Source: Sphingobium sp. V4 (GTDB taxonomy: Bacteria > Pseudomonadota > Alphaproteobacteria > Sphingomonadales > Sphingomonadaceae). Taken from it: 64,000 nucleotides of DNA. A model generated the notes under the pieces. It worked only from the letters and a program-made list of their open reading frames with translations, did no database searches and was not told the DNA's origin. Where the stretch lies: the NCBI RefSeq assembly GCF_029590555.1, contig NZ_CP081001.1, forward strand, positions 2,886,001-2,950,000, in the 5' to 3' direction. This document shows, piece by piece, positions 1 to 64,000 of the stretch. A program made the translations under genes and the position numbers. Numbering within the stretch: the first letter of the stretch is position 1; each line of letters starts with the position of its first letter.

Positions 1-120
1 CAGCGTCTCGCGATCGGCCTTCACCTCATGGGACAGCCGTTCATAGTCAGCGAGCGCCCGGATGAAATCCTGGATGACGTCGATGTCGTCCGCCACCGCG
101 TCCCGAATGATGATGCTCAT
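1..120 (-). CDS. GNAT acetyltransferase, N-terminal part (cut by window edge)
   Basis: Only the first 40 codons are in the window. The ATG is at 120-118 and the frame stays open to position 1. The peptide begins MSIIIRDAVADDIDVIQDF, the usual opening of a GNAT N-acetyltransferase (first beta strand IRDA, then the first helix). These enzymes move an acetyl group from acetyl-CoA to an amine, but the acetyl-CoA loop lies outside the window, so the substrate cannot be guessed. Its start codon overlaps the stop of the upstream EamA gene by 4 bases (ATGA), so the two are probably co-transcribed and translationally coupled. Confidence 0.7.
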   Translation of the reverse strand, partial: MSIIIRDAVADDIDVIQDFIRALADYERLSHEVKADRETL

Positions 121-1034
121 ACCGTTCCCGCTTCCACATGGGCGCCCCGACCATCAGGGACGTCCGCCCGCTTCGTGCGGGCCGCGATAAGACAGCCGGC
201 AACGATCAGCAAGGCGCCCGCCAGTGTGGTCAGCGTCAGCCGCTCGCCAAAGACCAGCCAGCCGATGATCGCGGCCCAGACGAAGGCGCTATATTCGACC
301 GGGATCAACCGCTGCGCCTCCGCACGGGCGTAGGCCCAGGCCAACGCCGCGAGCGAAGTGAAGGCCAGAACCGCCGCCAGCAGCACCAGAGGGATAGCCT
401 TGATCGGCGGGAAAACCGCAAACAGCGGGGCGCCGATCGCAAAGACGCCCAGCATCACGAGATGCTGGAAGAAGGCGACTTCGATCGGCGACGCGACCTG
501 CGCCTGCTGCCGCTGGATGATGAGGTTCCAGGCGAAGAGGACCGCCGAGATCAGGACCGCGACGGCGCCGAGCAGCGCATCGGCGTCATAATCGCCATGC
601 AGACGGCCGGACAGGATCACGCCCACGCCGACCAGCCCGAGCAGGGACGCGCCGATCGCCTGCCGCCCGACCTTCTCGTTCAGCAGCAGCGCGGCGAGGT
701 AGAGCGCGATGAGCGGCGCGATGAAGGACAGGGCGATGGCTTCGGCCAAAGGCAATCGCATGATCGCCCAGAAGAAGAGTGCCGCCATCAGCGCGACGAC
801 GACGCCGCGCAGCAGATGGATGCGCAACACCGCGCGCGACGGCCAGCGCTGGCGGGTCAGCAGCATGAGCGTCAGGCCAAGGAGCGTCCCGCTGACGGCG
901 CGCCAGAACAGCGCGTTGTAGAGCCCGATGGAAAGGCTCAGTCCCTTCATCGCCGCGTCCATGACGGAGAAGAGCGTCACCCCGATGCAACATATGGCGA
1001 AGGGTATCGCGATTCCGCGACCAGTCCCGCTCAT
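117..1034 (-). CDS. EamA/DMT-family transporter
   Basis: A 305-residue, very hydrophobic protein with about ten predicted membrane segments and the two-fold repeat of the drug/metabolite transporter (EamA) family. It opens with a helix around FAICCIGVTLFSVMDAAMKG and has short basic loops. Inner-membrane exporters of this family move small metabolites or amino acids, but the substrate cannot be read from sequence. It begins 16 bases after ispG ends, on the same strand, and overlaps the next GNAT gene by 4 bases. An ispG-EamA-GNAT operon is likely. Confidence 0.85.
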   Translation of the reverse strand: MSGTGRGIAIPFAICCIGVTLFSVMDAAMKGLSLSIGLYNALFWRAVSGTLLGLTLMLLTRQRWPSRAVLRIHLLRGVVVALMAALFFWAIMRLPLAEAIALSFIAPLIALYLAALLLNEKVGRQAIGASLLGLVGVGVILSGRLHGDYDADALLGAVAVLISAVLFAWNLIIQRQQAQVASPIEVAFFQHLVMLGVFAIGAPLFAVFPPIKAIPLVLLAAVLAFTSLAALAWAYARAEAQRLIPVEYSAFVWAAIIGWLVFGERLTLTTLAGALLIVAGCLIAARTKRADVPDGRGAHVEAGTV

Positions 1035-1050
1035 GTCCCGGCCGTCCGGC

Positions 1051-2211
1051 CTATTCCGCCGCCTGCGCCTTGCCCGCGTCGGTCATGTCGGCTTCGGCCT
1101 TTGCGGCCTCGATCTCCGCCGCCTTGGCCTCGACCAGCCTGACGATATGATCGACCATGTCGGCGTCGTGAATCGTGTGGTCGGTGACGCCCGAAAGATA
1201 GACCATATGCTTGCCATTGCCGCCGCCGGTCAGGCCGATGTCGGTTTCCCGCGCTTCGCCGGGACCATTGACGACGCAGCCAAGCACCGACAGCGAAAGC
1301 GGCGTATGGATATGCTGGAGCCTCTCCTCCAGCGCCTGCACCGTGCGGATGACGTCGAATCCCTGGCGCGCGCAGGACGGACAGGAGATGACCTTGACCC
1401 CGCGGGTCCGGATGCCGAGTGACTTCAATATCTCATAGCCGACCCGCACTTCCTCTTCCGGCTCGGCGGAAAGGGAGACGCGGATCGTGTCGCCGATCCC
1501 GGCCCAGAGCAGGTTGCCGATGCCGATCGCGCTCTTCACCGTGCCGCCAATCAGGCCGCCTGCCTCGGTGATGCCCAGGTGGAGGGGGCAATCGACCGCG
1601 TCGGCAAGTTGCATATAGGCAGCGACGGCGAGGAACACGTCGCTGGCCTTCACCGCGACCTTATAGTCGTGGAAATCCTGGTCCTGCAGCAGCTTGATAT
1701 GGTCGAGCGCGCTTTCGACCAGCGCCTCGGGGCACGGCTCGCCATATTTTTCGAGCAGATCCTTCTCAAGGCTGCCTGCGTTGACGCCGATGCGGATCGA
1801 GCAGCCATTAGCCTTGGCCGCATCGACCACTTCCTTCACTCGTGCTTCGCTGCCGATATTGCCCGGATTGATCCGCAGGCAGGCAGCACCGGCGTCGGCC
1901 GCTTCCAGCGCGCGCTTATAGTGGAAATGGATGTCCGCGACGATCGGCACGCGCGATGCGCGGACGATCTGCCTGAGCGCCGCAGTCGATTCCTCATCGG
2001 GGCAGGACACGCGGATGATGTCGACGCCCGCCTCCTCGCATCGGCGGATCTGGTCGATCGTCGCCTTCGCGTCGGATGTCAGCGTGTTGGTCATGGTCTG
2101 GACCGTGACCGGCGCGCCGCCGCCCACCGGGACATTGCCGACCATGATCTGGCGCGACTGCCGCCGCGCGATGTCGCGCCAGGGGCGCAGGCCGGGATTA
2201 TGGTCGGACAT
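1051..2211 (-). CDS. ispG: 4-hydroxy-3-methylbut-2-enyl diphosphate synthase (IspG/GcpE)
   Basis: IspG converts methylerythritol cyclodiphosphate to HMBPP in the non-mevalonate isoprenoid pathway, using a [4Fe-4S] cluster in the cytosol. The 386-residue protein has the normal bacterial length. The cluster cysteines are visible at about 277 and 280 (SCPSC) and 312 ([10 protein letters not shown]), with the glutamate ligand following near 319. The N-terminal TIM-barrel part contains VQTMTNT and RVSCPDE. The start codon lies 6 bases after a strong hairpin (2217-2242) that contains the likely GGAG ribosome site, which could restrain translation. It heads an apparent operon with EamA and GNAT genes. 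Confidence 0.97.
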
Positions 2212-2216
2212 GAAAT

Positions 2217-2242
2217 AGGGGCTCCGTGTTCACGAAGCCCCT
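2217..2242 (-). promoter_or_regulatory. Hairpin over the ispG ribosome-binding site
   Basis: AGGGGCT (2217-2223) pairs with AGCCCCT (2236-2242), and CGTG (2225-2228) with CACG (2231-2234), giving about 11 pairs with one mismatch around a very tight loop. On the minus strand the likely ispG Shine-Dalgarno GGAG (2221-2224 region) is inside the 3' arm, and ATG follows at 2211. The run of U after the minus-strand arm is weak, so it is a poor intrinsic terminator for the upstream fadL-type gene. It could be a translational control element or a processing hairpin. Confidence 0.45.
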
Positions 2243-2262
2243 ATAGGGATTTTTGGCGCCGG

Positions 2263-3564
2263 TTAGAAGCGCAGGGTTAGCGATGCGGCAATCTGGTCCG
2301 CATTGCCGCTGGTCTGGGACAGGGTCGTCGCCGTCACGGTCGCAGGCGATGGATAATAGCTGTCCGGCCGAATGATGTTCGCCTTCGCCACGAAGGTGTG
2401 GGCGTAGCTGAGGTTCAGCGCCATCGATTCCGACATGTTCCACGTCCCGCCGCCGCTCAACCAGACCCGATCGCCATCGGGCACGCGCGTGGTGAGATGC
2501 TGCGCGTTGGTCGGCGACCGATCGAACATCGTTCCGGCCCGCAGGGTCAGCGCGGGACTGACGTCATATTCTCCGCCGACGCTGACCGAATAGCTGTCCC
2601 GGTAATCCAGTTCCTTGTTGGTGGTGCCCGACGCGGTGGTCACGGCGATCCCCTTGAACTTGGACCAGTTATACCATTTGCCGGTGATCATCGCCCGCAG
2701 GCCGGGCGTCAGGCGGTGCATCATGCTGACGGTGACGATATCGGGCAGGCTGAGCGGCGCGGTCGCCGCAAACGCCCCATTCGCCCCGGCGAGCAGCCCG
2801 GTCAGGCCGGAAATGCTCTGGGTGCCGGCCAGCTTATGCGTTATGCCGGCGCGATAATGAACCCCGACATTGGTGTCTCCGCTGGTATAGAACAGACCTG
2901 CGTTCCAGCCGACCGACCAATCGTCGCCCTTCAGACTGGCAAAGCCGTCGGTGGTGGCGAGCGGAGACAGTTGCGGCAGCGCATTGGTCAGTTCTGCCTT
3001 CACATATTGCACGTCGACGCCGCCGCCGATCGACAGGCTGTCGGTCAGCTTATACGCCGCGGAAGGCTGGATATTGTAGGTCTTGAGGTCGGTATAGAGC
3101 GAGTCATAGCGACCGAAGAAGCCGTCATCATATTCCAGCTTCAGACCGAAGGGTGCATTCACGCCCAGGCCCAGCCACAACCGATCGCTGACCTGCGCGC
3201 TGGCGTAGAAACTGGGGACCGGGATCACGCTCTCGAACGCGTTTCCACCGTCATTGCCGGTCACCGGCACCCGCACCGTCGATCCGGGAATGGAACGATA
3301 GCTGCCCCGGTTGGTCTGGTGCGCCGACGCCATCAGCAGCGATCCGCCGACAGAGGTCTGGATGCCCGACAACTGGGTCATGGCGGCGGGATTGAAATAA
3401 ATGGTCGAGGGATCATCCGCCGCCGCCGCGCCACCGGACAGCGCGCGTCCGGTTTCGATGGGGGATTGCTCCTGCAGATAGAAACCGCCCGCCAGCGCGG
3501 GAGACGACGCGGTCATGGCCCCGGTCACGAGAAGGAAACAGCCAAGGCGGCGGCTAAGGGACAT
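2263..3564 (-). CDS. FadL/OMPP1/TodX-family outer membrane transporter
   Basis: A 433-residue outer membrane beta-barrel of the FadL type, which passes hydrophobic molecules such as long-chain fatty acids or aromatic hydrocarbons across the outer membrane. A signal peptide ends near residue 25 (SPALA, then GGFYLQEQS), followed by the family hatch segment (GRALSGGAAAADDPSTIYFNP, residues 39-59). The C-terminus ends in phenylalanine (SLTLRF), the usual barrel-assembly signal. I chose the ATG at 3564 rather than the longer frame to 3690 because it has an AGAGGA ribosome site and directly precedes the signal peptide. The substrate is unknown. Confidence 0.9.
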   Translation of the reverse strand: MSLSRRLGCFLLVTGAMTASSPALAGGFYLQEQSPIETGRALSGGAAAADDPSTIYFNPAAMTQLSGIQTSVGGSLLMASAHQTNRGSYRSIPGSTVRVPVTGNDGGNAFESVIPVPSFYASAQVSDRLWLGLGVNAPFGLKLEYDDGFFGRYDSLYTDLKTYNIQPSAAYKLTDSLSIGGGVDVQYVKAELTNALPQLSPLATTDGFASLKGDDWSVGWNAGLFYTSGDTNVGVHYRAGITHKLAGTQSISGLTGLLAGANGAFAATAPLSLPDIVTVSMMHRLTPGLRAMITGKWYNWSKFKGIAVTTASGTTNKELDYRDSYSVSVGGEYDVSPALTLRAGTMFDRSPTNAQHLTTRVPDGDRVWLSGGGTWNMSESMALNLSYAHTFVAKANIIRPDSYYPSPATVTATTLSQTSGNADQIAASLTLRF

Positions 3565-3773
3565 GGGCAAATCCTCTGCTTGTTGCGCTATTCTCATGCC
3601 GGCCGATGACGCGCGAACGCGCAAGCCGGGCTTATGAGTCAGGCGGCTTATCAAGAATATCGTTAATTTCCAGTGTTGAAGATCGGGCATTGCCGCGGTT
3701 TCAGGGCATTTTTCATGGTTAGCGTGACGCGGACGCTACGGCTGCAAGCGAAAAGCGGCAGCGGAAAAAAGGC

Positions 3774-3800
3774 AAAAAAAAAGCCGCCCGGAAGGCGGCT
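3774..3800 (-). terminator. Rho-independent terminator
   Basis: AGCCGCC (3782-3788) and GGCGGCT (3794-3800) form a perfect 7-pair stem around a 5-base loop. On the minus strand it is followed by nine U (complement of the A-run 3774-3782). This is a textbook intrinsic terminator for leftward transcription. It lies 184 bases beyond the pgmG stop, so it either ends the pgmG transcript or a separate small RNA. Confidence 0.9.
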
Positions 3801-3944
3801 GTGAAGTTTTAGGAGAGGATGCCTGAAAGGCCCGTTCCTTGTGCAGTGCAGCGCGGATTGTCGCAAATGCGAAACGGGCACGCATGATTGCATTTCCTGC
3901 AATCATTCTCAAAAATCCATAATTCCGTAAGGGAATGATGATCA
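3774..3944 (-). ncRNA. Candidate small RNA between pgmG and the fadL-type gene
   Basis: A region without a convincing gene has the parts of a small transcript on the minus strand: a perfect TATAAT (3956-3951), a run of compact hairpins, then a strong intrinsic terminator at 3800-3774. The clearest stem is ATGATTGCA (3884-3892) with TGCAATCAT (3898-3906), nine perfect pairs around a 5-base loop. ATTCC/GGAAT near 3922-3934 and CCCGTT/AACGGG further down also pair. No good -35 box is visible at normal spacing. The alternative is a terminated leader of the fadL-type gene about 210 bases downstream. I do not recognise it as a known RNA family. Confidence 0.45.
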
Positions 3945-3950
3945 CAAAAA

Positions 3951-3956
3951 ATTATA
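3951..3956 (-). promoter_or_regulatory. Perfect TATAAT -10 element upstream of candidate small RNA
   Basis: Read on the minus strand, this is TATAAT in an AT-rich stretch starting 27 bases past the pgmG stop codon. Transcription would start near 3944 and run into the structured region and terminator ending at 3774. The -35 position reads about GACACG, a poor match, so the promoter call rests on the -10 element and the AT-rich context. Confidence 0.35.
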
Positions 3957-3983
3957 GCGCTAATAGAATATGATCGTGTCGGG

Positions 3984-5366
3984 TCATTTTCGCGGCGTGA
4001 CGCGGCTTTCGATACCCGAATCGGCGAGGTGCGAATCGATGTGCGCCAGCAACCGGGCCAGCCCCGCCTCGTCGGACGCCTCCGCCCGCGCCACCAGTTC
4101 TGCCTGCGTATTCGACGCCCGCAGCAGCCACCAGCCGTCCGCCGTCCGCACCCGTGCCCCATCGATGGCGCAAACATCGGCACCCATCATGCGAAGCCGG
4201 GCGAGGACGTCTTCCACCACCGCGAACTTGCGCGTCTCGGGCACGGGAAGGCGCAATTCGGGCGTGATGGCGCTCTCCGGCATCGCGTCGCGCAGCGCCG
4301 TGACGCCTTGGCCCAGTGTCCCCACCAGTCGGATCAGGCGAACGGCGGCATAAAGGCCGTCGTCAAACCCATAATAATCGTCAGCGAAGAAGAGATGGCC
4401 GGTGGTTTCGCCGCCGAGCACGCTGCCAATCTGCTTCATTCTGGACTTGATGTGGCTGTGGCCCGCCTTCCACATGTCCGGCTGGCCACCCAGCCCGGCA
4501 ATGGCGTCGAATATGCGCTGGCTGGTCTTCACATCCGCGACGACCGTCGCGCCGGGCCGGTTCTTCAGGACATCCTGCGCGAACAGGCCCAGCAGCTGGT
4601 CGCCGGCAATCACCCTGCCCCGCCCGTCCACCACCCCGATCCGGTCGCCGTCACCATCGAAAGCCACGCCGAAATCAAGCTGCTTCTCCAGGACAAGCCC
4701 GCGCAGGTCCGCCAGATTCCGCTCCTCGGAAGGATCGGGATGATGATGGGGAAAATGACCGTCCACTTCGGTGAAGAGCAAATGATGCTCACCGGGCAGG
4801 AGTTGCACGAGCTTCTCCACCACCGGACCTGCGGCGCCATTGCCCGCATCCCAGCCGATGCGGCAGGCCGGGCCGTCAAATCCCTGCACCAGCCGGGCGG
4901 CGTAGGCGTCCGTCACCGCGACCGTTTCGATCCGTCCCGTGCCCGACTCCCAGTCGCCGCTCGCCGCCATGGCTCCCAGTCGCCGGATGTCGGCTCCGAA
5001 AAAGGGGACATGGTCCTTGACCAGCTTGAAGCCATTCTGGTCGGCGGGATTATGACTGCCGGTTATCTCTATGCCGCCATCGACATCGCCGGTCGCCTCG
5101 GCATGATATAGCATCGGCGTGGGTCCAAGGCCGATGCGGACGACGTCGATTCCGCTTTCAGTCAGCCCTTCGACCAGCGCGGATTCCAGCATCGGCGAAC
5201 TCAGCCGCCCGTCATAGCCCACAGCAACGCGGTTGCCGCCGGCGCGGGCGATGACCGTGCCGAAACTGCGGCCCAGCGCCCGGGCGTCGGCGGCATGGAG
5301 CGTCTCGCCCACCGTACCGCGCAGATCATAATCGCGCAGCAGCGTCGGGTCGAAACGATGCGTCAT
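3984..5366 (-). CDS. pgmG: Phosphomannomutase/phosphoglucomutase
   Basis: A 460-residue alpha-D-phosphohexomutase that interconverts hexose 6- and 1-phosphates (glucose and mannose), feeding sugar-nucleotide synthesis for envelope and exopolysaccharides. The phosphoserine loop ITGSHNP is at 101-107 (Ser104), the magnesium loop DGDGDR at 237-242, the sugar-binding GGETTGH at 318-324, and a C-terminal phosphate-binding domain follows. It closely resembles PgmG of exopolysaccharide-producing Sphingomonas, hence the symbol, though I cannot verify bifunctionality. Its ATG overlaps the stop of the J-domain gene by 4 bases, so mipZ, the J-domain gene and pgmG look like one operon. Confidence 0.93.
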   Translation of the reverse strand: MTHRFDPTLLRDYDLRGTVGETLHAADARALGRSFGTVIARAGGNRVAVGYDGRLSSPMLESALVEGLTESGIDVVRIGLGPTPMLYHAEATGDVDGGIEITGSHNPADQNGFKLVKDHVPFFGADIRRLGAMAASGDWESGTGRIETVAVTDAYAARLVQGFDGPACRIGWDAGNGAAGPVVEKLVQLLPGEHHLLFTEVDGHFPHHHPDPSEERNLADLRGLVLEKQLDFGVAFDGDGDRIGVVDGRGRVIAGDQLLGLFAQDVLKNRPGATVVADVKTSQRIFDAIAGLGGQPDMWKAGHSHIKSRMKQIGSVLGGETTGHLFFADDYYGFDDGLYAAVRLIRLVGTLGQGVTALRDAMPESAITPELRLPVPETRKFAVVEDVLARLRMMGADVCAIDGARVRTADGWWLLRASNTQAELVARAEASDEAGLARLLAHIDSHLADSGIESRVTPRK

Positions 5367-5797
5367 GGGGTCTTCTGTTCTTCGAGCAACAGGTCACGCG
5401 CGGCGTTGATCTGGGCAGCCAGCGCCTCGGTGCCGCCCTTGTCGGGATGGACCGACGCGATCAGGCGGCGATGGGCGGCGCGGATCGTCCTGGCGTCCGC
5501 ATCGGGCGCGACACCGAGCAGCGCGCGCGCCCTGGCGACATCCTCCGCGCTGTGCGGCGGGGGCGGTGCAATGGGACGCTTGCGCGCGCCTGTTCTGGCT
5601 TTCCCCTGCTTGACGAAGAAAAGCGCCGCGCCGATCAGCAGCGGAGCCCCGATCACCGGCTTGCCCTTGGCCGCGAAGACCGCCCCCACCAGCGCCGCTC
5701 CGAGCGCCATGCCATCCTTTGCCGTCATGCGTTGCAGCCTTCCCGTCCAGATCAGCCAGACGGCAAGCCCGGCGAGCAGCAGTGCGAACACGCCCAT
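5363..5797 (-). CDS. Membrane-anchored J-domain (DnaJ-like) protein
   Basis: A 144-residue protein with an N-terminal membrane segment (residues 1-18), a second hydrophobic stretch (about 30-63), a proline-rich linker (APPPP) and a C-terminal J domain carrying the obligatory HPD motif (HPDKGG, about 117-122). J domains stimulate ATP hydrolysis by DnaK/Hsp70. This layout, with the J domain last and membrane-tethered, resembles the DjlC/Tim14 type rather than classical DnaJ, with no G/F or zinc region. It is coupled to mipZ (TGATG overlap) and to pgmG (ATGA overlap). The client is unknown. Confidence 0.85.
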   Translation of the reverse strand: MGVFALLLAGLAVWLIWTGRLQRMTAKDGMALGAALVGAVFAAKGKPVIGAPLLIGAALFFVKQGKARTGARKRPIAPPPPHSAEDVARARALLGVAPDADARTIRAAHRRLIASVHPDKGGTEALAAQINAARDLLLEEQKTP

Positions 5798-6603
5798 CAG
5801 GCGGCGCCGAGCAGGTCCACCGAGTCGACGCCCTCACGCGTGGGCAGGGCCAGCCCCGACACCATCTCGCGCAGTTCCTGCCGCGCCGCGATATGGCTGA
5901 CGCCCAGTTCGCCCAGATGGCCCTTGTCGAGCAGGGTCAGGCCCGAAGGGAAGAGTTCGCGAAAGATGACGCGTTCCGACAGGCCGGGAATGACGCGGAA
6001 GCCGACGCGGCGGGACAATTCCATCAATGCATCGCCAACGCGCTTCTTGTTGCGGGCGTCATGATGCTGGACGCGGTTGCGCAGCACCACCCAGTCGATC
6101 GACACGCCATCGACCTTCGCCCGCGCCTTGCGTGTTTCGAAGATGAGTTCGGAATAGAAGGACAGGCGGCGCACGCGGAACGTTTCCGGGTCGACCTGGC
6201 CGATCAGGTCGAAATCGACGAAGCTGTCGTTCATCGGCGTGACCAGCGTGTTGGCATGGGGCGCCAGATGCCGGGCGAAGACATCGTCGCGGCCGGGCGT
6301 GTCGACGACCAGGAAATCTTTGCCCTGCGCCAGTTCGATCACCTGATCGTCCAGCGCGGCGATACTGTCGCCGGTGAATACCGAAAAAGCAGGAGTCGGC
6401 AGGTCGATTTCGCGCCGACGCGCGGTTTCACGGCGATTTTCCATGTAGCGGGTGACGGTGCGCTGGCGCGGATCGAGGTCGATCATGCCGACGTTATGAC
6501 CGAGCGCCGACAATGCGATGGCGGTATGAACCGCGGTGGTCGACTTGCCCGTCCCACCCTTTTCGTTGGCGAAAACGATGAGATGCGGCTGCGGATTCGC
6601 CAT
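5797..6603 (-). CDS. mipZ: Division-plane positioning ATPase MipZ
   Basis: A 268-residue ParA/MinD-family ATPase with the deviant Walker A motif NEKGGTGKST (Lys15 and Lys20). MipZ signatures follow: DLDPRQRTVTRYMENRR, VDTPG, PMNDSFVDFDLIG, DWVVLRNR and a C-terminal ELFPSGLTLLD. In Caulobacter, MipZ rides on ParB at the origin and forms a polar gradient that blocks FtsZ assembly, placing division at midcell. The ATG at 6603 follows AGGGG and sits just before the conserved start, so I preferred it to the frame beginning at 6633. It is about 2.5 kb from the probable origin and divergent from panC. Confidence 0.95.
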   Translation of the reverse strand: MANPQPHLIVFANEKGGTGKSTTAVHTAIALSALGHNVGMIDLDPRQRTVTRYMENRRETARRREIDLPTPAFSVFTGDSIAALDDQVIELAQGKDFLVVDTPGRDDVFARHLAPHANTLVTPMNDSFVDFDLIGQVDPETFRVRRLSFYSELIFETRKARAKVDGVSIDWVVLRNRVQHHDARNKKRVGDALMELSRRVGFRVIPGLSERVIFRELFPSGLTLLDKGHLGELGVSHIAARQELREMVSGLALPTREGVDSVDLLGAA

Positions 6604-6710
6604 TGCCCCTGATAACCCCGTTGATTGTCGCAATGTTTGTTGACGGTCGCGCCGGCACGAGCCTAGCAGGACATTCCTATCCTGTCGCCCTTATCGGAGC
6701 CATAACTTCC

Positions 6711-7556
6711 GTGCAAACGCTGCGTGACCTGCCCACCCTCCGCGCCGCCGTCGAAACGCTGAAGAGCGACGGAAAGCCGCTGGTTCTGGTGCCCACCATG
6801 GGCGCGTTGCATGACGGGCACATGGCTCTGGTAGACGAAGCCAGGCGGCGCGGACGGCATGTCGTCGTGTCGATCTTCGTCAACCCGAAACAGTTTGGGG
6901 AGCATGAGGATCTGGACGCCTATCCCCGGCGGGAGGCCAAGGACGCACAGATGCTGGCGGCGGCGGGGGTCGACATTCTCTGGGCGCCCGGCGTGGACAT
7001 GATGTACCCCGCCGGTTTCGCGACCAATATCAGCGTGTCCGGGATCAGCGAAGGTCTGGACGGCGCGGCCCGGCCGGGCCATTTCGACGGGGTGGCGACG
7101 GTCGTCGCCAAGCTGTTCAACCAGGTGCGGCCCGACATCGCCATCTTCGGCGAGAAGGATTATCAGCAGCTCGCGGTGATCCGGCGCCTGGTCGCGGACC
7201 TGGACATGGCCGTGGAGATCGTCGGGATGCCGACCCAGCGGGCCGAGGACGGCCTCGCCCTCTCTTCCCGCAACGCCTATCTGACCGACGAAGAGCGCAA
7301 GGCGGCGCTCGCCCTGCCCCGCGCACTTGGCGAGGCGAAGCGGCAGATCGAGAAGGGCGAGCCGGTCGATGCGGCACTGGCGAAGGCGATCGCCTCGCTG
7401 GCGGCACACGGCTTTGATCCGATCGATTATGTGACGCTGTGCGATGCGGCTACACTGGCGCCGATCCATGCGCTCGACCGTCCGGCGCGGCTGCTCGGTG
7501 CGGCCAAGCTGGGCACCACCCGGCTGATCGACAATATTGCGATCGACCCTGCCTGA
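6711..7556 (+). CDS. panC: Pantothenate synthetase
   Basis: PanC joins pantoate and beta-alanine with ATP to give pantothenate, the vitamin B5 precursor of CoA. With a GTG start at 6711 the product is 281 residues, the normal length, beginning (M)QTLRDLPTLRAA as in homologues, with GGAG 11 bases upstream. The ATP-binding motif PTMGALHDGH is at 28-37, followed by GEKDYQQL and the KMSK-equivalent SSRN region. The open frame extends upstream to 6603 with other ATGs (for example 6633), but that extension has no family counterpart and would overlap the mipZ promoter. The 107 bases between mipZ and panC must serve both divergent genes. Confidence 0.95.
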   Translation: MQTLRDLPTLRAAVETLKSDGKPLVLVPTMGALHDGHMALVDEARRRGRHVVVSIFVNPKQFGEHEDLDAYPRREAKDAQMLAAAGVDILWAPGVDMMYPAGFATNISVSGISEGLDGAARPGHFDGVATVVAKLFNQVRPDIAIFGEKDYQQLAVIRRLVADLDMAVEIVGMPTQRAEDGLALSSRNAYLTDEERKAALALPRALGEAKRQIEKGEPVDAALAKAIASLAAHGFDPIDYVTLCDAATLAPIHALDRPARLLGAAKLGTTRLIDNIAIDPA

Positions 7557-7580
7557 TGCCGCCTGTTCGAACGGCAGCGC

Positions 7581-8021
7581 CTAAAAGGGCTTCACGATCA
7601 CGGCGATGACGATGACGGCGGCGGCGATGCCGGGAATCTCGTTCAGCATCCGCAGTTGCCGGTCGGTCAGTGGGCGCTGTCCCCTTGCGAGCTTCTTCAC
7701 ATAGCCGGCGATCCAGCCATGATAGCCGGACAGCCCCAGCACGAAGAGCAGCTTCAGGTGGAACCAGCCGAAATGCCAGGCGCCGATCTCGACCATCAGC
7801 ATCAGCCCGAACAGCCAGACGAGGATCAGCGAGGGATTGAGGATGATCTTGAGCAGCCGTCCCTCGCGCTCGATCCACCTCTTGTCCTCGGGTGATCCGG
7901 GCAGGGTTTCCTGATGATAGACGAAGAAACGCGGCATCATGAACAGCCCCGCCATCAGGAAGATGACGAAGATGACATGGGCAGCCTTCACCCAGAGATA
8001 GGCGGCACCAAGATAGGCCAT
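7581..8021 (-). CDS. hemJ: Protoporphyrinogen IX oxidase HemJ
   Basis: A 146-residue inner-membrane protein with four to five hydrophobic helices, of the HemJ (UPF0093, CopD-related) family. HemJ oxidises protoporphyrinogen IX to protoporphyrin IX in bacteria without HemG or HemY. The conserved histidine near the N-terminus (AAHVIFVIFLMAGLFMMPR) and the later WFHLKLL and YHGW segments match the family, as does the length. Its start touches the hemE stop (one shared base), giving a two-gene haem operon with an earlier pathway step, which strengthens the call. Confidence 0.92.
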   Translation of the reverse strand: MAYLGAAYLWVKAAHVIFVIFLMAGLFMMPRFFVYHQETLPGSPEDKRWIEREGRLLKIILNPSLILVWLFGLMLMVEIGAWHFGWFHLKLLFVLGLSGYHGWIAGYVKKLARGQRPLTDRQLRMLNEIPGIAAAVIVIAVIVKPF

Positions 8022-9079
8022 CAGTCGCGAACTCCCCGTTGCCGCACATGGCGGATCAGCGCCTCGACATGCGATAGGGGCGTGTCGGGCAATATGCCAT
8101 GGCCCAGATTGAAGATATGCGGGCGGTCGGCGAAGGCGGCGCGGATAGTGTCGACCGCTTCCTCAACCGCGCGGCCACCGGCGATCAGCGCCAGCGGATC
8201 GAGATTGCCCTGCACCGGCATTCCCTGCGGCAGCGCCCGGTTGGCCCAATGCGGATCGATCGTCTCGTCCACGCCTATCGCATCGACCCCGGTGCGCGCG
8301 GCATAGTCGGCCAGCTTGGCGCCCGCGCCCTTGGGAAAGCCGATGACCGGAACATCGGGATGCAGCGCCTTCAGTCGCTCGACGATCCGCCGGTTCGGCT
8401 CGATCACCCAGCGTTCGAACTGAAGCGGGGCAAGGCTGCCTGCCCAGCTGTCAAACAGTTGCACGGCTTCCACGCCTGCCTGAATCTGGCCGGAAAGATA
8501 GACGACGGTGGCGTCGATGATCGCGTCGATCAAAGCCGCGAAACTGTCTGGTTCGTTGTAGGCCATGCGACGGGCGGCACCATGATCCTTGCTGCCCTGC
8601 CCCGCGACCATATAGGTGGCGATGGTCCAGGGGCTGCCGGCGAAGCCCAGGAAGGTGACATGGGGATCAAGGGCGGCCTTTACCCGTCTTACCGTCTCAT
8701 AGACCGCCTCGAACCGGCTGAAATCCGGCTTCAGCACCGACAGCGCGGTTTCGGCCAATATCGGTGCCAGGCGCGGACCTTCCCCCGCCTCGAACCAGAG
8801 ATCCTGCCCCATGGCATAGGGCACGATCAAAATGTCCGAAAAGAGGATGGCGCCGTCGAATCCGAAACGCCGGAGCGGCTGGAGAGTCACTTCGGCCGCA
8901 GCTTCGCTGTCATAGACGAGTTCCAGGAATCCGCCTTTCTCCGCCCGCAAGGCGCGATATTCGGGCAGATATCGTCCAGCCTGGCGCATCAGCCACATGG
9001 GCGGCACGGCTGGGCGTTCACCCTGGAGGACGCCCAGGAGGGGTTTTTCGGCGAGGCGCGCCGGGGCGTCAAAGCTCAT
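8021..9079 (-). CDS. hemE: Uroporphyrinogen decarboxylase
   Basis: HemE removes four carboxyl groups from uroporphyrinogen III to give coproporphyrinogen III in haem synthesis. The 352-residue product carries the family motifs PPMWLMRQAGRYLPEY near the N-terminus and GFAGSPWT in the middle. I placed the start at 9079, after a GAGAGAG ribosome site, because the upstream part of the open frame is low-complexity and runs into the origin region. The position of hemE beside the origin is conserved in Caulobacter and relatives. The gene runs leftward, away from the origin. Confidence 0.97.
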   Translation of the reverse strand: MSFDAPARLAEKPLLGVLQGERPAVPPMWLMRQAGRYLPEYRALRAEKGGFLELVYDSEAAAEVTLQPLRRFGFDGAILFSDILIVPYAMGQDLWFEAGEGPRLAPILAETALSVLKPDFSRFEAVYETVRRVKAALDPHVTFLGFAGSPWTIATYMVAGQGSKDHGAARRMAYNEPDSFAALIDAIIDATVVYLSGQIQAGVEAVQLFDSWAGSLAPLQFERWVIEPNRRIVERLKALHPDVPVIGFPKGAGAKLADYAARTGVDAIGVDETIDPHWANRALPQGMPVQGNLDPLALIAGGRAVEEAVDTIRAAFADRPHIFNLGHGILPDTPLSHVEALIRHVRQRGVRD

Positions 9080-9224
9080 CAGACTCTCTCTTATATTTAG
9101 ATTCAAAGGATGGTGGTGATTGTTGGTCCGTTGGCAGCGGGGTTTATGCGCTGTGCCCGCTTTTGCCAACAACTTGACTCCGCAGAGTCACGCAAGGCGG
9201 TACGAGTCAGCGTGACTATCCCCG

Positions 9225-9233
9225 TTATCCACA
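9225..9233 (+). promoter_or_regulatory. DnaA box 1 (perfect)
   Basis: TTATCCACA, an exact match to the DnaA consensus TTATNCACA. Four bases separate it from the one-mismatch box at 9237-9245, which faces the other way (TGTGGATGA). Confidence 0.85.
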
Positions 9234-9267
9234 GGTTGTGGATGAAAATTCGGGGCTGTTGGGCTGT

Positions 9268-9276
9268 TGTGGATAA
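9268..9276 (-). promoter_or_regulatory. DnaA box 3 (perfect)
   Basis: TGTGGATAA on the plus strand, i.e. TTATCCACA on the minus strand. It faces the boxes at 9225 and 9337. Confidence 0.85.
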
Positions 9277-9336
9277 GAATCCGGGCAGCGGGGACGGGGA
9301 AATGAGGGAAACTTATCCCCGGATTCATCCCTTGCT

Positions 9337-9345
9337 TTATCCACA
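9337..9345 (+). promoter_or_regulatory. DnaA box 4 (perfect)
   Basis: TTATCCACA located 23 bases before the start codon of the DUF299 gene. DnaA bound here could also affect transcription of that gene. Confidence 0.85.
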
Positions 9346-9367
9346 GCCTCCCCACAGAGATGTGCCC

Positions 9368-10195
9368 ATGGCGCGTATTCATCTGCATCTTCTGTCCGAC
9401 TCTACCGGCGAAACGCTGGAGAATATCGCCAAGGCGGCGATCGGCCTGTTCGAGAATGTCGAGGCAATCCGCCATTTCTGGCCAATGGTGCGGTCGGAGG
9501 TGCATCTCGACCGGATCATGGAGGAAATCGCCGCCAATCCCGGCCTCGTCCTCTTCACGCTGACCAATCATATGCTGCGCCGCCGGCTGGAAACGCGGTG
9601 CCGCGCGCTGGGGCTGCCCCATGTCGCCGCGCTCGACAGCGTGGCGGACGCGCTGTCCAACATATTGGGGCAGGAAACGCGGACCCGGCCGGGACGCAAA
9701 CATATATTGGACGAAGCCTATTTCGCGCGGATCGAAGCGATCCAGTTCACGATCGCCCATGATGACGGGGTGGGGCATGAAAATTGGGAGGAGGCCGACA
9801 TCGTGCTGGCGGGCGTATCGCGCGCGTCCAAGACGCCGACCTCCATCTATCTGGCCAATCGCGGCTACAAGACCGCCAATATCCCGCTCGTCCCGGAATC
9901 GCCGCCGCCACGCAGCCTTTTCAACCTGCGCCATCCGATGGTCGTGGGCCTGACCGTCAGCCCCGAGCGTCTGGTGCAGATCCGTCGCAACCGGCTGCTT
10001 TCGCTCAACCAGGCGCCCGAGACCGCCTATGTCGATATCGACAAGGTGCAGGATGAACTGTCCTTCGCCCGGCGCATGTTCGCCGACCAGGGCTGGCCGG
10101 TGATCGACATGACGCGCCGGTCGATCGAGGAGGCTGCGGCAGCGATCATCAATCTGTTCAACGACCGCGAACTTGGCGAAGGAGCCCATCCATGA
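9368..10195 (+). CDS. DUF299 bifunctional kinase/pyrophosphorylase (PEP synthase/PPDK regulatory protein)
   Basis: A 275-residue cytosolic protein of the DUF299 family. Members switch phosphoenolpyruvate synthase or pyruvate phosphate dikinase on and off by ADP-dependent phosphorylation and phosphate-dependent dephosphorylation. The start MARIHLHLLSDSTGETLE is characteristic and fixes the ATG at 9368, and the P-loop-like GVSRASKTPTSIYLANRG lies in the middle. This is the gene right of the origin in Caulobacter too. It overlaps maf by 4 bases and begins a rightward run with aroE and coaE. Which enzyme it controls here cannot be told, since no ppsA or ppdK gene is in the window. Confidence 0.93.
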   Translation: MARIHLHLLSDSTGETLENIAKAAIGLFENVEAIRHFWPMVRSEVHLDRIMEEIAANPGLVLFTLTNHMLRRRLETRCRALGLPHVAALDSVADALSNILGQETRTRPGRKHILDEAYFARIEAIQFTIAHDDGVGHENWEEADIVLAGVSRASKTPTSIYLANRGYKTANIPLVPESPPPRSLFNLRHPMVVGLTVSPERLVQIRRNRLLSLNQAPETAYVDIDKVQDELSFARRMFADQGWPVIDMTRRSIEEAAAAIINLFNDRELGEGAHP

Positions 10196-10797
10196 TCGTG
10201 CTGGCATCGCAGAGCGCAAGCCGCCGGGCGCTGCTTGCCGCCGCTCAGGTGCCGTTCGAGGCGCTGTCGCCGGGCGTGGACGAGGATGCGGCCAAGGACG
10301 CGCTGCGCGCCGACGGGCTGGATGCGCGCGCCCTGGCCGACGCGCTGGCGGAGTTGAAGGCGCTCAAGGTGTCGCGTCGGGTGCCGGGCGGGCTGGTGCT
10401 GGGTTGCGACCAGACGCTGAGCATCGGCGATGGCGAGGATCGCGGCGAGATGATCGACAAGGCGATCGACCGGGCCGATGCCGAGCGGATTCTCCGGCTG
10501 CTGTCGGGCCGGGTGCATCATCTCCACAGCGCGGCGGTGATCGCGCTCAATGGCGAGCCGATCTGGCGCCATGTCGAACGGGTGCGGATGACGGTCCGTC
10601 CGCTGTCGGACGCCTTCATCGCGTCCTATCTCGATTCCGAATGGGACGCGTGCCGCTGGTGTGTCGGCTGCTACCGGATCGAGGGACCGGGGGTGCAGCT
10701 GTTCAGCAAGGTCGAGGGCAGCCAGTTCGCGATTCAGGGGCTTCCCTTGCTGCCTTTGCTTGACTTTCTGCGCGTGCGCGGCGTTTTGGCGGCATGA
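10192..10797 (+). CDS. maf: Maf-family nucleotide pyrophosphatase
   Basis: A 201-residue Maf/YceF-type nucleoside triphosphate pyrophosphatase, which hydrolyses non-canonical or methylated nucleotides and is linked to septum control in some bacteria. The family start IVLASQSASRR is present, followed by the acidic DQTLS region and the later YLDSEWDACRWCVGCYRIEG segment. Homologues usually read GCYxIEG near the last, as here. It overlaps both neighbours by 4 bases (ATGA), making the DUF299-maf-aroE-coaE group tightly coupled. This order is conserved next to the origin of alphaproteobacteria. Confidence 0.93.
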   Translation: MIVLASQSASRRALLAAAQVPFEALSPGVDEDAAKDALRADGLDARALADALAELKALKVSRRVPGGLVLGCDQTLSIGDGEDRGEMIDKAIDRADAERILRLLSGRVHHLHSAAVIALNGEPIWRHVERVRMTVRPLSDAFIASYLDSEWDACRWCVGCYRIEGPGVQLFSKVEGSQFAIQGLPLLPLLDFLRVRGVLAA

Positions 10798-11636
10798 CCG
10801 ACAAGCTGCCCCATGCCCCCCTCCCCTATGCCGAGGTGATCGGCGATCCGATCGAACACAGCAAATCCCCGCTGATTCACAATTTCTGGCTCAGGGCGCT
10901 GGATATCGAGGCGGAGTATCGCAAGACCCATGTGCCGCCTGAGGGGCTGGCCGCCTATTTCCTGGCGCGTCGGGCCGATCCCGACTGGCTCGGCTGCAAC
11001 GTCACCATTCCGCACAAGATTGCGGTGATGGACTATACCGATGATCCGGGCGGCGTGCGCGAACGGATCGGCGCGATGAACACGATCGCATCGGAAGCCG
11101 GCGGGCCGCTGATCGGGACCAATACTGACGCGGGCGGGTTCCTCCAGCCGCTGCTGCGCGACAAGTGGAAGGGTCAGAGCGCCGTCATCGTCGGGTCCGG
11201 CGGCGCGGCGCGCGCAATCCTGTTCGCGCTTGCCAGCCTGGGCGTGCCCGACATCAGCATCATGGCGCGCGATCCTGCCAGGGGCCAGGCACTGCTCGAC
11301 CGCGCCGGGGTGCGGGGGCGGGCGATCGGCATGGAGGATGCACTGCCCGCCGCCGACCTGCTGGTCAATGCGACCTCGCTGGGCATGGTGGGCCAGCCGC
11401 CGCTCCATCTGGACCTCACGCCCTTGGCCGATGATGCGACCGTCTATGACATCGTCTATGCGCCCCTGGAGACGGACCTGCTCAAGGCGGCGAAGGCGCG
11501 CGGCCTCAGGACGCTCGACGGGCTGGAAATGCTGATCGGGCAGGCGGCGCTCGCCTTCGACATCTTCTTCGACGCCGAAGCGCCGCGCGAACTGGACGCG
11601 GAATTGCGCGCGCTGCTGCTTTCGGGCGAGGAATGA
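10794..11636 (+). CDS. aroE: Shikimate dehydrogenase (NADP+)
   Basis: AroE reduces 3-dehydroshikimate to shikimate in the route to chorismate and aromatic amino acids. At 280 residues it has the usual length. Visible motifs are the substrate-binding IEHSKSPLIHNFWL near the start, the catalytic lysine segment NVTIPHK at about 66-72, NTDAGGF, and the dinucleotide-binding GSGGAARA. Its ATG overlaps the maf stop, and its stop overlaps the coaE start, each by 4 bases. Confidence 0.97.
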   Translation: MTDKLPHAPLPYAEVIGDPIEHSKSPLIHNFWLRALDIEAEYRKTHVPPEGLAAYFLARRADPDWLGCNVTIPHKIAVMDYTDDPGGVRERIGAMNTIASEAGGPLIGTNTDAGGFLQPLLRDKWKGQSAVIVGSGGAARAILFALASLGVPDISIMARDPARGQALLDRAGVRGRAIGMEDALPAADLLVNATSLGMVGQPPLHLDLTPLADDATVYDIVYAPLETDLLKAAKARGLRTLDGLEMLIGQAALAFDIFFDAEAPRELDAELRALLLSGEE

Positions 11637-12226
11637 AGGTCTATGGCCTCACCGGGTCGATCGGCATGGGCAAGTCGGCGGTGGCGGCGATGTTCCGGCG
11701 CGAGGGCGTCCCGCTTTTCGATGCCGATGCCGAGGTGCACCGGCTCCAGGGGCCAGGGGGCGCGCTGCTCCCCGCGATCGAGGCGCGCTTTCCCGGCACC
11801 ACCGGGCCGCAGGGCGTCGACCGGGCGAAGCTGGGCGCGGCGGTGTTCGGCCATCCCCACGCCCGCCGGGCGCTGGAGGCGATCGTCCATCCGGCGGTGC
11901 AGCAGTCGCGGCGCGCCTTTCTGCGCCGGCACCGGTCGCGCACGTTCGTCATTCTCGACATTCCGCTGCTGTTCGAGACCGGCGGGCAGAAGCGGCTGGC
12001 CGGGGTGATCGTCGTGACCGCGCCGGCCTGGAAGCAGCGCCGGCGGGTCCTGGCGCGGCCGGGCATGACCGCAGCGAAATTCCGCCAGATTGTCCATCTG
12101 CAAACACCCGATGCTGAAAAGCGTCGCCGGGCCGACTATATCATCCATACGGGTACGACATTTGCCGCGACCCGTGCACAGGTCAGGCGTCTGGTCGCTT
12201 GCCTTGGCGCGAAGACAGGCAGATAA
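11633..12226 (+). CDS. coaE: Dephospho-CoA kinase
   Basis: CoaE phosphorylates dephospho-CoA at the ribose 3' position, the last step of CoA synthesis. The 197-residue protein begins MKVYGLTGSIGMGKSAVA, with the P-loop at residues 8-15, followed by FDADAEVHRL (the DAD motif) and the DIPLLFETGG segment. The family role matches panC, which acts earlier in the same pathway and lies 4 kb away across the origin. The gene overlaps aroE by 4 bases. Confidence 0.96.
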   Translation: MKVYGLTGSIGMGKSAVAAMFRREGVPLFDADAEVHRLQGPGGALLPAIEARFPGTTGPQGVDRAKLGAAVFGHPHARRALEAIVHPAVQQSRRAFLRRHRSRTFVILDIPLLFETGGQKRLAGVIVVTAPAWKQRRRVLARPGMTAAKFRQIVHLQTPDAEKRRRADYIIHTGTTFAATRAQVRRLVACLGAKTGR

Positions 12227-12258
12227 GGGTTGGCCCACAGAGTCGAATGAAGAGGGCG

Positions 12259-12951
12259 ATGCGCGAGGTCATTTTCGATACCGAAACGACGGGATTCGAT
12301 CCCGCATCCGGCGACCGACTGGTCGAAATCGGCTGTATCGAACTCATCAACCGCGTGCCGAGTGGCCGGACCTTCCACGCTTATTATAATCCGGAACGGG
12401 ACATGCCCGCCGCCGCCTTCGCGGTGCATGGGCTGTCGAGCGAGTTTTTGCGCGACAAGCCGCTGTTCGGGCTGGGCGCGCGGGAACTGCTCGACTTCAT
12501 CGAGGATAGCCCGCTGGTTGCGCACAATGCGCGTTTCGACTTCGGATTCCTCAATCACGAACTCAGGCTGTGCGGCCATTCCGAAGTCGGGCTGGATCGG
12601 ATGATCGACACCGTCGCGATCGCGCGGCAACTACATCCCGGCGCCAAGCATAGCCTCGACGCGCTCTGCACCCGCTACGGCATCGACCGCAGCCACCGGG
12701 TAAAGCATGGCGCCCTTCTCGACGCCGAACTGCTGGCGCAACTCTACATCGAACTGACCGGGGGCCGTCAGATCGGCCTTGGTCTTGCACAGGAGGAAGC
12801 GAAACAGATCATCAGGGTGGAACTGACGGAAACCACCGTGGTTCGCCCTGTTCGTCCCGCGCGGGTCTTCGCGGCCAGCGCGCAGGAGCTGGAACGGCAC
12901 GCAGCGTTCGTCGCGACGCTGAAGGAGCCGCTCTGGTTGCAGGAGGCATAG
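12259..12951 (+). CDS. dnaQ: DNA polymerase III epsilon subunit (3'-5' exonuclease)
   Basis: DnaQ proofreads for the replicative polymerase. All three DEDDh exonuclease motifs are visible: FDTETTG (Exo I, near residue 5), HNARFDFGFLNHE (Exo II) and HGALLDAELLAQLY (Exo III). The ATG at 12259 gives 230 residues beginning MREVIFDTETTG as in homologues. A start at 12247 (four residues longer) is equally possible, and the frame itself opens at 12199 inside coaE. The C-terminal tail, expected to bind the alpha subunit, is present. A short hairpin overlaps the stop codon (12951-12973) but lacks a U-tract. Confidence 0.95.
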   Translation: MREVIFDTETTGFDPASGDRLVEIGCIELINRVPSGRTFHAYYNPERDMPAAAFAVHGLSSEFLRDKPLFGLGARELLDFIEDSPLVAHNARFDFGFLNHELRLCGHSEVGLDRMIDTVAIARQLHPGAKHSLDALCTRYGIDRSHRVKHGALLDAELLAQLYIELTGGRQIGLGLAQEEAKQIIRVELTETTVVRPVRPARVFAASAQELERHAAFVATLKEPLWLQEA

Positions 12952-13036
12952 GCCGACGGCCAGGCTGCCGGCCTTCCTGCCTCCCCGCTAACCGGGCCGC
13001 CTTTCCGGCGACCCGGCAAGAACAAGGAGAAGGCAT

Positions 13037-13630
13037 ATGGATATTCGTGTTTCCGGGCATCAGGTCGACACGGGCGACGCGCTCAAGCAGCATGTCAGGG
13101 ACCGGCTGGAGGCGATGGCCGAGAAATATTTCTCCCGCACGATTTCCGCCCAGGTGACCTTTCGCAAGGCTCCGCATGGCGCATTTCATTGTGATATCGT
13201 GTGCCATGTGATGACCGGCCTGATCCTCAAGGGCGCGGGCGAGGCCCAGGAAGCGCATCCCGCCTTCGACCAGGCTTCGGACCGGATCGAGAAGCAGTTG
13301 CGCCGCTATATGCGCCGCCTGAAGGATCGCAGTGTCCAGGCGGCCGCGGCGGAGGCGCAGCGCGCCAATGGCTACAGCGTCGATGATATCGACGGCGCGG
13401 GCTACACCATTTTCGCCACCGCGGCGGAAGAAGAGGAGCCGGCGGACGCCCCGCTGATCGTGGCCGAGACGCGGGTCGACATTCCCGAAGCAAGCGTGTC
13501 GGACGCCGTGATGATGCTCGACCTGCGCAACACCAACGCCTTGCTGTTCCTCAATGCCGGAACGGCCGCCTACAACATGGTCTATCGCCGCCATGACGGG
13601 ACCATCGGCTGGGTCGAGCCGCGGGGCTGA
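13037..13630 (+). CDS. hpf: Long-form ribosome hibernation promoting factor
   Basis: A 197-residue long-form HPF. Residues 1 to about 100 are the RaiA/HPF domain that sits in the 30S decoding site. After a variable linker, the C-terminal domain (about 135-197) that dimerises ribosomes into inactive 100S particles is present: VAETRVDIPEASVSDAVMML and NALLFLNAGTAAYNMVYRR. The ATG follows AAGGAGAAGG. Adjacency to ptsN is the common rpoN-hpf-ptsN arrangement, although rpoN itself is not here. Confidence 0.95.
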   Translation: MDIRVSGHQVDTGDALKQHVRDRLEAMAEKYFSRTISAQVTFRKAPHGAFHCDIVCHVMTGLILKGAGEAQEAHPAFDQASDRIEKQLRRYMRRLKDRSVQAAAAEAQRANGYSVDDIDGAGYTIFATAAEEEEPADAPLIVAETRVDIPEASVSDAVMMLDLRNTNALLFLNAGTAAYNMVYRRHDGTIGWVEPRG

Positions 13631-13638
13631 CCCATTCT

Positions 13639-13691
13639 GCCCGGCCCTGCGGCTGTTGACCTTCGGGTGCAGGCGGCCTATGGGGCCGGGC
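13639..13691. other. Long-loop inverted repeat between hpf and ptsN
   Basis: GCCCGGCCC (13639-13647) is the exact reverse complement of GGGCCGGGC (13683-13691), nine pairs enclosing 35 bases. No U-run follows on either strand, so it is not a standard terminator. It may be an RNA processing or stabilising element in an hpf-ptsN transcript. Confidence 0.35.
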
Positions 13692-13758
13692 TTCATATTC
13701 CCCGAGCAGACGCGCATGATTGACTGGCTGGGCGCGGCTCGGCTGGTTCGGATTTGTC

Positions 13759-14226
13759 ATGGTGCATTTCAACGATATCGTTTCGCCTGACGCGCTTGCC
13801 ACGAGCCTGTCGGTGAACGGCAAGAAGCAGTTGTTCCAGAAAATCGCCGCGCTTGCCGCCGGCGCTTACGGCCTTGACGCCGATAGCGTCGCTGACGCGC
13901 TGTTCGAGCGTGAACGGCTCGGGTCGACCGGTTTCGGCGGCGGGGTCGCCATTCCCCACGCCAAGATACCCGATCTTTCCAGGATGTGCGGCGTCGTCGT
14001 GCTGCTCGATCCGCCTGCGCCGTTCGACGCGGTCGACGAGGCGCCGGTCGATATCGTCTTCGCCCTGCTGTCGCCGGTCGACAGCGGCGCGGAGCATCTC
14101 AAGACGCTGGCGCGCGTGTCGCGCTATCTGCGCGATGAGAATAATGTCGTGCGATTGCGGGGCGCGGGTTCCACCGAAGCGCTGCACGCACTGCTCGCGG
14201 GCGGCGAGGCGCGTGACGCAGCCTGA
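13759..14226 (+). CDS. ptsN: Nitrogen-PTS EIIA component (PtsN)
   Basis: A 155-residue EIIA-Ntr domain that takes phosphate from NPr on an active histidine. It acts by regulating partners such as potassium transport and stress pathways rather than by moving sugar. The active-site segment GFGGGVAIPHAK places the histidine near residue 67. I used the ATG at 13759 (MVHFNDIVSP), where homologues begin, rather than the longer frame from 13720. It is 128 bases after hpf, and the downstream thioesterase start lies within its last codons. Confidence 0.93.
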   Translation: MVHFNDIVSPDALATSLSVNGKKQLFQKIAALAAGAYGLDADSVADALFERERLGSTGFGGGVAIPHAKIPDLSRMCGVVVLLDPPAPFDAVDEAPVDIVFALLSPVDSGAEHLKTLARVSRYLRDENNVVRLRGAGSTEALHALLAGGEARDAA

Positions 14227-14674
14227 GGCGCCCAGCGGCGAGGCGGCGCATTTTCGCGCGCTGGAACAGCTTTACCGTTCCGCGCCGATCAACCGGATGT
14301 TCCGGTCGGATCTGACCATTACCGAGCCTGGCCGGTCGGTCATCGACTTTGACGTTGACGAAAGCCAGTTCCACGCCGCAGGCGCGGTGCATGGCACCGT
14401 CTATTTCAAGATGCTGGACGATGCGGCCTTCTACGCCGCCAACAGCCTGGTCAGCGATCGCTTCCTGCTGACCACCGCCTTCAACCTGCTTTTCACCCGG
14501 CCGATCGGTCCGGGGCGAATCCGCGCCGAGGGCCGCTGGATCAGCGGCAAGCGCCGCGTCTATGTCGCCGAGGCGAGCCTGATCGATTCCACCGGCGAGG
14601 AGGTGGGCCGCGGCACCGGCACCTTCATGCGCTCGCAATTTCCGCTGTCATCGCTCCCGGGATATGGCGCCTGA
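14213..14674 (+). CDS. PaaI/4HBT-family hotdog thioesterase
   Basis: A hotdog-fold protein of the PaaI thioesterase type, predicted to hydrolyse an acyl- or aryl-CoA. The core reads HAAGAVHGTVYFKMLDDAAFYAANS, matching the family HGG...LLD active region, followed by the strand-rich C-terminal half (RPIGPGRIRAEG and VAEASLID). I propose the GTG at 14213 (GAGG upstream), giving 153 residues and a 14-base overlap with ptsN. An internal ATG at 14299 would remove the first helix. The natural substrate cannot be inferred. Confidence 0.82.
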   Translation: MTQPEAPSGEAAHFRALEQLYRSAPINRMFRSDLTITEPGRSVIDFDVDESQFHAAGAVHGTVYFKMLDDAAFYAANSLVSDRFLLTTAFNLLFTRPIGPGRIRAEGRWISGKRRVYVAEASLIDSTGEEVGRGTGTFMRSQFPLSSLPGYGA

Positions 14675-15017
14675 ATCGGATCCCACCGCCCGGCTGACCA
14701 GCGCCATGCTCGTCGGCGCGCTGCGGCGCCGCGTCGCCGCGGCGGGCGGCTTCGCGACGGTGCTGGCCAAGGGTGACGAAATCAGCGGCGTTATCCTGGT
14801 GCAAACACTTGAAAAAGGTCAGGAAACTGGTCTTTTTGAGCGAGTGCCGAACTTTGCCGGAGGTTATGCGTTGATGCGCTGTGGACCCTCTCCTGCAGAG
14901 GGTTCGGAGTCGCTGTCACATTATGTGACGCGACGGCGCAGGGCGGACCCCGACCTGTGGCTGATCGAACTCGATGTCCCAGAAGCGGAACGCTTCGCCG
15001 CTGAAACGATTTGCTGA
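14664..15017 (+). CDS. DUF1491 family protein
   Basis: A 117-residue protein of the alphaproteobacterial DUF1491 family, of unknown function. Recognisable features are the N-terminal LTSAMLVGALRRRVAAAGGFATVL segment, the central GDEISGVILV strand and the C-terminal RRRRADPDLWLIELDVPEAERF stretch. It overlaps the thioesterase gene by 11 bases, so the two are probably co-transcribed. No membrane segment or signal peptide is visible, so it is likely cytosolic. Confidence 0.8.
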   Translation: MAPESDPTARLTSAMLVGALRRRVAAAGGFATVLAKGDEISGVILVQTLEKGQETGLFERVPNFAGGYALMRCGPSPAEGSESLSHYVTRRRRADPDLWLIELDVPEAERFAAETIC

Positions 15018-15194
15018 TCGTTGACTCATCGTCATGAGCCGTGCAGAGGCGCCCAACGCCAACGCGCAGGTTGCCGAATTCGCCCAATGGGGGGCGGGCG
15101 CGGTAAACACGCAGACGGGGGGCGGCCGGTCGTCGCGGTGAATATGGGTTAAATGACGACGCCCCGGCCAAGAACCGCATGTCTTTGAGCCACG

Positions 15195-15848
15195 ATGAGT
15201 TTCCGCCTGAAAGCTGCGATCTTAGCAGCCTTTGCCCTGTCCACCGCCGCTGCGGTGTCCGCTTCCGACATGTCGATCGCAGGTGAATCTGTCGCCTCGG
15301 TTGCTTCTCTTCCCCAGACGAACCACGCCGGTGCTAAGCCCGCTGTCGTCTTCGCCGCGCCGCGCGAAATCGCGCAGCCGCTGGCTTCGGCCCCCAGGGC
15401 CGACAATGGTTTTTCCACCGATTCCGATTTTCAGGCGAACAGCCTCGCTGCTCTGGTCGACGCCCAAGGCGAACCCGAGGAGCTGGACGGCGATATGAAG
15501 TGCCTGGCCGGAGCGGTCTATTTCGAATCCAAGGGCGAAAGCCTGGAAGGCCAGCTGGCCGTCGCGCGCGTGATTATCAACCGCGCCAAGTCCGGCCGCT
15601 TCGCCAGCAGCCTTTGCGGCGTCGTCTATCAGCCGAGCCAGTTCAGCTTCGTGCGCGGCGGCGGTATGCCCCCGATTCGCACGGAAGGCCGCGGTTGGCG
15701 GCAGGCCGTCGCCATCGCCCAGATCGCTGCCAACGACAGCTGGGACAGCTTGGCCGAAGGCGCACTCTATTTCCATGCGCGCCGCGTGTCGCCGGGCTGG
15801 GGCAAGGCCCGGCTGGCGTCGATCGACAATCACGTCTTCTATCGCTGA
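15195..15848 (+). CDS. SleB-type cell wall hydrolase
   Basis: A 217-residue exported protein. A signal peptide covers about residues 1-23 (AAILAAFALSTAAAVSA), then a linker of low complexity, then a SleB/CwlJ hydrolase domain from about 95 to the end. The domain start CLAGAVYFESKGESLEGQLAVARVIINR carries the conserved glutamate, and the cysteine pair with SLCGVVYQPSQFSF is typical. SleB-like domains act as lytic transglycosylases on peptidoglycan. In a Gram-negative cell without spores this is a periplasmic wall-remodelling enzyme. It is transcribed alone. Confidence 0.88.
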   Translation: MSFRLKAAILAAFALSTAAAVSASDMSIAGESVASVASLPQTNHAGAKPAVVFAAPREIAQPLASAPRADNGFSTDSDFQANSLAALVDAQGEPEELDGDMKCLAGAVYFESKGESLEGQLAVARVIINRAKSGRFASSLCGVVYQPSQFSFVRGGGMPPIRTEGRGWRQAVAIAQIAANDSWDSLAEGALYFHARRVSPGWGKARLASIDNHVFYR

Positions 15849-15954
15849 GATAGCCGCCCATCGCTGGCGGAGCGCAGGCGAACGATATGGTAGGCCGGTT
15901 CGGGATCACCGAATCGGCCTTTTCTTTTGTTCCCATAATGTTCTAATATGGGGC

Positions 15955-16449
15955 ATGAGCACCGTTCCTGCAGATGCCTGTTCTCCGCTGACCGACGGCA
16001 CTGCGCTGGCGGTGGCGCGGGGCACGCTGCGCCTCTTCTTCCGCCATGACATGAGCGGGATATTGGAAGTGCCGCTCCCCAATGGCCGGCGCGCCGACAT
16101 CATGGCAATCGACGGTGCCGGGCGGCTCACCATCGTCGAGATCAAGTGCAGCCGCGCGGACCTGCTGGGCGACATGAAGTGGCCCGATTATTTCGATTAT
16201 TGCGACCGCTTTTTCTGGGCGGTGCCGGCGGGGTTCGACCTGACTCTGTTCGACAGTGAGGCGCTGTGGCCTGCTCGCACGGGCCTGATCGTCGCCGACC
16301 AATATGATGCCGAACTGGTGCGGCCCGCGCCGGTCGAGCCGCTGGCGGCGGCGCGGCGCAAGGCGGAGACGCTGCGCTTCGCCCGGCGCGCGGCCCGGCG
16401 GCTGACCGCGCTTGGCGACCCGGATCATGCAGCGGAACTGGGATGGTAG
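15955..16449 (+). CDS. mmcB: MmcB family DNA repair protein
   Basis: A 164-residue protein of the MmcB family (formerly DUF2046-like nucleases of the PD-(D/E)xK type), associated in Caulobacter with DNA damage and mutagenesis. The nuclease-like core is visible as ADIMAIDGAGRLTIVEIKCSRADLLGD, containing D...ExK, followed by WPDYFDYCDRFFWAVP. I placed the start at 15955 (MSTVPADA). Further upstream the frame has no conserved sequence and overlaps the end of the previous gene's 3' region. There is no obvious co-transcribed partner. Confidence 0.82.
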   Translation: MSTVPADACSPLTDGTALAVARGTLRLFFRHDMSGILEVPLPNGRRADIMAIDGAGRLTIVEIKCSRADLLGDMKWPDYFDYCDRFFWAVPAGFDLTLFDSEALWPARTGLIVADQYDAELVRPAPVEPLAAARRKAETLRFARRAARRLTALGDPDHAAELGW

Positions 16450-16518
16450 AGACCAGATCATCCTCTCCCGCGCCGGGGGCGGATAATCTTGTCTCTGTAC
16501 TATCGGGCTTTTAGGTGG

Positions 16519-17133
16519 TCAGAATACCGGACCCTGTACAGGTCCTGTCGGCTTGACGCCATTTCCCTTGGCGGCGTCCAGCGCTTCGCTGAGGCCGGGC
16601 GTGCGATTGTCGCGGGCCGCATAGTCGCGGGCGGACATGCCGGCGATGGTGTCGCGCTTGTCGGGGTTGGCGCCCTGCGCAACCAGCAGGCGGACGAGGC
16701 CGACGTCGCGCAGTTGCACCGCGCGGATCAGCGGCGTTTCGCCGCTGTCATTGGTCTTGTCGACCTGTGCCTTGTAGCTCAGCAGGGTACGCACCCCTTC
16801 CTCGAACCGGCCCTGCACCGCGTCCATCAACGGGGTGTTGCCGTCATTGTCCGTCAGGTTGGGGTTGGCGCCCTTGGCGAGCAGGAAGGTCAGCCAGGTC
16901 GCGTCGCGGCGGGCGACGATGATGTGGAGCGCATTTTCGCCGGTGGACACATCGCGGCTGTTGATGACGGTGGAGCCGGGCTTCTGGATGAAGTCGGTGA
17001 CTTTCTGACCGTCCTTGTCCTTGACCGCCTTCAGGAAATTATAATTGTCCGAAAACTGGGCCTGGGCCGGTCCCGGGACCAGCAGTGCCAGCGCCATCGA
17101 ACCCAGGAAAGCGGAAAGGAACTTCGTCTTCAT
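16519..17133 (-). CDS. Exported ankyrin-repeat protein
   Basis: A 204-residue protein with a signal peptide (residues 1-25, ending GPAQAQ) and at least three ankyrin repeats: ENALHIIVARRDATWLTFLL, GNTPLMDAVQGRFEEGVRTL and GETPLIRAVQLRDVGLVRLL. The repeats form a protein-binding surface, here in the periplasm. Periplasmic ankyrin proteins often pair with catalases or toxins, but no such neighbour is present. The ATG at 17133 directly precedes the signal peptide, and an in-frame ATG six codons earlier is possible. It is divergent from the SCO1 gene, 56 bases away. Confidence 0.88.
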   Translation of the reverse strand: MKTKFLSAFLGSMALALLVPGPAQAQFSDNYNFLKAVKDKDGQKVTDFIQKPGSTVINSRDVSTGENALHIIVARRDATWLTFLLAKGANPNLTDNDGNTPLMDAVQGRFEEGVRTLLSYKAQVDKTNDSGETPLIRAVQLRDVGLVRLLVAQGANPDKRDTIAGMSARDYAARDNRTPGLSEALDAAKGNGVKPTGPVQGPVF

Positions 17134-17189
17134 CTTGGCGCCCCGTTGCATTGCAAATCGCGTCCTAGCAGGGCATGGCTGGCCACGCC

Positions 17190-17843
17190 ATGAACAAAGC
17201 CGTCTCCGCCTTCGCCCTGCCAATGCTCGCCCTGCTGGCCGCCTGCAATATGGGCGCGGGTGGCAATGGATCAAGCGGATCAAGCGAGCCGGGCGAATTG
17301 GCCGGCGCCAGGATCGGCGCGCCCTTCACCCTGACCGACCAGGATGGCCAGCCTGCGCGTTGGGACGATTACAAGGGGCAGTATCGCCTCGTCTATTTCG
17401 GCTACACCTATTGCCCGGATGTCTGCCCGGTCGATCTGCAAAAGATCATGCAGGCCTTCGCCCGGTTCGAGAAGGACAAGCCTGCGCTGGCGGCCAAGGT
17501 GCAGCCCATGCTTATCAGCGTCGATCCCGACCGCGACACGCCGGAGATACTCAAGACCTATGTCGCGGCCTTCCACCCGCGCCTGATTGGCCTCACCGGC
17601 ACGAAAGAACAGATCGCGAAGGTCGCCAGGGATTTCGTGGTGATCTATAATCCGGAAAAGAGCAGCCCGGAAAAGACCGGCGGCACAAGCGACTATCTGG
17701 TCAGCCACAGCCGCACGCCCTATCTGTTCGATGGCGACGGCAAGCCGGTTGCGCTGGTGCCAGTGGATGATCCGGGCACGCCGGATACGGACGAGGGCGC
17801 ACCTGACAAGGTGCTCGCCTTCCTTGAAAAATGGGTCAAGTGA
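17190..17843 (+). CDS. SCO1/SenC/PrrC family copper-binding lipoprotein
   Basis: A 217-residue thioredoxin-fold protein that delivers copper to the CuA site of cytochrome c oxidase. The copper ligands are complete: CPDVC (Cys75 and Cys79) and His173 (YLVSHSR). A lipobox LLAAC puts the lipid-modified cysteine at 19, so the mature protein is membrane-tethered in the periplasm. I took the ATG at 17190, just before the signal sequence. Its end overlaps the YcgN-family start by 13 bases. No oxidase genes are in the window. Confidence 0.94.
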   Translation: MNKAVSAFALPMLALLAACNMGAGGNGSSGSSEPGELAGARIGAPFTLTDQDGQPARWDDYKGQYRLVYFGYTYCPDVCPVDLQKIMQAFARFEKDKPALAAKVQPMLISVDPDRDTPEILKTYVAAFHPRLIGLTGTKEQIAKVARDFVVIYNPEKSSPEKTGGTSDYLVSHSRTPYLFDGDGKPVALVPVDDPGTPDTDEGAPDKVLAFLEKWVK

Positions 17844-18268
17844 CGAACTTCTGGGACAAGCCCCTCGACAAGCTCGACCGTGCCGAATGGGAGGCGCTAT
17901 GCGACGGCTGCGGCAAATGCTGCCTGCACAAGGCCGAGGACGAGGATACGGGGCATATCTATCCCACCAATGTCGCCTGCCGCCTGCTCGACCGGCAGAG
18001 CGGACAATGCAGCAACTACAAGGATCGGCGCACATTCGTTCCCGATTGCGTGCGGCTGACTCCGACCAAGGTGAAACAGATCAGCTGGCTGCCCCGTACC
18101 TGCGCCTATCGGTTGCGGGGGGAAGGCTTGCCGCTGCCGGAGTGGCATTATCTGGTCTGCGGCGACCGGGAGGCGGTCCATCGCGCCGGGGAGTCGGTCC
18201 GCGGCTGGACGGTGGCCGAAGCCGATGCGGGCGATTGGGAACATCATCTTGTCGACCGAGACATTTGA
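17831..18268 (+). CDS. YcgN family cysteine-cluster protein
   Basis: A 145-residue UPF0260/YcgN family protein. It has a conserved cysteine pattern: CDGCGKCC near residues 24-31, CRLL, CSNY, DCVRLTP, CAYRL and CGD, which suggests a metal or Fe-S cluster (the family is related to CxxCxxCC zinc/iron clusters). Function is unknown. It overlaps the SCO1 gene by 13 bases and the next metallopeptidase-like gene by 44 bases, implying one transcript. The cysteines support folding around a metal, but no experimental role is known to me. Confidence 0.87.
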   Translation: MGQVTNFWDKPLDKLDRAEWEALCDGCGKCCLHKAEDEDTGHIYPTNVACRLLDRQSGQCSNYKDRRTFVPDCVRLTPTKVKQISWLPRTCAYRLRGEGLPLPEWHYLVCGDREAVHRAGESVRGWTVAEADAGDWEHHLVDRDI

Positions 18269-18959
18269 CGCGGCGATCCTGATCGACGGCGCCGCGATGC
18301 CGGTGCGGGTGCGCCGGTCCGCGCGGGCGCGGGCCTATCGGCTGACGATCGACAGCGCCCGCGGTGAATTGCGACTGTCGCTGCCTGCGCGCGCGAACCT
18401 CAAGAAGGCGCTGGGATGGGCGCAGGACCATGAAGCCTGGGTGCGCGCGCAGATGGCGAAGCAGCCGGTCGTGACGCAGCTGGCACATGGCGCGACCTTC
18501 CCGCTGGAGGGGCGCGAAATCGAAATTGTCTGGGTCGAGGGTGCGACGCGCACGATTCGCCTGGAAGGCGACCGGCTGCTGCTGGGCGGGGCGACGGAAT
18601 CGGTCGGCGCGCGCGTCCAACGCTGGCTGGTGGCCCGCGCCAAGGCGGTGCTGGAGACCGAAAGTCATGAACTGGCGCGCGAGCATGGACTGATCGTCGC
18701 CTCGGTCGGCGTCGGCGATCCGCGCAGCCGTTGGGGCAGTTGCACCTCTTCCGGCGCGATCCGCTATAGCTGGAGGCTGATCCTCTGTCCGCCGGAGGTT
18801 CGGCGGGCGACGGTGGCGCATGAACTGGCGCACCTGCTGCACATGGACCATAGCCAGGCGTTCCACGCCGCGCACCGCCGTATCTACGGTGCCGATCCCC
18901 GGCCCGCGCGCGAATGGCTGCGGGCACATGGCGCGGGCCTGCATCGCTATCGGGGTTAG
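18225..18959 (+). CDS. YgjP-like M48-type metallopeptidase domain protein
   Basis: A 244-residue protein of the YgjP/DUF45 (SprT-like) family. The zinc motif is HELAHLLHMDHSQAFH, giving HExxH with a third histidine downstream, near residues 204-219, preceded by RSRWGSCTSSGAIRYSWRL, the family hallmark. The substrate is unknown. The frame opens with ATG at 18225, inside the YcgN gene. A TTG at 18249 preceded by GGGAA is an alternative start that would cut the overlap. It is probably the third gene of a SCO1-YcgN-YgjP transcript. Confidence 0.85.
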   Translation: MRAIGNIILSTETFDAAILIDGAAMPVRVRRSARARAYRLTIDSARGELRLSLPARANLKKALGWAQDHEAWVRAQMAKQPVVTQLAHGATFPLEGREIEIVWVEGATRTIRLEGDRLLLGGATESVGARVQRWLVARAKAVLETESHELAREHGLIVASVGVGDPRSRWGSCTSSGAIRYSWRLILCPPEVRRATVAHELAHLLHMDHSQAFHAAHRRIYGADPRPAREWLRAHGAGLHRYRG

Positions 18960-18964
18960 GGGAT

Positions 18965-19225
18965 ATGGCGCGCCGGAAACGCTATCTGACGGCGACCATG
19001 CCGGATGGCTATGTGAAGACGATCGGGCCGACGGCCGACCCCTTCACCCATTATTGGCGGATCGTCGCCGAACTGGACAATGGCAAGACCGAGGTTTTCT
19101 GGGGCCATACACGCTCCCTCGCCGAGGCGAAGAAGCTGAAGGGGCCGGCGGCCGACGGCGCGCGGATGCGGGGGTGGAAAAGCTACCGGTTCGAGATCGC
19201 CGAACTGGTCGAGACGCCAGCCTAG
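18965..19225 (+). CDS. Small conserved-looking hypothetical protein (86 aa)
   Basis: An 86-residue soluble protein starting 5 bases after the YgjP-type gene ends, beginning MARRKRYLTATMPDGYVKTI. It contains several aromatic residues (HYWRIVAEL, VFWGHTRS) and a lysine-rich middle, and no membrane segment or known motif that I recognise. The tight spacing and shared strand suggest it is the last gene of the SCO1 transcript. Its stop overlaps the convergent trhO stop by 4 bases. Function unknown. Confidence 0.65.
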   Translation: MARRKRYLTATMPDGYVKTIGPTADPFTHYWRIVAELDNGKTEVFWGHTRSLAEAKKLKGPAADGARMRGWKSYRFEIAELVETPA

Positions 19226-20046
19226 TTCCGGTGCGGCCAGGCGCCCGATGCGTCGCCCGGACAGTCATGCGCGACATCGCGCGGGTGGGGCAAGCCACAG
19301 GCGCGGCAGGTGACATAATCGCCGGGCTTGAGGCCATGCCCCACCGTCACCCGCTCGTCGAAGACATAGCAATCGCCCTGCCAGCGACTGTCAGCCTCCG
19401 GCATCTCCTCCAGATAGCGCAGGATGCCACCCTTGAGGTGATAGACCTCGTCGAAACCCCGCGCCTTTACCAGTGCGGTCGATTTCTCGCAGCGTATCCC
19501 ACCGGTGCAGAACATGGCGATCCTGGGCGTGCGGCCTTGCGCCTTCAGGTCGGCGGCGAAATCGTCAAACCAGGCGGGAAAGTCGCGGAAGGAGCGGGTG
19601 GCCGGGTCGATCGCGCCATCGAAGGTGCCGCAGGCGACCTCATAGGCGTTGCGGGTGTCGATGACGACCGTCTCGGGATCGGCGATCAGCGCGTTCCATG
19701 CGACCGGGTCGAGATGCGTGCCCGCCCGGGTCGCCGGATCGAGGTCGCCGGCGCCCAGCGTGACGATCTCTGCCTTCACCTTCACTTTCATCCGGGCGAA
19801 AGGCGCTGCCTGCGCCTGCGAATATTTGACGTCGAGTTCGGCGCAGCCCGGCAGGGCGCGGATATGCGCGACCAACGCGGCGATGGCGTCGCCATCCCCG
19901 GCGACGGTTCCGTTGATCCCTTCCCCCGCCACGATCAGCGTACCGCAGGTGCGCAAATGGGCGCACAGCGCCTTGAGATCGGTTGCGATGGCCTGCGGAT
20001 CGCCAAAGCGGGTGAAATGATAGAGGGCGGCGACGGTGTAGGACAT
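19222..20046 (-). CDS. trhO: tRNA uridine-5-hydroxylase TrhO (rhodanese domain)
   Basis: TrhO (YceA, UPF0176) hydroxylates uridine 34 of certain tRNAs, on the way to cmo5U modification. The 274-residue product has an N-terminal UPF0176 domain and a rhodanese-like domain with the active loop FCTGGIRCEKS (catalytic cysteine near 182). A C-terminal cysteine pattern (CRACGLPH and DCPG) is also present, as in the longer family members. The ATG at 20046 was chosen because homologues start MSYTVAALYHF. It is convergent with the preceding small gene and divergent from pdeM. Confidence 0.93.
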   Translation of the reverse strand: MSYTVAALYHFTRFGDPQAIATDLKALCAHLRTCGTLIVAGEGINGTVAGDGDAIAALVAHIRALPGCAELDVKYSQAQAAPFARMKVKVKAEIVTLGAGDLDPATRAGTHLDPVAWNALIADPETVVIDTRNAYEVACGTFDGAIDPATRSFRDFPAWFDDFAADLKAQGRTPRIAMFCTGGIRCEKSTALVKARGFDEVYHLKGGILRYLEEMPEADSRWQGDCYVFDERVTVGHGLKPGDYVTCRACGLPHPRDVAHDCPGDASGAWPHRN

Positions 20047-20110
20047 GGCGCGCCTATAAGCGAACCGCCGGCCTCTTGAAAGCCGGGGCGGACAGGCGCA
20101 TAGGCGGGAC

Positions 20111-20770
20111 ATGGTTCCCCTTTCGTTCGCAGGTCATGAGTTTCTGGCGCTGCCCGAGGCTGCGCTTTTCTGGCCGGATCAGGGCGCCTTGCTGGTGGCC
20201 GACCTTCATTTCGAGAAGGCGAGCTGGTATGCCCGTTTCGGTCAGTTTCTGCCGCCCCATGACAGTCAGGCGACGCTGGACATGGTCGAGGCGCTGGTGG
20301 CGCGGACCGGCGCGCGATCCGTTTTTTCGCTGGGAGACAGTTTCCATGACAGCGATGGTGCCGCGCGGCTCGACCGGAAAACGCGCGATCGGTTGATTTC
20401 CCTTACGGAAAGGCTGGACTGGACGTGGATTACCGGCAATCATGATGTCGGTGTCACGGCCATGCCGGGGGGAAGGCGGATGGCGGAGGCGGAGGTCGAG
20501 GGAATCCGGTTGAGGCATGAGGCGGAGCCGGACGATCCCCGACCCGAAATTTCCGGTCATTTCCACCCCAAGCTGCGCCTGTCGTTGCGCGGACGGCATG
20601 TGTCGCGGCGCTGTTTCGTGGGATCGGCAACCAAGCTGATCCTGCCCGCGCTGGGAGCGCTGACGGGAGGACTGGATGCGGGTCATGGGGAGATTCGCCG
20701 GGCGGTGGGACCGGGAGCGGCCGCTCTGGTGCCGGTCGCGGACCGGCTGCTGCGCTTTCCCTTATCGTAA
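20111..20770 (+). CDS. pdeM: PdeM-like metallophosphoesterase (ligase-associated endonuclease type)
   Basis: A 219-residue calcineurin-like phosphoesterase. Metal-site motifs are in the usual order: ADLHFEK (D-x-H), GDSFHD, GNHD and GHFHP. The sequence pattern, with an N-terminal AGHEFLALPEAALFWP, matches the group annotated as ligase-associated DNA damage response endonuclease PdeM. In many bacteria pdeM sits with an ATP-dependent ligase, an exonuclease and an Lhr helicase. Here none of them is adjacent, so a role in that repair set rests only on sequence similarity. It stands alone between trhO and a TonB receptor. Confidence 0.8.
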   Translation: MVPLSFAGHEFLALPEAALFWPDQGALLVADLHFEKASWYARFGQFLPPHDSQATLDMVEALVARTGARSVFSLGDSFHDSDGAARLDRKTRDRLISLTERLDWTWITGNHDVGVTAMPGGRRMAEAEVEGIRLRHEAEPDDPRPEISGHFHPKLRLSLRGRHVSRRCFVGSATKLILPALGALTGGLDAGHGEIRRAVGPGAAALVPVADRLLRFPLS

Positions 20771-20958
20771 AGCGACGTTACGGAAACCGGAAATTAAGCC
20801 GTGGCCGATAGGCAACACAGCATGATTATCCGCCCGCTTCATCGTTTACAACGCCCGGAAAAGCTGGGGTATCTTGCCTTGTCCCTGCTGTGGCAGCATA
20901 ATCACCCGCATCCCGACGCGACAGATAGACGCGCGGGCCAGGAGAGGATCAGACCATC

Positions 20959-23781
20959 ATGACAGACAAGAGTCTCTGGCTGACGAGCGTCGGTGCCGTT
21001 GCACTGGCCATGACCGCGCCGGCCATGGCGCAGCAGAGCGCCGCGCCGCAGGCAGCAGAGGAAGAGCCGGGCGCCGACATCATCGTGACCGCGACCCGCC
21101 GCGCCAGTCCCTTGTCCGACGTGCCGATCGCGGTGTCGGCGGTGGGCGCGCAGGCGATGCAGAATAGCGGCGCCAGCGACATCCGCACGCTGAACCAGCT
21201 TGCCCCCTCGCTCCTAGTTTCCTCGACCGGATCGGAAGCCAATGCCTCGGCGCGTATCCGCGGCATCGGCACGGTGGGTGACAATCCGGGGCTGGAAAGT
21301 TCGGTCGCGGTATTCATTGACGGCGTCTATCGCTCGCGCACGGGTGCGGGCCTCAACGAACTGGGCGAGATCGAACGAGTGGAGGTGCTGCGCGGGCCGC
21401 AGGGGACGCTGTTCGGCCGCAACGCGTCGGCCGGTCTCATCAACATTATCAGCAAGGCGCCGGAAAAGACCTTCCATGCGAAGGGCGAGATAACCTACGG
21501 CAATTACGACTATTGGCGCCTGTCGGGTCGCGTGACCGGGCCGGTCGCCGAAGGCGTCGCGCTGGCGCTGGACGGCGTGTGGTCGAAGCGCGACGGTTTC
21601 TACAAGTTGGTGGACGCCAGCGGCGCGACGATCGGCGATACCAACGACCGCGACCGTTACTTCTTGCGCGGCCAAGCGTTGATCGAGCCGAACGACGCGC
21701 TCTCCATCCGCCTGATCGGCGATTATACCAATCGCGACGAAAGCTGCTGCGGGGCGGCCTATATAGAGGCGAGCGAACGGCGCCCGGCGGCGGGCGGCGG
21801 CTATACCACGGCCCCGTTCAACCGCATCACGGCCATTCTGGCGGGGCAGGGGAGCACCATCCCCGCCGATCCCTATGACCGGGAATTGTCCATCACGCCG
21901 GGTCGCGATTATGTCAGCAAACTCAGGGACTGGGGCCTGTCTGGTGAGGTGAATTACGACTTCGGGGGCGCCAAGCTGACCAGCATCACCGCCTATCGCG
22001 ACTATAAATCCCGCGACTATGGCGATTATGACTATAATCGCGCCGACCTGCTCTATCGCGATCCCAACACCTATCGCCAGTTCAAGACCTTCACCCAGGA
22101 ATTGCGGCTCCAGGGATCGGCCTTCGGCGACATGCTCGACTGGCTGGTCGGCGGCTATTATGCCAATGAAAAGCTGACCTTGCAGGACAATATCGTCTTC
22201 GGCGCGGATTATGGTCGCTTTGCCGCCTGCCGCCTGATGGCGGGCTCCAGCCTCAACAGCAATTTCACCGCGCAGCAACTGGCGGCCTGCGGCAGCGGTC
22301 TTGCCACCTCGGCGCTGATCACCGGCACCCAGGCGCAATTGAATGGAGGAATTGCGACGGCGATTTCCAACAGCTTAATTGCTCAAGGCGTTCCTCGGAT
22401 GCAGGCTGCGATAATTGCAGGCAATCAGGCGTCCGCCATATCGACCGGCCTTGGCAATGGCCTGCGCGCGCTGTCCGCCATCCCCGCCGGCACCGGTGAT
22501 GTCGCGTCGCTCTATCGCCAGAAAAGCGAGAATTGGGCGCTCTTCACCCATAATATCATTCATGTGACGAACCGGTTCGATCTGACGCTCGGCCTTCGCT
22601 ACACCCATGAAAGCAAGCGTTTTTCTGCAGATCTCAACAACAATAACGCCACGTGCGCGGCGCTCCAGTCCTCGGCGCTGCCGGGGATCGCGACCAATGC
22701 GGCGCTGGGCAGCGCGGCGGCGCTCGCCGGGGGCATCCTGACCCTCGGATGCCTCGGCAACGGCTCCACCACGCTCAATGCGCTCGACCTTAATGACAAG
22801 ATCAGCGATGGCGAATTTTCCGGTACGGCAGTGCTGTCCTGGAAGCCCATCGACGATCTGCTGCTCTATGGCAGCTATTCGAAGGGCTATAAGGCCGGGG
22901 GTTACAATCTCGACCGGTTCCAGCTGGGATCGACGGGCCTGAATGCCGTGCCCGCCGTCTTCGCGCCGCGCACCAACGCCGACGTCACCAGCCTGCGCTT
23001 CGCGGCGGAGAAGGTCGATGCGTTCGAAGTGGGCCTGAAATACAGCCAGCCCAAATGGAGCGCGAACATCGCCGCCTTCCGGCAGGAGTTCAAGAATTTC
23101 CAATTGAACACCTTCAACGGCACCAGCTTCGTCGTGCAGAATATCAATGGCTGCGATAGCGCCTTGAGCGCCACGCGCACCTGCGACAGCGGCGATGTCG
23201 GGCCGGGGCTGATCAGCCAGGGCATCGAGTTGGAACTGACCGCGACTCCGGCGCGCAATTTCCGCGTGTCGGGCGGCTTCACCTATGCCAGCGCCAAGTT
23301 CGCCAACCGGCTGGTGGGCAGCAGCGACGGCAGCGTGCCGCTCGACCCCGCGCTGTTCCTGCTGCCCGGCTCGATCAACAGCAACGCGCCCAAGGTCGTC
23401 ACGACGGCCAGTGCCGCATGGACGCCGGAGATCGGGTCATCGGGTCTGTCCGCCCTCTTCTATGTCGATGGCCGCATGACCAGCGACTATAATACGGGGT
23501 CGGACCTGTTCCCCGAAAAGGCGCAGGACGGCTACGCCATCGTCAACGCCCGCGTCGGTATTCGCGGGCCGAACCAGCGCTGGGCAGTCGAATTCTGGGG
23601 CCAGAATATCTTCAACCAAGATTATACCCAGGTCGCTTTCTCCAGCCCGCTCCAGTCGAGCAGCCCGGCGACGTCGACTACCGGCCAGTTCGCGGCGGGC
23701 GCGCCGATGGCGAACCAGCTCATCTCGGCCTATCTCGCCGAACCGCGCACCTACGGCATTACCCTGCGCGGGAGTTTCTGA
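20959..23781 (+). CDS. TonB-dependent receptor
   Basis: A 940-residue outer-membrane receptor for energised uptake. A signal peptide ends near residue 25 (APAMAQ), the TonB-box region is DIIVTATRR, and the plug domain includes SARIRGIGTVGDNPGLESSVAVFIDGV as short segments and VEVLRGPQGTLFGRNASAG. The 22-strand barrel ends in phenylalanine. A region around residues 430-515 is alanine-rich and helix-like (LNGGIATAISNSL, QAAIIAGNQASA) with two cysteines, which is unusual for a barrel loop. The ligand is unknown. The gene stands alone, with a strong hairpin 6 bases after its stop. A GGAGAGGA ribosome site precedes the ATG. Confidence 0.94.
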   Translation: MTDKSLWLTSVGAVALAMTAPAMAQQSAAPQAAEEEPGADIIVTATRRASPLSDVPIAVSAVGAQAMQNSGASDIRTLNQLAPSLLVSSTGSEANASARIRGIGTVGDNPGLESSVAVFIDGVYRSRTGAGLNELGEIERVEVLRGPQGTLFGRNASAGLINIISKAPEKTFHAKGEITYGNYDYWRLSGRVTGPVAEGVALALDGVWSKRDGFYKLVDASGATIGDTNDRDRYFLRGQALIEPNDALSIRLIGDYTNRDESCCGAAYIEASERRPAAGGGYTTAPFNRITAILAGQGSTIPADPYDRELSITPGRDYVSKLRDWGLSGEVNYDFGGAKLTSITAYRDYKSRDYGDYDYNRADLLYRDPNTYRQFKTFTQELRLQGSAFGDMLDWLVGGYYANEKLTLQDNIVFGADYGRFAACRLMAGSSLNSNFTAQQLAACGSGLATSALITGTQAQLNGGIATAISNSLIAQGVPRMQAAIIAGNQASAISTGLGNGLRALSAIPAGTGDVASLYRQKSENWALFTHNIIHVTNRFDLTLGLRYTHESKRFSADLNNNNATCAALQSSALPGIATNAALGSAAALAGGILTLGCLGNGSTTLNALDLNDKISDGEFSGTAVLSWKPIDDLLLYGSYSKGYKAGGYNLDRFQLGSTGLNAVPAVFAPRTNADVTSLRFAAEKVDAFEVGLKYSQPKWSANIAAFRQEFKNFQLNTFNGTSFVVQNINGCDSALSATRTCDSGDVGPGLISQGIELELTATPARNFRVSGGFTYASAKFANRLVGSSDGSVPLDPALFLLPGSINSNAPKVVTTASAAWTPEIGSSGLSALFYVDGRMTSDYNTGSDLFPEKAQDGYAIVNARVGIRGPNQRWAVEFWGQNIFNQDYTQVAFSSPLQSSSPATSTTGQFAAGAPMANQLISAYLAEPRTYGITLRGSF

Positions 23782-24505
23782 GCATTCCTCTCCCGCTCGC
23801 CGGCACCGGGCGAGCGGGGGAGGGCCTCTCCCCGAACAGTGCCGTGCCGACGCGTATGTCGGTCGCGCCCAGCATGATCGCCGTCTCATAATCGCCCGAC
23901 ATGCCCATGGAGAGGCGCGGCAGGCCTTCCTCCCGCGCCATCTTCGCCAGCAGCGCGAAGAAAGGCGCGGACTCGATGTCGGCGGGCGGGACGCACATCA
24001 AGCCCAGCAGCGGAATGTCGGCGGCGCGCGCGGCAGCGATCAGCGTGGCCGTGTCGGCAATCGCGCAGCCGCCCTTCTGCTCTTCGGCGCCGATATTGAC
24101 CTGGATGAAACAGGGGATGCGCCTGCCCGCCACGTCCATCGCCCTGGCCAGCGCGGTCAGCAGGGAGGGGCGATCGAGCCCGTGGATCACGTCGAACAAA
24201 GCGACCGCCTCGGCCGCTTTGTTCGACTGGAGCTGGCCAACCAGATGCAATTCGATGTCGGCAAATTCCTCGCGCAGGGCGGGCCATTTGTCCTGGCTTT
24301 CCTGCACCCGATTTTCACCGAACACGCACTGCCCGGCCGCGATCAGCGGGCGGATCGCGTCGGCGCCATGGGTCTTGGATACGGCGATGAGCTTGACATC
24401 ATCGGCGGTGCGGTCGGTCAGGCGGGCGGCGCGTTCGATGGATTCGCGCACGGCGGCCAGGCGCTGGGCCGCGTCGCGGCTATCGGGGATGCTGGCGGTC
24501 GTCAT
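23759..24505 (-). CDS. YggS family pyridoxal phosphate homeostasis protein
   Basis: A 248-residue PLP-binding protein of the YggS/PROSC (COG0325) family, a single TIM-barrel domain that buffers PLP without a known catalytic reaction. The PLP lysine is in LIAVSKTHGA. Further motifs are FGENRVQE, HLVGQLQSNKA, LMCVPP, SMGMSGDYE and IRVGTALFGER. Homologues generally end at about FGER/FGAR. Here some 21 further residues (RPSPARP... ) are encoded by a GC-rich hairpin and the last codons of the convergent receptor gene, overlapping it by 23 bases. The start at 24505 fits the family and leaves a short divergent gap to the ThiE-like gene. Confidence 0.93.
   Translation of the reverse strand: MTTASIPDSRDAAQRLAAVRESIERAARLTDRTADDVKLIAVSKTHGADAIRPLIAAGQCVFGENRVQESQDKWPALREEFADIELHLVGQLQSNKAAEAVALFDVIHGLDRPSLLTALARAMDVAGRRIPCFIQVNIGAEEQKGGCAIADTATLIAAARAADIPLLGLMCVPPADIESAPFFALLAKMAREEGLPRLSMGMSGDYETAIMLGATDIRVGTALFGERPSPARPVPASGRGMLRNSRAG
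23787..23823. terminator. Long GC-rich hairpin at the convergent receptor/yggS junction
   Basis: The arm 23787-23801 (CCTCTCCCGCTCGCC) pairs with 23809-23823 (GGCGAGCGGGGGAGG): 15 pairs including one G-U wobble, around a 7-base loop. It starts 6 bases after the receptor stop codon. No T-run follows on the plus strand, so it is more likely a transcript-stabilising hairpin or Rho-linked barrier than a standard intrinsic terminator. On the other strand it encodes part of the C-terminus of the YggS-type protein. Confidence 0.55.
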
Positions 24506-24527
24506 GCGCGCTGCTATAGGCAGGGCC

Positions 24528-25118
24528 ATGCACCGCCGCCACCGCAAAAAGCTGCCCGGCCTCTGGCTGATCACCGATGAGCGGGTGACGGACGATGCGC
24601 TGCTGGAGGCGGCCGAGCGGTTGCCGAAGGGCAGGGCGGGCATCATCTTCCGCCATTATCGCACCGAAAGGGACGGACGGCGGGCCTTGTTTGCTGCCGT
24701 GCGCGAGATCGCGAGGCGTCGGCGGCTGGTGCTTCTGCTGGCAGGGGACAGACGGGATGCCGCCGCCTGGAAGGCTGACGGCTGGCATGGCCATGGGAGG
24801 AAGCGCCTGGGGCGCGGCATGATCCGCAGCGCGCCGGCGCATGATGCCTGCGAAATGGCTGCGGCGCGTCTTGTGCGAGCGGATATGATCCTGCTGTCGC
24901 CACTTTTCCCAACCCGGTCGCATCCCGGGGCACGGTCTCTCGGCCGCGTGCGCTTCGCGGCGCTGGCGCGGGTGGCGGACGGGTTTGTCCTGGCGTTGGG
25001 AGGGGTGAACGCAGCGCATGAGCCCATGCTGCGTGCCATTGGCGCGAAGGGCTGGGCGGCGATCGATGGGCTGACACGTAGCCCGCCAGCGCGGAGAAAA
25101 GCCGATATTCCGGACTAG
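24528..25118 (+). CDS. ThiE/TenI-like thiamine phosphate synthase paralogue
   Basis: A 196-residue TIM-barrel protein of the TMP synthase/TenI superfamily. Retained features are the first strand LWLITDERV, SPLFPTRSHPGARSLG (similar to the phosphate-binding GPVFPT loop) and LALGGVNAAH. The usual ThiE pyrophosphate segment QLRxK reads IIFRHYRTE here, and the VHLGQ region is WHGHGRK, both clear departures. It may therefore be a TenI-like regulator or a divergent enzyme rather than the main ThiE. It is 22 bases from the divergent YggS-type gene and overlaps the convergent GNAT gene by 4 bases. Confidence 0.75.
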   Translation: MHRRHRKKLPGLWLITDERVTDDALLEAAERLPKGRAGIIFRHYRTERDGRRALFAAVREIARRRRLVLLLAGDRRDAAAWKADGWHGHGRKRLGRGMIRSAPAHDACEMAAARLVRADMILLSPLFPTRSHPGARSLGRVRFAALARVADGFVLALGGVNAAHEPMLRAIGAKGWAAIDGLTRSPPARRKADIPD

Positions 25119-25615
25119 CCGCGCGCGCCGAGCGTCAACCGATAGAAACAGCTATCTACCGCCATGCGGGGGAAAGTGGACGGCAGGCTATCGGCATTGA
25201 CCAGGATAAATCCGTTGCGCTCGTAGAAGCGGTGGGCCGCCAGAAATGCATCGGTGGTGCCCAGCAGGACTTCAGCGACGCCGCGTTCCCGTGCAAGGTG
25301 GAGCAGCGCGTTAAGCAAGGCCTGGGCGACGCCGTTTTTCTGCCCCCGCCGGGGCGCGGCCACGAACATCTTGCGCAGCGCGACCCGGTCCGCGCCGATA
25401 TCCTTCATCGCGATCGTGCCGACGATTCTGCCTTTCGCCTCTGCGACCAGAAAATCGCCTGTACCGCTCCGGTAGAAGGCCGGAATCTCGGACAGATCAG
25501 GCTGGTCCTGCGCGGTGATGTCGATGCCATATTCCTCGCGCTGGATCGACAGGATGAGGTCGATCACGCCCTGGGTGTCTGCGGGCGTGAAGCTGCGGAT
25601 GTGAAAGGCGGTCAT
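25115..25615 (-). CDS. GNAT family N-acetyltransferase
   Basis: A 166-residue GNAT enzyme. The order of elements is clear: N-terminal HIRSFTPADTQGVIDLI, central strand VAEAKGRIVGTIAM, motif A RKMFVAAPRRGQKNGVAQALLNALL for acetyl-CoA binding (the usual R/Q-x-x-G-x-G/A reads RRGQKNGVA) and C-terminal FYERNGFILV. Substrate unknown. It is transcribed leftward and convergent with the ThiE-like gene, and 66 bases separate it from the acyl-CoA ligase gene upstream, so co-transcription is possible. Confidence 0.88.
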   Translation of the reverse strand: MTAFHIRSFTPADTQGVIDLILSIQREEYGIDITAQDQPDLSEIPAFYRSGTGDFLVAEAKGRIVGTIAMKDIGADRVALRKMFVAAPRRGQKNGVAQALLNALLHLARERGVAEVLLGTTDAFLAAHRFYERNGFILVNADSLPSTFPRMAVDSCFYRLTLGARG

Positions 25616-25681
25616 GCTGTTGGCTTAGCGGGGCGACCTGCCGGGTCAATCAGACTGCTGGCCTCGACAGGCGCGTATCCC

Positions 25682-27469
25682 TCACCCCTTGTACAGCGCG
25701 TCCAGCTGGTCAGCGTAGCGCTTGCGGATCACATGGCGGCGGATCTTCATCGAAGGCGTCATTTCCTCATTCTCGATGGTGAAAGGCTCATCCGCCAGAA
25801 TGAAGCGACGGACGCGCTCGATTACCGACAGGTCGTCGTTCACCCTGTCCACCGCCGCGCGCAGCGCCGCCTGATAGGCGGGGTTGGCCGCGGCGGCGTC
25901 GGGCGCTATAGCTTGCGCCGACGCCCATTCGCGGGTCCATTCCGCATCCGGTACGATCAGCCCGACCAGATAGGGGCGGCGGTCGCCATGGACCATGGCC
26001 TGGCCGATCTCGCTCTGGAGCGTGAGCATTCCCTCGATCTTCTGCGGCGAGACATTGTCGCCCTTGTCGTTGACGATAAGATCCTTCTTGCGGTCGGTGA
26101 TTCGGATGCGGCCCCGTTCGTCGATCTCACCGATGTCGCCGGTGTGGAGCCACCCGTTCTTCAGCACTTTCTCCGTCTCGGCCGGGTTGCGCCAATAGCC
26201 GTGCATGACCAGCTCGCCGCGCACCAGTATCTCTCCATCCTCGGCGATCCTGACCTCTACCCCGTCCAGGGGCGGGCCGACCGTGTCCATCGCAATGCCG
26301 GCCGCGGGGCGGTTGCAACTGACCACTGGCCCCGCCTCGGTCTGGCCATAGCCTTGCAGCAGAGTGAGGCCCATGGCGTCGAAGAAGAGGCCGACATCAG
26401 GGTTGAGCGGCGCGCCACCCGACACCAGCGCCTTCATCCGGCCGCCGAAGCGCGCCCGGATCTTGGGTATAAGGGTGCGGGAGAGGAGCAGCTTCATCGG
26501 CAAATCGAGCACAGAGCCCTTGCCGGCCTGCTCCTTCGCCGCGATGCGCAGGGCCTGACCCAGCAGATAGGTTGGAAATTTCCCCTGCTTCTCGATCGAC
26601 TTGATGATGCGGGTGCGCAGCACCTCGAACAGGCGGGGGACGACGACCATGATCGTCGGGCGCGCTTCCTCGATATTGGAAGCCAGCTTTTCCAGACCTT
26701 CCGCATAATAGATCTGCCCGGCCAGCAGCATGGGCAGGAACTGGCCGCCGCTATGCTCATAGGCGTGGGAGAGGGGAAGGAAGGAAAGGAATATCTCATC
26801 CCCCCAGCCGAAATCCTCCGCGACGATCTTGCCCGCCCCCTCCACATTGGCAAGGATCGCGCCATGATGCTGCATCACGCCGCGCGGCGCGCCGCCGGTG
26901 CCGCTTGTGTAGATGATGCAGGCCTGGTCGTTTCGGGTGGCGGTCTGGGTGACGGCGAAGGCATCGACATCGGCGGCACGGACGGCATGGGCTGCGATCA
27001 GATCGCTCCACAAATGGCAGGCGCAGCCGCCCTGCGCTCCGCGCAGAGGCTCCATGCCGATGACGAAGCTGGCTTGCGAGCGGACGACGGCGGGCATCAG
27101 CGCCTGCGCCAGCTTGGCGGTGGAGACGATGACGGCGCGGGCGCCGCTGTCGGTCAATATATGCTGATGATCGCGCGTCGTGTTGGTGGTGTAGGTCGGC
27201 ACGGTGACACAGCCCGCCGCCATGATCGCGAGGTCGGCGATGCAGAATTCGGGACGGTTTTCGCTGACCAGCATTACCGGGTCGCCCGGACTCAGTCCTT
27301 GCGCCTTCAATGCTGCGGCGAGCGCGACGACCTGGCCTGCGACCTCGGCCCAGCTTTGGCTGCGCCATTGGCCGCCGCTTTTGCGCCAGAGGAAGGGGGC
27401 GTCACCCTTTTCGGCAGCGCGGGCGAAGAACATCGTCACCAGGTTGGGGAATTTCTCGATGGCCCTCAA
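25682..27469 (-). CDS. AMP-dependent long-chain acyl-CoA ligase
   Basis: A 595-residue member of the ANL superfamily, most like long-chain fatty acid-CoA ligases. It activates an acid as acyl-AMP and then transfers it to CoA. The ATP loop reads YTSGTGGAPRGVM where TSGTTGxPKG is normal, so two positions differ. LLQGYGQTEAGPVVS, TGDIGEIDERGRIRITDRKKD and the C-terminal NVSPQKIE all follow the family order. The open fit of the whole length supports a working enzyme. Neither flanking gene points to the substrate. Confidence 0.92.
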   Translation of the reverse strand: MRAIEKFPNLVTMFFARAAEKGDAPFLWRKSGGQWRSQSWAEVAGQVVALAAALKAQGLSPGDPVMLVSENRPEFCIADLAIMAAGCVTVPTYTTNTTRDHQHILTDSGARAVIVSTAKLAQALMPAVVRSQASFVIGMEPLRGAQGGCACHLWSDLIAAHAVRAADVDAFAVTQTATRNDQACIIYTSGTGGAPRGVMQHHGAILANVEGAGKIVAEDFGWGDEIFLSFLPLSHAYEHSGGQFLPMLLAGQIYYAEGLEKLASNIEEARPTIMVVVPRLFEVLRTRIIKSIEKQGKFPTYLLGQALRIAAKEQAGKGSVLDLPMKLLLSRTLIPKIRARFGGRMKALVSGGAPLNPDVGLFFDAMGLTLLQGYGQTEAGPVVSCNRPAAGIAMDTVGPPLDGVEVRIAEDGEILVRGELVMHGYWRNPAETEKVLKNGWLHTGDIGEIDERGRIRITDRKKDLIVNDKGDNVSPQKIEGMLTLQSEIGQAMVHGDRRPYLVGLIVPDAEWTREWASAQAIAPDAAAANPAYQAALRAAVDRVNDDLSVIERVRRFILADEPFTIENEEMTPSMKIRRHVIRKRYADQLDALYKG

Positions 27470-27624
27470 GGCTCAACTCCTGTGCTTTTCGGCGCGTCTG
27501 GCGCGCGCCTGATCGTAAGGCAAGGCTATAACCATGCCTCGCCGTAACGGCCATGCTTTTCCAAGGTTTCGCTCTGGCGTTTCGCGATTTCCGGGGCGTC
27601 GATTTCATCCGACCGCAAATCGCC

Positions 27625-28644
27625 TCAGTCGAAAAGTCCGTCCTGTGACCCTGCGGGCGGATTGAGGCCCAGATGCTTCCAGCCCGGCCCGTTGAGGCAT
27701 CGCCCCCGGGCCGTGCGGGCGATGAGGCCAAGCTGGATGAGATAAGGCTCGATCACCTCCTCGATCGTGTCGCGCGCCTCGGAAAGGCCCGCCGCGAGGG
27801 TTTCGACGCCGACCGGGCCACCACGATAGATGTCGGCAATCATCATCAGGTACCGCCGGTCCATCAGGTCGAGGCCGAGCTGGTCGACCTCGAGCCGGCG
27901 GAGCGAGGCGTCGGCGACCTTCGCGTCGACAGCAGGCGCACCGGCGACATTGGCGAAATCGCGCACCCGGCGCAGCAGCCGCCCGGCGATGCGCGGGGTG
28001 CCCCGCGATCGGCGGGCAATCTCTATCGCGCCGTCCGGGGTGATCGCCAGGTCGAGCAGCCGCGCGGCGCGGCGCACGACCAGTTCCAGTTCCTCGACCG
28101 TATAGAATTGCAGCCGCACGGGAATTCCGAAGCGGTCGCGCAGTGGCGTGGTGAGCAGCCCCTGACGCGTCGTCGCGCCGACGAGGGTGAAGCGCGGCAG
28201 ATCGATGCGGACAGAACGGGCGGACGGCCCCTCGCCGATCATCAGGTCGAGCGCGCGGTCCTCCATCGCCGGGTAGAGGACTTCCTCGACCGCCGGATTG
28301 AGGCGATGGATTTCGTCCACGAACAGGACATCGCCCTCATCCAGGTTGGTGAGCAAAGCGGCCAGATCGCCCGACTTGGCGATAACCGGGCCGGAGGTCG
28401 CGCGAAAGCCTACGCCCATTTCCTTGGCGACGATCTGCGCCAGCGTGGTCTTGCCCAGGCCCGGCGGCCCGAAGAAGAGCACATGGTCCAGCGCATCGCC
28501 CCGCGACTTGGCCGCCTGGATGAAGATGCGCAGATTTTCACGCGCCGCCTGCTGGCCGACGAACTCGTCCAGCGATTTCGGACGCAACGCGGCATCGACA
28601 TCCTCGGGACGGCGCGCGGGGGTGAGGAGGCGGTCGTCGGTCAC
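27625..28644 (-). CDS. ruvB: Holliday junction branch migration ATPase RuvB
   Basis: RuvB is the hexameric motor that drives branch migration of Holliday junctions. The 339-residue protein has Walker [11 protein letters not shown], Walker B VDEIHRL, sensor 1 GATTRQGLL, arginine finger region and the C-terminal winged-helix part that binds DNA. It begins [20 protein letters not shown], near the usual start. It overlaps ruvA by 4 bases, so both subunits are made from one message. ruvC, often the first gene of this operon, is absent here. Confidence 0.98.
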
Positions 28645-29249
28645 TTCGCCGCCTTCCGCAGCGCCAGGCGCACCAGCGCGTCAAGGCTGGCGGTGTCGCC
28701 CAGTTCCTCTTCGGCGGCTGCGACGGCAGTGCTGGCTTCGTGCGGCTTGAAGCCCAGATTCTGGAGCGCGGACAGGGCGTCGGCGGCGAAACCGCCGGTC
28801 GGCACCGCCACTGGCCCGCCCATGCCCGCCGGGCCACCAGCAGGAGCCGCGCCGATCTTGTCCTTCAATTCATTGACGATGCGCTGGGCGAGTTTTGGGC
28901 CGACGCCGTTCGCCCGCGCGATCATCGCCTTGTCCCCCATCGCCACGGCGCGGTGCAGGTCGTGCGGTTCGAGGGCGGAGAGGATGGCCAGCGCGACGCG
29001 CGATCCCACGCCCTGGACATGGGTGAGCAGCCGATACCAGTCGCGCTCCTCGGCGCGGGCAAAGCCGACAAGGCGGATCGCATCGTCGGACACCAGCATT
29101 TCGGTGTGGATCGTCACCGCTTCGCCCACTGGCCCCAGCGCCGCGAGAGTCCGCGACGATGCGCCGACCAGATAGCCCACGCCGCCGACATCGATGATGG
29201 CGTGGTCGATACCGGTGCTGTCCAGCAAGCCCTTCAGTTTCGCGATCAT
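28641..29249 (-). CDS. ruvA: Holliday junction branch migration protein RuvA
   Basis: A 202-residue RuvA, which forms the tetrameric platform binding the four-way junction for RuvB. Domain I starts [20 protein letters not shown], domain II has the helix-hairpin-helix segments [14 protein letters not shown] and [16 protein letters not shown], and a flexible alanine/glycine linker leads to domain III ([20 protein letters not shown]) that contacts RuvB. ruvB follows with a 4-base overlap. The 143-base gap to the divergent ClpP-like gene should hold the promoters of both. Confidence 0.97.
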
Positions 29250-29392
29250 CTGCCTTGCCCTTCGGCGCGCTGCCCTTTGGTCATGATCTGTTCTTTACAG
29301 CCTGTTGCGCCGCGCGCCAGTGGGAAAGCACGGCACCTTTTGTCCGCCCATGCGTAGTGCAGCGCGACCTTCCCGAACATGAGGATGACCGG

Positions 29393-29968
29393 ATGCTGAT
29401 GACCGCGCCGTTGCTTGGCCCCAAGGATTTCGAATTTCCCTCGATCATGCTGTCGGGAATCGTCGACCATGGCATGTACCTGCATTTCAAGAATTGCCTG
29501 TCCACCGCGCCGCAGCAGGGGCTGGTCGTGGTCGAAATCTCCACTCTGGGCGGCGACCCGGAAATCGCCCGGCTGATGGGCGAGGACATCCGCTTCCATT
29601 CCGAACTCTATCCCGAGCGGCGGCTGGTATTCATGGGCCGCACGGCGGTCTATTCGGCGGGGGCGACCTTCATGAGCTTCTTCGCGACCGAGAATCGCTA
29701 TTTGACGCGCGGCACGCGGCTGATGATCCATGAACGGATCATCACCAAGTCGATCCAGCTGGCCGGGCCGCTTTCCACCTGCATTGCGACGCTGAAGGCG
29801 ACGCTCAACGAGATCGAATCATCCATCGCCATCCAGAATGAGGGATTCCAGAACCTGATCCTGGGATCGCAGGTGACGATGGAGCAACTGTTGGAAAAGG
29901 CGCCGGAAAACTGGTATCTGGAGGCGAATGAAGCGCAGGTGCTGGGGCTGATCGCCGGCGTGCTGTGA
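29393..29968 (+). CDS. ClpP-like serine protease-fold protein
   Basis: A 191-residue protein of the ClpP/crotonase fold. By eye the ClpP catalytic serine aligns with Ser88 (AVYSAGATFM) and the histidine with His113 (RLMIHERI). The third position, aspartate in ClpP (E. coli Asp171), aligns with Asn173 (APENWYL). It is not the main ClpP: the usual MIHQP and GQAASMGA wording is changed, and there is no clpX partner. ATG 29393 follows GAGGA; ATG 29399 is an alternative. It could be a ClpP paralogue with altered activity or a regulatory subunit. Confidence 0.72.
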   Translation: MLMTAPLLGPKDFEFPSIMLSGIVDHGMYLHFKNCLSTAPQQGLVVVEISTLGGDPEIARLMGEDIRFHSELYPERRLVFMGRTAVYSAGATFMSFFATENRYLTRGTRLMIHERIITKSIQLAGPLSTCIATLKATLNEIESSIAIQNEGFQNLILGSQVTMEQLLEKAPENWYLEANEAQVLGLIAGVL

Positions 29969-29982
29969 CGGAATGATCGCTT

Positions 29983-30047
29983 CGTCATCGCGAGTACCTC
30001 GAAGCAATCCATGTTGCGACGATGGATTGGTTCGCGGCGCTCGCAAC
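29983..30047. repeat. REP-like palindromic intergenic element
   Basis: The segment CAATCCAT (30005-30012) and ATGGATTG (30022-30029) form an inner 8-pair stem, framed by GCGAG (29990-29994) and CTCGC (30040-30044) as an outer stem. The wording CGTCATCGCGAG...GAAGCAATCCAT with the mirrored ATGGATTGGTTCGC...CTCGCAA resembles palindromic repeats dispersed in many proteobacterial genomes. Only this copy is in the window, so the repeat status rests on recall and on the palindrome. Confidence 0.5.
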
Positions 30048-30100
30048 CACAGGTTAATTTGCCTCTTGCCACAGGCTTCCCTCTCGCTTTGATATCCGCC

Positions 30101-30733
30101 ATGCGATCCCGGCCCCTCTTTCCCTGGCGTTACGGTATGTTCCTGGCGCTGCTTGCGCTCGCGGCGCCGCTTGCGGTGCTGCTGCCCTGGCATGAGGCGG
30201 TGATGGCCGGGTTCGATCTGGCTGCGATCGCCTTCATGGCTTCGGTCGCGCCGCTCATTGATGCCGCCCCCGATACGATGCGTCGCAATGCGCAAGCAAA
30301 CGACGCCAATCGCGGCCTGATGCTGCTGCTGACCGGAATCGTCAGTCTGGTAATCCTGGTGGCGGTGGGGGTCGCGATCAGCCAGCATGGCGGACCGGAC
30401 GGAGCGATGATCGCGCTTTTGCTGGCTACGCTGCTGATCGCCTGGGTTTTCTCGAACCTCGTCTATGCCATGCATTATGCCCATATCTTCTACCTGCCCG
30501 ATGGCCTCGGGAAGGATCGGGGCGGCCTGGATTTTCCGGCGACGAATGAACCGGGCTACTGGGATTTCCTCTATTTCGCCTTCACCCTGGGCATGACCTT
30601 CCAGACGTCGGACGTCTCAGTGACGACGAGCGCGATGCGCCGGACGGTGCTGTTCCAGTGCCTGGCGGCGTTCCTCTTCAACATCGGCATCCTCGCCTTC
30701 ACCATCAACGTGTTGGGCGGGTCAGGCAGCTGA
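30101..30733 (+). CDS. DUF1345 family membrane protein
   Basis: A 210-residue inner-membrane protein with about five membrane segments: LALLALAAPLAVLLP, FDLAAIAFMASVAPL, LLLLTGIVSLVILVAVGVAI, MIALLLATLLIAWVFSNLVY and LAAFLFNIGILAFTI. The conserved DUF1345 core is FSNLVYAMHYAHIFYL and DFLYFAFTLGMTFQTSD. Function unknown. The ATG at 30101 was chosen because the upstream frame crosses a palindromic repeat. The 3' end overlaps the convergent small gene by 12 bases. Confidence 0.82.
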   Translation: MRSRPLFPWRYGMFLALLALAAPLAVLLPWHEAVMAGFDLAAIAFMASVAPLIDAAPDTMRRNAQANDANRGLMLLLTGIVSLVILVAVGVAISQHGGPDGAMIALLLATLLIAWVFSNLVYAMHYAHIFYLPDGLGKDRGGLDFPATNEPGYWDFLYFAFTLGMTFQTSDVSVTTSAMRRTVLFQCLAAFLFNIGILAFTINVLGGSGS

Positions 30734-31003
30734 TTCCCAACGCGTCTCAGGTAGCGGTTCATCGTCCGCCATCGCGCGGATCGAACGCCACCACTCGTCT
30801 ACCGGCGGGCAAAAGGGAGTGACGTGGCCGGACCGGGGACGGGCGAACCAGCTTTTCCCGCTGCGATAGTAGATCCAGCGGGAGTCGCAGTGGAGCGGTA
30901 CCTGTTCAAAGGAAGGCGGTTCCTTCGGCGGATCATCGATCTGCCGCAAATGCCCCGGAACGGCGCGGACGCTTCCGTCGGGAAATCGCACGGCGATCGA
31001 CAT
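30722..31003 (-). CDS. Hypothetical protein (93 aa)
   Basis: A 93-residue soluble protein, MSIAVRFPDGSVRAVPGHL at the start, rich in proline, arginine and tryptophan (HCDSRWIYYRSGKSWFARP, DEWWRSIRAM). A GGAG ribosome site 7 bases before ATG 31003 supports it as a real gene. I recognise no family, membrane segment or signal. It overlaps the end of the convergent DUF1345 gene by 12 bases and is divergent from the methyltransferase gene at 31138. Confidence 0.65.
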   Translation of the reverse strand: MSIAVRFPDGSVRAVPGHLRQIDDPPKEPPSFEQVPLHCDSRWIYYRSGKSWFARPRSGHVTPFCPPVDEWWRSIRAMADDEPLPETRWESAA

Positions 31004-31137
31004 GATGCTCTCCTCATTTTTTTGCCCGCTCTCTCGCCATAACGATCTGATATTCTTTCGGTTCATGGGCAGTATGGGGATTTGCGACGAAATGCCTTCA
31101 TGGCTTGATTACCATTTTCCGCTAGAGGCCGAGCGTC

Positions 31138-32430
31138 ATGAGCAAGGCCGATCCCTGTCCCAAATCCTCGGTGAGCCATGGCGTCGGCATCGCCGGCCTG
31201 GTTGGGCTGGGCGTCTGGACGCTGATAGCGCGTCATTATGGGATGAACGGTCCCCACGCAGGACTTGCCGCCGTGGTCGCGTGCGGGTTGCCCATGGTGC
31301 TCTGGTCGCTGATCGTAGACAAGGTGCATCGCAATGCATCGACGGGGATCGACTGGGAAGCCGCGCCCCGCCCGGTCCGGCAAATGCTGGATATCAGCAT
31401 CATCAAGATCGCCGGACTATGGGCGACATGGCTGGCCATCGCCATCTTCTACTGCATCGCCCGCTGGTACTGGAGCGGCAATTACCGCTTTTCCATGGAC
31501 TTGTTCATCAATGCGGCGCCCTGGCTGCTGGTGTTTTCCATCCCCTATGTCGTCTGGATCGACCGGCGCCTGATCGAGCCAAGGGATGCCTCCTACAGTT
31601 TCGGACAATGGGTGATCGGCGGCGCGGCCGGCAAACCCGACATGGAGCAGGTGGCGCATCATGCTCGCGCCTGGGCGGTGAAGGGATTTTTCCTCGCCTT
31701 CATGATCTCGATCGTGCCGGGCAATTTCACCAACGTTGTGAACTGGCGGATCGAGGATAGCTTCGCCAACCCCGTGGCGCTGGCAGGGTTCCTGATCGCG
31801 GCCATGTTCATGATCGACGTCTGTCTGGCGACGGTCGGTTACATCCTGACATTCAAACCTCTGGATTCCCATATCCGCACCGCCAATCCCTATCTGGGCG
31901 GCTGGCTGGCGGCGCTGATCTGCTACCCGCCCTTCGTGCTGATGGGCGGCGGCGGGCCGCTCGACTATCATGCCGGTGGGGCGGAATGGGATTATTGGAC
32001 GCAGGGCGCGCTGCAATGGCTATTGGGCGGCTGGCTTGTGCTGCTGACCGCCATCTATGCCTGGGCGACGGTGGCGTTCGGCCTGCGCTTTTCCAACCTG
32101 ACCCATCGGGGCATCCTGACCCATGGTCCTTACCGCTGGACGCGGCACCCGGCCTATCTGTCGAAGAATCTCTTCTGGTGGTTTTCGGCGCTGCCTTTCC
32201 TGACGGTCAGCGGGTCGATGACCGACATGGTCCGCAACTGCGCGATGCTGGCGCTAACCAACGCGGTCTATTATTGGCGCGCCAGGACCGAAGAACAGCA
32301 TCTGTCGGCCGATCCCGACTATCGCGCCTATAGCGACTGGATGGAGCGTAACGCACCGGTCCCGCGCTTCTTCGCCTGGATGACGGGCAGGAAGCGCGAG
32401 ACGGCGGTGGTGGCCCAGCCGGCGGAGTAG
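31138..32430 (+). CDS. ICMT-domain membrane protein (isoprenylcysteine methyltransferase-like)
   Basis: A 430-residue integral membrane protein with about nine hydrophobic segments. The C-terminal part carries the isoprenylcysteine carboxyl methyltransferase/PEMT hallmark: THGPYRWTRHPAYLSKNLFWW and, later, RARTEEQHLSADPDYRAY, near residues 330 and 385. The N-terminal 250 residues are extra membrane helices with no clear match that I recognise. In eukaryotes ICMT methylates prenylated cysteines, while bacterial relatives methylate lipids or other small substrates, so the substrate here is open. No neighbouring gene clarifies it. Confidence 0.8.
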   Translation: MSKADPCPKSSVSHGVGIAGLVGLGVWTLIARHYGMNGPHAGLAAVVACGLPMVLWSLIVDKVHRNASTGIDWEAAPRPVRQMLDISIIKIAGLWATWLAIAIFYCIARWYWSGNYRFSMDLFINAAPWLLVFSIPYVVWIDRRLIEPRDASYSFGQWVIGGAAGKPDMEQVAHHARAWAVKGFFLAFMISIVPGNFTNVVNWRIEDSFANPVALAGFLIAAMFMIDVCLATVGYILTFKPLDSHIRTANPYLGGWLAALICYPPFVLMGGGGPLDYHAGGAEWDYWTQGALQWLLGGWLVLLTAIYAWATVAFGLRFSNLTHRGILTHGPYRWTRHPAYLSKNLFWWFSALPFLTVSGSMTDMVRNCAMLALTNAVYYWRARTEEQHLSADPDYRAYSDWMERNAPVPRFFAWMTGRKRETAVVAQPAE

Positions 32431-32433
32431 ACG

Positions 32434-33807
32434 CTAGAAGCTCTCTTCCGCATAAATGCGGCTGAGATCCCCCTGCCATTCGCCATGATAGCGGTCGAGC
32501 AGCCGCTCCGCATGGGTCTTGCCCGAGGCGATCACCTCGTCGAGCGCCGAGAGATAGCCGGTCTCATTGTCGCCTGAGGCGTTTGAGACGCCCGCGGGCG
32601 GCGAGGCCCGATCGGGCGATATCCACCACTTCCCCCGCAATATCGCGCAGCTTGCGCCCGCCGCCGACCGGCGCGTCGAGGCCCAGTTTCGGCACGGAAT
32701 CGCGCAGGACCTGCCGTTCCTCCATGCTCCAGTCCTTGACCATGTCCCAAGCCGCGTCGAGCGCGCCCTGATCGTAGAGCAGACCGACCCACAAGGCCGG
32801 CAGCGCACAGATGCGGCTCCAGGGGCCACCATCGGCGCCGCGCATTTCCAGAAAGCTCTTCATTCGCACTTCGGGAAAGGCGGTGGAAAGATGATCCTCC
32901 CAATCCTTCTCGGTCGGCTTTTCGCCGGGTAGGACGGCCAGCTTGCCGGCAAGGAAGTCGCGGAAGCTGTGGCCCGCCGCATCGATATATTTGCCGTCGC
33001 GGTAGACGAAATACATCGGCACATCGAGCGCATAGTCGGCATAGCGCTCATAGCCGAAGCCGTCCTCGAACACGAAGGGCAGCATTCCGGTGCGGTGCGG
33101 ATCGGTGTCCGACCAGATATGGCTGCGGTAGGAGAGATAGCCGTTGGGCTTGCCGTCGGTGAAGGGCGAGTTGGCGAAGAGTGCGGTGGCGAGCGGCTGG
33201 AGCGCGAGGCTGACCCGGAATTTCTGCGCCATGTCTGCTTCACTGCCATAGTCCAGGTTGGTCTGGATCGTGCAGGTGCGCAGCATCATGTCCAGGCCCA
33301 TCGATCCCACGCGGGGCATGTGCCGCAACATGATATCGTAGCGACCCTTGGGCATGATCGGCAATTCTTCGCGGTTCTTGTCGGGCCACATGCCCAGGCC
33401 AGGAAGCCCAGTCCCAGCATGTCGCCCACATATTTCACCTGCTCCAGATGCCGGCCGGTTTCGGCGCAGGTCTGGTGGAGATTTTCCAACGGCGCGCCCG
33501 ACAGTTCGAGTTGGCCTGCGGGTTCCAGGCTGACCGTGCCGTCGCTGCCGGAGAGGGCGATGATATTCTCGCCCTCGAACACCGGGCTCCAGCCATAGCG
33601 CGTGAGGCCGATCAGCAACGTATGGATGCCGCCCATCTCCTCATAGGAAGGGGCGTGATGATCCTTGCGGCTGTAGACGAATTTTTCATGCTCGGTGCCG
33701 ATGCGCCAGCGATCCTTGGGCTTCTCGCCCTTGGAAAAGGCCGCGATCAGCTGGTCGCGGCTTTCGATGACGGGATCATGTCCCCCGGAGTCGGTTCTGG
33801 TGCTCAT
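32434..33807 (-). pseudogene. gshA: Glutamate-cysteine ligase with two frameshifts
   Basis: The family is the GCS2-type ligase that makes gamma-glutamylcysteine for glutathione. Three reading frames each carry a piece: 33807 to about 33400 ([26 protein letters not shown]), about 33395 to 32583 ([33 protein letters not shown]) and 32582-32434 (GYLSALDEVIASGKT to the stop). Comparison with the expected [13 protein letters not shown] wording points to one missing base near 33400 (GGCCAGG where GGCCCAGG is expected) and one extra T in the run at 32582-32584. There are no other disruptions. Either recent inactivation or sequencing error explains it. Confidence 0.85.
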
Positions 33808-33905
33808 GCCCGCCCTTAGTGCTTCCCCTCTGCGCGTCAAACAAGAGCGCGCGGCGCACAGATAAGTTGCGCCTATCCGTTGCGCAATAACATAGCGAAA
33901 TGAAA

Positions 33906-34652
33906 CTAGTCCCAATCGCCATTAATCGCCATCCAGGCGGCCGTGGCGGCGATTGCCGCCGTCTCTGCCCGCAGGATACGGGGGCCAAGCGATACTGGCA
34001 CGGCGCCCGGCGTGGCGCGGATCGCCTCCCGCTCGGCGGGATCGAATCCCCCCTCCGGTCCGACCAGGAAGGCGGCGGGGCCGATATGGGCGCGCAGGCT
34101 TTCGGCCAGCGGTTCGCCGCCCGTTTCGTCGGCGAAAAAGAGATGGCGATCGGCGGACCAGCCTTTGAGCAACGCATCGAGCTTCACCATATTGGCGAGG
34201 TCGGGCAATGCTGTGCGGCCGCATTGCTCTGCCGCTTCGACCAGATGGGCATGGAGCCGGTCGAGATTGAGCTTGTCCACCACGGCGCGGCGGGTGAGCA
34301 CCGGCTGGAGCCGGGCGACGCCCAGTTCGCACGCTTTTTCCGCGATCAGGTCGATCCGTCCTTTCTTGATCGGCGCGCAGCAGAGCCAGAAATCAGGGAC
34401 GATTTCGGGTGGCCTGGTCTGGCTGATGCACTCCAGCACCAAATCCCGTTTACGAATGTCGCGGGCACGTGCCGCCCATTCGCCGGACCGGCCGTCGAAC
34501 AGGAGCACGATGTCGTCGGGCTTCACTCGCATGACGCTGATCAGATAATGGGCCGGGTTGCCGTCGACCGGCACGGCGACCCCCTCGCCGAGCTGGGTTT
34601 CGACATGGAGGCGCGGGGCGCTTTGCGGCGGCCAGGCTGGGGTTGCGGTCAT
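33906..34652 (-). CDS. rsmE: 16S rRNA (uracil1498-N3)-methyltransferase
   Basis: RsmE methylates uridine 1498 in helix 44 of 16S rRNA using S-adenosylmethionine. The 248-residue protein has the N-terminal PUA-like part (HYLISVMRVKPDDIVLLFDG), the central KKGRIDLIAEKACELGVARLQP and the SPOUT knot VGPEGGFDPAERE and LGPRILRAETA, all standard. It lies 98 bases upstream of the broken gshA on the same strand, possibly in one transcript, and is divergent from ubiA. Confidence 0.95.
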   Translation of the reverse strand: MTATPAWPPQSAPRLHVETQLGEGVAVPVDGNPAHYLISVMRVKPDDIVLLFDGRSGEWAARARDIRKRDLVLECISQTRPPEIVPDFWLCCAPIKKGRIDLIAEKACELGVARLQPVLTRRAVVDKLNLDRLHAHLVEAAEQCGRTALPDLANMVKLDALLKGWSADRHLFFADETGGEPLAESLRAHIGPAAFLVGPEGGFDPAEREAIRATPGAVPVSLGPRILRAETAAIAATAAWMAINGDWD

Positions 34653-34675
34653 GATCTCTCTTGGCTTGTCGGATG

Positions 34676-34730
34676 CCCATTCTTCCCTAAAGAGAAGAAT
34701 GGGGCTTCGACAAGCTCAGCCCGAACGGAG
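34676..34730 (+). repeat. Palindromic element in the rsmE-ubiA gap
   Basis: CCCATTCTTC (34676-34685) pairs perfectly with GAAGAATGGG (34694-34703), ten pairs around an 8-base loop. The following CTTCGACAAGCTCAGCCCGAACGGA (34705-34729 in two readable parts) is wording I recall as a dispersed intergenic repeat in many proteobacteria. Together they look like a mobile-repeat remnant placed in the ubiA leader, and its ACGGAG serves as the probable ribosome site of ubiA. Confidence 0.45.
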
Positions 34731-34735
34731 TCGTA

Positions 34736-35641
34736 GTGAATCAGACGATCGTCCCCGACAGCGAAGCGCGCGGCCTGCTGGCGCGGCTGCCGGAAACCCC
34801 GCGCACGCTGGCGCAGCTGGCGCGGTTCGACCGGCCGATCGGGTGGTGGCTGCTCTTCTGGCCCGGCGCCTGGGCCGTGGCGCTCGCGGGCGGCGGATTC
34901 GCCCGCTGGCCGCTGGTCGCCTGGTTGCTGCTGGGCAGCATCGCGATGCGCGGCGCGGGTTGCGTGTTCAACGACATCGTCGACCGCGATCTCGACCGCA
35001 AGGTGGCGCGTACCGCCGCCCGGCCGCTGGCGAGTGGGGCGATGTCGGTAAAGACCGCCTGGGCCTGGCTCATCGGCCTGTGTCTCATCGGCCTGATCGT
35101 TTTGCTCCAACTCCACCTCTACGCGCAGATCGTGGCGCTGGGCAGTCTTGCGCTGGTCGCGGCCTATCCCTTCATGAAGCGGATCACCGGCTGGCCGCAG
35201 CTCTGGCTGGGCCTGGTCTTTTCCTGGGCGGCGCTGGTGGGATGGAGCGAGGTCGTCGGCGCACTCACCCTGCCTGGCTTGCTGCTCTACGGCGGAACTA
35301 TTTTCTGGGTCGTGGGCTATGACACCATCTATGCGCTGCAGGACCGGGAGGATGATGCGCTGATCGGGATCGGTTCGAGCGCATTGTCGATGGGGCGGCA
35401 TGTCCGGGCGGGCGTGACTTTCTGCTACGCGCTGGCCCTGACCCTTTGGGCCTGTGCGATCTGGCAGGTGCGCGCCGACGCGCTGGCGCTTGCGGCGCTG
35501 CTGCCGATGGCGGCGCATCTGTCGTGGCAGGTGGCGACCCTCAAGCAGGATGGCGTCGATCCGCTGGCCAAATTCCGGTCCAACCGTTTTTCCGGCTTCC
35601 TGATGTTCCTAGGTTGCCTGGTGGTGGGGAGCGCCGCATGA
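34736..35641 (+). CDS. ubiA: 4-hydroxybenzoate polyprenyltransferase
   Basis: UbiA attaches the polyprenyl tail to 4-hydroxybenzoate in ubiquinone synthesis, in the inner membrane. The 301-residue protein has about nine membrane helices and both aspartate motifs: NDIVDRDLD (residues 79-87) and DTIYALQDREDD (about 205-216). The start is GTG at 34736, preceded by ACGGAG, which supports it over later ATGs. Its stop overlaps the ATG of the phospholipase D gene (ATGA), so the two are co-translated. Confidence 0.95.
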   Translation: MNQTIVPDSEARGLLARLPETPRTLAQLARFDRPIGWWLLFWPGAWAVALAGGGFARWPLVAWLLLGSIAMRGAGCVFNDIVDRDLDRKVARTAARPLASGAMSVKTAWAWLIGLCLIGLIVLLQLHLYAQIVALGSLALVAAYPFMKRITGWPQLWLGLVFSWAALVGWSEVVGALTLPGLLLYGGTIFWVVGYDTIYALQDREDDALIGIGSSALSMGRHVRAGVTFCYALALTLWACAIWQVRADALALAALLPMAAHLSWQVATLKQDGVDPLAKFRSNRFSGFLMFLGCLVVGSAA

Positions 35642-37092
35642 CGCCGCAGCCCGGCGAGGACTGCTGGCGCATCGCGCGCGCCGACAAGGCCAGCGTCATC
35701 ATCGACGCCGACGCCTATTTCCGTCATGCCCGCGCGGCGATGATGAAGGCCAGGCGCCGCATCATGCTGATAGGCTGGGATTTCGACGCCGCAATCAGCC
35801 TGATCCGCGAGGATGAGGCGGAGGATGACGCGCCGCTGGTCATCGGCGACTTCATCAGCTGGCTCGTCGATCAGACGCCTGAGCTGGAGATTTTCCTGCT
35901 GCGCTGGGATGTCGGCGCGATGAAGTCGATGGCGCGGCCGAGCAATCTCTACACCACGCTCAAATGGATGGCGCATCCGCGCGTCACGGTGAAGCTGGAC
36001 AGTCATCATCCGCCGGCCGCATCGCACCACCAGAAGATCGTTGTGATCGACGATTGCTTCGCTTTCTGCGGCGGCATCGACATGACCGGCGATCGTTGGG
36101 ACACGCGCCATCATCGCGACGAAGATCCGGGTCGTCGTCACCCGGACGGGTCGCCCTACGGCCCCTGGCATGATGCGACCACGGCGCTGAAGGGGCCGGT
36201 GGCGGCCGCGCTGGGCGATCATGCGCGGGCGCGATGGAAGGGGGCGGGTGGCGATGCGCTGGAGCCAGTCGAAGGCAGCCATGACTGCTGGCCGGACCGG
36301 CTGCCGGTGCAATTCGAGCAGGTCGATGTCGCCATCGCCCGGACCGCGCCGAAGATGGACGACCAGGAAGAACTGACCGAGATCGAGCGGCTATATCTGA
36401 ACCAGATCGCGGCGGCGCGGCGGCATATCTATGCCGAGAGCCAATATTTCGCCTCGCGTCGGATTGCCGAGGCGATCGCGAAGCGACTGGTGGAAGCCGA
36501 CCCCCCCGAAATCGTCATCGTCAATCCGGAGCAGGCCGATGGCTGGCTGGAGCAGCAGGCGATGGACACGGCCCGCGCCCGGCTGTTCGAGGCGTTGAAG
36601 GCGCGCGACGCGCACGGGCGCTTCCGCATCTATCACCCGTTCACCCAGCGTGGCGCCCCCATCTACGTCCATGCCAAGATATTGATCGTGGACGACCGGC
36701 TGATCCGCGTCGGATCGTCCAACATGAACAATCGATCGATGCGGCTGGACACCGAATGCGACATCTCCATCGACACCGCGCTGCCGGCCAATGACGGACG
36801 GCAGGCGACGATATTGCGGATTCGCGACGAGTTGATCGCCGAACATCTCGACCTGCCGGTGGAGCGGGTGGCGACGGTGATCGCCGAGCGCGGCCTGATC
36901 GCGGCGATCGAGGAGTTGCGACAGAAGCCGGGACGGACCTTGCGCCCCTATGTGACCCCGGACCTGAACGAGGTGCAGGCCTGGCTCGCGGACCATGAGG
37001 TGCTGGACCCCGAAGGTCCGGAGGAGATGTTCGAGGCGGTCAGCGAACGTGGCCTCTTCCGCCGGATGCGTGGCTGGTTCGGCCGGGGGTAA
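35638..37092 (+). CDS. Phospholipase D family protein (cardiolipin synthase-like)
   Basis: A 484-residue protein with two HKD active sites: HHQKIVVIDD (His131, Lys133, Asp138) and HAKILIVDD (His345, Lys347, Asp352), each followed by the GSxNxN-type segment (GSSNMNNRSM for the second). Two intact motifs mean an active phosphodiesterase or transphosphatidylase, either a phospholipase D or a cardiolipin synthase relative. There is no signal peptide and no clear N-terminal membrane anchor. It overlaps ubiA by 4 bases. The convergent aminotransferase gene ends 6 bases away. Confidence 0.9.
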   Translation: MTPQPGEDCWRIARADKASVIIDADAYFRHARAAMMKARRRIMLIGWDFDAAISLIREDEAEDDAPLVIGDFISWLVDQTPELEIFLLRWDVGAMKSMARPSNLYTTLKWMAHPRVTVKLDSHHPPAASHHQKIVVIDDCFAFCGGIDMTGDRWDTRHHRDEDPGRRHPDGSPYGPWHDATTALKGPVAAALGDHARARWKGAGGDALEPVEGSHDCWPDRLPVQFEQVDVAIARTAPKMDDQEELTEIERLYLNQIAAARRHIYAESQYFASRRIAEAIAKRLVEADPPEIVIVNPEQADGWLEQQAMDTARARLFEALKARDAHGRFRIYHPFTQRGAPIYVHAKILIVDDRLIRVGSSNMNNRSMRLDTECDISIDTALPANDGRQATILRIRDELIAEHLDLPVERVATVIAERGLIAAIEELRQKPGRTLRPYVTPDLNEVQAWLADHEVLDPEGPEEMFEAVSERGLFRRMRGWFGRG

Positions 37093-37098
37093 CGGTCG

Positions 37099-38208
37099 CT
37101 ACAGAGCTTCGAGCGCCTCGGCGATCCGGCCGACCGCAACATCGAACCCGTCCACCTGCTGGGCGAAACCCATTCGCATATGGGCGGGATGGCCGAAACA
37201 GTCGCCGGGCGCGAGCAGCACGCCCTGCGCCGCGAGCGCCTGGCAGAAGGGGCGGCTGTCACGGCCGTCGCTGAGCCAGGGGAAGGCGGTGGTGCCGCCG
37301 TTAGGGCGCACCCAGGCGAGTCGGCCGTCGGATTGCGCCACCAGCGCGTCCAGCATCGCCATATTGCGCTGGGCCACCACACTTAGCCGAGGGAGGATGG
37401 CGTCGCAGTGGCGCAGAGCCTGTGTCGCCAGTCGTTCGAGCAGGGGCGACGCGCTGATGGTGAAATAGCTGCGCGCATCCACGATGCGGGCGCGCCGATC
37501 TGCGTCCACGTCGATCAGCCAGCCCATGCGCAGCCCTGGAAGCGACAGCGACTTGGACAGGTCGCTGGTGACGATGACATTGGCGATACCGGCTGCGGAC
37601 CGCTGGGGCGCGGCGAAATAGAGCGGATGATAGACTTCATCCACCAGCAGCGGGACGCCGCGCTCCGCGAGGGCTGCGGCAAGGGCTTCGATGTCGGGGC
37701 GGGGCATGACCGTGCCGGTCGGATTATGGGGGGTGTTGAGGATGACCAGGCTGGTGTCGGCATCGACCTGCGCCAGGATCGCATCCGCGCGCTGGGCGAA
37801 GCCGTCCTCGCGGTCCAGTCGATAGGTGCGGGCCGCCAGGCCCCAGGCTCGGCTCACGGCCGCATAGGCGGGATAGCCGGGATCGGGCAGGACGATGTTC
37901 GCGCCCGGTCGCGCGCACAGGCAGAAGAGGATCGAGAGTGCCTCCGACGCGCCGGTGGTGGCGATGACCGCGTCTGGATCAGCGCCATGGAAGGCGGCGA
38001 TGGCCTCGCGCAACTGCCGGCTTCCCTCCGGCGGGGCATAGCTCAGGACTACATCGTCAATCGCCAGCGGGGCGTCGCCCAGCGCGCAGAGGTCGGCCAC
38101 GCTCCAGCGCGGGCCGGTGCTCGATGCCAGATTATAGGCGATGGGCGGGGTCGCGAAATCATAGGCCGATAGCCAGTGATCGAGCGCGAAGGGAGGCAGA
38201 TCTACCAT
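37099..38208 (-). CDS. Class I/II aminotransferase (fold-type I PLP enzyme)
   Basis: A 369-residue PLP enzyme of the aspartate aminotransferase superfamily. The PLP lysine is Lys219 in SDLSKSLSLPGLRMGW, Asn162 is in NTPHNPTGTV, Asp190 and Tyr193 in VDEVYHP, and the substrate-binding arginine region closes the C-terminus. Start MVDLPPFALD at 38208 has GGAG upstream, better than the longer frame to 38262. The substrate is not determined, and neighbours (phospholipase D, smc) do not suggest a pathway. Confidence 0.88.
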   Translation of the reverse strand: MVDLPPFALDHWLSAYDFATPPIAYNLASSTGPRWSVADLCALGDAPLAIDDVVLSYAPPEGSRQLREAIAAFHGADPDAVIATTGASEALSILFCLCARPGANIVLPDPGYPAYAAVSRAWGLAARTYRLDREDGFAQRADAILAQVDADTSLVILNTPHNPTGTVMPRPDIEALAAALAERGVPLLVDEVYHPLYFAAPQRSAAGIANVIVTSDLSKSLSLPGLRMGWLIDVDADRRARIVDARSYFTISASPLLERLATQALRHCDAILPRLSVVAQRNMAMLDALVAQSDGRLAWVRPNGGTTAFPWLSDGRDSRPFCQALAAQGVLLAPGDCFGHPAHMRMGFAQQVDGFDVAVGRIAEALEAL

Positions 38209-38285
38209 GGTCGCTCCTTGTCGTTGGCGCGCGATGCTGGGATGCGAACCGGGCGGGAACAAGGACCGACCGGGGCGGAGTGGCC

Positions 38286-41200
38286 TTATTCCGCCGCCAG
38301 CAGGGCTTCGGCACCATGAAGATTGACCGAAACGAGACGGCTGACGCCGCGTTCGACCATGGTGACCCCGAACAGGCGGTGCATCCGCGCCATGCTGACG
38401 GCATTATGGGTGACGATCAGGTAGCGCGTGTCGGTCTGCGCCACCATGGCGTCGAGCAGATCGCAGAAACGCTCGACATTGGCGTCGTCGAGCGGCGCGT
38501 CGACTTCGTCCAGCACGCAGATTGGGGCGGGGTTGGTCAGGAACAGGCCGAAGATGAGCGCGACGGCGGTCAGCGCCTGCTCGCCGCCCGAGAGCAAAGT
38601 GAGCGCGGCCAGCTTCTTGCCCGGCGGCTGGGCCATGATTTCGAGGCCGGCCTCCAGGGGATCGTCGCTGTCGATCAGTTCCAGATGCGCCTGGCCGCCG
38701 TTGAACAAGGTGGTGAAGAGGCGGCGGAAATGGCCGTCCACTGCTTCGAACGCGGCGAGCAGGCGCTGGCGCCCTTCGCGGTTGAGGCTGCCGATCGAGC
38801 CGCGCAGCCGGTGGATCGCCTGGGTCAGTTCCTCGCTTTCGGCGCGCATGGTCGCCTGGGTGGCTTCCAGCTCCTCCAGTTCCTGCGCGGCGACGAGATT
38901 GACCGGACCGATCCGTTCACGATCAGCCACGAAACGGTCATGTTCGGCCTGCTCAGTCTGGGCCGGCCGCACGTCGGCGCTGGCGAATCCCAGTTTTTCG
39001 GGCAGGACCGGGGGCGGACATTCGAAGCGCTCGCCCGACAGCCGGTTGGTCTCTATGCGGCGTTCGTCGGCAGCCTCGGCGCGGGCGACGGCGGTGGCGC
39101 GGGATTCGCGCGCGGCCGCGAGGGTCTCGCCCGCCTCGGCGGCGCGCGCTTCGGCGGCGCGCAACTCGGCTTCGGCGTCCTGCTCGGCGCGGCGGGCCTG
39201 ATCGGCGGCGTCGGTCAGGGCCGAGCCCTGGTCGCTGAGGGCGGCGATGGCCTGCGCCAGCCGATCGGGCTGGATCTCGATCGTCGCGCGCTCGGTCGCG
39301 ATCTCGTCGGCGCGGGCGACCATGGCGGCGATGCGCTTGGCCGCTTCGCCGGCGCGCGCGCGCCAGCCCTTGATCTCGGCATCGGCGGCGGCCTGCCGCT
39401 CGCGGTCGCTGCCAAGCGCGCGGTCGGCGAGCGCCTGGTCGGCCTGAAGCTGACTGACGGCAGTGCGGGCCTTCTCGCTCGCCTGGACAAGGGTCGCGAC
39501 GAGCGCGCGCGTTTCGGCGCCGTCGGGCACGGCGGCGCGCGCTACCTTGGCCTTTTCATGCTCGACCTGCGCGCCATCCCGGTCTTGCCGGGCGGCCGCA
39601 AGCCGTTCCTCGATCACGTCGCGCCGGCCGGCAAGCCGTTCGAGCGCGGTAGTTGCCTCGTCAGCGGCGCGCAGGGCGGTGCGGAGCCGTTGTTCAGCCT
39701 GCGAGAGGGCGGTGCGGCCTGCGGCCAGCGCCTGCGCGGCGGCCTGTTCACGTACCTTGGCTTGTTCCTGTGCGGTGGCGGCCTGTTCGACTTCGGCCTG
39801 CGCGGCGGGGCGGGTGGCGGCGATCGCATCCAGCCGGTTGAGGCGGATCAGCCGTTCCGCCGCCGCCGCGCCGCCTTCGAGTGCGACATAGCCGTCCCAG
39901 CGGCGGAGCTGGCCGTCGAGGGTGACGAGTCGCTGGCCGACGGCGAGCGGATGGCCCCCGTCGCTTTCGGCCACCGCAATCTGCGCCAGGCGGCGGGCCA
40001 GTTCGGGTGGGGCGGAGACATGGCTGGCCAGAGATGTAGTGCCAGTAGGCAGGGCGGGATCAGCCGGCAATGCCTCCGCGCCGGCCCAGCGGCGCTTGCC
40101 CTCGGTTCCGACGGGCGCTTCCAGATCGTCGCCCAGGGCGGCGGCGAGCGCGCGTTCATAGCCAGGGGCGGCCTTCAGCCGGTCGAGCGCGCGGGCCTTG
40201 CCGGCTGCGCCGCTCTCCACGGCGCGCTTGAGGGCGGCCGATTCACTGTCGAGCGCGGCGAGCGCGGCGCGGGCGGAGGCGAGTGTCGCTTCGGCGGCCG
40301 CCCGCGCGTCCGCTGCCCCCTGGCGATCGGCATCGGCGCACTGGATCGCAGCGTCGGCAGCATCGCGATCCACCTTCGCCCGTTCCTGATCGGCGAGGGC
40401 GGCGGTCCGCTGCGCCTCCAGCGGGGCGGCATCGGGCAGGCCGGCCGCTTCGGCGGCGAGCCGCGCGACGTCCCGTTCGGCCCGGTCTAGATGCCCGCGC
40501 GCGGCGGTGAGAGCCGCATCGGAGACCCGCAGTTCGGCCTGTTCGGCCGCCTGCTTCGCCATGGCCTTCGCCAGTGCCAGTTCGGCGTCGCGCGCGCCAT
40601 CTTCGGCGGCGGAAATGCGGGCGGCGAAATCGGGGCGCAGCCTTTCAGTCTCGGCGATGCGCGCCTTGAGCGTGGCGATCTCGGCGGTCAGCCGGGCGAT
40701 GGCGTCCGCCGCGTCGTTGGCCAGCGTGCCTTCGCGCGCCCGGTCCTCCTCCAGCCGGCTTACCTGCTGGGCCAGGTCGGCGAGGCGGCGGACGACCGAA
40801 TCCCGCTCCGTGCGCAGCGCGGCGAGGCGGTGGCCGGCCTCATTGGCGGCGTCGCGGGCGTTCTGGGCGGCGGCGCGCCTGTCGGCCAGGGTTGCGACTG
40901 CGGCCTGGGCATAGGCGGCGGCGGCCATCTGTCCTTCCTGCGCGGCGGCTACGGCGGCGTCGGCCTGCTTCGCTTCGGCGCGGGCGGCCTCGGCGCTGGC
41001 GTTCGCCTCGCGCCAGCGGGCGAAGAGTGTGCGGCCTTCGGCCACGCGAATCTGTTCGGACAGGCGGATATAGCGTTCCGCCGCCTTGGCCTGGCGGCGC
41101 AGGCTGTTGGCGCGTGCGTCCATGTCGAGCAGGATCTCGTCGAGCCGAGCGAGATTGGCCTCGGCCGCACGCAGCTTCTGCTCGGCATCCTTGCGCCGGA

Positions 41201-41729
41201 CATGCAGGCCGGCGATGCCCGCTGCTTCCTCCAGCATCGCGCGACGTTCCTGCGGGCGGGCGGCGATGACGGCGGCGATGCGGCCCTGGCTGACCAGCGC
41301 CGGGCTGTGCGGGCCGGTGGCGGCGTCGGCGAAGATCAGCGCGACATCCTTGGCGCGCACGTCCCTGCCATTGGCACGGTAGGCGCTGCCCGCACCGCGC
41401 TCGATCCGGCGGGTGACTTCCAGTTCGCCGTCCGCGCCGACATCGACGGCGGAGAAGAGTTCGCCCTGTTCCTGGACGGTGAGCAGCGACACTTCGGCGA
41501 AATCGCGCTGCGGACGGGTGGCCGTGCCGGCGAAGATCACATCCTCCATGCCCGCGCCGCGCATGGATTTGGCGCTGGATTCGCCCATGACCCAGCGGAT
41601 GGCTTCCAGCAGGTTGGATTTGCCGCAACCGTTGGGACCGACGATGCCGGTCAGGCCCGGTTCGATCCGCAGCTCCGTCCCATCGACGAAACTCTTGAAG
41701 CCGGAGAGCTTGAGACGTTTTATCTGCAT
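38286..41729 (-). CDS. smc: Chromosome segregation protein SMC
   Basis: SMC is the core of the bacterial condensin that organises and segregates newly replicated chromosomes. The 1147-residue protein has an N-terminal head with Walker A GIVGPNGCGKSN, long coiled coils rich in alanine, glutamate and arginine, a central hinge around residues 510-640, and a C-terminal head with signature LSGGEQALTAVALIFGLF and Walker B ICVLDEVDAPLDD. I chose the ATG at 41729, where the family start MQIKRLKLSGFKSF lies. ScpA and ScpB partners are not in the window. It follows dciA and two DsbA genes on the same strand. Confidence 0.97.
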   Translation of the reverse strand: MQIKRLKLSGFKSFVDGTELRIEPGLTGIVGPNGCGKSNLLEAIRWVMGESSAKSMRGAGMEDVIFAGTATRPQRDFAEVSLLTVQEQGELFSAVDVGADGELEVTRRIERGAGSAYRANGRDVRAKDVALIFADAATGPHSPALVSQGRIAAVIAARPQERRAMLEEAAGIAGLHVRRKDAEQKLRAAEANLARLDEILLDMDARANSLRRQAKAAERYIRLSEQIRVAEGRTLFARWREANASAEAARAEAKQADAAVAAAQEGQMAAAAYAQAAVATLADRRAAAQNARDAANEAGHRLAALRTERDSVVRRLADLAQQVSRLEEDRAREGTLANDAADAIARLTAEIATLKARIAETERLRPDFAARISAAEDGARDAELALAKAMAKQAAEQAELRVSDAALTAARGHLDRAERDVARLAAEAAGLPDAAPLEAQRTAALADQERAKVDRDAADAAIQCADADRQGAADARAAAEATLASARAALAALDSESAALKRAVESGAAGKARALDRLKAAPGYERALAAALGDDLEAPVGTEGKRRWAGAEALPADPALPTGTTSLASHVSAPPELARRLAQIAVAESDGGHPLAVGQRLVTLDGQLRRWDGYVALEGGAAAAERLIRLNRLDAIAATRPAAQAEVEQAATAQEQAKVREQAAAQALAAGRTALSQAEQRLRTALRAADEATTALERLAGRRDVIEERLAAARQDRDGAQVEHEKAKVARAAVPDGAETRALVATLVQASEKARTAVSQLQADQALADRALGSDRERQAAADAEIKGWRARAGEAAKRIAAMVARADEIATERATIEIQPDRLAQAIAALSDQGSALTDAADQARRAEQDAEAELRAAEARAAEAGETLAAARESRATAVARAEAADERRIETNRLSGERFECPPPVLPEKLGFASADVRPAQTEQAEHDRFVADRERIGPVNLVAAQELEELEATQATMRAESEELTQAIHRLRGSIGSLNREGRQRLLAAFEAVDGHFRRLFTTLFNGGQAHLELIDSDDPLEAGLEIMAQPPGKKLAALTLLSGGEQALTAVALIFGLFLTNPAPICVLDEVDAPLDDANVERFCDLLDAMVAQTDTRYLIVTHNAVSMARMHRLFGVTMVERGVSRLVSVNLHGAEALLAAE

Positions 41730-41803
41730 GGGGTCGGACCGGGGTGGCACACCGCCCCGGTATTCCTATGCGTGAACGCCTGTTTCCGCCCCCCGGCCGC
41801 CAA

Positions 41804-42535
41804 TCAGAGTCCCGCTTCCTTGAGCTTTGGCTGGAGCGAGGCCCAGTTGGCGACATTGTCGACCAGCACGCCATTGATCAGGAAGCTGGGCGTGCCCTGG
41901 ATCTGATATTGGCTGTTGGCCGCCTCGACCCCCTTGGCCAGCTTTTCGGCGGCGGCGGTGTCGGCCAGGCACTGCTTGGCCTGGTCGGCGGAAATGCCGC
42001 GCTGCTGGGCATATTCGATCAGTCCGGCGATCTGGGCGATGGCGCCGGGGCGCTGGGCCGGCGGCAACTGTTCCACGCCCTTGAAGGCGGCGTCCTGACC
42101 CTGGATTTTCTCGAACATCGCAGTCTGGTTGGCGAAGAACTGTTCCGACAGCGGATAATAGATATCCTTGCCGCCGCATTGCGCCAGCAGCGCGGTGGTG
42201 AGGTCGATCGGGTCGCGCACATAGGTGCGGAACTCGAAGTTCATCTTGCCGGTGTCGACCAGCTTCTTGATCTCTTCCGATGCTTCGGCGGCGAAATCGC
42301 GGCAATGGCTGCAGGTGTAGGAGCCGAACTCCACCAGCTTGAGCTTGGCGTCGGGATTGCCCATCACAAAATAGCCATCGGGCGTCTGGGCGATGGTTTG
42401 CGACCAGCTGGTGCCGGCGGGCGCGGCGACGGCGGCGATGGGTTCACCGGTCGGCTTGGCGCCTTCTTCGCTCTTGCCGCAGGCGGCGAGCGTCAGGCTG
42501 AGGGCGATGAGGGCAATAGCGGAAACGGCTTTCAC
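41804..42535 (-). CDS. DsbA-family thiol-disulfide oxidoreductase, lipoprotein
   Basis: A 243-residue thioredoxin-fold protein. A lipobox (LTLAAC, Cys19) makes it a predicted lipoprotein, followed by a linker and the DsbA-like domain with redox centre CSHC (Cys75-Cys78, in SYTCSHCRDF). The cis-proline loop reads GTPSF. It resembles the DsbA/Com1 type of oxidase or isomerase in the envelope. It sits between smc (74 bases) and a second DsbA-like gene. Placing it in an operon is plausible but unproven. Confidence 0.92.
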   Translation of the reverse strand: MKAVSAIALIALSLTLAACGKSEEGAKPTGEPIAAVAAPAGTSWSQTIAQTPDGYFVMGNPDAKLKLVEFGSYTCSHCRDFAAEASEEIKKLVDTGKMNFEFRTYVRDPIDLTTALLAQCGGKDIYYPLSEQFFANQTAMFEKIQGQDAAFKGVEQLPPAQRPGAIAQIAGLIEYAQQRGISADQAKQCLADTAAAEKLAKGVEAANSQYQIQGTPSFLINGVLVDNVANWASLQPKLKEAGL

Positions 42536-42579
42536 GACGGGCGGGGCTCCGATGATGGACGATATGAAGCGGGTTTAGA

Positions 42580-43248
42580 TCAGCGCGCGGCGGGGGGCAA
42601 TGCGGCCTGCAGAATCGACCAGGTCGATCCCTCCACCCGAGTGCCGTTGACGGTGAAGCCCGGTGTGCCGCCGATCTTCACCTTGTTCCACGCCTCGTCC
42701 GTCATGGCGAGGATCTGCTTCATCGCCTGCGGGTTGGCGATGCAGGCATCGAGCTGGGCATTGGTGAAGCCGCGCTTGTTCATCAGCCCATAGAGGCCGG
42801 TCTTCTGCCCGATGTCGCGCATGGCCGCCGTCTGGTCGGCGGACTTGGTGGCGTCGCGATCATAGGTTTCAAGCTGCTCCATCCAGGCGCTCTGGTTGGC
42901 GAACAGCGCCTCGTGATTGCCCATGAAGCGGGCCGGGCCGCCGCAGCGGGCGAGCAGTGCGGCGGTCAGGTCATATTTGTCCCGCACGGCGTTGCGTATT
43001 TCGACGCCGACCTTCCCGCCCTTCACATATTGCGTCTTGAGCGGGGCGCTCGCCTCGCCGACGAAATGGGCGCAGTGCGAACAAGTATAGCTTACATATT
43101 CGACCAGCTTGGTCGGCGCGGCGGGATTGCCCATATAATGGCCGCCGATCGGGGACAGCACGACCCGGCTCACCCAATTGGCGGCGGGCGCCGCGACCAA
43201 GGTGGCAGGAACGGCGAGCAGGGCGAGCGGCAGGAGCGATTTCTTCAT
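42580..43248 (-). CDS. DsbA-family thiol-disulfide oxidoreductase, periplasmic
   Basis: A 222-residue DsbA-like protein with a cleavable signal peptide (about residues 1-20) and CSHC (Cys56-Cys59, in SYTCSHCAHF). The cis-proline loop is GTPGF. It resembles the neighbouring lipoprotein version and probably arose by duplication, one copy membrane-tethered and one soluble. The 44-base gap between the two supports one transcript. The start ATG 43248 precedes the hydrophobic segment KKSLLPLALLAVPATL. Confidence 0.92.
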   Translation of the reverse strand: MKKSLLPLALLAVPATLVAAPAANWVSRVVLSPIGGHYMGNPAAPTKLVEYVSYTCSHCAHFVGEASAPLKTQYVKGGKVGVEIRNAVRDKYDLTAALLARCGGPARFMGNHEALFANQSAWMEQLETYDRDATKSADQTAAMRDIGQKTGLYGLMNKRGFTNAQLDACIANPQAMKQILAMTDEAWNKVKIGGTPGFTVNGTRVEGSTWSILQAALPPAAR

Positions 43249-43346
43249 GGGCCGGGTCCGTAGGTGAAGGCGGCTGAACGACAGCCTAATCATTTTGTCT
43301 CGTGCGATTTCCCGGCGACCAGCAGTGCCATCTGACGTGAAATCGC

Positions 43347-43889
43347 TCAGTTGATCTTGGGCAAGCCGCTGCTGTTGGCAAGCCCCTGCGCCAGCGATTC
43401 GAGCACGGCGCGCAGTTCGGGGTCGCCGATGTCGCGCAGCGAATCGCCCAGTTCGACCGGAATGGGTCGTAAATTCCGGGGCGGCGGGCGGCGTTCGGCG
43501 GTGGCGGGCAATATGTCGCCCTGGCGCATCGCGACCTTGGCGACGGCGGCGTAGCCGAAGAAGCGGTTCACCCGGTCGATAATGTCAGGCAACACATGCT
43601 GGACCATCGGCGCATGGCCGCTCATGACGGTGAGTTGCAGCGTGCCGCCGGCCTTCTGACCTACCGGGAAGCGGATCGATTCGGGCGCGGTAATGGCGGC
43701 ATAATGCGGCCCGACAATCTCCGGCCAGCGGGTGACGATGCTCGACTGGACGAAGCCGAACTTGCGAAAGGCGGCGCGGCCGATGTCCGGCATCAGGTCG
43801 GCGATCCGGCGCGGCGCGCCGAGACGTGGGCGTTCCTCGGCCGACAGCTTGCGATTCTTCATTTTCGGGGGGACCGGGCGTTCCGTCAT
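43347..43889 (-). CDS. dciA: DciA (DUF721) helicase-loading protein
   Basis: A 180-residue DciA/DUF721 protein. DciA is the ancestral loader or partner of the replicative helicase DnaB, found where DnaC is absent. The DUF721 core is recognisable: GFVQSSIVTRWPEIVGPHYA, ITAPESIRFP and a C-terminal tail with a proline-rich linker. It is divergent from mutY with 26 bases between the starts. Sitting next to smc and mutY fits a chromosome maintenance role. Confidence 0.88.
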   Translation of the reverse strand: MTERPVPPKMKNRKLSAEERPRLGAPRRIADLMPDIGRAAFRKFGFVQSSIVTRWPEIVGPHYAAITAPESIRFPVGQKAGGTLQLTVMSGHAPMVQHVLPDIIDRVNRFFGYAAVAKVAMRQGDILPATAERRPPPRNLRPIPVELGDSLRDIGDPELRAVLESLAQGLANSSGLPKIN

Positions 43890-43915
43890 AGCTCGCTTAA
43901 TGGCATAGCGCCGCC

Positions 43916-44977
43916 ATGCACGTCGAGGGTAGAGACAGAAAAATCGCGGACGACCTGCTCGTCCATTATGACGTCCATGCCCGCCGCCTGCCCTGGCGCG
44001 CGCCGCCGGGGGCGAACGCCGCCGATCCCTATCGGGTGTGGCTGTCGGAAGTGATGCTGCAACAGACGACGGTGGCGGCGGTCGGCCCCTATTATGCGAA
44101 ATTCACCGATCGCTGGCCGACGGTTGGGGATCTGGCCGCGAGCGAGGACGCCGACCTGATGGCCGCCTGGGCAGGGCTGGGCTATTATGCCCGCGCGCGT
44201 AACCTGCTGGCCTGCGCGCGGGCGGTCGTGCGCGACCATGGCGGACGCTTTCCCGATACGGAGGATCGGCTGCGCGCCCTGCCAGGGGTGGGCGCCTATA
44301 CCGCCGCCGCCGTGGCCGCCATCGCCTTCGGCCGGCGTGCGGTTGTGGTCGACGCCAATGTCGAGCGCGTGGTGGCGCGGCTGTTCGCGATCGATACGCC
44401 GTTGCCCGCCGCTCGGCCGCAAATTCGCGCTGCGGCCGACCGGATCACGCCCGATGCGCGCGCCGGCGACTTCGCCCAGGCCATGATGGACCTGGGGGCG
44501 ACTATCTGCACCCCGCGCAATCCGGCTTGCGGCATCTGTCCGCTGCGGCAGGATTGCGCGGCCTTCCTGACCGCCGATCCCGCCGCCTTCCCGGTCAAGG
44601 CGGCGAAGAAGGCGAAACCGCATCGCCTGGGCCATGGCTGGTGGATCGAGCGCGACGGCCATGTCTGGCTGGTACGCCGCGCCGACAAGGGGCTGCTGGG
44701 CGGAATGCGCGCGCTGCCCAGTTCCGACTGGAGCGCCGCGCCCGACTCAACGCCGCCCATTCCCGCGCGCTGGACGACCATCGATGAGCCCGTCGCCCAT
44801 GTCTTTACCCATTTCTCACTGGCGCTGCGCATCCATCATGCCCATGTGGAGGCGGGAGTGACGCCCGAAGGCGACGGCGCGTGGTGGCCGATCGCACGGA
44901 TCGGCGAGGCCGGGCTGCCGACCCTGTTCGCCCGCGCGGCCGAGGCGGTGAGGAAGGAGAAACATGCACGGGACTGA
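43916..44977 (+). CDS. mutY: A/G-specific adenine glycosylase MutY
   Basis: MutY removes adenine mispaired with 8-oxoguanine. The 353-residue enzyme has the SEVMLQQTTV segment with the catalytic glutamate, helix-hairpin-helix LPGVGAYTAAAVAAIAF, the following catalytic aspartate (VVVDANVERV), the iron-sulfur loop CTPRNPACGICPLRQDC (four cysteines in the C-x6-C-x2-C-x5-C pattern) and a C-terminal MutT-like domain for 8-oxoG recognition. It overlaps nudC by 14 bases. Confidence 0.97.
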   Translation: MHVEGRDRKIADDLLVHYDVHARRLPWRAPPGANAADPYRVWLSEVMLQQTTVAAVGPYYAKFTDRWPTVGDLAASEDADLMAAWAGLGYYARARNLLACARAVVRDHGGRFPDTEDRLRALPGVGAYTAAAVAAIAFGRRAVVVDANVERVVARLFAIDTPLPAARPQIRAAADRITPDARAGDFAQAMMDLGATICTPRNPACGICPLRQDCAAFLTADPAAFPVKAAKKAKPHRLGHGWWIERDGHVWLVRRADKGLLGGMRALPSSDWSAAPDSTPPIPARWTTIDEPVAHVFTHFSLALRIHHAHVEAGVTPEGDGAWWPIARIGEAGLPTLFARAAEAVRKEKHARD

Positions 44978-45875
44978 GATGCGCAAGCTGCCGGGATTTG
45001 TCGGCGGGACGCTGGACCGGGTGGACCATATCCGAACCAATGCCGCGCTGCTGGCGGAAAGCTTCGCGAACCCGGCGACCCGACTGTTGCTGCTGGACGG
45101 CTTGGATCCGGTCGAGGCGGATGGACATCTGCTGCTGGAGCCGCTGCCGCACGATGCGCGGATCGAGGATCATGTGTTGCTGGGCATCGACCCTGCGGGC
45201 AGGCCGATCTTTGCCCGGCTGATCGCCGACCTCGGCCCCGGCCTGTTCCCGACGCCGCGCAGCCGCGCCATCGTCGACCTGGTGCCGGCCGAGGAGGTCG
45301 CGCTCTACGGCACGGCGCGCAGCCTGGTCCATTGGCACGCGCGGCATCGCTTTTGTTCGGTTTGCGGAGCGGCGACGGAATCCGTCAAGGCGGGTTGGTC
45401 GCGCAAATGCGATGAGTGTGGGGCCGAGCATTTTCCGCGCACCGATCCGGTGGTCATCATGCTGGCCGAACATCGGGGGCGGGTGCTGCTGGGTCGCCAG
45501 CATAGCTGGCCGGCGGGCCGCTATTCGGCGCTGGCGGGCTTCGTCGAGCCTGGCGAGACGATCGAGGAGGCAGTGGCGCGCGAACTCCATGAGGAAGCGG
45601 GCGTGCGTGTCCATGATGTCCGCTACGTCATGAGCCAGCCCTGGCCCTTCCCTTCCTCGCTGATGATCGCCTGCTTCGCGGAGGCGGATGACGAGGCGCT
45701 GACCCTCGATCCGACCGAGATCGAGGATGCCTTCTGGTGCGATGCGGACGGCGTCCGCGCAGCACTGGCCGGCGATCCCGATGCGCCCTTCCTCCCGCCG
45801 CCGCCGATGGCCGTCGCCTGGCATCTGCTCGACCGCTGGCTTGCGACGGTTGTCCCTGCGGACGCAAGCGCGTAA
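44964..45875 (+). CDS. nudC: NAD(+)/NADH pyrophosphatase NudC
   Basis: A 303-residue NudC-type Nudix hydrolase that cleaves NADH and removes NAD caps from RNA. It has an N-terminal domain, a zinc ribbon (CSVCG and CDECG, near 132-152) and a full Nudix box GFVEPGETIEEAVARELHEE followed by AGV. The frame begins inside mutY, overlapping by 14 bases, so translation is probably coupled. Pairing a Nudix gene with mutY gives a small nucleotide-sanitation and repair unit. Confidence 0.94.
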   Translation: MHGTEMRKLPGFVGGTLDRVDHIRTNAALLAESFANPATRLLLLDGLDPVEADGHLLLEPLPHDARIEDHVLLGIDPAGRPIFARLIADLGPGLFPTPRSRAIVDLVPAEEVALYGTARSLVHWHARHRFCSVCGAATESVKAGWSRKCDECGAEHFPRTDPVVIMLAEHRGRVLLGRQHSWPAGRYSALAGFVEPGETIEEAVARELHEEAGVRVHDVRYVMSQPWPFPSSLMIACFAEADDEALTLDPTEIEDAFWCDADGVRAALAGDPDAPFLPPPPMAVAWHLLDRWLATVVPADASA

Positions 45876-45920
45876 GGCCATGCCCCTTACTTTCTTCCAT
45901 TCAAGGACTATCTCCGCTCC

Positions 45921-47267
45921 ATGCTCAGCCTAGAAGAAGCCCAGTCGCGCGCGCAGGATCTGGTCAGCGCCGCGCGCCAGGCGGGCGCGGATGCGGCCGA
46001 CGCCATCTACGCCTGCAACGCATCGACCAACGTGTCGGTGCGTCTCGGCGCACTGGAGGATGTCGAGCGGTCCGAAGGCGAGGAGATCGGCCTGCGCGTC
46101 TTCATCGGCCAGCGTTCCGCCAGCATTTCCGCGTCGGACATGAACCCTGCGACGCTGTCGACTCTGGTCGATCGCTGCATAGCGATGGCGCGGGAGGCAC
46201 CCGAAGACCCCTATGCCGGGCTGGCACCAGAGGATCGGTTGCTCAGGAAGCGGCCTCCTTCGCTCGATCTGACCGACGAGGAAGAGCCGGAACCCGCGGC
46301 CCTGCGCGAACGCGCGCTGATCGCCGAAGAGGCGGCGCGAGGCGTTCCGGGTATCACCAACAGTGAAGGCGGCGGCGCGTCGAGCGGACGCAGCCAGATG
46401 GCGCTCGCGACCAGCCACGGCTTTGCCGGCGCCTATGCCGGGACCAGCCATGCGACCTGGGCCAGCGTGCTAGCCGGCGCCGGCGCGGACATGCAGCGCG
46501 ATCATGCCAGCCACAGCGTCCGGCACCTGGAAGACCTGGACGATGCCGAAGCGATCGGTATCCGCGCCGGCCAGCGCGCAGTGGCGCGGCTCAATCCGGT
46601 CAAGGTCGAAAGCGGCGTCATGCCGGTGATCTTCGACCCGCGCATCGGCTCCAGTCTGCTCGGCCATCTGATCGGCGGGATGGTCGGCCCGGCGATCGCC
46701 CGCCGGTCGAGCTTCCTGCTCGAGATGCTGGGCCAGGCGATCTTCGATTCCGGTGTGACCATCATCGACGACCCGCTGTTGCCGCGCGGGCTGCGCTCGC
46801 GCCCCTTCGATGGCGAAGGTCTGCCGGTCGAACGGCGCGCGCTGATCGACAAGGGCGTGCTGACCGGCTGGCTGATGGACAGCGCGTCGGCACGGCAGCT
46901 GGGCCTGGAACCCACCGGCCATGCCAGCCGGGGCGGCAGCGGCGCGCCAGGCGCCAGCGTCACCAACGTCCATATGGCGGCGGGCGGCGTGTCGCCGGGC
47001 GACCTGATGGCGGATGTGAAGCGCGGCCTCTACGTCACCGAACTGATCGGCATGGGCGTCAATGGCGTCACCGGCGACTATAGCCGGGGGGCGGCAGGCT
47101 TCCTGATCGAAAATGGGGCGGTGGCGCACGCGGTGTCGGAAATCACCATCGCCGGCAATCTGAAGGATATGTTCCGGGCGCTGGTACCCGCCAACGACCT
47201 CCAGTTCCGATACGCCATGAACGTGCCGACGCTGCGCATCGACGGGATGACCGTTGCCGGGGGATGA
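45921..47267 (+). CDS. pmbA: TldD/PmbA family metalloprotease subunit (PmbA/TldE)
   Basis: A 448-residue PmbA/TldE subunit. With TldD it forms a protease complex that processes some peptide antibiotics such as microcin B17 and degrades CcdA. Recognisable segments are the N-terminal GADAADAIYACNASTNVSVR, the middle GEEIGLRVFIGQRSASIS and the C-terminal NVHMAAGGVSPGDLM with GMGVNGVTGDYSRGAAGF. TldE lacks the metal ligands of TldD, and tldD is not in the window. It overlaps the phosphatase gene by 14 bases. Confidence 0.94.
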   Translation: MLSLEEAQSRAQDLVSAARQAGADAADAIYACNASTNVSVRLGALEDVERSEGEEIGLRVFIGQRSASISASDMNPATLSTLVDRCIAMAREAPEDPYAGLAPEDRLLRKRPPSLDLTDEEEPEPAALRERALIAEEAARGVPGITNSEGGGASSGRSQMALATSHGFAGAYAGTSHATWASVLAGAGADMQRDHASHSVRHLEDLDDAEAIGIRAGQRAVARLNPVKVESGVMPVIFDPRIGSSLLGHLIGGMVGPAIARRSSFLLEMLGQAIFDSGVTIIDDPLLPRGLRSRPFDGEGLPVERRALIDKGVLTGWLMDSASARQLGLEPTGHASRGGSGAPGASVTNVHMAAGGVSPGDLMADVKRGLYVTELIGMGVNGVTGDYSRGAAGFLIENGAVAHAVSEITIAGNLKDMFRALVPANDLQFRYAMNVPTLRIDGMTVAGG

Positions 47268-48051
47268 CGCCCATCTGCGCGCTGTCGTGTCCGCCGTGGC
47301 GGATGCGGCCGACCATGCGCTGACCCTCTGGGCAGGTGGGGAAACCCGCGTGCGCCAGTGGGAAAAGGTGCCTGGCCATCCGGTCTGCGAAGCCGACCTG
47401 GCCGTCGACGCTCTGCTACGCCAGCGGCTGGCGGAGATTGATCCGCAGGCGGGCTGGCTGTCGGAGGAGACGGCCGACACGGTACATCGGCTGGGCGTGT
47501 CGCGTGTCTGGGTAGTCGACCCGATCGATGGCACGCGCGACTATCTGCGTGGACGGCCGGGCTGGGCGGTTTCGGTGGCGCTGGTCGAGGACGGAGCGGT
47601 CAAGCTCGGCATCCTTGCGGCACCGGCGCGCAACGAATTGTGGATCGCCCAGGCGGGGCTGGGTGCGACCCGCAATGGCCTTTCGCTGCGCGCAGGGGCG
47701 CGGACCGACCTGCCGGGCGCCCGCGTGCCCGCCGATCAGCTGCCGCGCGCCGACCGTGACCTGACCGTCGTCGAAAAGCCCAATAGCATCGCGCTGCGCA
47801 TGGCGATGGTCGCTGCCGACGAGGCCGATCTGGTCGCGACGGTGCGCTGGGGCAATGAATGGGATGTCGCGGCGGCTGCGCTGATCTGCGCGGAAGCAGG
47901 GGCGATGGTTACCGATGCGCTCGGCGATGCGCTGCGCTTCAACCGGCCCCAGCCCACCGCCTTCGGCCTGCTGTGCGCCGCACCCGGCATCCATGCCGCC
48001 GCGGTCGACCGATTGATGCCGCGCGCGCGGGAAATATTGGCCCGGGATTAG
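47254..48051 (+). CDS. Inositol monophosphatase/CysQ family phosphatase
   Basis: A 265-residue metal-dependent phosphatase of the IMPase fold, annotated in relatives as CysQ (3'(2'),5'-bisphosphate nucleotidase). Metal-binding motifs are EETADT, DPIDGTRDYLRG and the C-terminal NEWDVAAAALICAEAG. The frame opens at TTG 47254, within pmbA. I kept this start because GGGA lies 6 bases before it and no closer ATG fits. A hairpin (48058-48075) follows the stop. Confidence 0.86.
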   Translation: MPGDDAHLRAVVSAVADAADHALTLWAGGETRVRQWEKVPGHPVCEADLAVDALLRQRLAEIDPQAGWLSEETADTVHRLGVSRVWVVDPIDGTRDYLRGRPGWAVSVALVEDGAVKLGILAAPARNELWIAQAGLGATRNGLSLRAGARTDLPGARVPADQLPRADRDLTVVEKPNSIALRMAMVAADEADLVATVRWGNEWDVAAAALICAEAGAMVTDALGDALRFNRPQPTAFGLLCAAPGIHAAAVDRLMPRAREILARD

Positions 48052-48163
48052 GCGACCCTGGGGCGTTTTCCCCAGACTGGATCGATACCGGCGAAATGCG
48101 CCAAGCCCCGCGGAGTGCGGCGGCAGGCCCTGTCATGATCCATTCACCAATTGTGTTAAGCCG

Positions 48164-49168
48164 ATGGCGCCGCCGTCCGTCTATAGGGGTGTTGGGGCAT
48201 TGGAGTCGGGGGTGGGAAAAAATCCGTCAGTCGATCTGCTGAAGGGCGCGCTGATCCTGTTCGTCATGATCGGCCATGCCATGGAGATCACGCATCAGCA
48301 GCATCCGATCCTGTGGATCGGGGCGGGCTTTCGTATGCCCCTGATGATCGGCATTTCGGGCTATCTGCTCAACTTGGCGGCACTGCGCGCGGCATCGACA
48401 CGGCAATTGTTCGCCCGCTATGGCCGGCGGATGCTGATTCCCTGGGGCGTGGCGATGCTGGTCTATGTCATGGCCGGCGGGTGGCCGGTCGGCTGGACGG
48501 CCCCGATCGATCTGCTGCTGCTGCCCCCCTTCCACCTCTGGTATGTCCCGGTATTGTTCTTCCTGGTGATGCTGGCGCGGCTGATCCCATCGCCGCCGAT
48601 CCTGCTGCTCGCCATCGGCACGCCTGTCAGCCTGTTCATCATGGCGAGTTTCGGACTGAACCACGGCGCGATCGGCACCGCGCCGCTGGCGCTGGACAGC
48701 CGGTTCCTGAGCTATCCGGTCTATTTCTTCTTCGGCATGGTCATCGCGGAGCGGGAGATGCCCAAACGCTATCTGGCGGTTGCGCTGTTGGTGGCGGGAC
48801 TGGGCATGAGTTGGTGGTCAGGGCTGGCAAGCGGCGCCAGCCCGGTGACCTTGATGGCGGCGCGGCTGTTGATGTGCCTGGGGCTGATCGCGTTGCTGCC
48901 GGCAATTTCGGCCCTGCAGCTGCGCCTGGCGCCGCTCAACGCCATCGGGCGCGAGAGCCTCTTCTTTTACCTCTGGCATCCCATGGCCATGGCGCTTCTA
49001 ATGGCCGGCGGAACCGGGACGGCGGGATTGCTGACGCTCGCAGTCCCCGGCCTTTTTCTCGCCAGCCGGGCGATCATGCGTCTGCCCGAGCTGGGACGGA
49101 TGCTGGGCGCCGCGCCGTTGCAGAGCGCTCCGCCTCCTTCAACCGCGCCCGTGGTTCAGACCGTCTGA
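48164..49168 (+). CDS. Acyltransferase family membrane protein
   Basis: A 334-residue multi-pass membrane protein with about ten helices, of the acyltransferase-3/OafA-type family, which transfers acetyl or other acyl groups to polysaccharides or lipids. The expected N-terminal NPSVDLLKGALILFVMIGHA carries the conserved histidine, and later LDSRFLSYPVYFFFGMVIAERE and RESLFFYLWHPMAMALL support it. The start is uncertain: ATG 48164 gives a longer N-terminus, while GTG 48212 with GGAG upstream puts the protein directly at VGKNPSVDLLKG. Confidence 0.82.
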   Translation: MAPPSVYRGVGALESGVGKNPSVDLLKGALILFVMIGHAMEITHQQHPILWIGAGFRMPLMIGISGYLLNLAALRAASTRQLFARYGRRMLIPWGVAMLVYVMAGGWPVGWTAPIDLLLLPPFHLWYVPVLFFLVMLARLIPSPPILLLAIGTPVSLFIMASFGLNHGAIGTAPLALDSRFLSYPVYFFFGMVIAEREMPKRYLAVALLVAGLGMSWWSGLASGASPVTLMAARLLMCLGLIALLPAISALQLRLAPLNAIGRESLFFYLWHPMAMALLMAGGTGTAGLLTLAVPGLFLASRAIMRLPELGRMLGAAPLQSAPPPSTAPVVQTV

Positions 49169-49172
49169 GTGC

Positions 49173-49724
49173 TCAGAGCTTGCCATATTTGGCTTCGAAA
49201 CCGGCGATATCGCCGGCGGCCAGATATCTCGCTTGGTCGATCCACTGATCGCGCACGGGGCGGCCCCTGAAATTACCCAGCTTGGTGTCGATCGTGGCGA
49301 TGTCGGTGTCGGACCAGGCCGCGATCTGGGCATAGCGGGTGACGCCCAGTTCGATCAGCAGCGTCTTGAGCTTGGGACCGACACCCTTGAGCCTGAGCAG
49401 ATCGTCTACCTCGCCATCCAGTGTCGTGACGGCCGGGGAGGCCGGGACGGGCTGGGCGGGGGCGACCGGCGGCGCCACGTCCGCAATGGCCGGCGCGGGC
49501 TGCGCGGCTTCTGGGGCCAAGACCGGAGCCGGTGCGGGATCGACATCCGCAGTCGCGACAGCGGGCGCTTGGGGCTTCGGTTCCGCGATCGGGGGCGGGG
49601 CGACCGGCGCCATCGGCGCGTCGACATGCGTCCCGCGCTTGCCTGACAGAAGGAAGATGAGGCCAATGACGACCAGCAGCGCGATCAGCAGCCACAGGCC
49701 ATAGTCCATGAAGAATTCCTGCAT
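49173..49724 (-). CDS. Membrane-anchored protein with a helix-hairpin-helix domain
   Basis: A 183-residue protein in three parts: an N-terminal membrane anchor (YGLWLLIALLVVIGLIFLL), a long alanine/proline/valine linker (residues 36-100) and a C-terminal helix-hairpin-helix domain (DDLLRLKGVGPKLKTLLIEL, then GVTRYAQIAAWSDTDIATI). The last part is like that found at the end of some NADH dehydrogenase subunit E proteins and in DUF4332 proteins. The layout suggests a tethered DNA- or protein-binding domain in the cytosol. Start 49724 follows GGAGACG. Function unknown. Confidence 0.72.
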   Translation of the reverse strand: MQEFFMDYGLWLLIALLVVIGLIFLLSGKRGTHVDAPMAPVAPPPIAEPKPQAPAVATADVDPAPAPVLAPEAAQPAPAIADVAPPVAPAQPVPASPAVTTLDGEVDDLLRLKGVGPKLKTLLIELGVTRYAQIAAWSDTDIATIDTKLGNFRGRPVRDQWIDQARYLAAGDIAGFEAKYGKL

Positions 49725-49827
49725 CGAGCATCGTCTCCCTGTTTGCGTGTCTGGCTCTATTTAATGACGCTTGCGGGCAGGGGGCAAGGGCGTCACGCCT
49801 TTTCGCCCGCGACCTCCCGCCAGCCCC

Positions 49828-51105
49828 CTATCGCGCCTCGCGCGCGACCTCGCGCCAGCCAATGTCACGGCGGCAGAAGCCGGTCGGGAAATCGATGGCG
49901 TCCACCGCCGCATAGGCGGCAGCTTGTGCCGCGCTTACCGTGTCACCGGTGGCGGTGACGTTGAGCACGCGCCCGCCATTGGCGACCAGCACGCCGTCGC
50001 TGTCGGCGGTGCCGGCATGGAACACCTTGGCGCCGTTCTGTTCCGCCGCATCGATCCCGCCGATCGCGCCGCCCTTTTCCGGCGTGCCCGGATAGCCGTT
50101 CGCCGCCATGACGATGGTGAGCGCGGTGCGATCGGCCAGTTGCACTGGGCCCTGCTCCGCCAGCCTGCCCTGCGCCACGGCGATCAGCAGGTCGACCAGA
50201 TCGCCGTCGAAGCGGGTCATCAGAACCTGGCATTCCGGGTCGCCGAAGCGGGCATTATATTCGATCAGCTTCGGCCCTTCGGCGGTCAGCATAAGACCGG
50301 CATAGAGGACGCCCGAATAGGGGATGCCCTCCGCCGCCAGCGTGTCGACGGTCGGCTTGATGATCGTTTCGATCACCAGAGCCTCCAGTTCGGGCGTCAG
50401 CACCCGCGCGGGGCTGTAGGCGCCCATGCCGCCGGTATTGGGGCCGGTGTCGCCGTCGCCGACGCGCTTGTGATCCTGCGCCGAGCCGAAAGGCAGGATG
50501 GCGGTGCCGTCGGTGAGGGCGAAGAAGCTCGCTTCCTCGCCGGTCATATATTCTTCGAGCACGACTTCCTCGCCCGCCGCGCCGAACGCGCCGGAGAACA
50601 TCGAATCCAGCGCCTCCAGCGCCTCATCGCGGGTTTCCGCGATGATGACGCCCTTGCCTGCCGCCAGGCCATCCGCCTTGATGACCACCGGCAGCGCGAA
50701 ATCGTCCAGCGCGGCGATCGCGCCATCCTTGCTGGTCACGCGAACATAGGCCGCGGTCGGGATGTTAGCGCGCCGGCACAGATCCTTGGTGAAGCCCTTG
50801 GACCCTTCCAGCTGCGCGGGCTTCTTGTTGGGACCGAAGACCGGAACGCCCATGGTGCGCAGATTGTCGGCGAGGCCGTCGACCAGCGGTGCTTCCGGCC
50901 CGATCACCACCAGCCCGATCGAATGGCGGGTGCAGAAATCCAGCACCGCGCGATGATCCGTGGCTTCGAGGTCGACCAATATCGCGTGCTGGGCTATGCC
51001 CGGATTGCCCGGCGCGGCATAGAGGGTCGACAGCCGGGGCGATTGCGCCAGCTTCCACGCCAGCGCATGTTCGCGGCCGCCGCCGCCAAGCAAAAGGATG
51101 TTCAT
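49828..51105 (-). CDS. purD: Phosphoribosylamine-glycine ligase (GAR synthetase)
   Basis: PurD adds glycine to phosphoribosylamine in the second step of purine synthesis. The 425-residue product (from ATG 51105) has the ATP-grasp layout: N-terminal [37 protein letters not shown]-binding [28 protein letters not shown] and [10 protein letters not shown]. An ATG three codons earlier (51114) is possible. It is head-to-head with xseA, with the two starts 7 bases apart, so each promoter must lie inside the other gene. Confidence 0.96.
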
Positions 51106-51112
51106 CTCGCCC

Positions 51113-52606
51113 ATGTCCCCGGAATTTGATGCCTATGACAGTTCGGGCCGCCTGTTAGCCGAGGAACGGGCGGGGGACAACGCGCCGCCGCTCAGTGTCA
51201 GTGAATTGTCGGGCCTGCTCAAGCGCACGGTCGAGGACCGGTTCGGCCATGTGCGGCTGCGCGGCGAGATTTCCGGCTTCAAACGTGCGGCGTCGGGGCA
51301 TCTCTATCTTGCGCTCAAGGACGATAATGCCGTCATCGACGGGGTGATGTGGAAGGGCGGGGCGCAGCGGCTGGCCTTCGCGCCGCAGGACGGCGTCGAG
51401 GTAATCGCCACCGGCAAGCTGACCACCTATCCCGGCCGGTCCAAATATCAGCTCGTGATCGAGCGGATGGAGTTGGCCGGCGAAGGCGCGTTGATGGCGC
51501 TGCTGGAAAAGCTGAAGGCGAAGCTGGCAGGGGAAGGGCTGTTCGCGCCCGAACGCAAGAAGCCCCTGCCTTTCCTGCCGCGCACGATCGGCGTCGTGAC
51601 GTCGCCCACCGGCGCGGTGATCCGCGACATTCTCCATCGGCTGGCGGATCGTTGCCCGACCAATGTGCTGCTCTGGCCCGTGCTGGTGCAGGGGCAGGGC
51701 GCGGCCGAGCAGGTGGCGCGCGCGGTGCGCGGCTTTTCCGCCATGGATGGCAGCGGCCCGTTGCCCCGGCCAGACCTGGTGATCGTGGCGCGGGGCGGCG
51801 GATCGATCGAGGATCTGTGGAGCTTCAACGAGGAGATCGTCGTGCGGGCCGTCGCCGATTGCACCATCCCGATCATTTCGGCGGTGGGGCATGAGACCGA
51901 CACGACGCTGTGCGACTATGCCGCCGACCGCCGCGCGCCCACGCCCACCGCAGCGGCGGAAATGGCGGTGCCGGTGCGGGCGGACTTGCTGGCGGGCCTT
52001 GCCGAAATGGGCCTGAGGGCTGGGCGCGCGGTCCGGCGCGGCGCGGCGCAGGCGCGGGAAAGGCTGGAGATGCAGGCGCGGCTGATGCCGACGCCCGACA
52101 CCCTGCTGGCGCCGCAGCGGCAGCGGCTCGACCAGCTGTCCGACGGACTGGTCAGCGGTCTGCGTCATCGCCTCGCCGATGCGCGCGCGCAACTGGGGCA
52201 GGCAGGCGGCGCGCTGCGGCCGGCGCTGCTCGGTCAGCAGCTTCAGCGCGGGCGCGAACGGCTCGACCGATTGCGCCTGCGGCCCGATTATCTGCTGCGC
52301 GTGCATCGCGACTGCGCCACGGCATTCGACCGGGTGTCGCGCCATTTCGCCTCGCTCGATCCCGACCTGCCGCTCCAGCGCGGCTATGCGCGGGTGATGG
52401 CCGGCGGGCGGCTGGTGGAATCCGTGGCGGCGGCGCAGGCGGCGGGCCGGGTGACGCTGCACTTTCGCGACGGCACGGTGGACGCGGTGGTGGGTCAGGC
52501 GGGCGAGCCGCTTGAGAAGAGCGCATCGAGCGCTATATCGGCTTCGTCCCGTCCCGTTCGCAAGCCGCGTGAAGCGGGCGAAGGGCAGCAGGATCTTTTT
52601 TCCTGA
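51113..52606 (+). CDS. xseA: Exodeoxyribonuclease VII large subunit
   Basis: XseA is the catalytic subunit of exonuclease VII, which degrades single-stranded DNA. The 497-residue protein has an OB-fold domain ([22 protein letters not shown]), the catalytic region [29 protein letters not shown] and [20 protein letters not shown], and long alanine/arginine coiled coils, as in the family. The start at 51113 ([14 protein letters not shown]) is supported by homologue length. ATG 51098, five codons upstream, is the alternative. The small subunit XseB is not here. Confidence 0.95.
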
Positions 52607-52627
52607 CGCCGTGAAGAGAGACCGACC

Positions 52628-52840
52628 ATGTTGATGTCCAACCGAGACCGGATCGCCCGGCTCCATTATATGGCCTACAGCTTTCGCGTGCTCCAGGCCG
52701 GCGACCATGTCGTCTGCGCCGTGACCGGGCAGCGGATCGCGCTGGAGGATCTGCGCTATTGGAGCATCGCCCGGCAGGAACCCTATGCCAGCGCCCAGGC
52801 TTCGGTGCAGGCGGAGTTGCAGGCCGACCACGCCGGATGA
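52628..52840 (+). CDS. DUF2093 family protein
   Basis: A 70-residue soluble protein of the alphaproteobacterial DUF2093 family, of unknown function. The middle reads FRVLQAGDHVVCAVTGQRIALEDLRYWSIARQEPYAS in two short blocks that are conserved in the family. A cysteine near residue 30 sits in VCAVTG. Its stop shares bases with the ATG of the M23 peptidase gene (ATGA), and it begins 21 bases after xseA ends, so the three form a likely operon. Confidence 0.82.
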   Translation: MLMSNRDRIARLHYMAYSFRVLQAGDHVVCAVTGQRIALEDLRYWSIARQEPYASAQASVQAELQADHAG

Positions 52841-53685
52841 AGGCGATCGCGATGGCTCTGCTGGCCCTGTTGCCGGCGGCCGGGATGGCCGCGCCTGTGT
52901 CGCCCGCCATGGTAAGCCCCGATTTCCGGCTGGACGGCCCGCTGATGCAGGGCGGGGCGGTGACCGGCACCGCGCCGGCAGGCACGATCGCCCTGCATCT
53001 GGGGGAGCAGGCGGTGCCGGTCGACGCCGATGGCCGTTTCCTCATCGCCTTCGACCGGGACGCCGCCCCTGTCGCGCGCTTGTTCGCGCGCCTCGCCGAT
53101 GGCCGGGCGATCGAGCGACAGTTGACCATCATGCCGCGTGACTGGCGGATCGAAAGGGTGAATGCGCCGCTTCGCCCCACGCGCAGCACCGAAGCCTTCC
53201 TGGCGCTGCGCAAGCCCGAGCTGGAGGCGATCGCCGCCGCCCGCGCGACAGCGACGGACGCGCAGGGCTGGCGGCAACGCTTCATCTGGCCCCGCACGGG
53301 CCGCATATCCGGCCTGTTCGGATCGCAGCGAATCTATCAGGGCCAGCCGGGCGCCTATCATGGCGGCGTCGATGTCACTGGCGGGACCGGGGCGCCGGTG
53401 GTGGCGCCGGCCGATGGCGTCGTCATCCTCGCGGCGGTGGACAAGCCCTTCACGCTGGAAGGGCATCTGCTGATGATCGACCATGGCCATGGTCTCAACA
53501 GCGCCTTCCTGCACCTGTCGCGGATCGACGTGAAGCCGGGCGATCATGTGTCGCGGGGGCAGCGCATCGGCGCGGTCGGCGCGACCGGGCGCGCCACCGG
53601 CCCGCACCTTCACTGGGGCATGAAATGGCATGACGCGCGGATCGACCCGCTGCTGATCGCGGGGCCGATGCCGCAGACCGAATGA
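52837..53685 (+). CDS. M23 family metallopeptidase (LytM domain)
   Basis: A 282-residue exported peptidase with a signal peptide (residues 1-18), an N-terminal beta-rich region and a C-terminal M23 domain: YHGGVDVTGGTGAPVVAP carries HxxxD, and the later GPHLHWGMKW carries the HxH pair. LytM/M23 enzymes cut glycyl or D-alanyl cross-links in peptidoglycan. No coiled coil is present, so it is a stand-alone enzyme rather than an EnvC-type regulator. The ATG overlaps the DUF2093 stop by 4 bases. Confidence 0.92.
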   Translation: MKAIAMALLALLPAAGMAAPVSPAMVSPDFRLDGPLMQGGAVTGTAPAGTIALHLGEQAVPVDADGRFLIAFDRDAAPVARLFARLADGRAIERQLTIMPRDWRIERVNAPLRPTRSTEAFLALRKPELEAIAAARATATDAQGWRQRFIWPRTGRISGLFGSQRIYQGQPGAYHGGVDVTGGTGAPVVAPADGVVILAAVDKPFTLEGHLLMIDHGHGLNSAFLHLSRIDVKPGDHVSRGQRIGAVGATGRATGPHLHWGMKWHDARIDPLLIAGPMPQTE

Positions 53686-53698
53686 CCCGACTGAGAGG

Positions 53699-54241
53699 TC
53701 AGCCCACCCGCTTCATCCGCACCGCGCGTCCGCCCTCGACCTTGCCCATGAAGCTGCCCATGGCCGCGCGATGGATTTCGATCATCTGCCCGACCTTGGG
53801 ATCGCGGCCGGTGATCGCCTCGGTCGTCATCCACTGTGCGCCGTCCTCAAGGCCGATCTGCCACTTGCCATAGCCCAGGCTGCGCAGCGTGCCGATCTTC
53901 GCCTCGATATGGCTGAAGCCTTCCTCCTGCTTCACCTCGTCCTTGTCATCGCCATCCCCCAGGAAGGGCAATTTGGGGAAGGAAAAGCCGAACAGCGTCT
54001 TGCGCGTCTTGTTGAGTTCGCTCTTGTCCAGCACCACCACCTCGTCACGCTGGGCGGCGGCATCCATGGTGGCGACCTGCCGGTCGAAACAGGCGAGGCG
54101 TTCGGCATCGCTGGCGATGGTCCGGCACTGGAGCAGATTGGTGAAGATCTCCGGCCGGGGCTGCTGCTTGGGGGCGGCCCCCGCCTGCCCGGCGATGAGG
54201 CAAAGAGGCGCCATCACTATCCAGCCACGCTTGCCGATCAT
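53699..54241 (-). CDS. Exported hypothetical protein (180 aa)
   Basis: A 180-residue protein with a signal peptide (about residues 1-22, MIGKRGWIVMAPLCLIAGQA) and two cysteines (LLQCRTI and RLACFDRQV), which may form a disulfide. A later segment, GYGKWQIGLEDGAQWMTT, may be a small beta-barrel. I do not recognise the family. The AAGGAG ribosome site 8 bases before ATG 54241 supports the start. It is convergent with the M23 peptidase gene (13 bases apart) and divergent from the large receptor gene. Confidence 0.72.
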   Translation of the reverse strand: MIGKRGWIVMAPLCLIAGQAGAAPKQQPRPEIFTNLLQCRTIASDAERLACFDRQVATMDAAAQRDEVVVLDKSELNKTRKTLFGFSFPKLPFLGDGDDKDEVKQEEGFSHIEAKIGTLRSLGYGKWQIGLEDGAQWMTTEAITGRDPKVGQMIEIHRAAMGSFMGKVEGGRAVRMKRVG

Positions 54242-54630
54242 GTCCCAATCTCCTTCGCCCCAGTCCGGTCTGGCGCACCATGCACCCGCCGGAAGCAAGG
54301 TCAATATCCGCCGCGCCGGGCGATGGCCTGCCGGTGAAGCCACAAATGATCCCCTTGGCCGGGGGTGATTGCATTAATGCTACAGCCTCTTGTAAATTCG
54401 TGAAACAATCTTGCAACACAATCGTAAAACAGCGGGGTTCGGCGCTTGTTGCATTTATGATACAGCCTTCTTCAAAAGCGGCTTTCCGGCTTTTCCCCTG
54501 CTTTACAGCGCCCTGAACCCCGCGCAGTTTCCCGCAATCCAAATGGGGGGACGCTGTCGGGCACCATTCCCTCCATAGGTGACAAGCTAGTGGCAGGCAT
54601 CTGCCAAACTCCAGAGCAAGGGACTGGACA
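54242..54630. promoter_or_regulatory. Divergent promoter region upstream of the large receptor
   Basis: A 389-base gap between an exported hypothetical protein (leftward) and the receptor (rightward). It is AT-richer than its surroundings from about 54365 to 54480 and holds a near-perfect 19-base direct repeat. I find no -10/-35 pair that I would call with confidence. A GGGA at about 54619 could serve the GTG start at 54631. Confidence 0.5.
54369..54467 (+). repeat. Pair of 19-base direct repeats, 80 bases apart
   Basis: TTGCATTAATGCTACAGCC (54369-54387) recurs as TTGCATTTATGATACAGCC (54449-54467), 17 of 19 bases identical and offset by exactly 80 bases. They are the only strong repeats in this promoter region, upstream of the receptor. 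Such pairs are often operator sites for a dimeric regulator that may loop DNA, but no cognate regulator gene is nearby. Confidence 0.55.
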
Positions 54631-57630
54631 GTGAAAACATTTTCGAAAAGGGCACTTCTGCGTGCCAGCGCCGCTCCGGCGATCCTGAGCGCGTCGCTGA
54701 TCGCGACCGCCGCGTTCGCGCAGGACGCGCCCCAGGCGGCCGAAGCCGCCGAAGGCGACACCATCATCGTCACGGGTTCGCTTATCAAGAACCCGAACCT
54801 TGCCCGTTCGACCCCCGTCACCGCCACCACGGCCGACCAGATCGAACTGAAGCAGAACAACACCGCCGAAGAAATTCTGCGTGAAATTCCCGGTATCGTT
54901 CCCAGCATCGGTTCGGCCGTCAACAACGGCAATGGCGGCGCTTCGTTCGTCAACCTGCGCGGCCTGGGTTCCAACCGCAACATCGTGCTGATCGACGGCA
55001 ACCGCCTGGTGCCTGCCGAACTGAACGGCCGTTTCGACCTCAACAACATTCCGCTGGCCCTGATCGACCGCGTCGACGTGCTGACCGGCGGCGCTTCGAC
55101 CACCTATGGCGCGGACGCCATTTCGGGTGTCGTCAACTTCGTCACCAAGTCGGACTTCTCGGGCCTGGAAGCCAATATCGCCAACCAGCTGACGGAAGAG
55201 GCCGACGGCCATTATATCCGTGCGGACCTGACGCTCGGCGCCAATTTCGATGACGGCCGCGGCAATGTGGTCTTCTCGGTCGGCTACCAGCAGTCGGACC
55301 CGGTCTACCAGGGCGATCGTCCCTTCTCGGCCTTCTCGATCGACTCCTTCACCGGCGCCAACGGCGGTTCGGGCACGTCGACCCCGTCGCGCTTCACCAA
55401 CGTGAACACGACCGGTGCGGATTCGATCACCACGGGTTGTGGCCTGGCTGGACAGCCGGCCTGTAACACCGTTCAGGGCAACCGTCAGGTGACGGCCGCC
55501 GGTGGCGCCTTCCGTCCGACCTCGGCCTTCGACGCCTACAACTTCAACCCCTTCAACATCTTCCAGACGCCGTTCGAGCGCTTCAACATGTACGGCGCGG
55601 GCCGTTATGAAGTCAGCGACGCTGTGGAAGTCTATACGCGCGGCATCTTCTCGAAGAACACCGTCAGCACCATCATCGCCCCGTCGGGCGCGTTCGGCAT
55701 CTCCGTCGTCGTTCCGCTGAGCAACCCCTATCTGTCGGCTGCCCAGCGCAACGCCTTCTGCGCATTCGACACCACCCCGGGAGCCGGCTACACGCCGCTC
55801 TTCACGCAGGCCCAGTGCAATGCCGCTGCCACTGCAACCGATCCGACCGATCCCAATTATAAAACGGTCACAACCACCCTGTCGCGTCGTGCGACCGAAC
55901 TGGGTCCGCGCGTCTCCGACTTCACCACCACCTTCTTCGACTATCGCATTGGCGCCCGTGGCGGCATCACCGACTCGATCGACTGGGATCTGTCGGGCAG
56001 CTACGGCGAATCCGAGAATATCCAGACCCAGCAGGGCTACTGGCTGAACTCGCGCGTCCGTCAGGCGCTGCTGGCGACCAACACGTCGACCTGCCTGACC
56101 GACACCAATGGCTGCGTACCGCTCAACGTGTTCGGTCCGGACGGCTCGATCACCGCCGCGCAGAACGCGTTCCTGACCGCCAACAGCCAGGTCGCGACCA
56201 AGACCACGCTGTCTCAGGTCAAGGGCACGATCAGCGGCGACGTCGGCTTTGCAGCCCCCTGGGCGACCGACAGCATCGCGTTCGCGCTTGGTGCCGAATA
56301 TCGCAAATATGGCGCGTCGCAGGAATCCGACCTGCTGTCGCAGTCGGGTGATCTGGGCGGCGCCGGCGGCGCGGCGCCGAACATCGACGGCGGCTATGAC
56401 GTCTATGAAGCCTATGGCGAAATCATCCTGCCGCTGGTGCAGGACAAGCCCTTCTTCCAGGATCTGACCGTGGAAGCCGGCATCCGCTACTCCGACTACA
56501 GCGTCGATGGCGGTTCGGGCTACAACACGACCACCTGGAAGGTGGCCGGCAACTGGACGCCGGTGGACGGCATCAAGTTCCGCGGCAACTATTCGCGCGC
56601 GGTTCGTGCCCCGAACATCGCCGAACTGTTCGCACCGGTGAACACCACCCTGACCAACCTGGACAGCGATCCCTGCGCCGGCGTCGCGCCGACCCAGAAT
56701 GCCAATCTGGCGGCTGTCTGTATCGCCCAGGGTGCTACTGCGGCGCAGCTCGGTTCGATCATCAACGATCCGGCCGGCCAGGTGAACTCGACGGGCGGCG
56801 GCAACCTCGCCCTCGGTCCGGAAAAGTCGAACAGCTGGGGCCTGGGCGTCACCTTGCAGCCGAGCGCGCTGCCGGGCTTCAGCCTGACGGTCGATTATTA
56901 CAACATCAAGATCACGGGTGCGATCACCAACCCGACGCCTGATGACGTGATTTCGGCCTGCTTCGACAACATCACCGCCGCTAGCGCGACCGACCCGGCC
57001 TGCACCGGCATCCGCCGTGATCCGTCGACCGGCGCGTTGTTCGGCGAAGCCGCTGTGGTGGGTGGTCTGCCGCAGACTCTGTCGAACCTTGGCAAGCTGG
57101 CCACCGACGGCATCGACGTTCAGCTGAACTATCAGAAGGATGTTGGTTTCGCGAAGTGGGCGCTGACCGCCAACGGCAACTGGACGAACAGCTCGACCTT
57201 CCAGGCGACCCCGACGTCGATCAACCGCGAGTGCGTGGGCCTCTATTCGGTCAACTGCGCGTCGATCCAGCCGGAATTCTCCTGGTCGGTCCGCAACACC
57301 CTCTCGTTCGAGTCGGTCGATCTGTCGCTCCTGTGGCGCTATATCGACGGCGTGAAATATGAGGATGGCGACGCCTTCGTCGGAACGCTGAACGGCAAGG
57401 ACGTGAACTTCAACACGATCCCCGCCGAACATTATTTCGACCTGACCAGCCGTTTCCATGTGAGCGACGAAGTGACGATCACCATGACCGTCCAGAACCT
57501 GCTGGACAACCAGCCCAAGGTCGTCGGCAACACGATCGGTTCGACCAGCTACAACAGCGGCAACGTCTATCCGTCGACCTACGACGCGCTGGGCCGCCGC
57601 TACACGGTCGCCGCCAAGCTGCGCTTCTGA
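54631..57630 (+). CDS. Large TonB-dependent receptor
   Basis: A 999-residue outer-membrane receptor with signal peptide (about residues 1-31, ending TAAFAQ), TonB-box region DTIIVTGSLIK, and the plug with LRGLGSNRNIVLIDGNRLV and STTYGADAISGVVNFVTKS, a plug form common in big sphingomonad receptors. The 22-strand barrel ends in phenylalanine (KLRF). The start codon is GTG at 54631. Codon choice is strongly biased compared with neighbours, hinting at high expression. A perfect terminator follows its stop. It heads a group with sulfotransferase-like and beta-hydroxylase genes. The ligand is unknown. Confidence 0.95.
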   Translation: MKTFSKRALLRASAAPAILSASLIATAAFAQDAPQAAEAAEGDTIIVTGSLIKNPNLARSTPVTATTADQIELKQNNTAEEILREIPGIVPSIGSAVNNGNGGASFVNLRGLGSNRNIVLIDGNRLVPAELNGRFDLNNIPLALIDRVDVLTGGASTTYGADAISGVVNFVTKSDFSGLEANIANQLTEEADGHYIRADLTLGANFDDGRGNVVFSVGYQQSDPVYQGDRPFSAFSIDSFTGANGGSGTSTPSRFTNVNTTGADSITTGCGLAGQPACNTVQGNRQVTAAGGAFRPTSAFDAYNFNPFNIFQTPFERFNMYGAGRYEVSDAVEVYTRGIFSKNTVSTIIAPSGAFGISVVVPLSNPYLSAAQRNAFCAFDTTPGAGYTPLFTQAQCNAAATATDPTDPNYKTVTTTLSRRATELGPRVSDFTTTFFDYRIGARGGITDSIDWDLSGSYGESENIQTQQGYWLNSRVRQALLATNTSTCLTDTNGCVPLNVFGPDGSITAAQNAFLTANSQVATKTTLSQVKGTISGDVGFAAPWATDSIAFALGAEYRKYGASQESDLLSQSGDLGGAGGAAPNIDGGYDVYEAYGEIILPLVQDKPFFQDLTVEAGIRYSDYSVDGGSGYNTTTWKVAGNWTPVDGIKFRGNYSRAVRAPNIAELFAPVNTTLTNLDSDPCAGVAPTQNANLAAVCIAQGATAAQLGSIINDPAGQVNSTGGGNLALGPEKSNSWGLGVTLQPSALPGFSLTVDYYNIKITGAITNPTPDDVISACFDNITAASATDPACTGIRRDPSTGALFGEAAVVGGLPQTLSNLGKLATDGIDVQLNYQKDVGFAKWALTANGNWTNSSTFQATPTSINRECVGLYSVNCASIQPEFSWSVRNTLSFESVDLSLLWRYIDGVKYEDGDAFVGTLNGKDVNFNTIPAEHYFDLTSRFHVSDEVTITMTVQNLLDNQPKVVGNTIGSTSYNSGNVYPSTYDALGRRYTVAAKLRF

Positions 57631-57653
57631 TCGGCGCATCAGGCATGAGAAAG

Positions 57654-57684
57654 AAGGGGCCGGTGGCAACACCGGCCCCTTTTT
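57654..57684 (+). terminator. Rho-independent terminator of the large receptor gene
   Basis: AAGGGGCCGGTG (57654-57665) and CACCGGCCCCTT (57670-57681) form a perfect 12-pair stem with a GCAA tetraloop, followed by TTTT. It lies 23 bases past the receptor stop codon, a textbook intrinsic terminator. It ends the receptor transcript before the convergent sulfotransferase-like gene. Confidence 0.95.
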
Positions 57685-57726
57685 CATGGGCGCGATGCCC
57701 GCAGGATGGGGGTGCCCTTCGGCGGA

Positions 57727-58758
57727 TCAGCCAAGGAGCGGGCGGGGCAGCGTCATTTCGATGCCCGCATTACCCGCCAGGACGCCCGCCCAATGGGCGA
57801 CCTTCGCGACCTCGTCGCCATGGATGTCCATGTCCTGCCGCGCCTGCCGGGCTCGCTGCCCATCGGCAAAGGCATCGCCGCTCTTTGCGTCGCGCGCGAA
57901 GACGGGACCGGTGACGATCGCGTCCATCAGGCTGCTGTCCATGTTCAGCCCGAACAGCCGGGCGAGCGCGGCGAGCGCCTCCTTCGGCCGGGCGACCAGA
58001 TTTTCGCTGTCGAGGGTCGCCACCCGGTCGCCCAGTTGCCGGGTCAGCGCCTGGAACTGCCGATGCTGCGCCAGCCAGCCAAGGGCCGCGACCTGGATGT
58101 CGGTCAGGCCGAGATACTCATCGGGAGCGACGCCCAGCGGCGCGAGCATTCCTTCCCGCATCAGCTTCTGGAACAGGTCGCGCACCCAGAGCCGACCCCA
58201 CATGCCCTTGCGCGCGATCGAGGCGAGATAGGCTTCGAGCGGCGCGTGGAGCAACAGCGCGCGCGCCTCTGGTCGTAGGCCCAGGATCGCGGGGATCAGC
58301 GGGTTGACGATGTTCGACGGCTTGACCACCACCGCTTCGCCGGGACCGAAGGGACGGGCGAGCAGGCGCAGGCTTTCGTCCAGCACCCGCGCCACCTCCG
58401 CTCCCTTGGCGTCGCGATGCCGCCAGCCGACGATGTCGTTGAGCAGCACCGGCTCCTTCAGCCCCATCGCCACGCCCGGACTGTCGAACGCTGCCGCCAG
58501 CAGGGTCGAGCAGCAATAGGCCGAATGGAAGAGAAAATGGATCGGCGCCGGGGCCGGCGCCTGCGCCATGGCGTCGACGCGGCGCAGCACCAGCGGCTCT
58601 TGCGGACCAAGAAGCTCGTCGGTCAGGAAGGGGATATCGGCATGGCGCGCACGGGGCACGGCGCGGAAGTGAAGGGCGTCGTGACCCGGATCATAGCGAT
58701 GGGCGAGCCATTCGGCGCTGGCGAGAAGGTCGCGGATCGGGGGCGGTGCGCTGCTCAT
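57727..58758 (-). CDS. Sulfotransferase-like P-loop protein
   Basis: A 343-residue protein without signal peptide, so cytosolic. Residues 72-87 read PIHFLFHSAYCCSTLL, similar to the 5'-phosphosulfate-binding loop of sulfotransferases, and VVVKPSNIVNPLIPAIL (about 145-160) may correspond to the 3'-phosphate region. A GLKEPVLLND segment lies just after the loop. The family match is partial, so sulfotransferase activity is inferred. It is convergent with the receptor gene and divergent from the TPR-beta-hydroxylase gene, 110 bases apart, sharing a promoter region. Confidence 0.62.
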   Translation of the reverse strand: MSSAPPPIRDLLASAEWLAHRYDPGHDALHFRAVPRARHADIPFLTDELLGPQEPLVLRRVDAMAQAPAPAPIHFLFHSAYCCSTLLAAAFDSPGVAMGLKEPVLLNDIVGWRHRDAKGAEVARVLDESLRLLARPFGPGEAVVVKPSNIVNPLIPAILGLRPEARALLLHAPLEAYLASIARKGMWGRLWVRDLFQKLMREGMLAPLGVAPDEYLGLTDIQVAALGWLAQHRQFQALTRQLGDRVATLDSENLVARPKEALAALARLFGLNMDSSLMDAIVTGPVFARDAKSGDAFADGQRARQARQDMDIHGDEVAKVAHWAGVLAGNAGIEMTLPRPLLG

Positions 58759-58868
58759 CGTCGCCAGCCTTCGCACGCGTCGCCGGGGCGCACAAGGCCG
58801 CCGCATTTCCCCTGGTTGCGCGCGTAGCGACATATGCTAGCCATGATGGCGGGACGCTGGGGGCTTGA

Positions 58869-60149
58869 ATGGACATGAATGTGACGCGCCTGTTGCAACA
58901 GGCGGTGGAAGCGCGACGGACGGGCCGTCTGGCGGATGCGCGGGAACAGCTGGCGGAGGCCCTGAAGCTCCAGCCGGGGCAACCGCAGGCGCTCAACCTG
59001 CTTGGTCTGATCGCGCTGGACCAGCGCGACTTCGCCGAAGCGCGCGCCCGTTTCCGGGCGGCGGCGCAGGCCGACCCCAGGGAAGCGGCGCTGTGGATGA
59101 ACGTCGCCTCCGCCGAGCGCGGGCTGGGGGATGCGGAGGGGGAGCGGGCTGCTCTCGACCAGGCGATCGCGATCGACCAGCGCAACCTGATGGCGCAGAT
59201 CCGCATGGCGCAGTTGCAGCAGAGGCTTGGGGAAAGGCAGGACGCGGCCGACAGCTGGGGCAAGGTGCTGGCCCTGGCGTCCGGCCTGGGCGACATTCCG
59301 CCGGCGCTCGCCGAAACGCTGGAAACGGCGCGCCATTTCGTGCAGGAGCATAAGGCGAATTTCGCGGCCTTCGTGGAAGCTGGCGTGGCGGACCGGCTGG
59401 GCGCGGCGGACCCGGTGGCGCGCCGGCGATTCCAGGCCTGCCTCGATCATGAATTCGGCCGTCGCGCACTGTTCCAGAACCAATGTTCCGGGCTGCATTA
59501 CCCCTTCCTGCCCGCCGACGAATTTTTCGACCGGCAGCATTTTCCATGGATGGCGCAACTGGAAGCACGGACCGACGCGATCCGCGCCGAGTTTCTGGCG
59601 ATGGTGGCGCGGGACGGCGGCAATGTCCGCCCCTATGTTCAGCAGGAGGCGGGAACGCCGCAGAATAAATGGACCGCGCTCGACGGATCGCTGGATTGGG
59701 GGGCGTCGTTCCTGTGGGAATATGGCGTGCGTAACGAAGCGGTCTGCGCGGCCTGCCCGCAGACGGTCGCGGCGCTCGAAGCGCTGCCGCGCGCGGACAT
59801 ACCGGGCCGGGCGCCCTCGGCCTTCTTTTCGCTGCTCAAGCCCCGCAGCCGGATCCCGGCGCATAGCGGCGTGACCAACACCCGCGCCATCATCCATCTG
59901 CCGCTGGTCGTGCCGCCCGGCTGCTTCTTCCGCGTCGGCGGAGAGACTAGGGCGTGGGAAGAAGGCGTGGCCTTCGCCTTTGACGACACGATAGACCATG
60001 AAGCCTGGAACGACAGCGACCATTTGCGCGTGGTGCTGATCTTCGACGTTTGGAATCCGCATTTGTCACTTGAAGAGCAGATATTATTGAAGCAATTCTA
60101 TGCCACTGCCGATGCCAGCAAGACGCAATCCGTCCTGACCGGCATCTGA
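58869..60149 (+). CDS. TPR protein with aspartyl/asparaginyl beta-hydroxylase domain
   Basis: A 426-residue cytosolic protein: an N-terminal TPR-like helical region (residues 1-135, for example ALNLLGLIALDQRDFAEARARF) followed by a 2-oxoglutarate/Fe(II) oxygenase domain. The two iron histidines align with His332 (IPAHSGVTN) and His377 (DDTIDHEAW), and the 2-oxoglutarate arginine with Arg387 (HLRVVLIFDVWNP), as in human AspH. All expected metal and cosubstrate residues are present. It hydroxylates aspartate or asparagine side chains in an unknown substrate. It is next to a receptor and a sulfotransferase-like gene. Confidence 0.85.
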   Translation: MDMNVTRLLQQAVEARRTGRLADAREQLAEALKLQPGQPQALNLLGLIALDQRDFAEARARFRAAAQADPREAALWMNVASAERGLGDAEGERAALDQAIAIDQRNLMAQIRMAQLQQRLGERQDAADSWGKVLALASGLGDIPPALAETLETARHFVQEHKANFAAFVEAGVADRLGAADPVARRRFQACLDHEFGRRALFQNQCSGLHYPFLPADEFFDRQHFPWMAQLEARTDAIRAEFLAMVARDGGNVRPYVQQEAGTPQNKWTALDGSLDWGASFLWEYGVRNEAVCAACPQTVAALEALPRADIPGRAPSAFFSLLKPRSRIPAHSGVTNTRAIIHLPLVVPPGCFFRVGGETRAWEEGVAFAFDDTIDHEAWNDSDHLRVVLIFDVWNPHLSLEEQILLKQFYATADASKTQSVLTGI

Positions 60150-60210
60150 GCGATGACAGCGGCGGCGGAACGATCCCGGTCCGCGCTGTCGTCTTTCTGG
60201 GAGACAAGAT

Positions 60211-60468
60211 GTGCGTATGTTGAAAGCAGTGATCGCGTCCGGCCTGGTCTCCCTGGCCATGCCGGCGCTGGCGGAAGATCAGCCCAAGCTGGATCGCAAT
60301 GATCCCAATGCCGTGCGCTGCAAAAGGCTGGACGTGACCGGATCGCTGGTGCGCAAGGAGCGCATCTGCAAGACCAACGCGGAATGGCGCGCCATCAGCG
60401 AGCAGCAGAATCGCGATGCCGACGACCTGATCACCCGCAACCGGGCGGGGATGAACCCCAACGGGTGA
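60211..60468 (+). CDS. Small exported protein with two cysteines (85 aa)
   Basis: An 85-residue protein with a short signal peptide (residues about 1-21, VIASGLVSLAMPALA, then EDQP) and two cysteines at residues 37 and 53 (AVRCKRLD and RICKTN) that could form a disulfide. The mature part is charged and lacks membrane segments. I know no family. The start is GTG 60211 with GGGAGA 8 bases upstream (ATG 60217 is the alternative). It follows the beta-hydroxylase gene by 61 bases and precedes a terminator, so it may be in the same transcript. Confidence 0.7.
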   Translation: MRMLKAVIASGLVSLAMPALAEDQPKLDRNDPNAVRCKRLDVTGSLVRKERICKTNAEWRAISEQQNRDADDLITRNRAGMNPNG

Positions 60469-60507
60469 AGCAAGCCGGCTTGCCGGTCGGCAGGAGCGGA
60501 CATGAGC

Positions 60508-60540
60508 AGGCCCGCCGCATCGCGCGACGGGCCTTTTCCT
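60508..60540 (+). terminator. Rho-independent terminator after the small exported protein
   Basis: AGGCCCG (60508-60514) pairs with CGGGCCT (60528-60534), seven pairs, followed by TTTTCCTTT. It ends rightward transcription 40 bases past the small gene, just before the convergent clpB stop codon at 60541. Confidence 0.75.
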
Positions 60541-63120
<2,580 letters not shown>

Positions 63121-63147
63121 GTGCGTCCCACCCAATATGATGCAGGC

Positions 63148-63176
63148 GATGTAGTGTTGCGCAAAAACCACACAAG
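63148..63176 (-). promoter_or_regulatory. Possible RpoH (heat-shock) promoter of clpB
   Basis: On the minus strand CTTG (complement of 63173-63176) and, 18 bases on, CTACATCG (complement of 63148-63155) resemble the alphaproteobacterial RpoH pattern CTTG...CYTATnTnnG. It lies 28 bases before the clpB ATG. The -10 part matches only partially. Confidence 0.35.
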
Positions 63177-63195
63177 GGGCGATAGGCAATTATCC

Positions 63196-64000
63196 CTATC
63201 TGGCAGCCTTTGCGGCCTGCGGCGCGAACAGGTCGCCGAAAAAGTCCTTTGCGAACCAGAGCGGCGGCGTGTCGCCATCGGCCATGGCGCGGGTAATGCG
63301 GTAATTGGCCTCGGCGAAGCGGGCGCCCGCCTGCCAGTCGATCGCCTGGCTCATGTCGTCGCCGGGCCGGTGATAGGCGCCCGAGAGAAAGTCGCCCCAC
63401 GCCTTTTCCCCGCCATTGGCATAGCCGGTGGCGAGGAAGACGGCCGGCACGCCCTGCTTGACGAACTTGTAATGGTCGGAGCGGACGAAGATGGTTTCCT
63501 GCGGCATCGGATCGGGAGAGAGTTTCACGCCCATCGGTGCGACCGCCCTGGCGACGATCGGTCCCAGTGTCGAATGGTCCGCGCCGAAGGCGATGACGTC
63601 GGTGAAGGGATAGAGGAGCAGCGGCATGTCGAGATCGACATTGCCGACGATCTGGCTGACCGGGACGCTGGGATGGCGTGCGAAATAGTCGGCGCCCAGC
63701 AGCCCCTTCTCCTCGCCGGTCGATGCAAGGAAGATGATCGAGCGGCGCGGCTTGTCCGGGGACTGCGCCATGGCGCGCGCGACTTCCAGCATGGTCGCGA
63801 TGCCCGCGCCATTGTCCAGCGCGCCATTGTTGATCCGGTCCTTGTCGGGCGCGTCGCCCGGTTTGGCCGGGCTGACGCCGATATGGTCGAGATGGGCCGA
63901 GAGGACGACATACTGGTCCTTCAGCTTCGGATCGCTGCCGGGCAGGATGGCGACGACATTGGGACTGGTCACGCGCTGGCTGACGCTGTCGGCCTTGATC
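63196..64000 (-). CDS. M28 family metallopeptidase (5' end cut by window edge)
   Basis: The last 267 or so residues of an M28 zinc peptidase; the frame stays open to the window end, so the start lies outside. The metal ligand segments are all present: SAHLDHIGV (His and Asp), NNGALDNGAG (bridging Asp), STGEEKGLLG (Glu), NVDLDMPLL (Asp) and a closing YHRPGDDMSQAI (His). It resembles exported aminopeptidases, although the signal region is not visible. It lies 75 bases upstream of clpB on the same strand, but clpB has its own promoter candidate. Confidence 0.9.
   Translation of the reverse strand, partial: IKADSVSQRVTSPNVVAILPGSDPKLKDQYVVLSAHLDHIGVSPAKPGDAPDKDRINNGALDNGAGIATMLEVARAMAQSPDKPRRSIIFLASTGEEKGLLGADYFARHPSVPVSQIVGNVDLDMPLLLYPFTDVIAFGADHSTLGPIVARAVAPMGVKLSPDPMPQETIFVRSDHYKFVKQGVPAVFLATGYANGGEKAWGDFLSGAYHRPGDDMSQAIDWQAGARFAEANYRITRAMADGDTPPLWFAKDFFGDLFAPQAAKAAR

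Follow-up and report, generated by a model that had tools for sequence, protein, structure and literature searches.

A probable hemE-type replication origin on the main chromosome of Sphingobium sp. V4

Introduction

The chromosomal origin of Caulobacter crescentus, Cori, lies between hemE and a DUF299 gene, a placement shared by the Sphingobium locus described here. The likeness extends to the combination of strong and weak DnaA sites and to the presence of several GANTC sites, already known at the Caulobacter origin (PMC3973325). The two loci differ in their DnaA recognition words, which are G-boxes (TGATCCACA) in Caulobacter according to PMC4285127, whereas the Sphingobium gap carries exact TTATCCACA boxes. 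They also differ in CtrA sites: PMC4468827 gives five of high affinity for Cori, whereas TTAA-N7-TTAA is absent from the Sphingobium gap and from all 29 family gaps examined for it, and in this respect the locus is not of the Caulobacter type.

Nearer relatives provide a closer model. According to PMC4741004, which cites Brassinga 2001 for the conserved cluster, a hemE-side oriC is already predicted in DoriC for most Sphingomonadaceae. The predicted origin of Sphingopyxis granuli TFA presented there resembles ours in lying beside hemE and in having conserved putative DnaA boxes and an intergenic unwinding element. That comparison concerned Sphingopyxis strains and prediction; ours concerns Sphingobium and adds box-by-box counts, a conserved sequence that we call element B, and a GANTC cluster. 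Because a hemE-side origin had already been predicted for most of the family (PMC4741004), the outcome was expected, and the gap appears to be an ordinary, conserved origin of the type predicted for its relatives. What this analysis adds is its position relative to the skew, the box map, element B and a pair of GANTC clusters. The probable origin, about 315 kb from the start of dnaA, and a rough terminus can now be placed on a 3.21-Mb Sphingobium chromosome, and the box-by-box map of a sphingomonad origin raises two questions: the identity of the factor that recognises TTGCCAACA-N2-TTGAC, and a possible role of GANTC methylation as an initiation timer outside Caulobacter.

Results and discussion

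Gene context of the gap

The window analysed here is a 64,000-nucleotide stretch (C1:2,886,001-2,950,000) of a genome in four contigs, which include the main chromosome C1 (3,209,747 bp) and C2 (1,247,975 bp). The putative oriC, to which no strand is assigned, is the whole 288-bp gap (window positions 9080..9367) between two divergent genes, hemE, which starts at 9079 (-), and the DUF299 gene, whose ATG is at 9368. Profile matches above cut-offs identify hemE (TIGR01464), DUF299/PpsR (NF003742 and PF03618), AroE (TIGR00507), CoaE (TIGR00152) and DnaQ (TIGR01406), and the window DUF299 protein matches its counterpart in Sphingobium sp. TCM1 at 100% identity. An earlier, sequence-only reading had placed the gap between hemE and the DUF299 gene, and the coordinates and profiles bear this out. 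It had also matched the order to the right, maf-aroE-coaE-dnaQ, to that of Caulobacter; here aroE, coaE and dnaQ are confirmed by profile, and the Maf-like neighbour matches its families only below their cut-offs. A gap between divergent hemE and DUF299 genes is the layout of the alphaproteobacterial hemE-type origin, as in Caulobacter, Rickettsia and Sphingopyxis. The further claim that the origin fixes the coordinate system of the genome does not hold by itself, because the strain sequence starts at dnaA (C1:73-1392). No Rfam family was found in 8900-9600 of the window.

A cluster of DnaA boxes beyond chance

Three boxes in the gap are exact copies of TTATCCACA: box 1 (9225..9233, +), box 3 (9268..9276, -) and box 5 (9337..9345, +). 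Box 2 (9237..9245, -) reads TCATCCACA, with one mismatch, and all four are letter-exact as the sequence-only reading had listed them. Box 4 (9313..9321, +) reads TTATCCCCG, with two mismatches, and a sixth position (9348..9356, +) reads CTCCCCACA, with three, and holds TCCCCA, the W-box word of Caulobacter in PMC4285127. A degenerate box position nearer hemE, element A (9129..9137, -), reads CTGCCAACG, which in the window is five mismatches from TTATCCACA. On the chromosome the boxes lie at C1:2,895,225-2,895,345.

The clustering of these boxes is beyond chance. The 4.54 Mb genome contains ten exact copies of TTATCCACA, all on C1, and three of the ten fall in this 288-bp gap, for which a hand estimate gives a chance of about 5e-7. 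The genome has 12 copies of the reversed control word, so it is not TTATCCACA itself that is enriched, only its clustering. The window-wide total of boxes within one mismatch is likewise unremarkable (6 vs 3.31 expected, a number reached by 9 of 100 shuffles); four of these six fall inside the gap.

Our mismatch-tolerant scan for box clusters covered 61% of C1, and C2 was searched for exact boxes. Allowing one mismatch, the top 300-bp window was the gap, with 4 boxes vs 3 at the runner-up, C1:2,455,107, in a sample smaller than the 61%; allowing two, the gap held 5 boxes vs 4 at many places across the 61%. With differences of 4 vs 3 and 5 vs 4, the lead over the runner-up clusters is small, and the three exact boxes together are the stronger argument. 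A denser cluster elsewhere, for example beside dnaA, would have told against the sequence-only reading; none was found in the scanned 61% of C1, and the sequence around dnaA (C1:1-8000) contains no box within one mismatch.

The runner-up (C1:2,455,107-2,455,151) was rejected as a rival cluster, having three boxes within one mismatch, fewer than the gap. Its boxes lie on the same strand between frames that by eye are Gfo/Idh/MocA-like and arabinofuranosidase-like, just upstream of the latter; a DnaA-regulated promoter or a titration site is possible. Another cluster, at C1:1,618,943/1,618,954, lies inside a frame that by eye is TonB-receptor-like and was set aside as having fewer boxes than the gap.

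The AT-rich stretch beside hemE

A candidate unwinding element (9080..9129, no strand) adjoins hemE. The 40-bp windows that start at 9080 and 9090 are 62% AT, those that follow are at most 47%, and the genome-wide value is about 35%; the AT-rich stretch that had been noted beside hemE is real, and it lies next to the boxes as would suit a role in unwinding. Within it, at 9107-9126, is a partly conserved trinucleotide-like run, AGGATGGTGGTGATTGTTGG. This run recalls the basal unwinding system (BUS), which PMC8287927 describes as DnaA boxes, a spacer and DnaA-trios, and in many family members a box position adjoins the run. We applied the BUS rule in a single-box form, with a box of at most two mismatches, a spacer of 0-16 and at least three DnaA-trios. 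The window gap differs from the BUS as given in PMC8287927 in that it yields no match to this rule, the adjacent box position being five mismatches from TTATCCACA. Among relatives, 53 of 135 (these include the best 80 of at least 559) match it, compared with 37 of 500 shuffled versions of the window gap.

Strand asymmetry of C1

Counted from the terminus or detrended, cumulative GC skew reaches its minimum at 2.88-2.90 Mb and its maximum at 1.22-1.24 Mb, with 62 of 161 bins interpolated. Over C1:2.62-3.21 Mb, where 2,500 N are all that is missing, GC reaches its lowest point at 2,892,000 and GC minus AT reaches its own at 2,895,000. A two-level fit to GC and AT jointly gives an origin at 2.90 Mb (bootstrap 2.81-3.00) and a terminus at 1.25 Mb. 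The GC-only fit and the AT low disagree with this placement: the former gives 3.17 Mb with a bootstrap range of 3.02-3.54 Mb, which wraps past zero and excludes the gap, and detrended AT skew is lowest at 2.78 Mb, where the AT-only fit also places the origin (terminus 1.62 Mb). GC minus AT counted from the terminus is lowest at 2.76 Mb and next lowest at 2.90 Mb; in half-sampled tiles the GC low is the 2.72-Mb tile; and, owing to the positive net GC skew, a plain GC count from base 1 is at its minimum in the first tile. The sequence-only reading had predicted a skew minimum at the gap, and it is found there by cumulative GC and by the joint fit, not by the GC-only fit or by AT alone. We weighted the cumulative low above the GC-only fit, which is a judgement, because the fit is pulled by a block at about 3.05-3.17 Mb. 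GC skew in this block runs opposite to the trend of its replichore, perhaps as a result of a recent inversion or of imported DNA.

An origin elsewhere on C1 would have three places to lie: near dnaA at position 0, at about 3.17 Mb, or at 2.72-2.78 Mb near the AT-skew low and the parS-like sites. Each has something in its favour, the first the position of dnaA itself, the second the GC-only fit, and the third the AT-skew low at 2.78 Mb together with a group of five parS-like sites, of which one is exact and the other four have one mismatch each, in about 18 kb at C1:2,721,888-2,739,702, 155-173 kb from the gap; the reversed parS control gave 0 matches. However, C1:1-8000, around dnaA, has no box within one mismatch, and across C1:2.62-3.21 Mb the only places with at least two boxes within one mismatch per 300 bp are the gap and a weak pair at 2,814,385/2,814,513. 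Cumulative GC counted from 2.62 Mb is also deepest at 2.892 Mb (-2388), vs -1850 at 2.76 Mb and -1166 at 3.17 Mb. We consider an origin at any of these places extremely improbable. The gap is very probably the oriC of the 3.21-Mb chromosome C1, and the cumulative skew low and the lack of a denser box cluster in the scanned sequence support the sequence-only reading on this point.

Two further landmarks gave no signal. No dif-like site was found with the E. coli-type 18-mer at up to three mismatches, and a search for 16S rRNA orientation found no 16S rRNA in the genome, the same search having matched 9 of 14 control genomes, Caulobacter not among them.

Conservation among relatives

We compared the gap with the 80 nearest named loci (the near relatives, the best 80 of at least 559) and with draws from the family and the class. 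All 80 of these near relatives have the divergent hemE-DUF299 gap, at 270-389 bp. DUF299 is present in 56 of 59 family genomes; with our own genome left out, the divergent gap occurs in 54 of 55, and in the other (G028) hemE was not found within about 3.1 kb upstream of DUF299. Family counts rest on 55 gaps, namely those 54 together with one taken from the class draw (L222). In the class, DUF299 is present in 68 of 115 genomes. Of the loci from other families, the 28 that scored best were fetched, and 26 of them show the divergent gap, 23 of the 26 with a box within one mismatch and three without.

At least one such box is present in 80/80 near relatives (best 80 of at least 559) and in 51 of 55 family gaps, with four lacking one. 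Mean boxes per gap are 3.30 in these near relatives (best 80 of at least 559) and 2.11 in the family (n=55), against 0.025 and 0.018, respectively, in single-base shuffles.

Individual positions, counted after 136 sequences had been aligned with MAFFT, are kept unevenly. Within one mismatch among the near relatives (best 80 of at least 559), box 1 is kept in 63/80 and in 21/52 ungapped family rows, box 2 in 38/79 ungapped near relatives and 10/53 ungapped family rows, box 3 in 54/80 but only 4/55 family rows, and box 5 in 58/80 but only 5/51 ungapped family rows; box 4, within two mismatches, is kept in 34/79 ungapped near relatives and 10/53 ungapped family rows. Position 6 is found within one mismatch in 37/48 ungapped family rows and in 11 of the 80 near relatives (best 80 of at least 559). 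The best-kept positions are boxes 1, 3 and 5 among these near relatives (again the best 80 of at least 559) and position 6 in the wider family. Element A comes within two mismatches of TTATCCACA in 27/55 family gaps vs 14/80 near relatives (best 80 of at least 559). To the extent that this alignment is reliable, the place of the origin seems stable while single boxes are gained and lost.

GANTC sites at the gap and at ccrM

The gap holds seven GANTC sites (9082..9326, no strand), starting at 9082, 9100, 9176, 9185, 9204, 9277 and 9322. GANTC density is 14-16 per kb in the gaps of relatives (the best 80 of at least 559 included) vs 1.8 per kb across the window. In 1.97 Mb sampled, only two places have at least seven GANTC in 288 bp: the gap, and C1:777,595-778,081, at the ccrM promoter, with up to nine per 288 bp. 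The latter spans the start (C1:777,934) of a 375-residue protein whose N6_N4_Mtase and RAMA domains identify it as a predicted CcrM-type methyltransferase. A CcrM-type gene is present in 59/59 family genomes, and all 30 of the family loci fetched, our own included, have at least four GANTC in the 350 bp upstream of it; at these loci (n=30) GANTC density is 18.7 per kb upstream vs 1.1 downstream.

DnaA is also a transcription factor, and the gap might be a shared regulatory region only, in which DnaA and CcrM-dependent regulators act on the hemE and DUF299 promoters while the origin lies elsewhere. That the other dense GANTC cluster is a promoter, that of ccrM, fits this explanation, as does the general enrichment of GANTC sites in intergenic regions given in PMC3973325. 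We nevertheless regard it as very improbable: the skew low is at the gap, no better box cluster appears in the scanned sequence, the parS-like sites lie in this region of the chromosome, and in relatives the equivalent gap has been predicted to be the origin (PMC4741004).

With the gap as oriC, initiation might proceed as follows. DnaA would bind the strong boxes at 9225, 9268 and 9337 and then spread over the weaker positions at 9237, 9313 and 9348, possibly also 9129 and 9163, in the direction of hemE. The AT-rich stretch there would melt and allow helicase loading. Two forks would proceed towards a terminus near C1:1.2-1.25 Mb. Their passage would leave the seven GANTC sites hemimethylated, and methylation by CcrM could mark the freshly copied origin.

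Element B

Element B (9163..9178, +) reads TTGCCAACAACTTGAC and follows the pattern TTGCCAACA-N2-TTGAC, typical of Sphingobium. We consider it a candidate degenerate DnaA box or IHF-like site. Its pattern TTGCCAACANNTTGAC occurs in 54 of the 61 genus genomes searched, as a single copy in 53 and as two copies in our own, and the reversed control gave 1 match across the 61; these counts record presence in the genome, not position beside hemE. Among family genomes, 14 of 59 have it; apart from our own, each of the 13 carries its copy just upstream of DUF299. The element reads TTGCCAACA in 19/55 family gaps and in 62/80 near relatives (best 80 of at least 559), the other 18 of which have ATGCCAACA (7), GTATCGACA (6), TTGTGCCGG (2), TCGCCAACA (1), TCATCCACA (1) or TTATCCACA (1). 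Variants within two mismatches of TTATCCACA occur in 4/55 family gaps and in 8 of these 18 near relatives (from the best 80 of at least 559), and the 8 of 18 suggest that element B may be a DnaA-box position that has drifted.

Elements A and B could be drawn as a hairpin (GTTGGCA...TGCCAAC), a reading that we rejected because element A varies while element B stays constant in many relatives. Two box positions are favoured instead, since in one relative (L207) A and B read TGTGGATAA and TTATCCACA. As for IHF, a comparison by eye finds that TGCCAACAACTTG agrees in 9 of 13 letters with the IHF site of E. coli oriC given in PMC4285127. A fuller proposal, which we hold to be rather unlikely, is that element B is a lineage-specific sphingomonad origin element. 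Lying between the strong boxes and the AT-rich stretch, it would descend from an ancestral DnaA-box position and have turned into a conserved site whose recognition has changed, being bound by IHF or by some other protein or serving as a purposely weak DnaA site, and it would time initiation together with GANTC methylation. Literature searches that did not use its letters, and passages of PMC4741004, PMC4468827, PMC8287927, PMC3973325, PMC11514494 and PMC4285127, gave nothing naming element B; it may already be drawn in a supplementary figure of PMC4741004.

The second copy of TTGCCAACANNTTGAC in our genome is at C2:931,707-931,722, on the 1.25-Mb replicon. It was rejected as a second origin copy, the nearest box within one mismatch being about 4.6 kb off in the 20 kb examined around it. 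Frames nearby are, by eye, IS91-type transposase-like and tyrosine recombinase-like, and we treat this copy as chance, about 0.03 being expected by a hand calculation.
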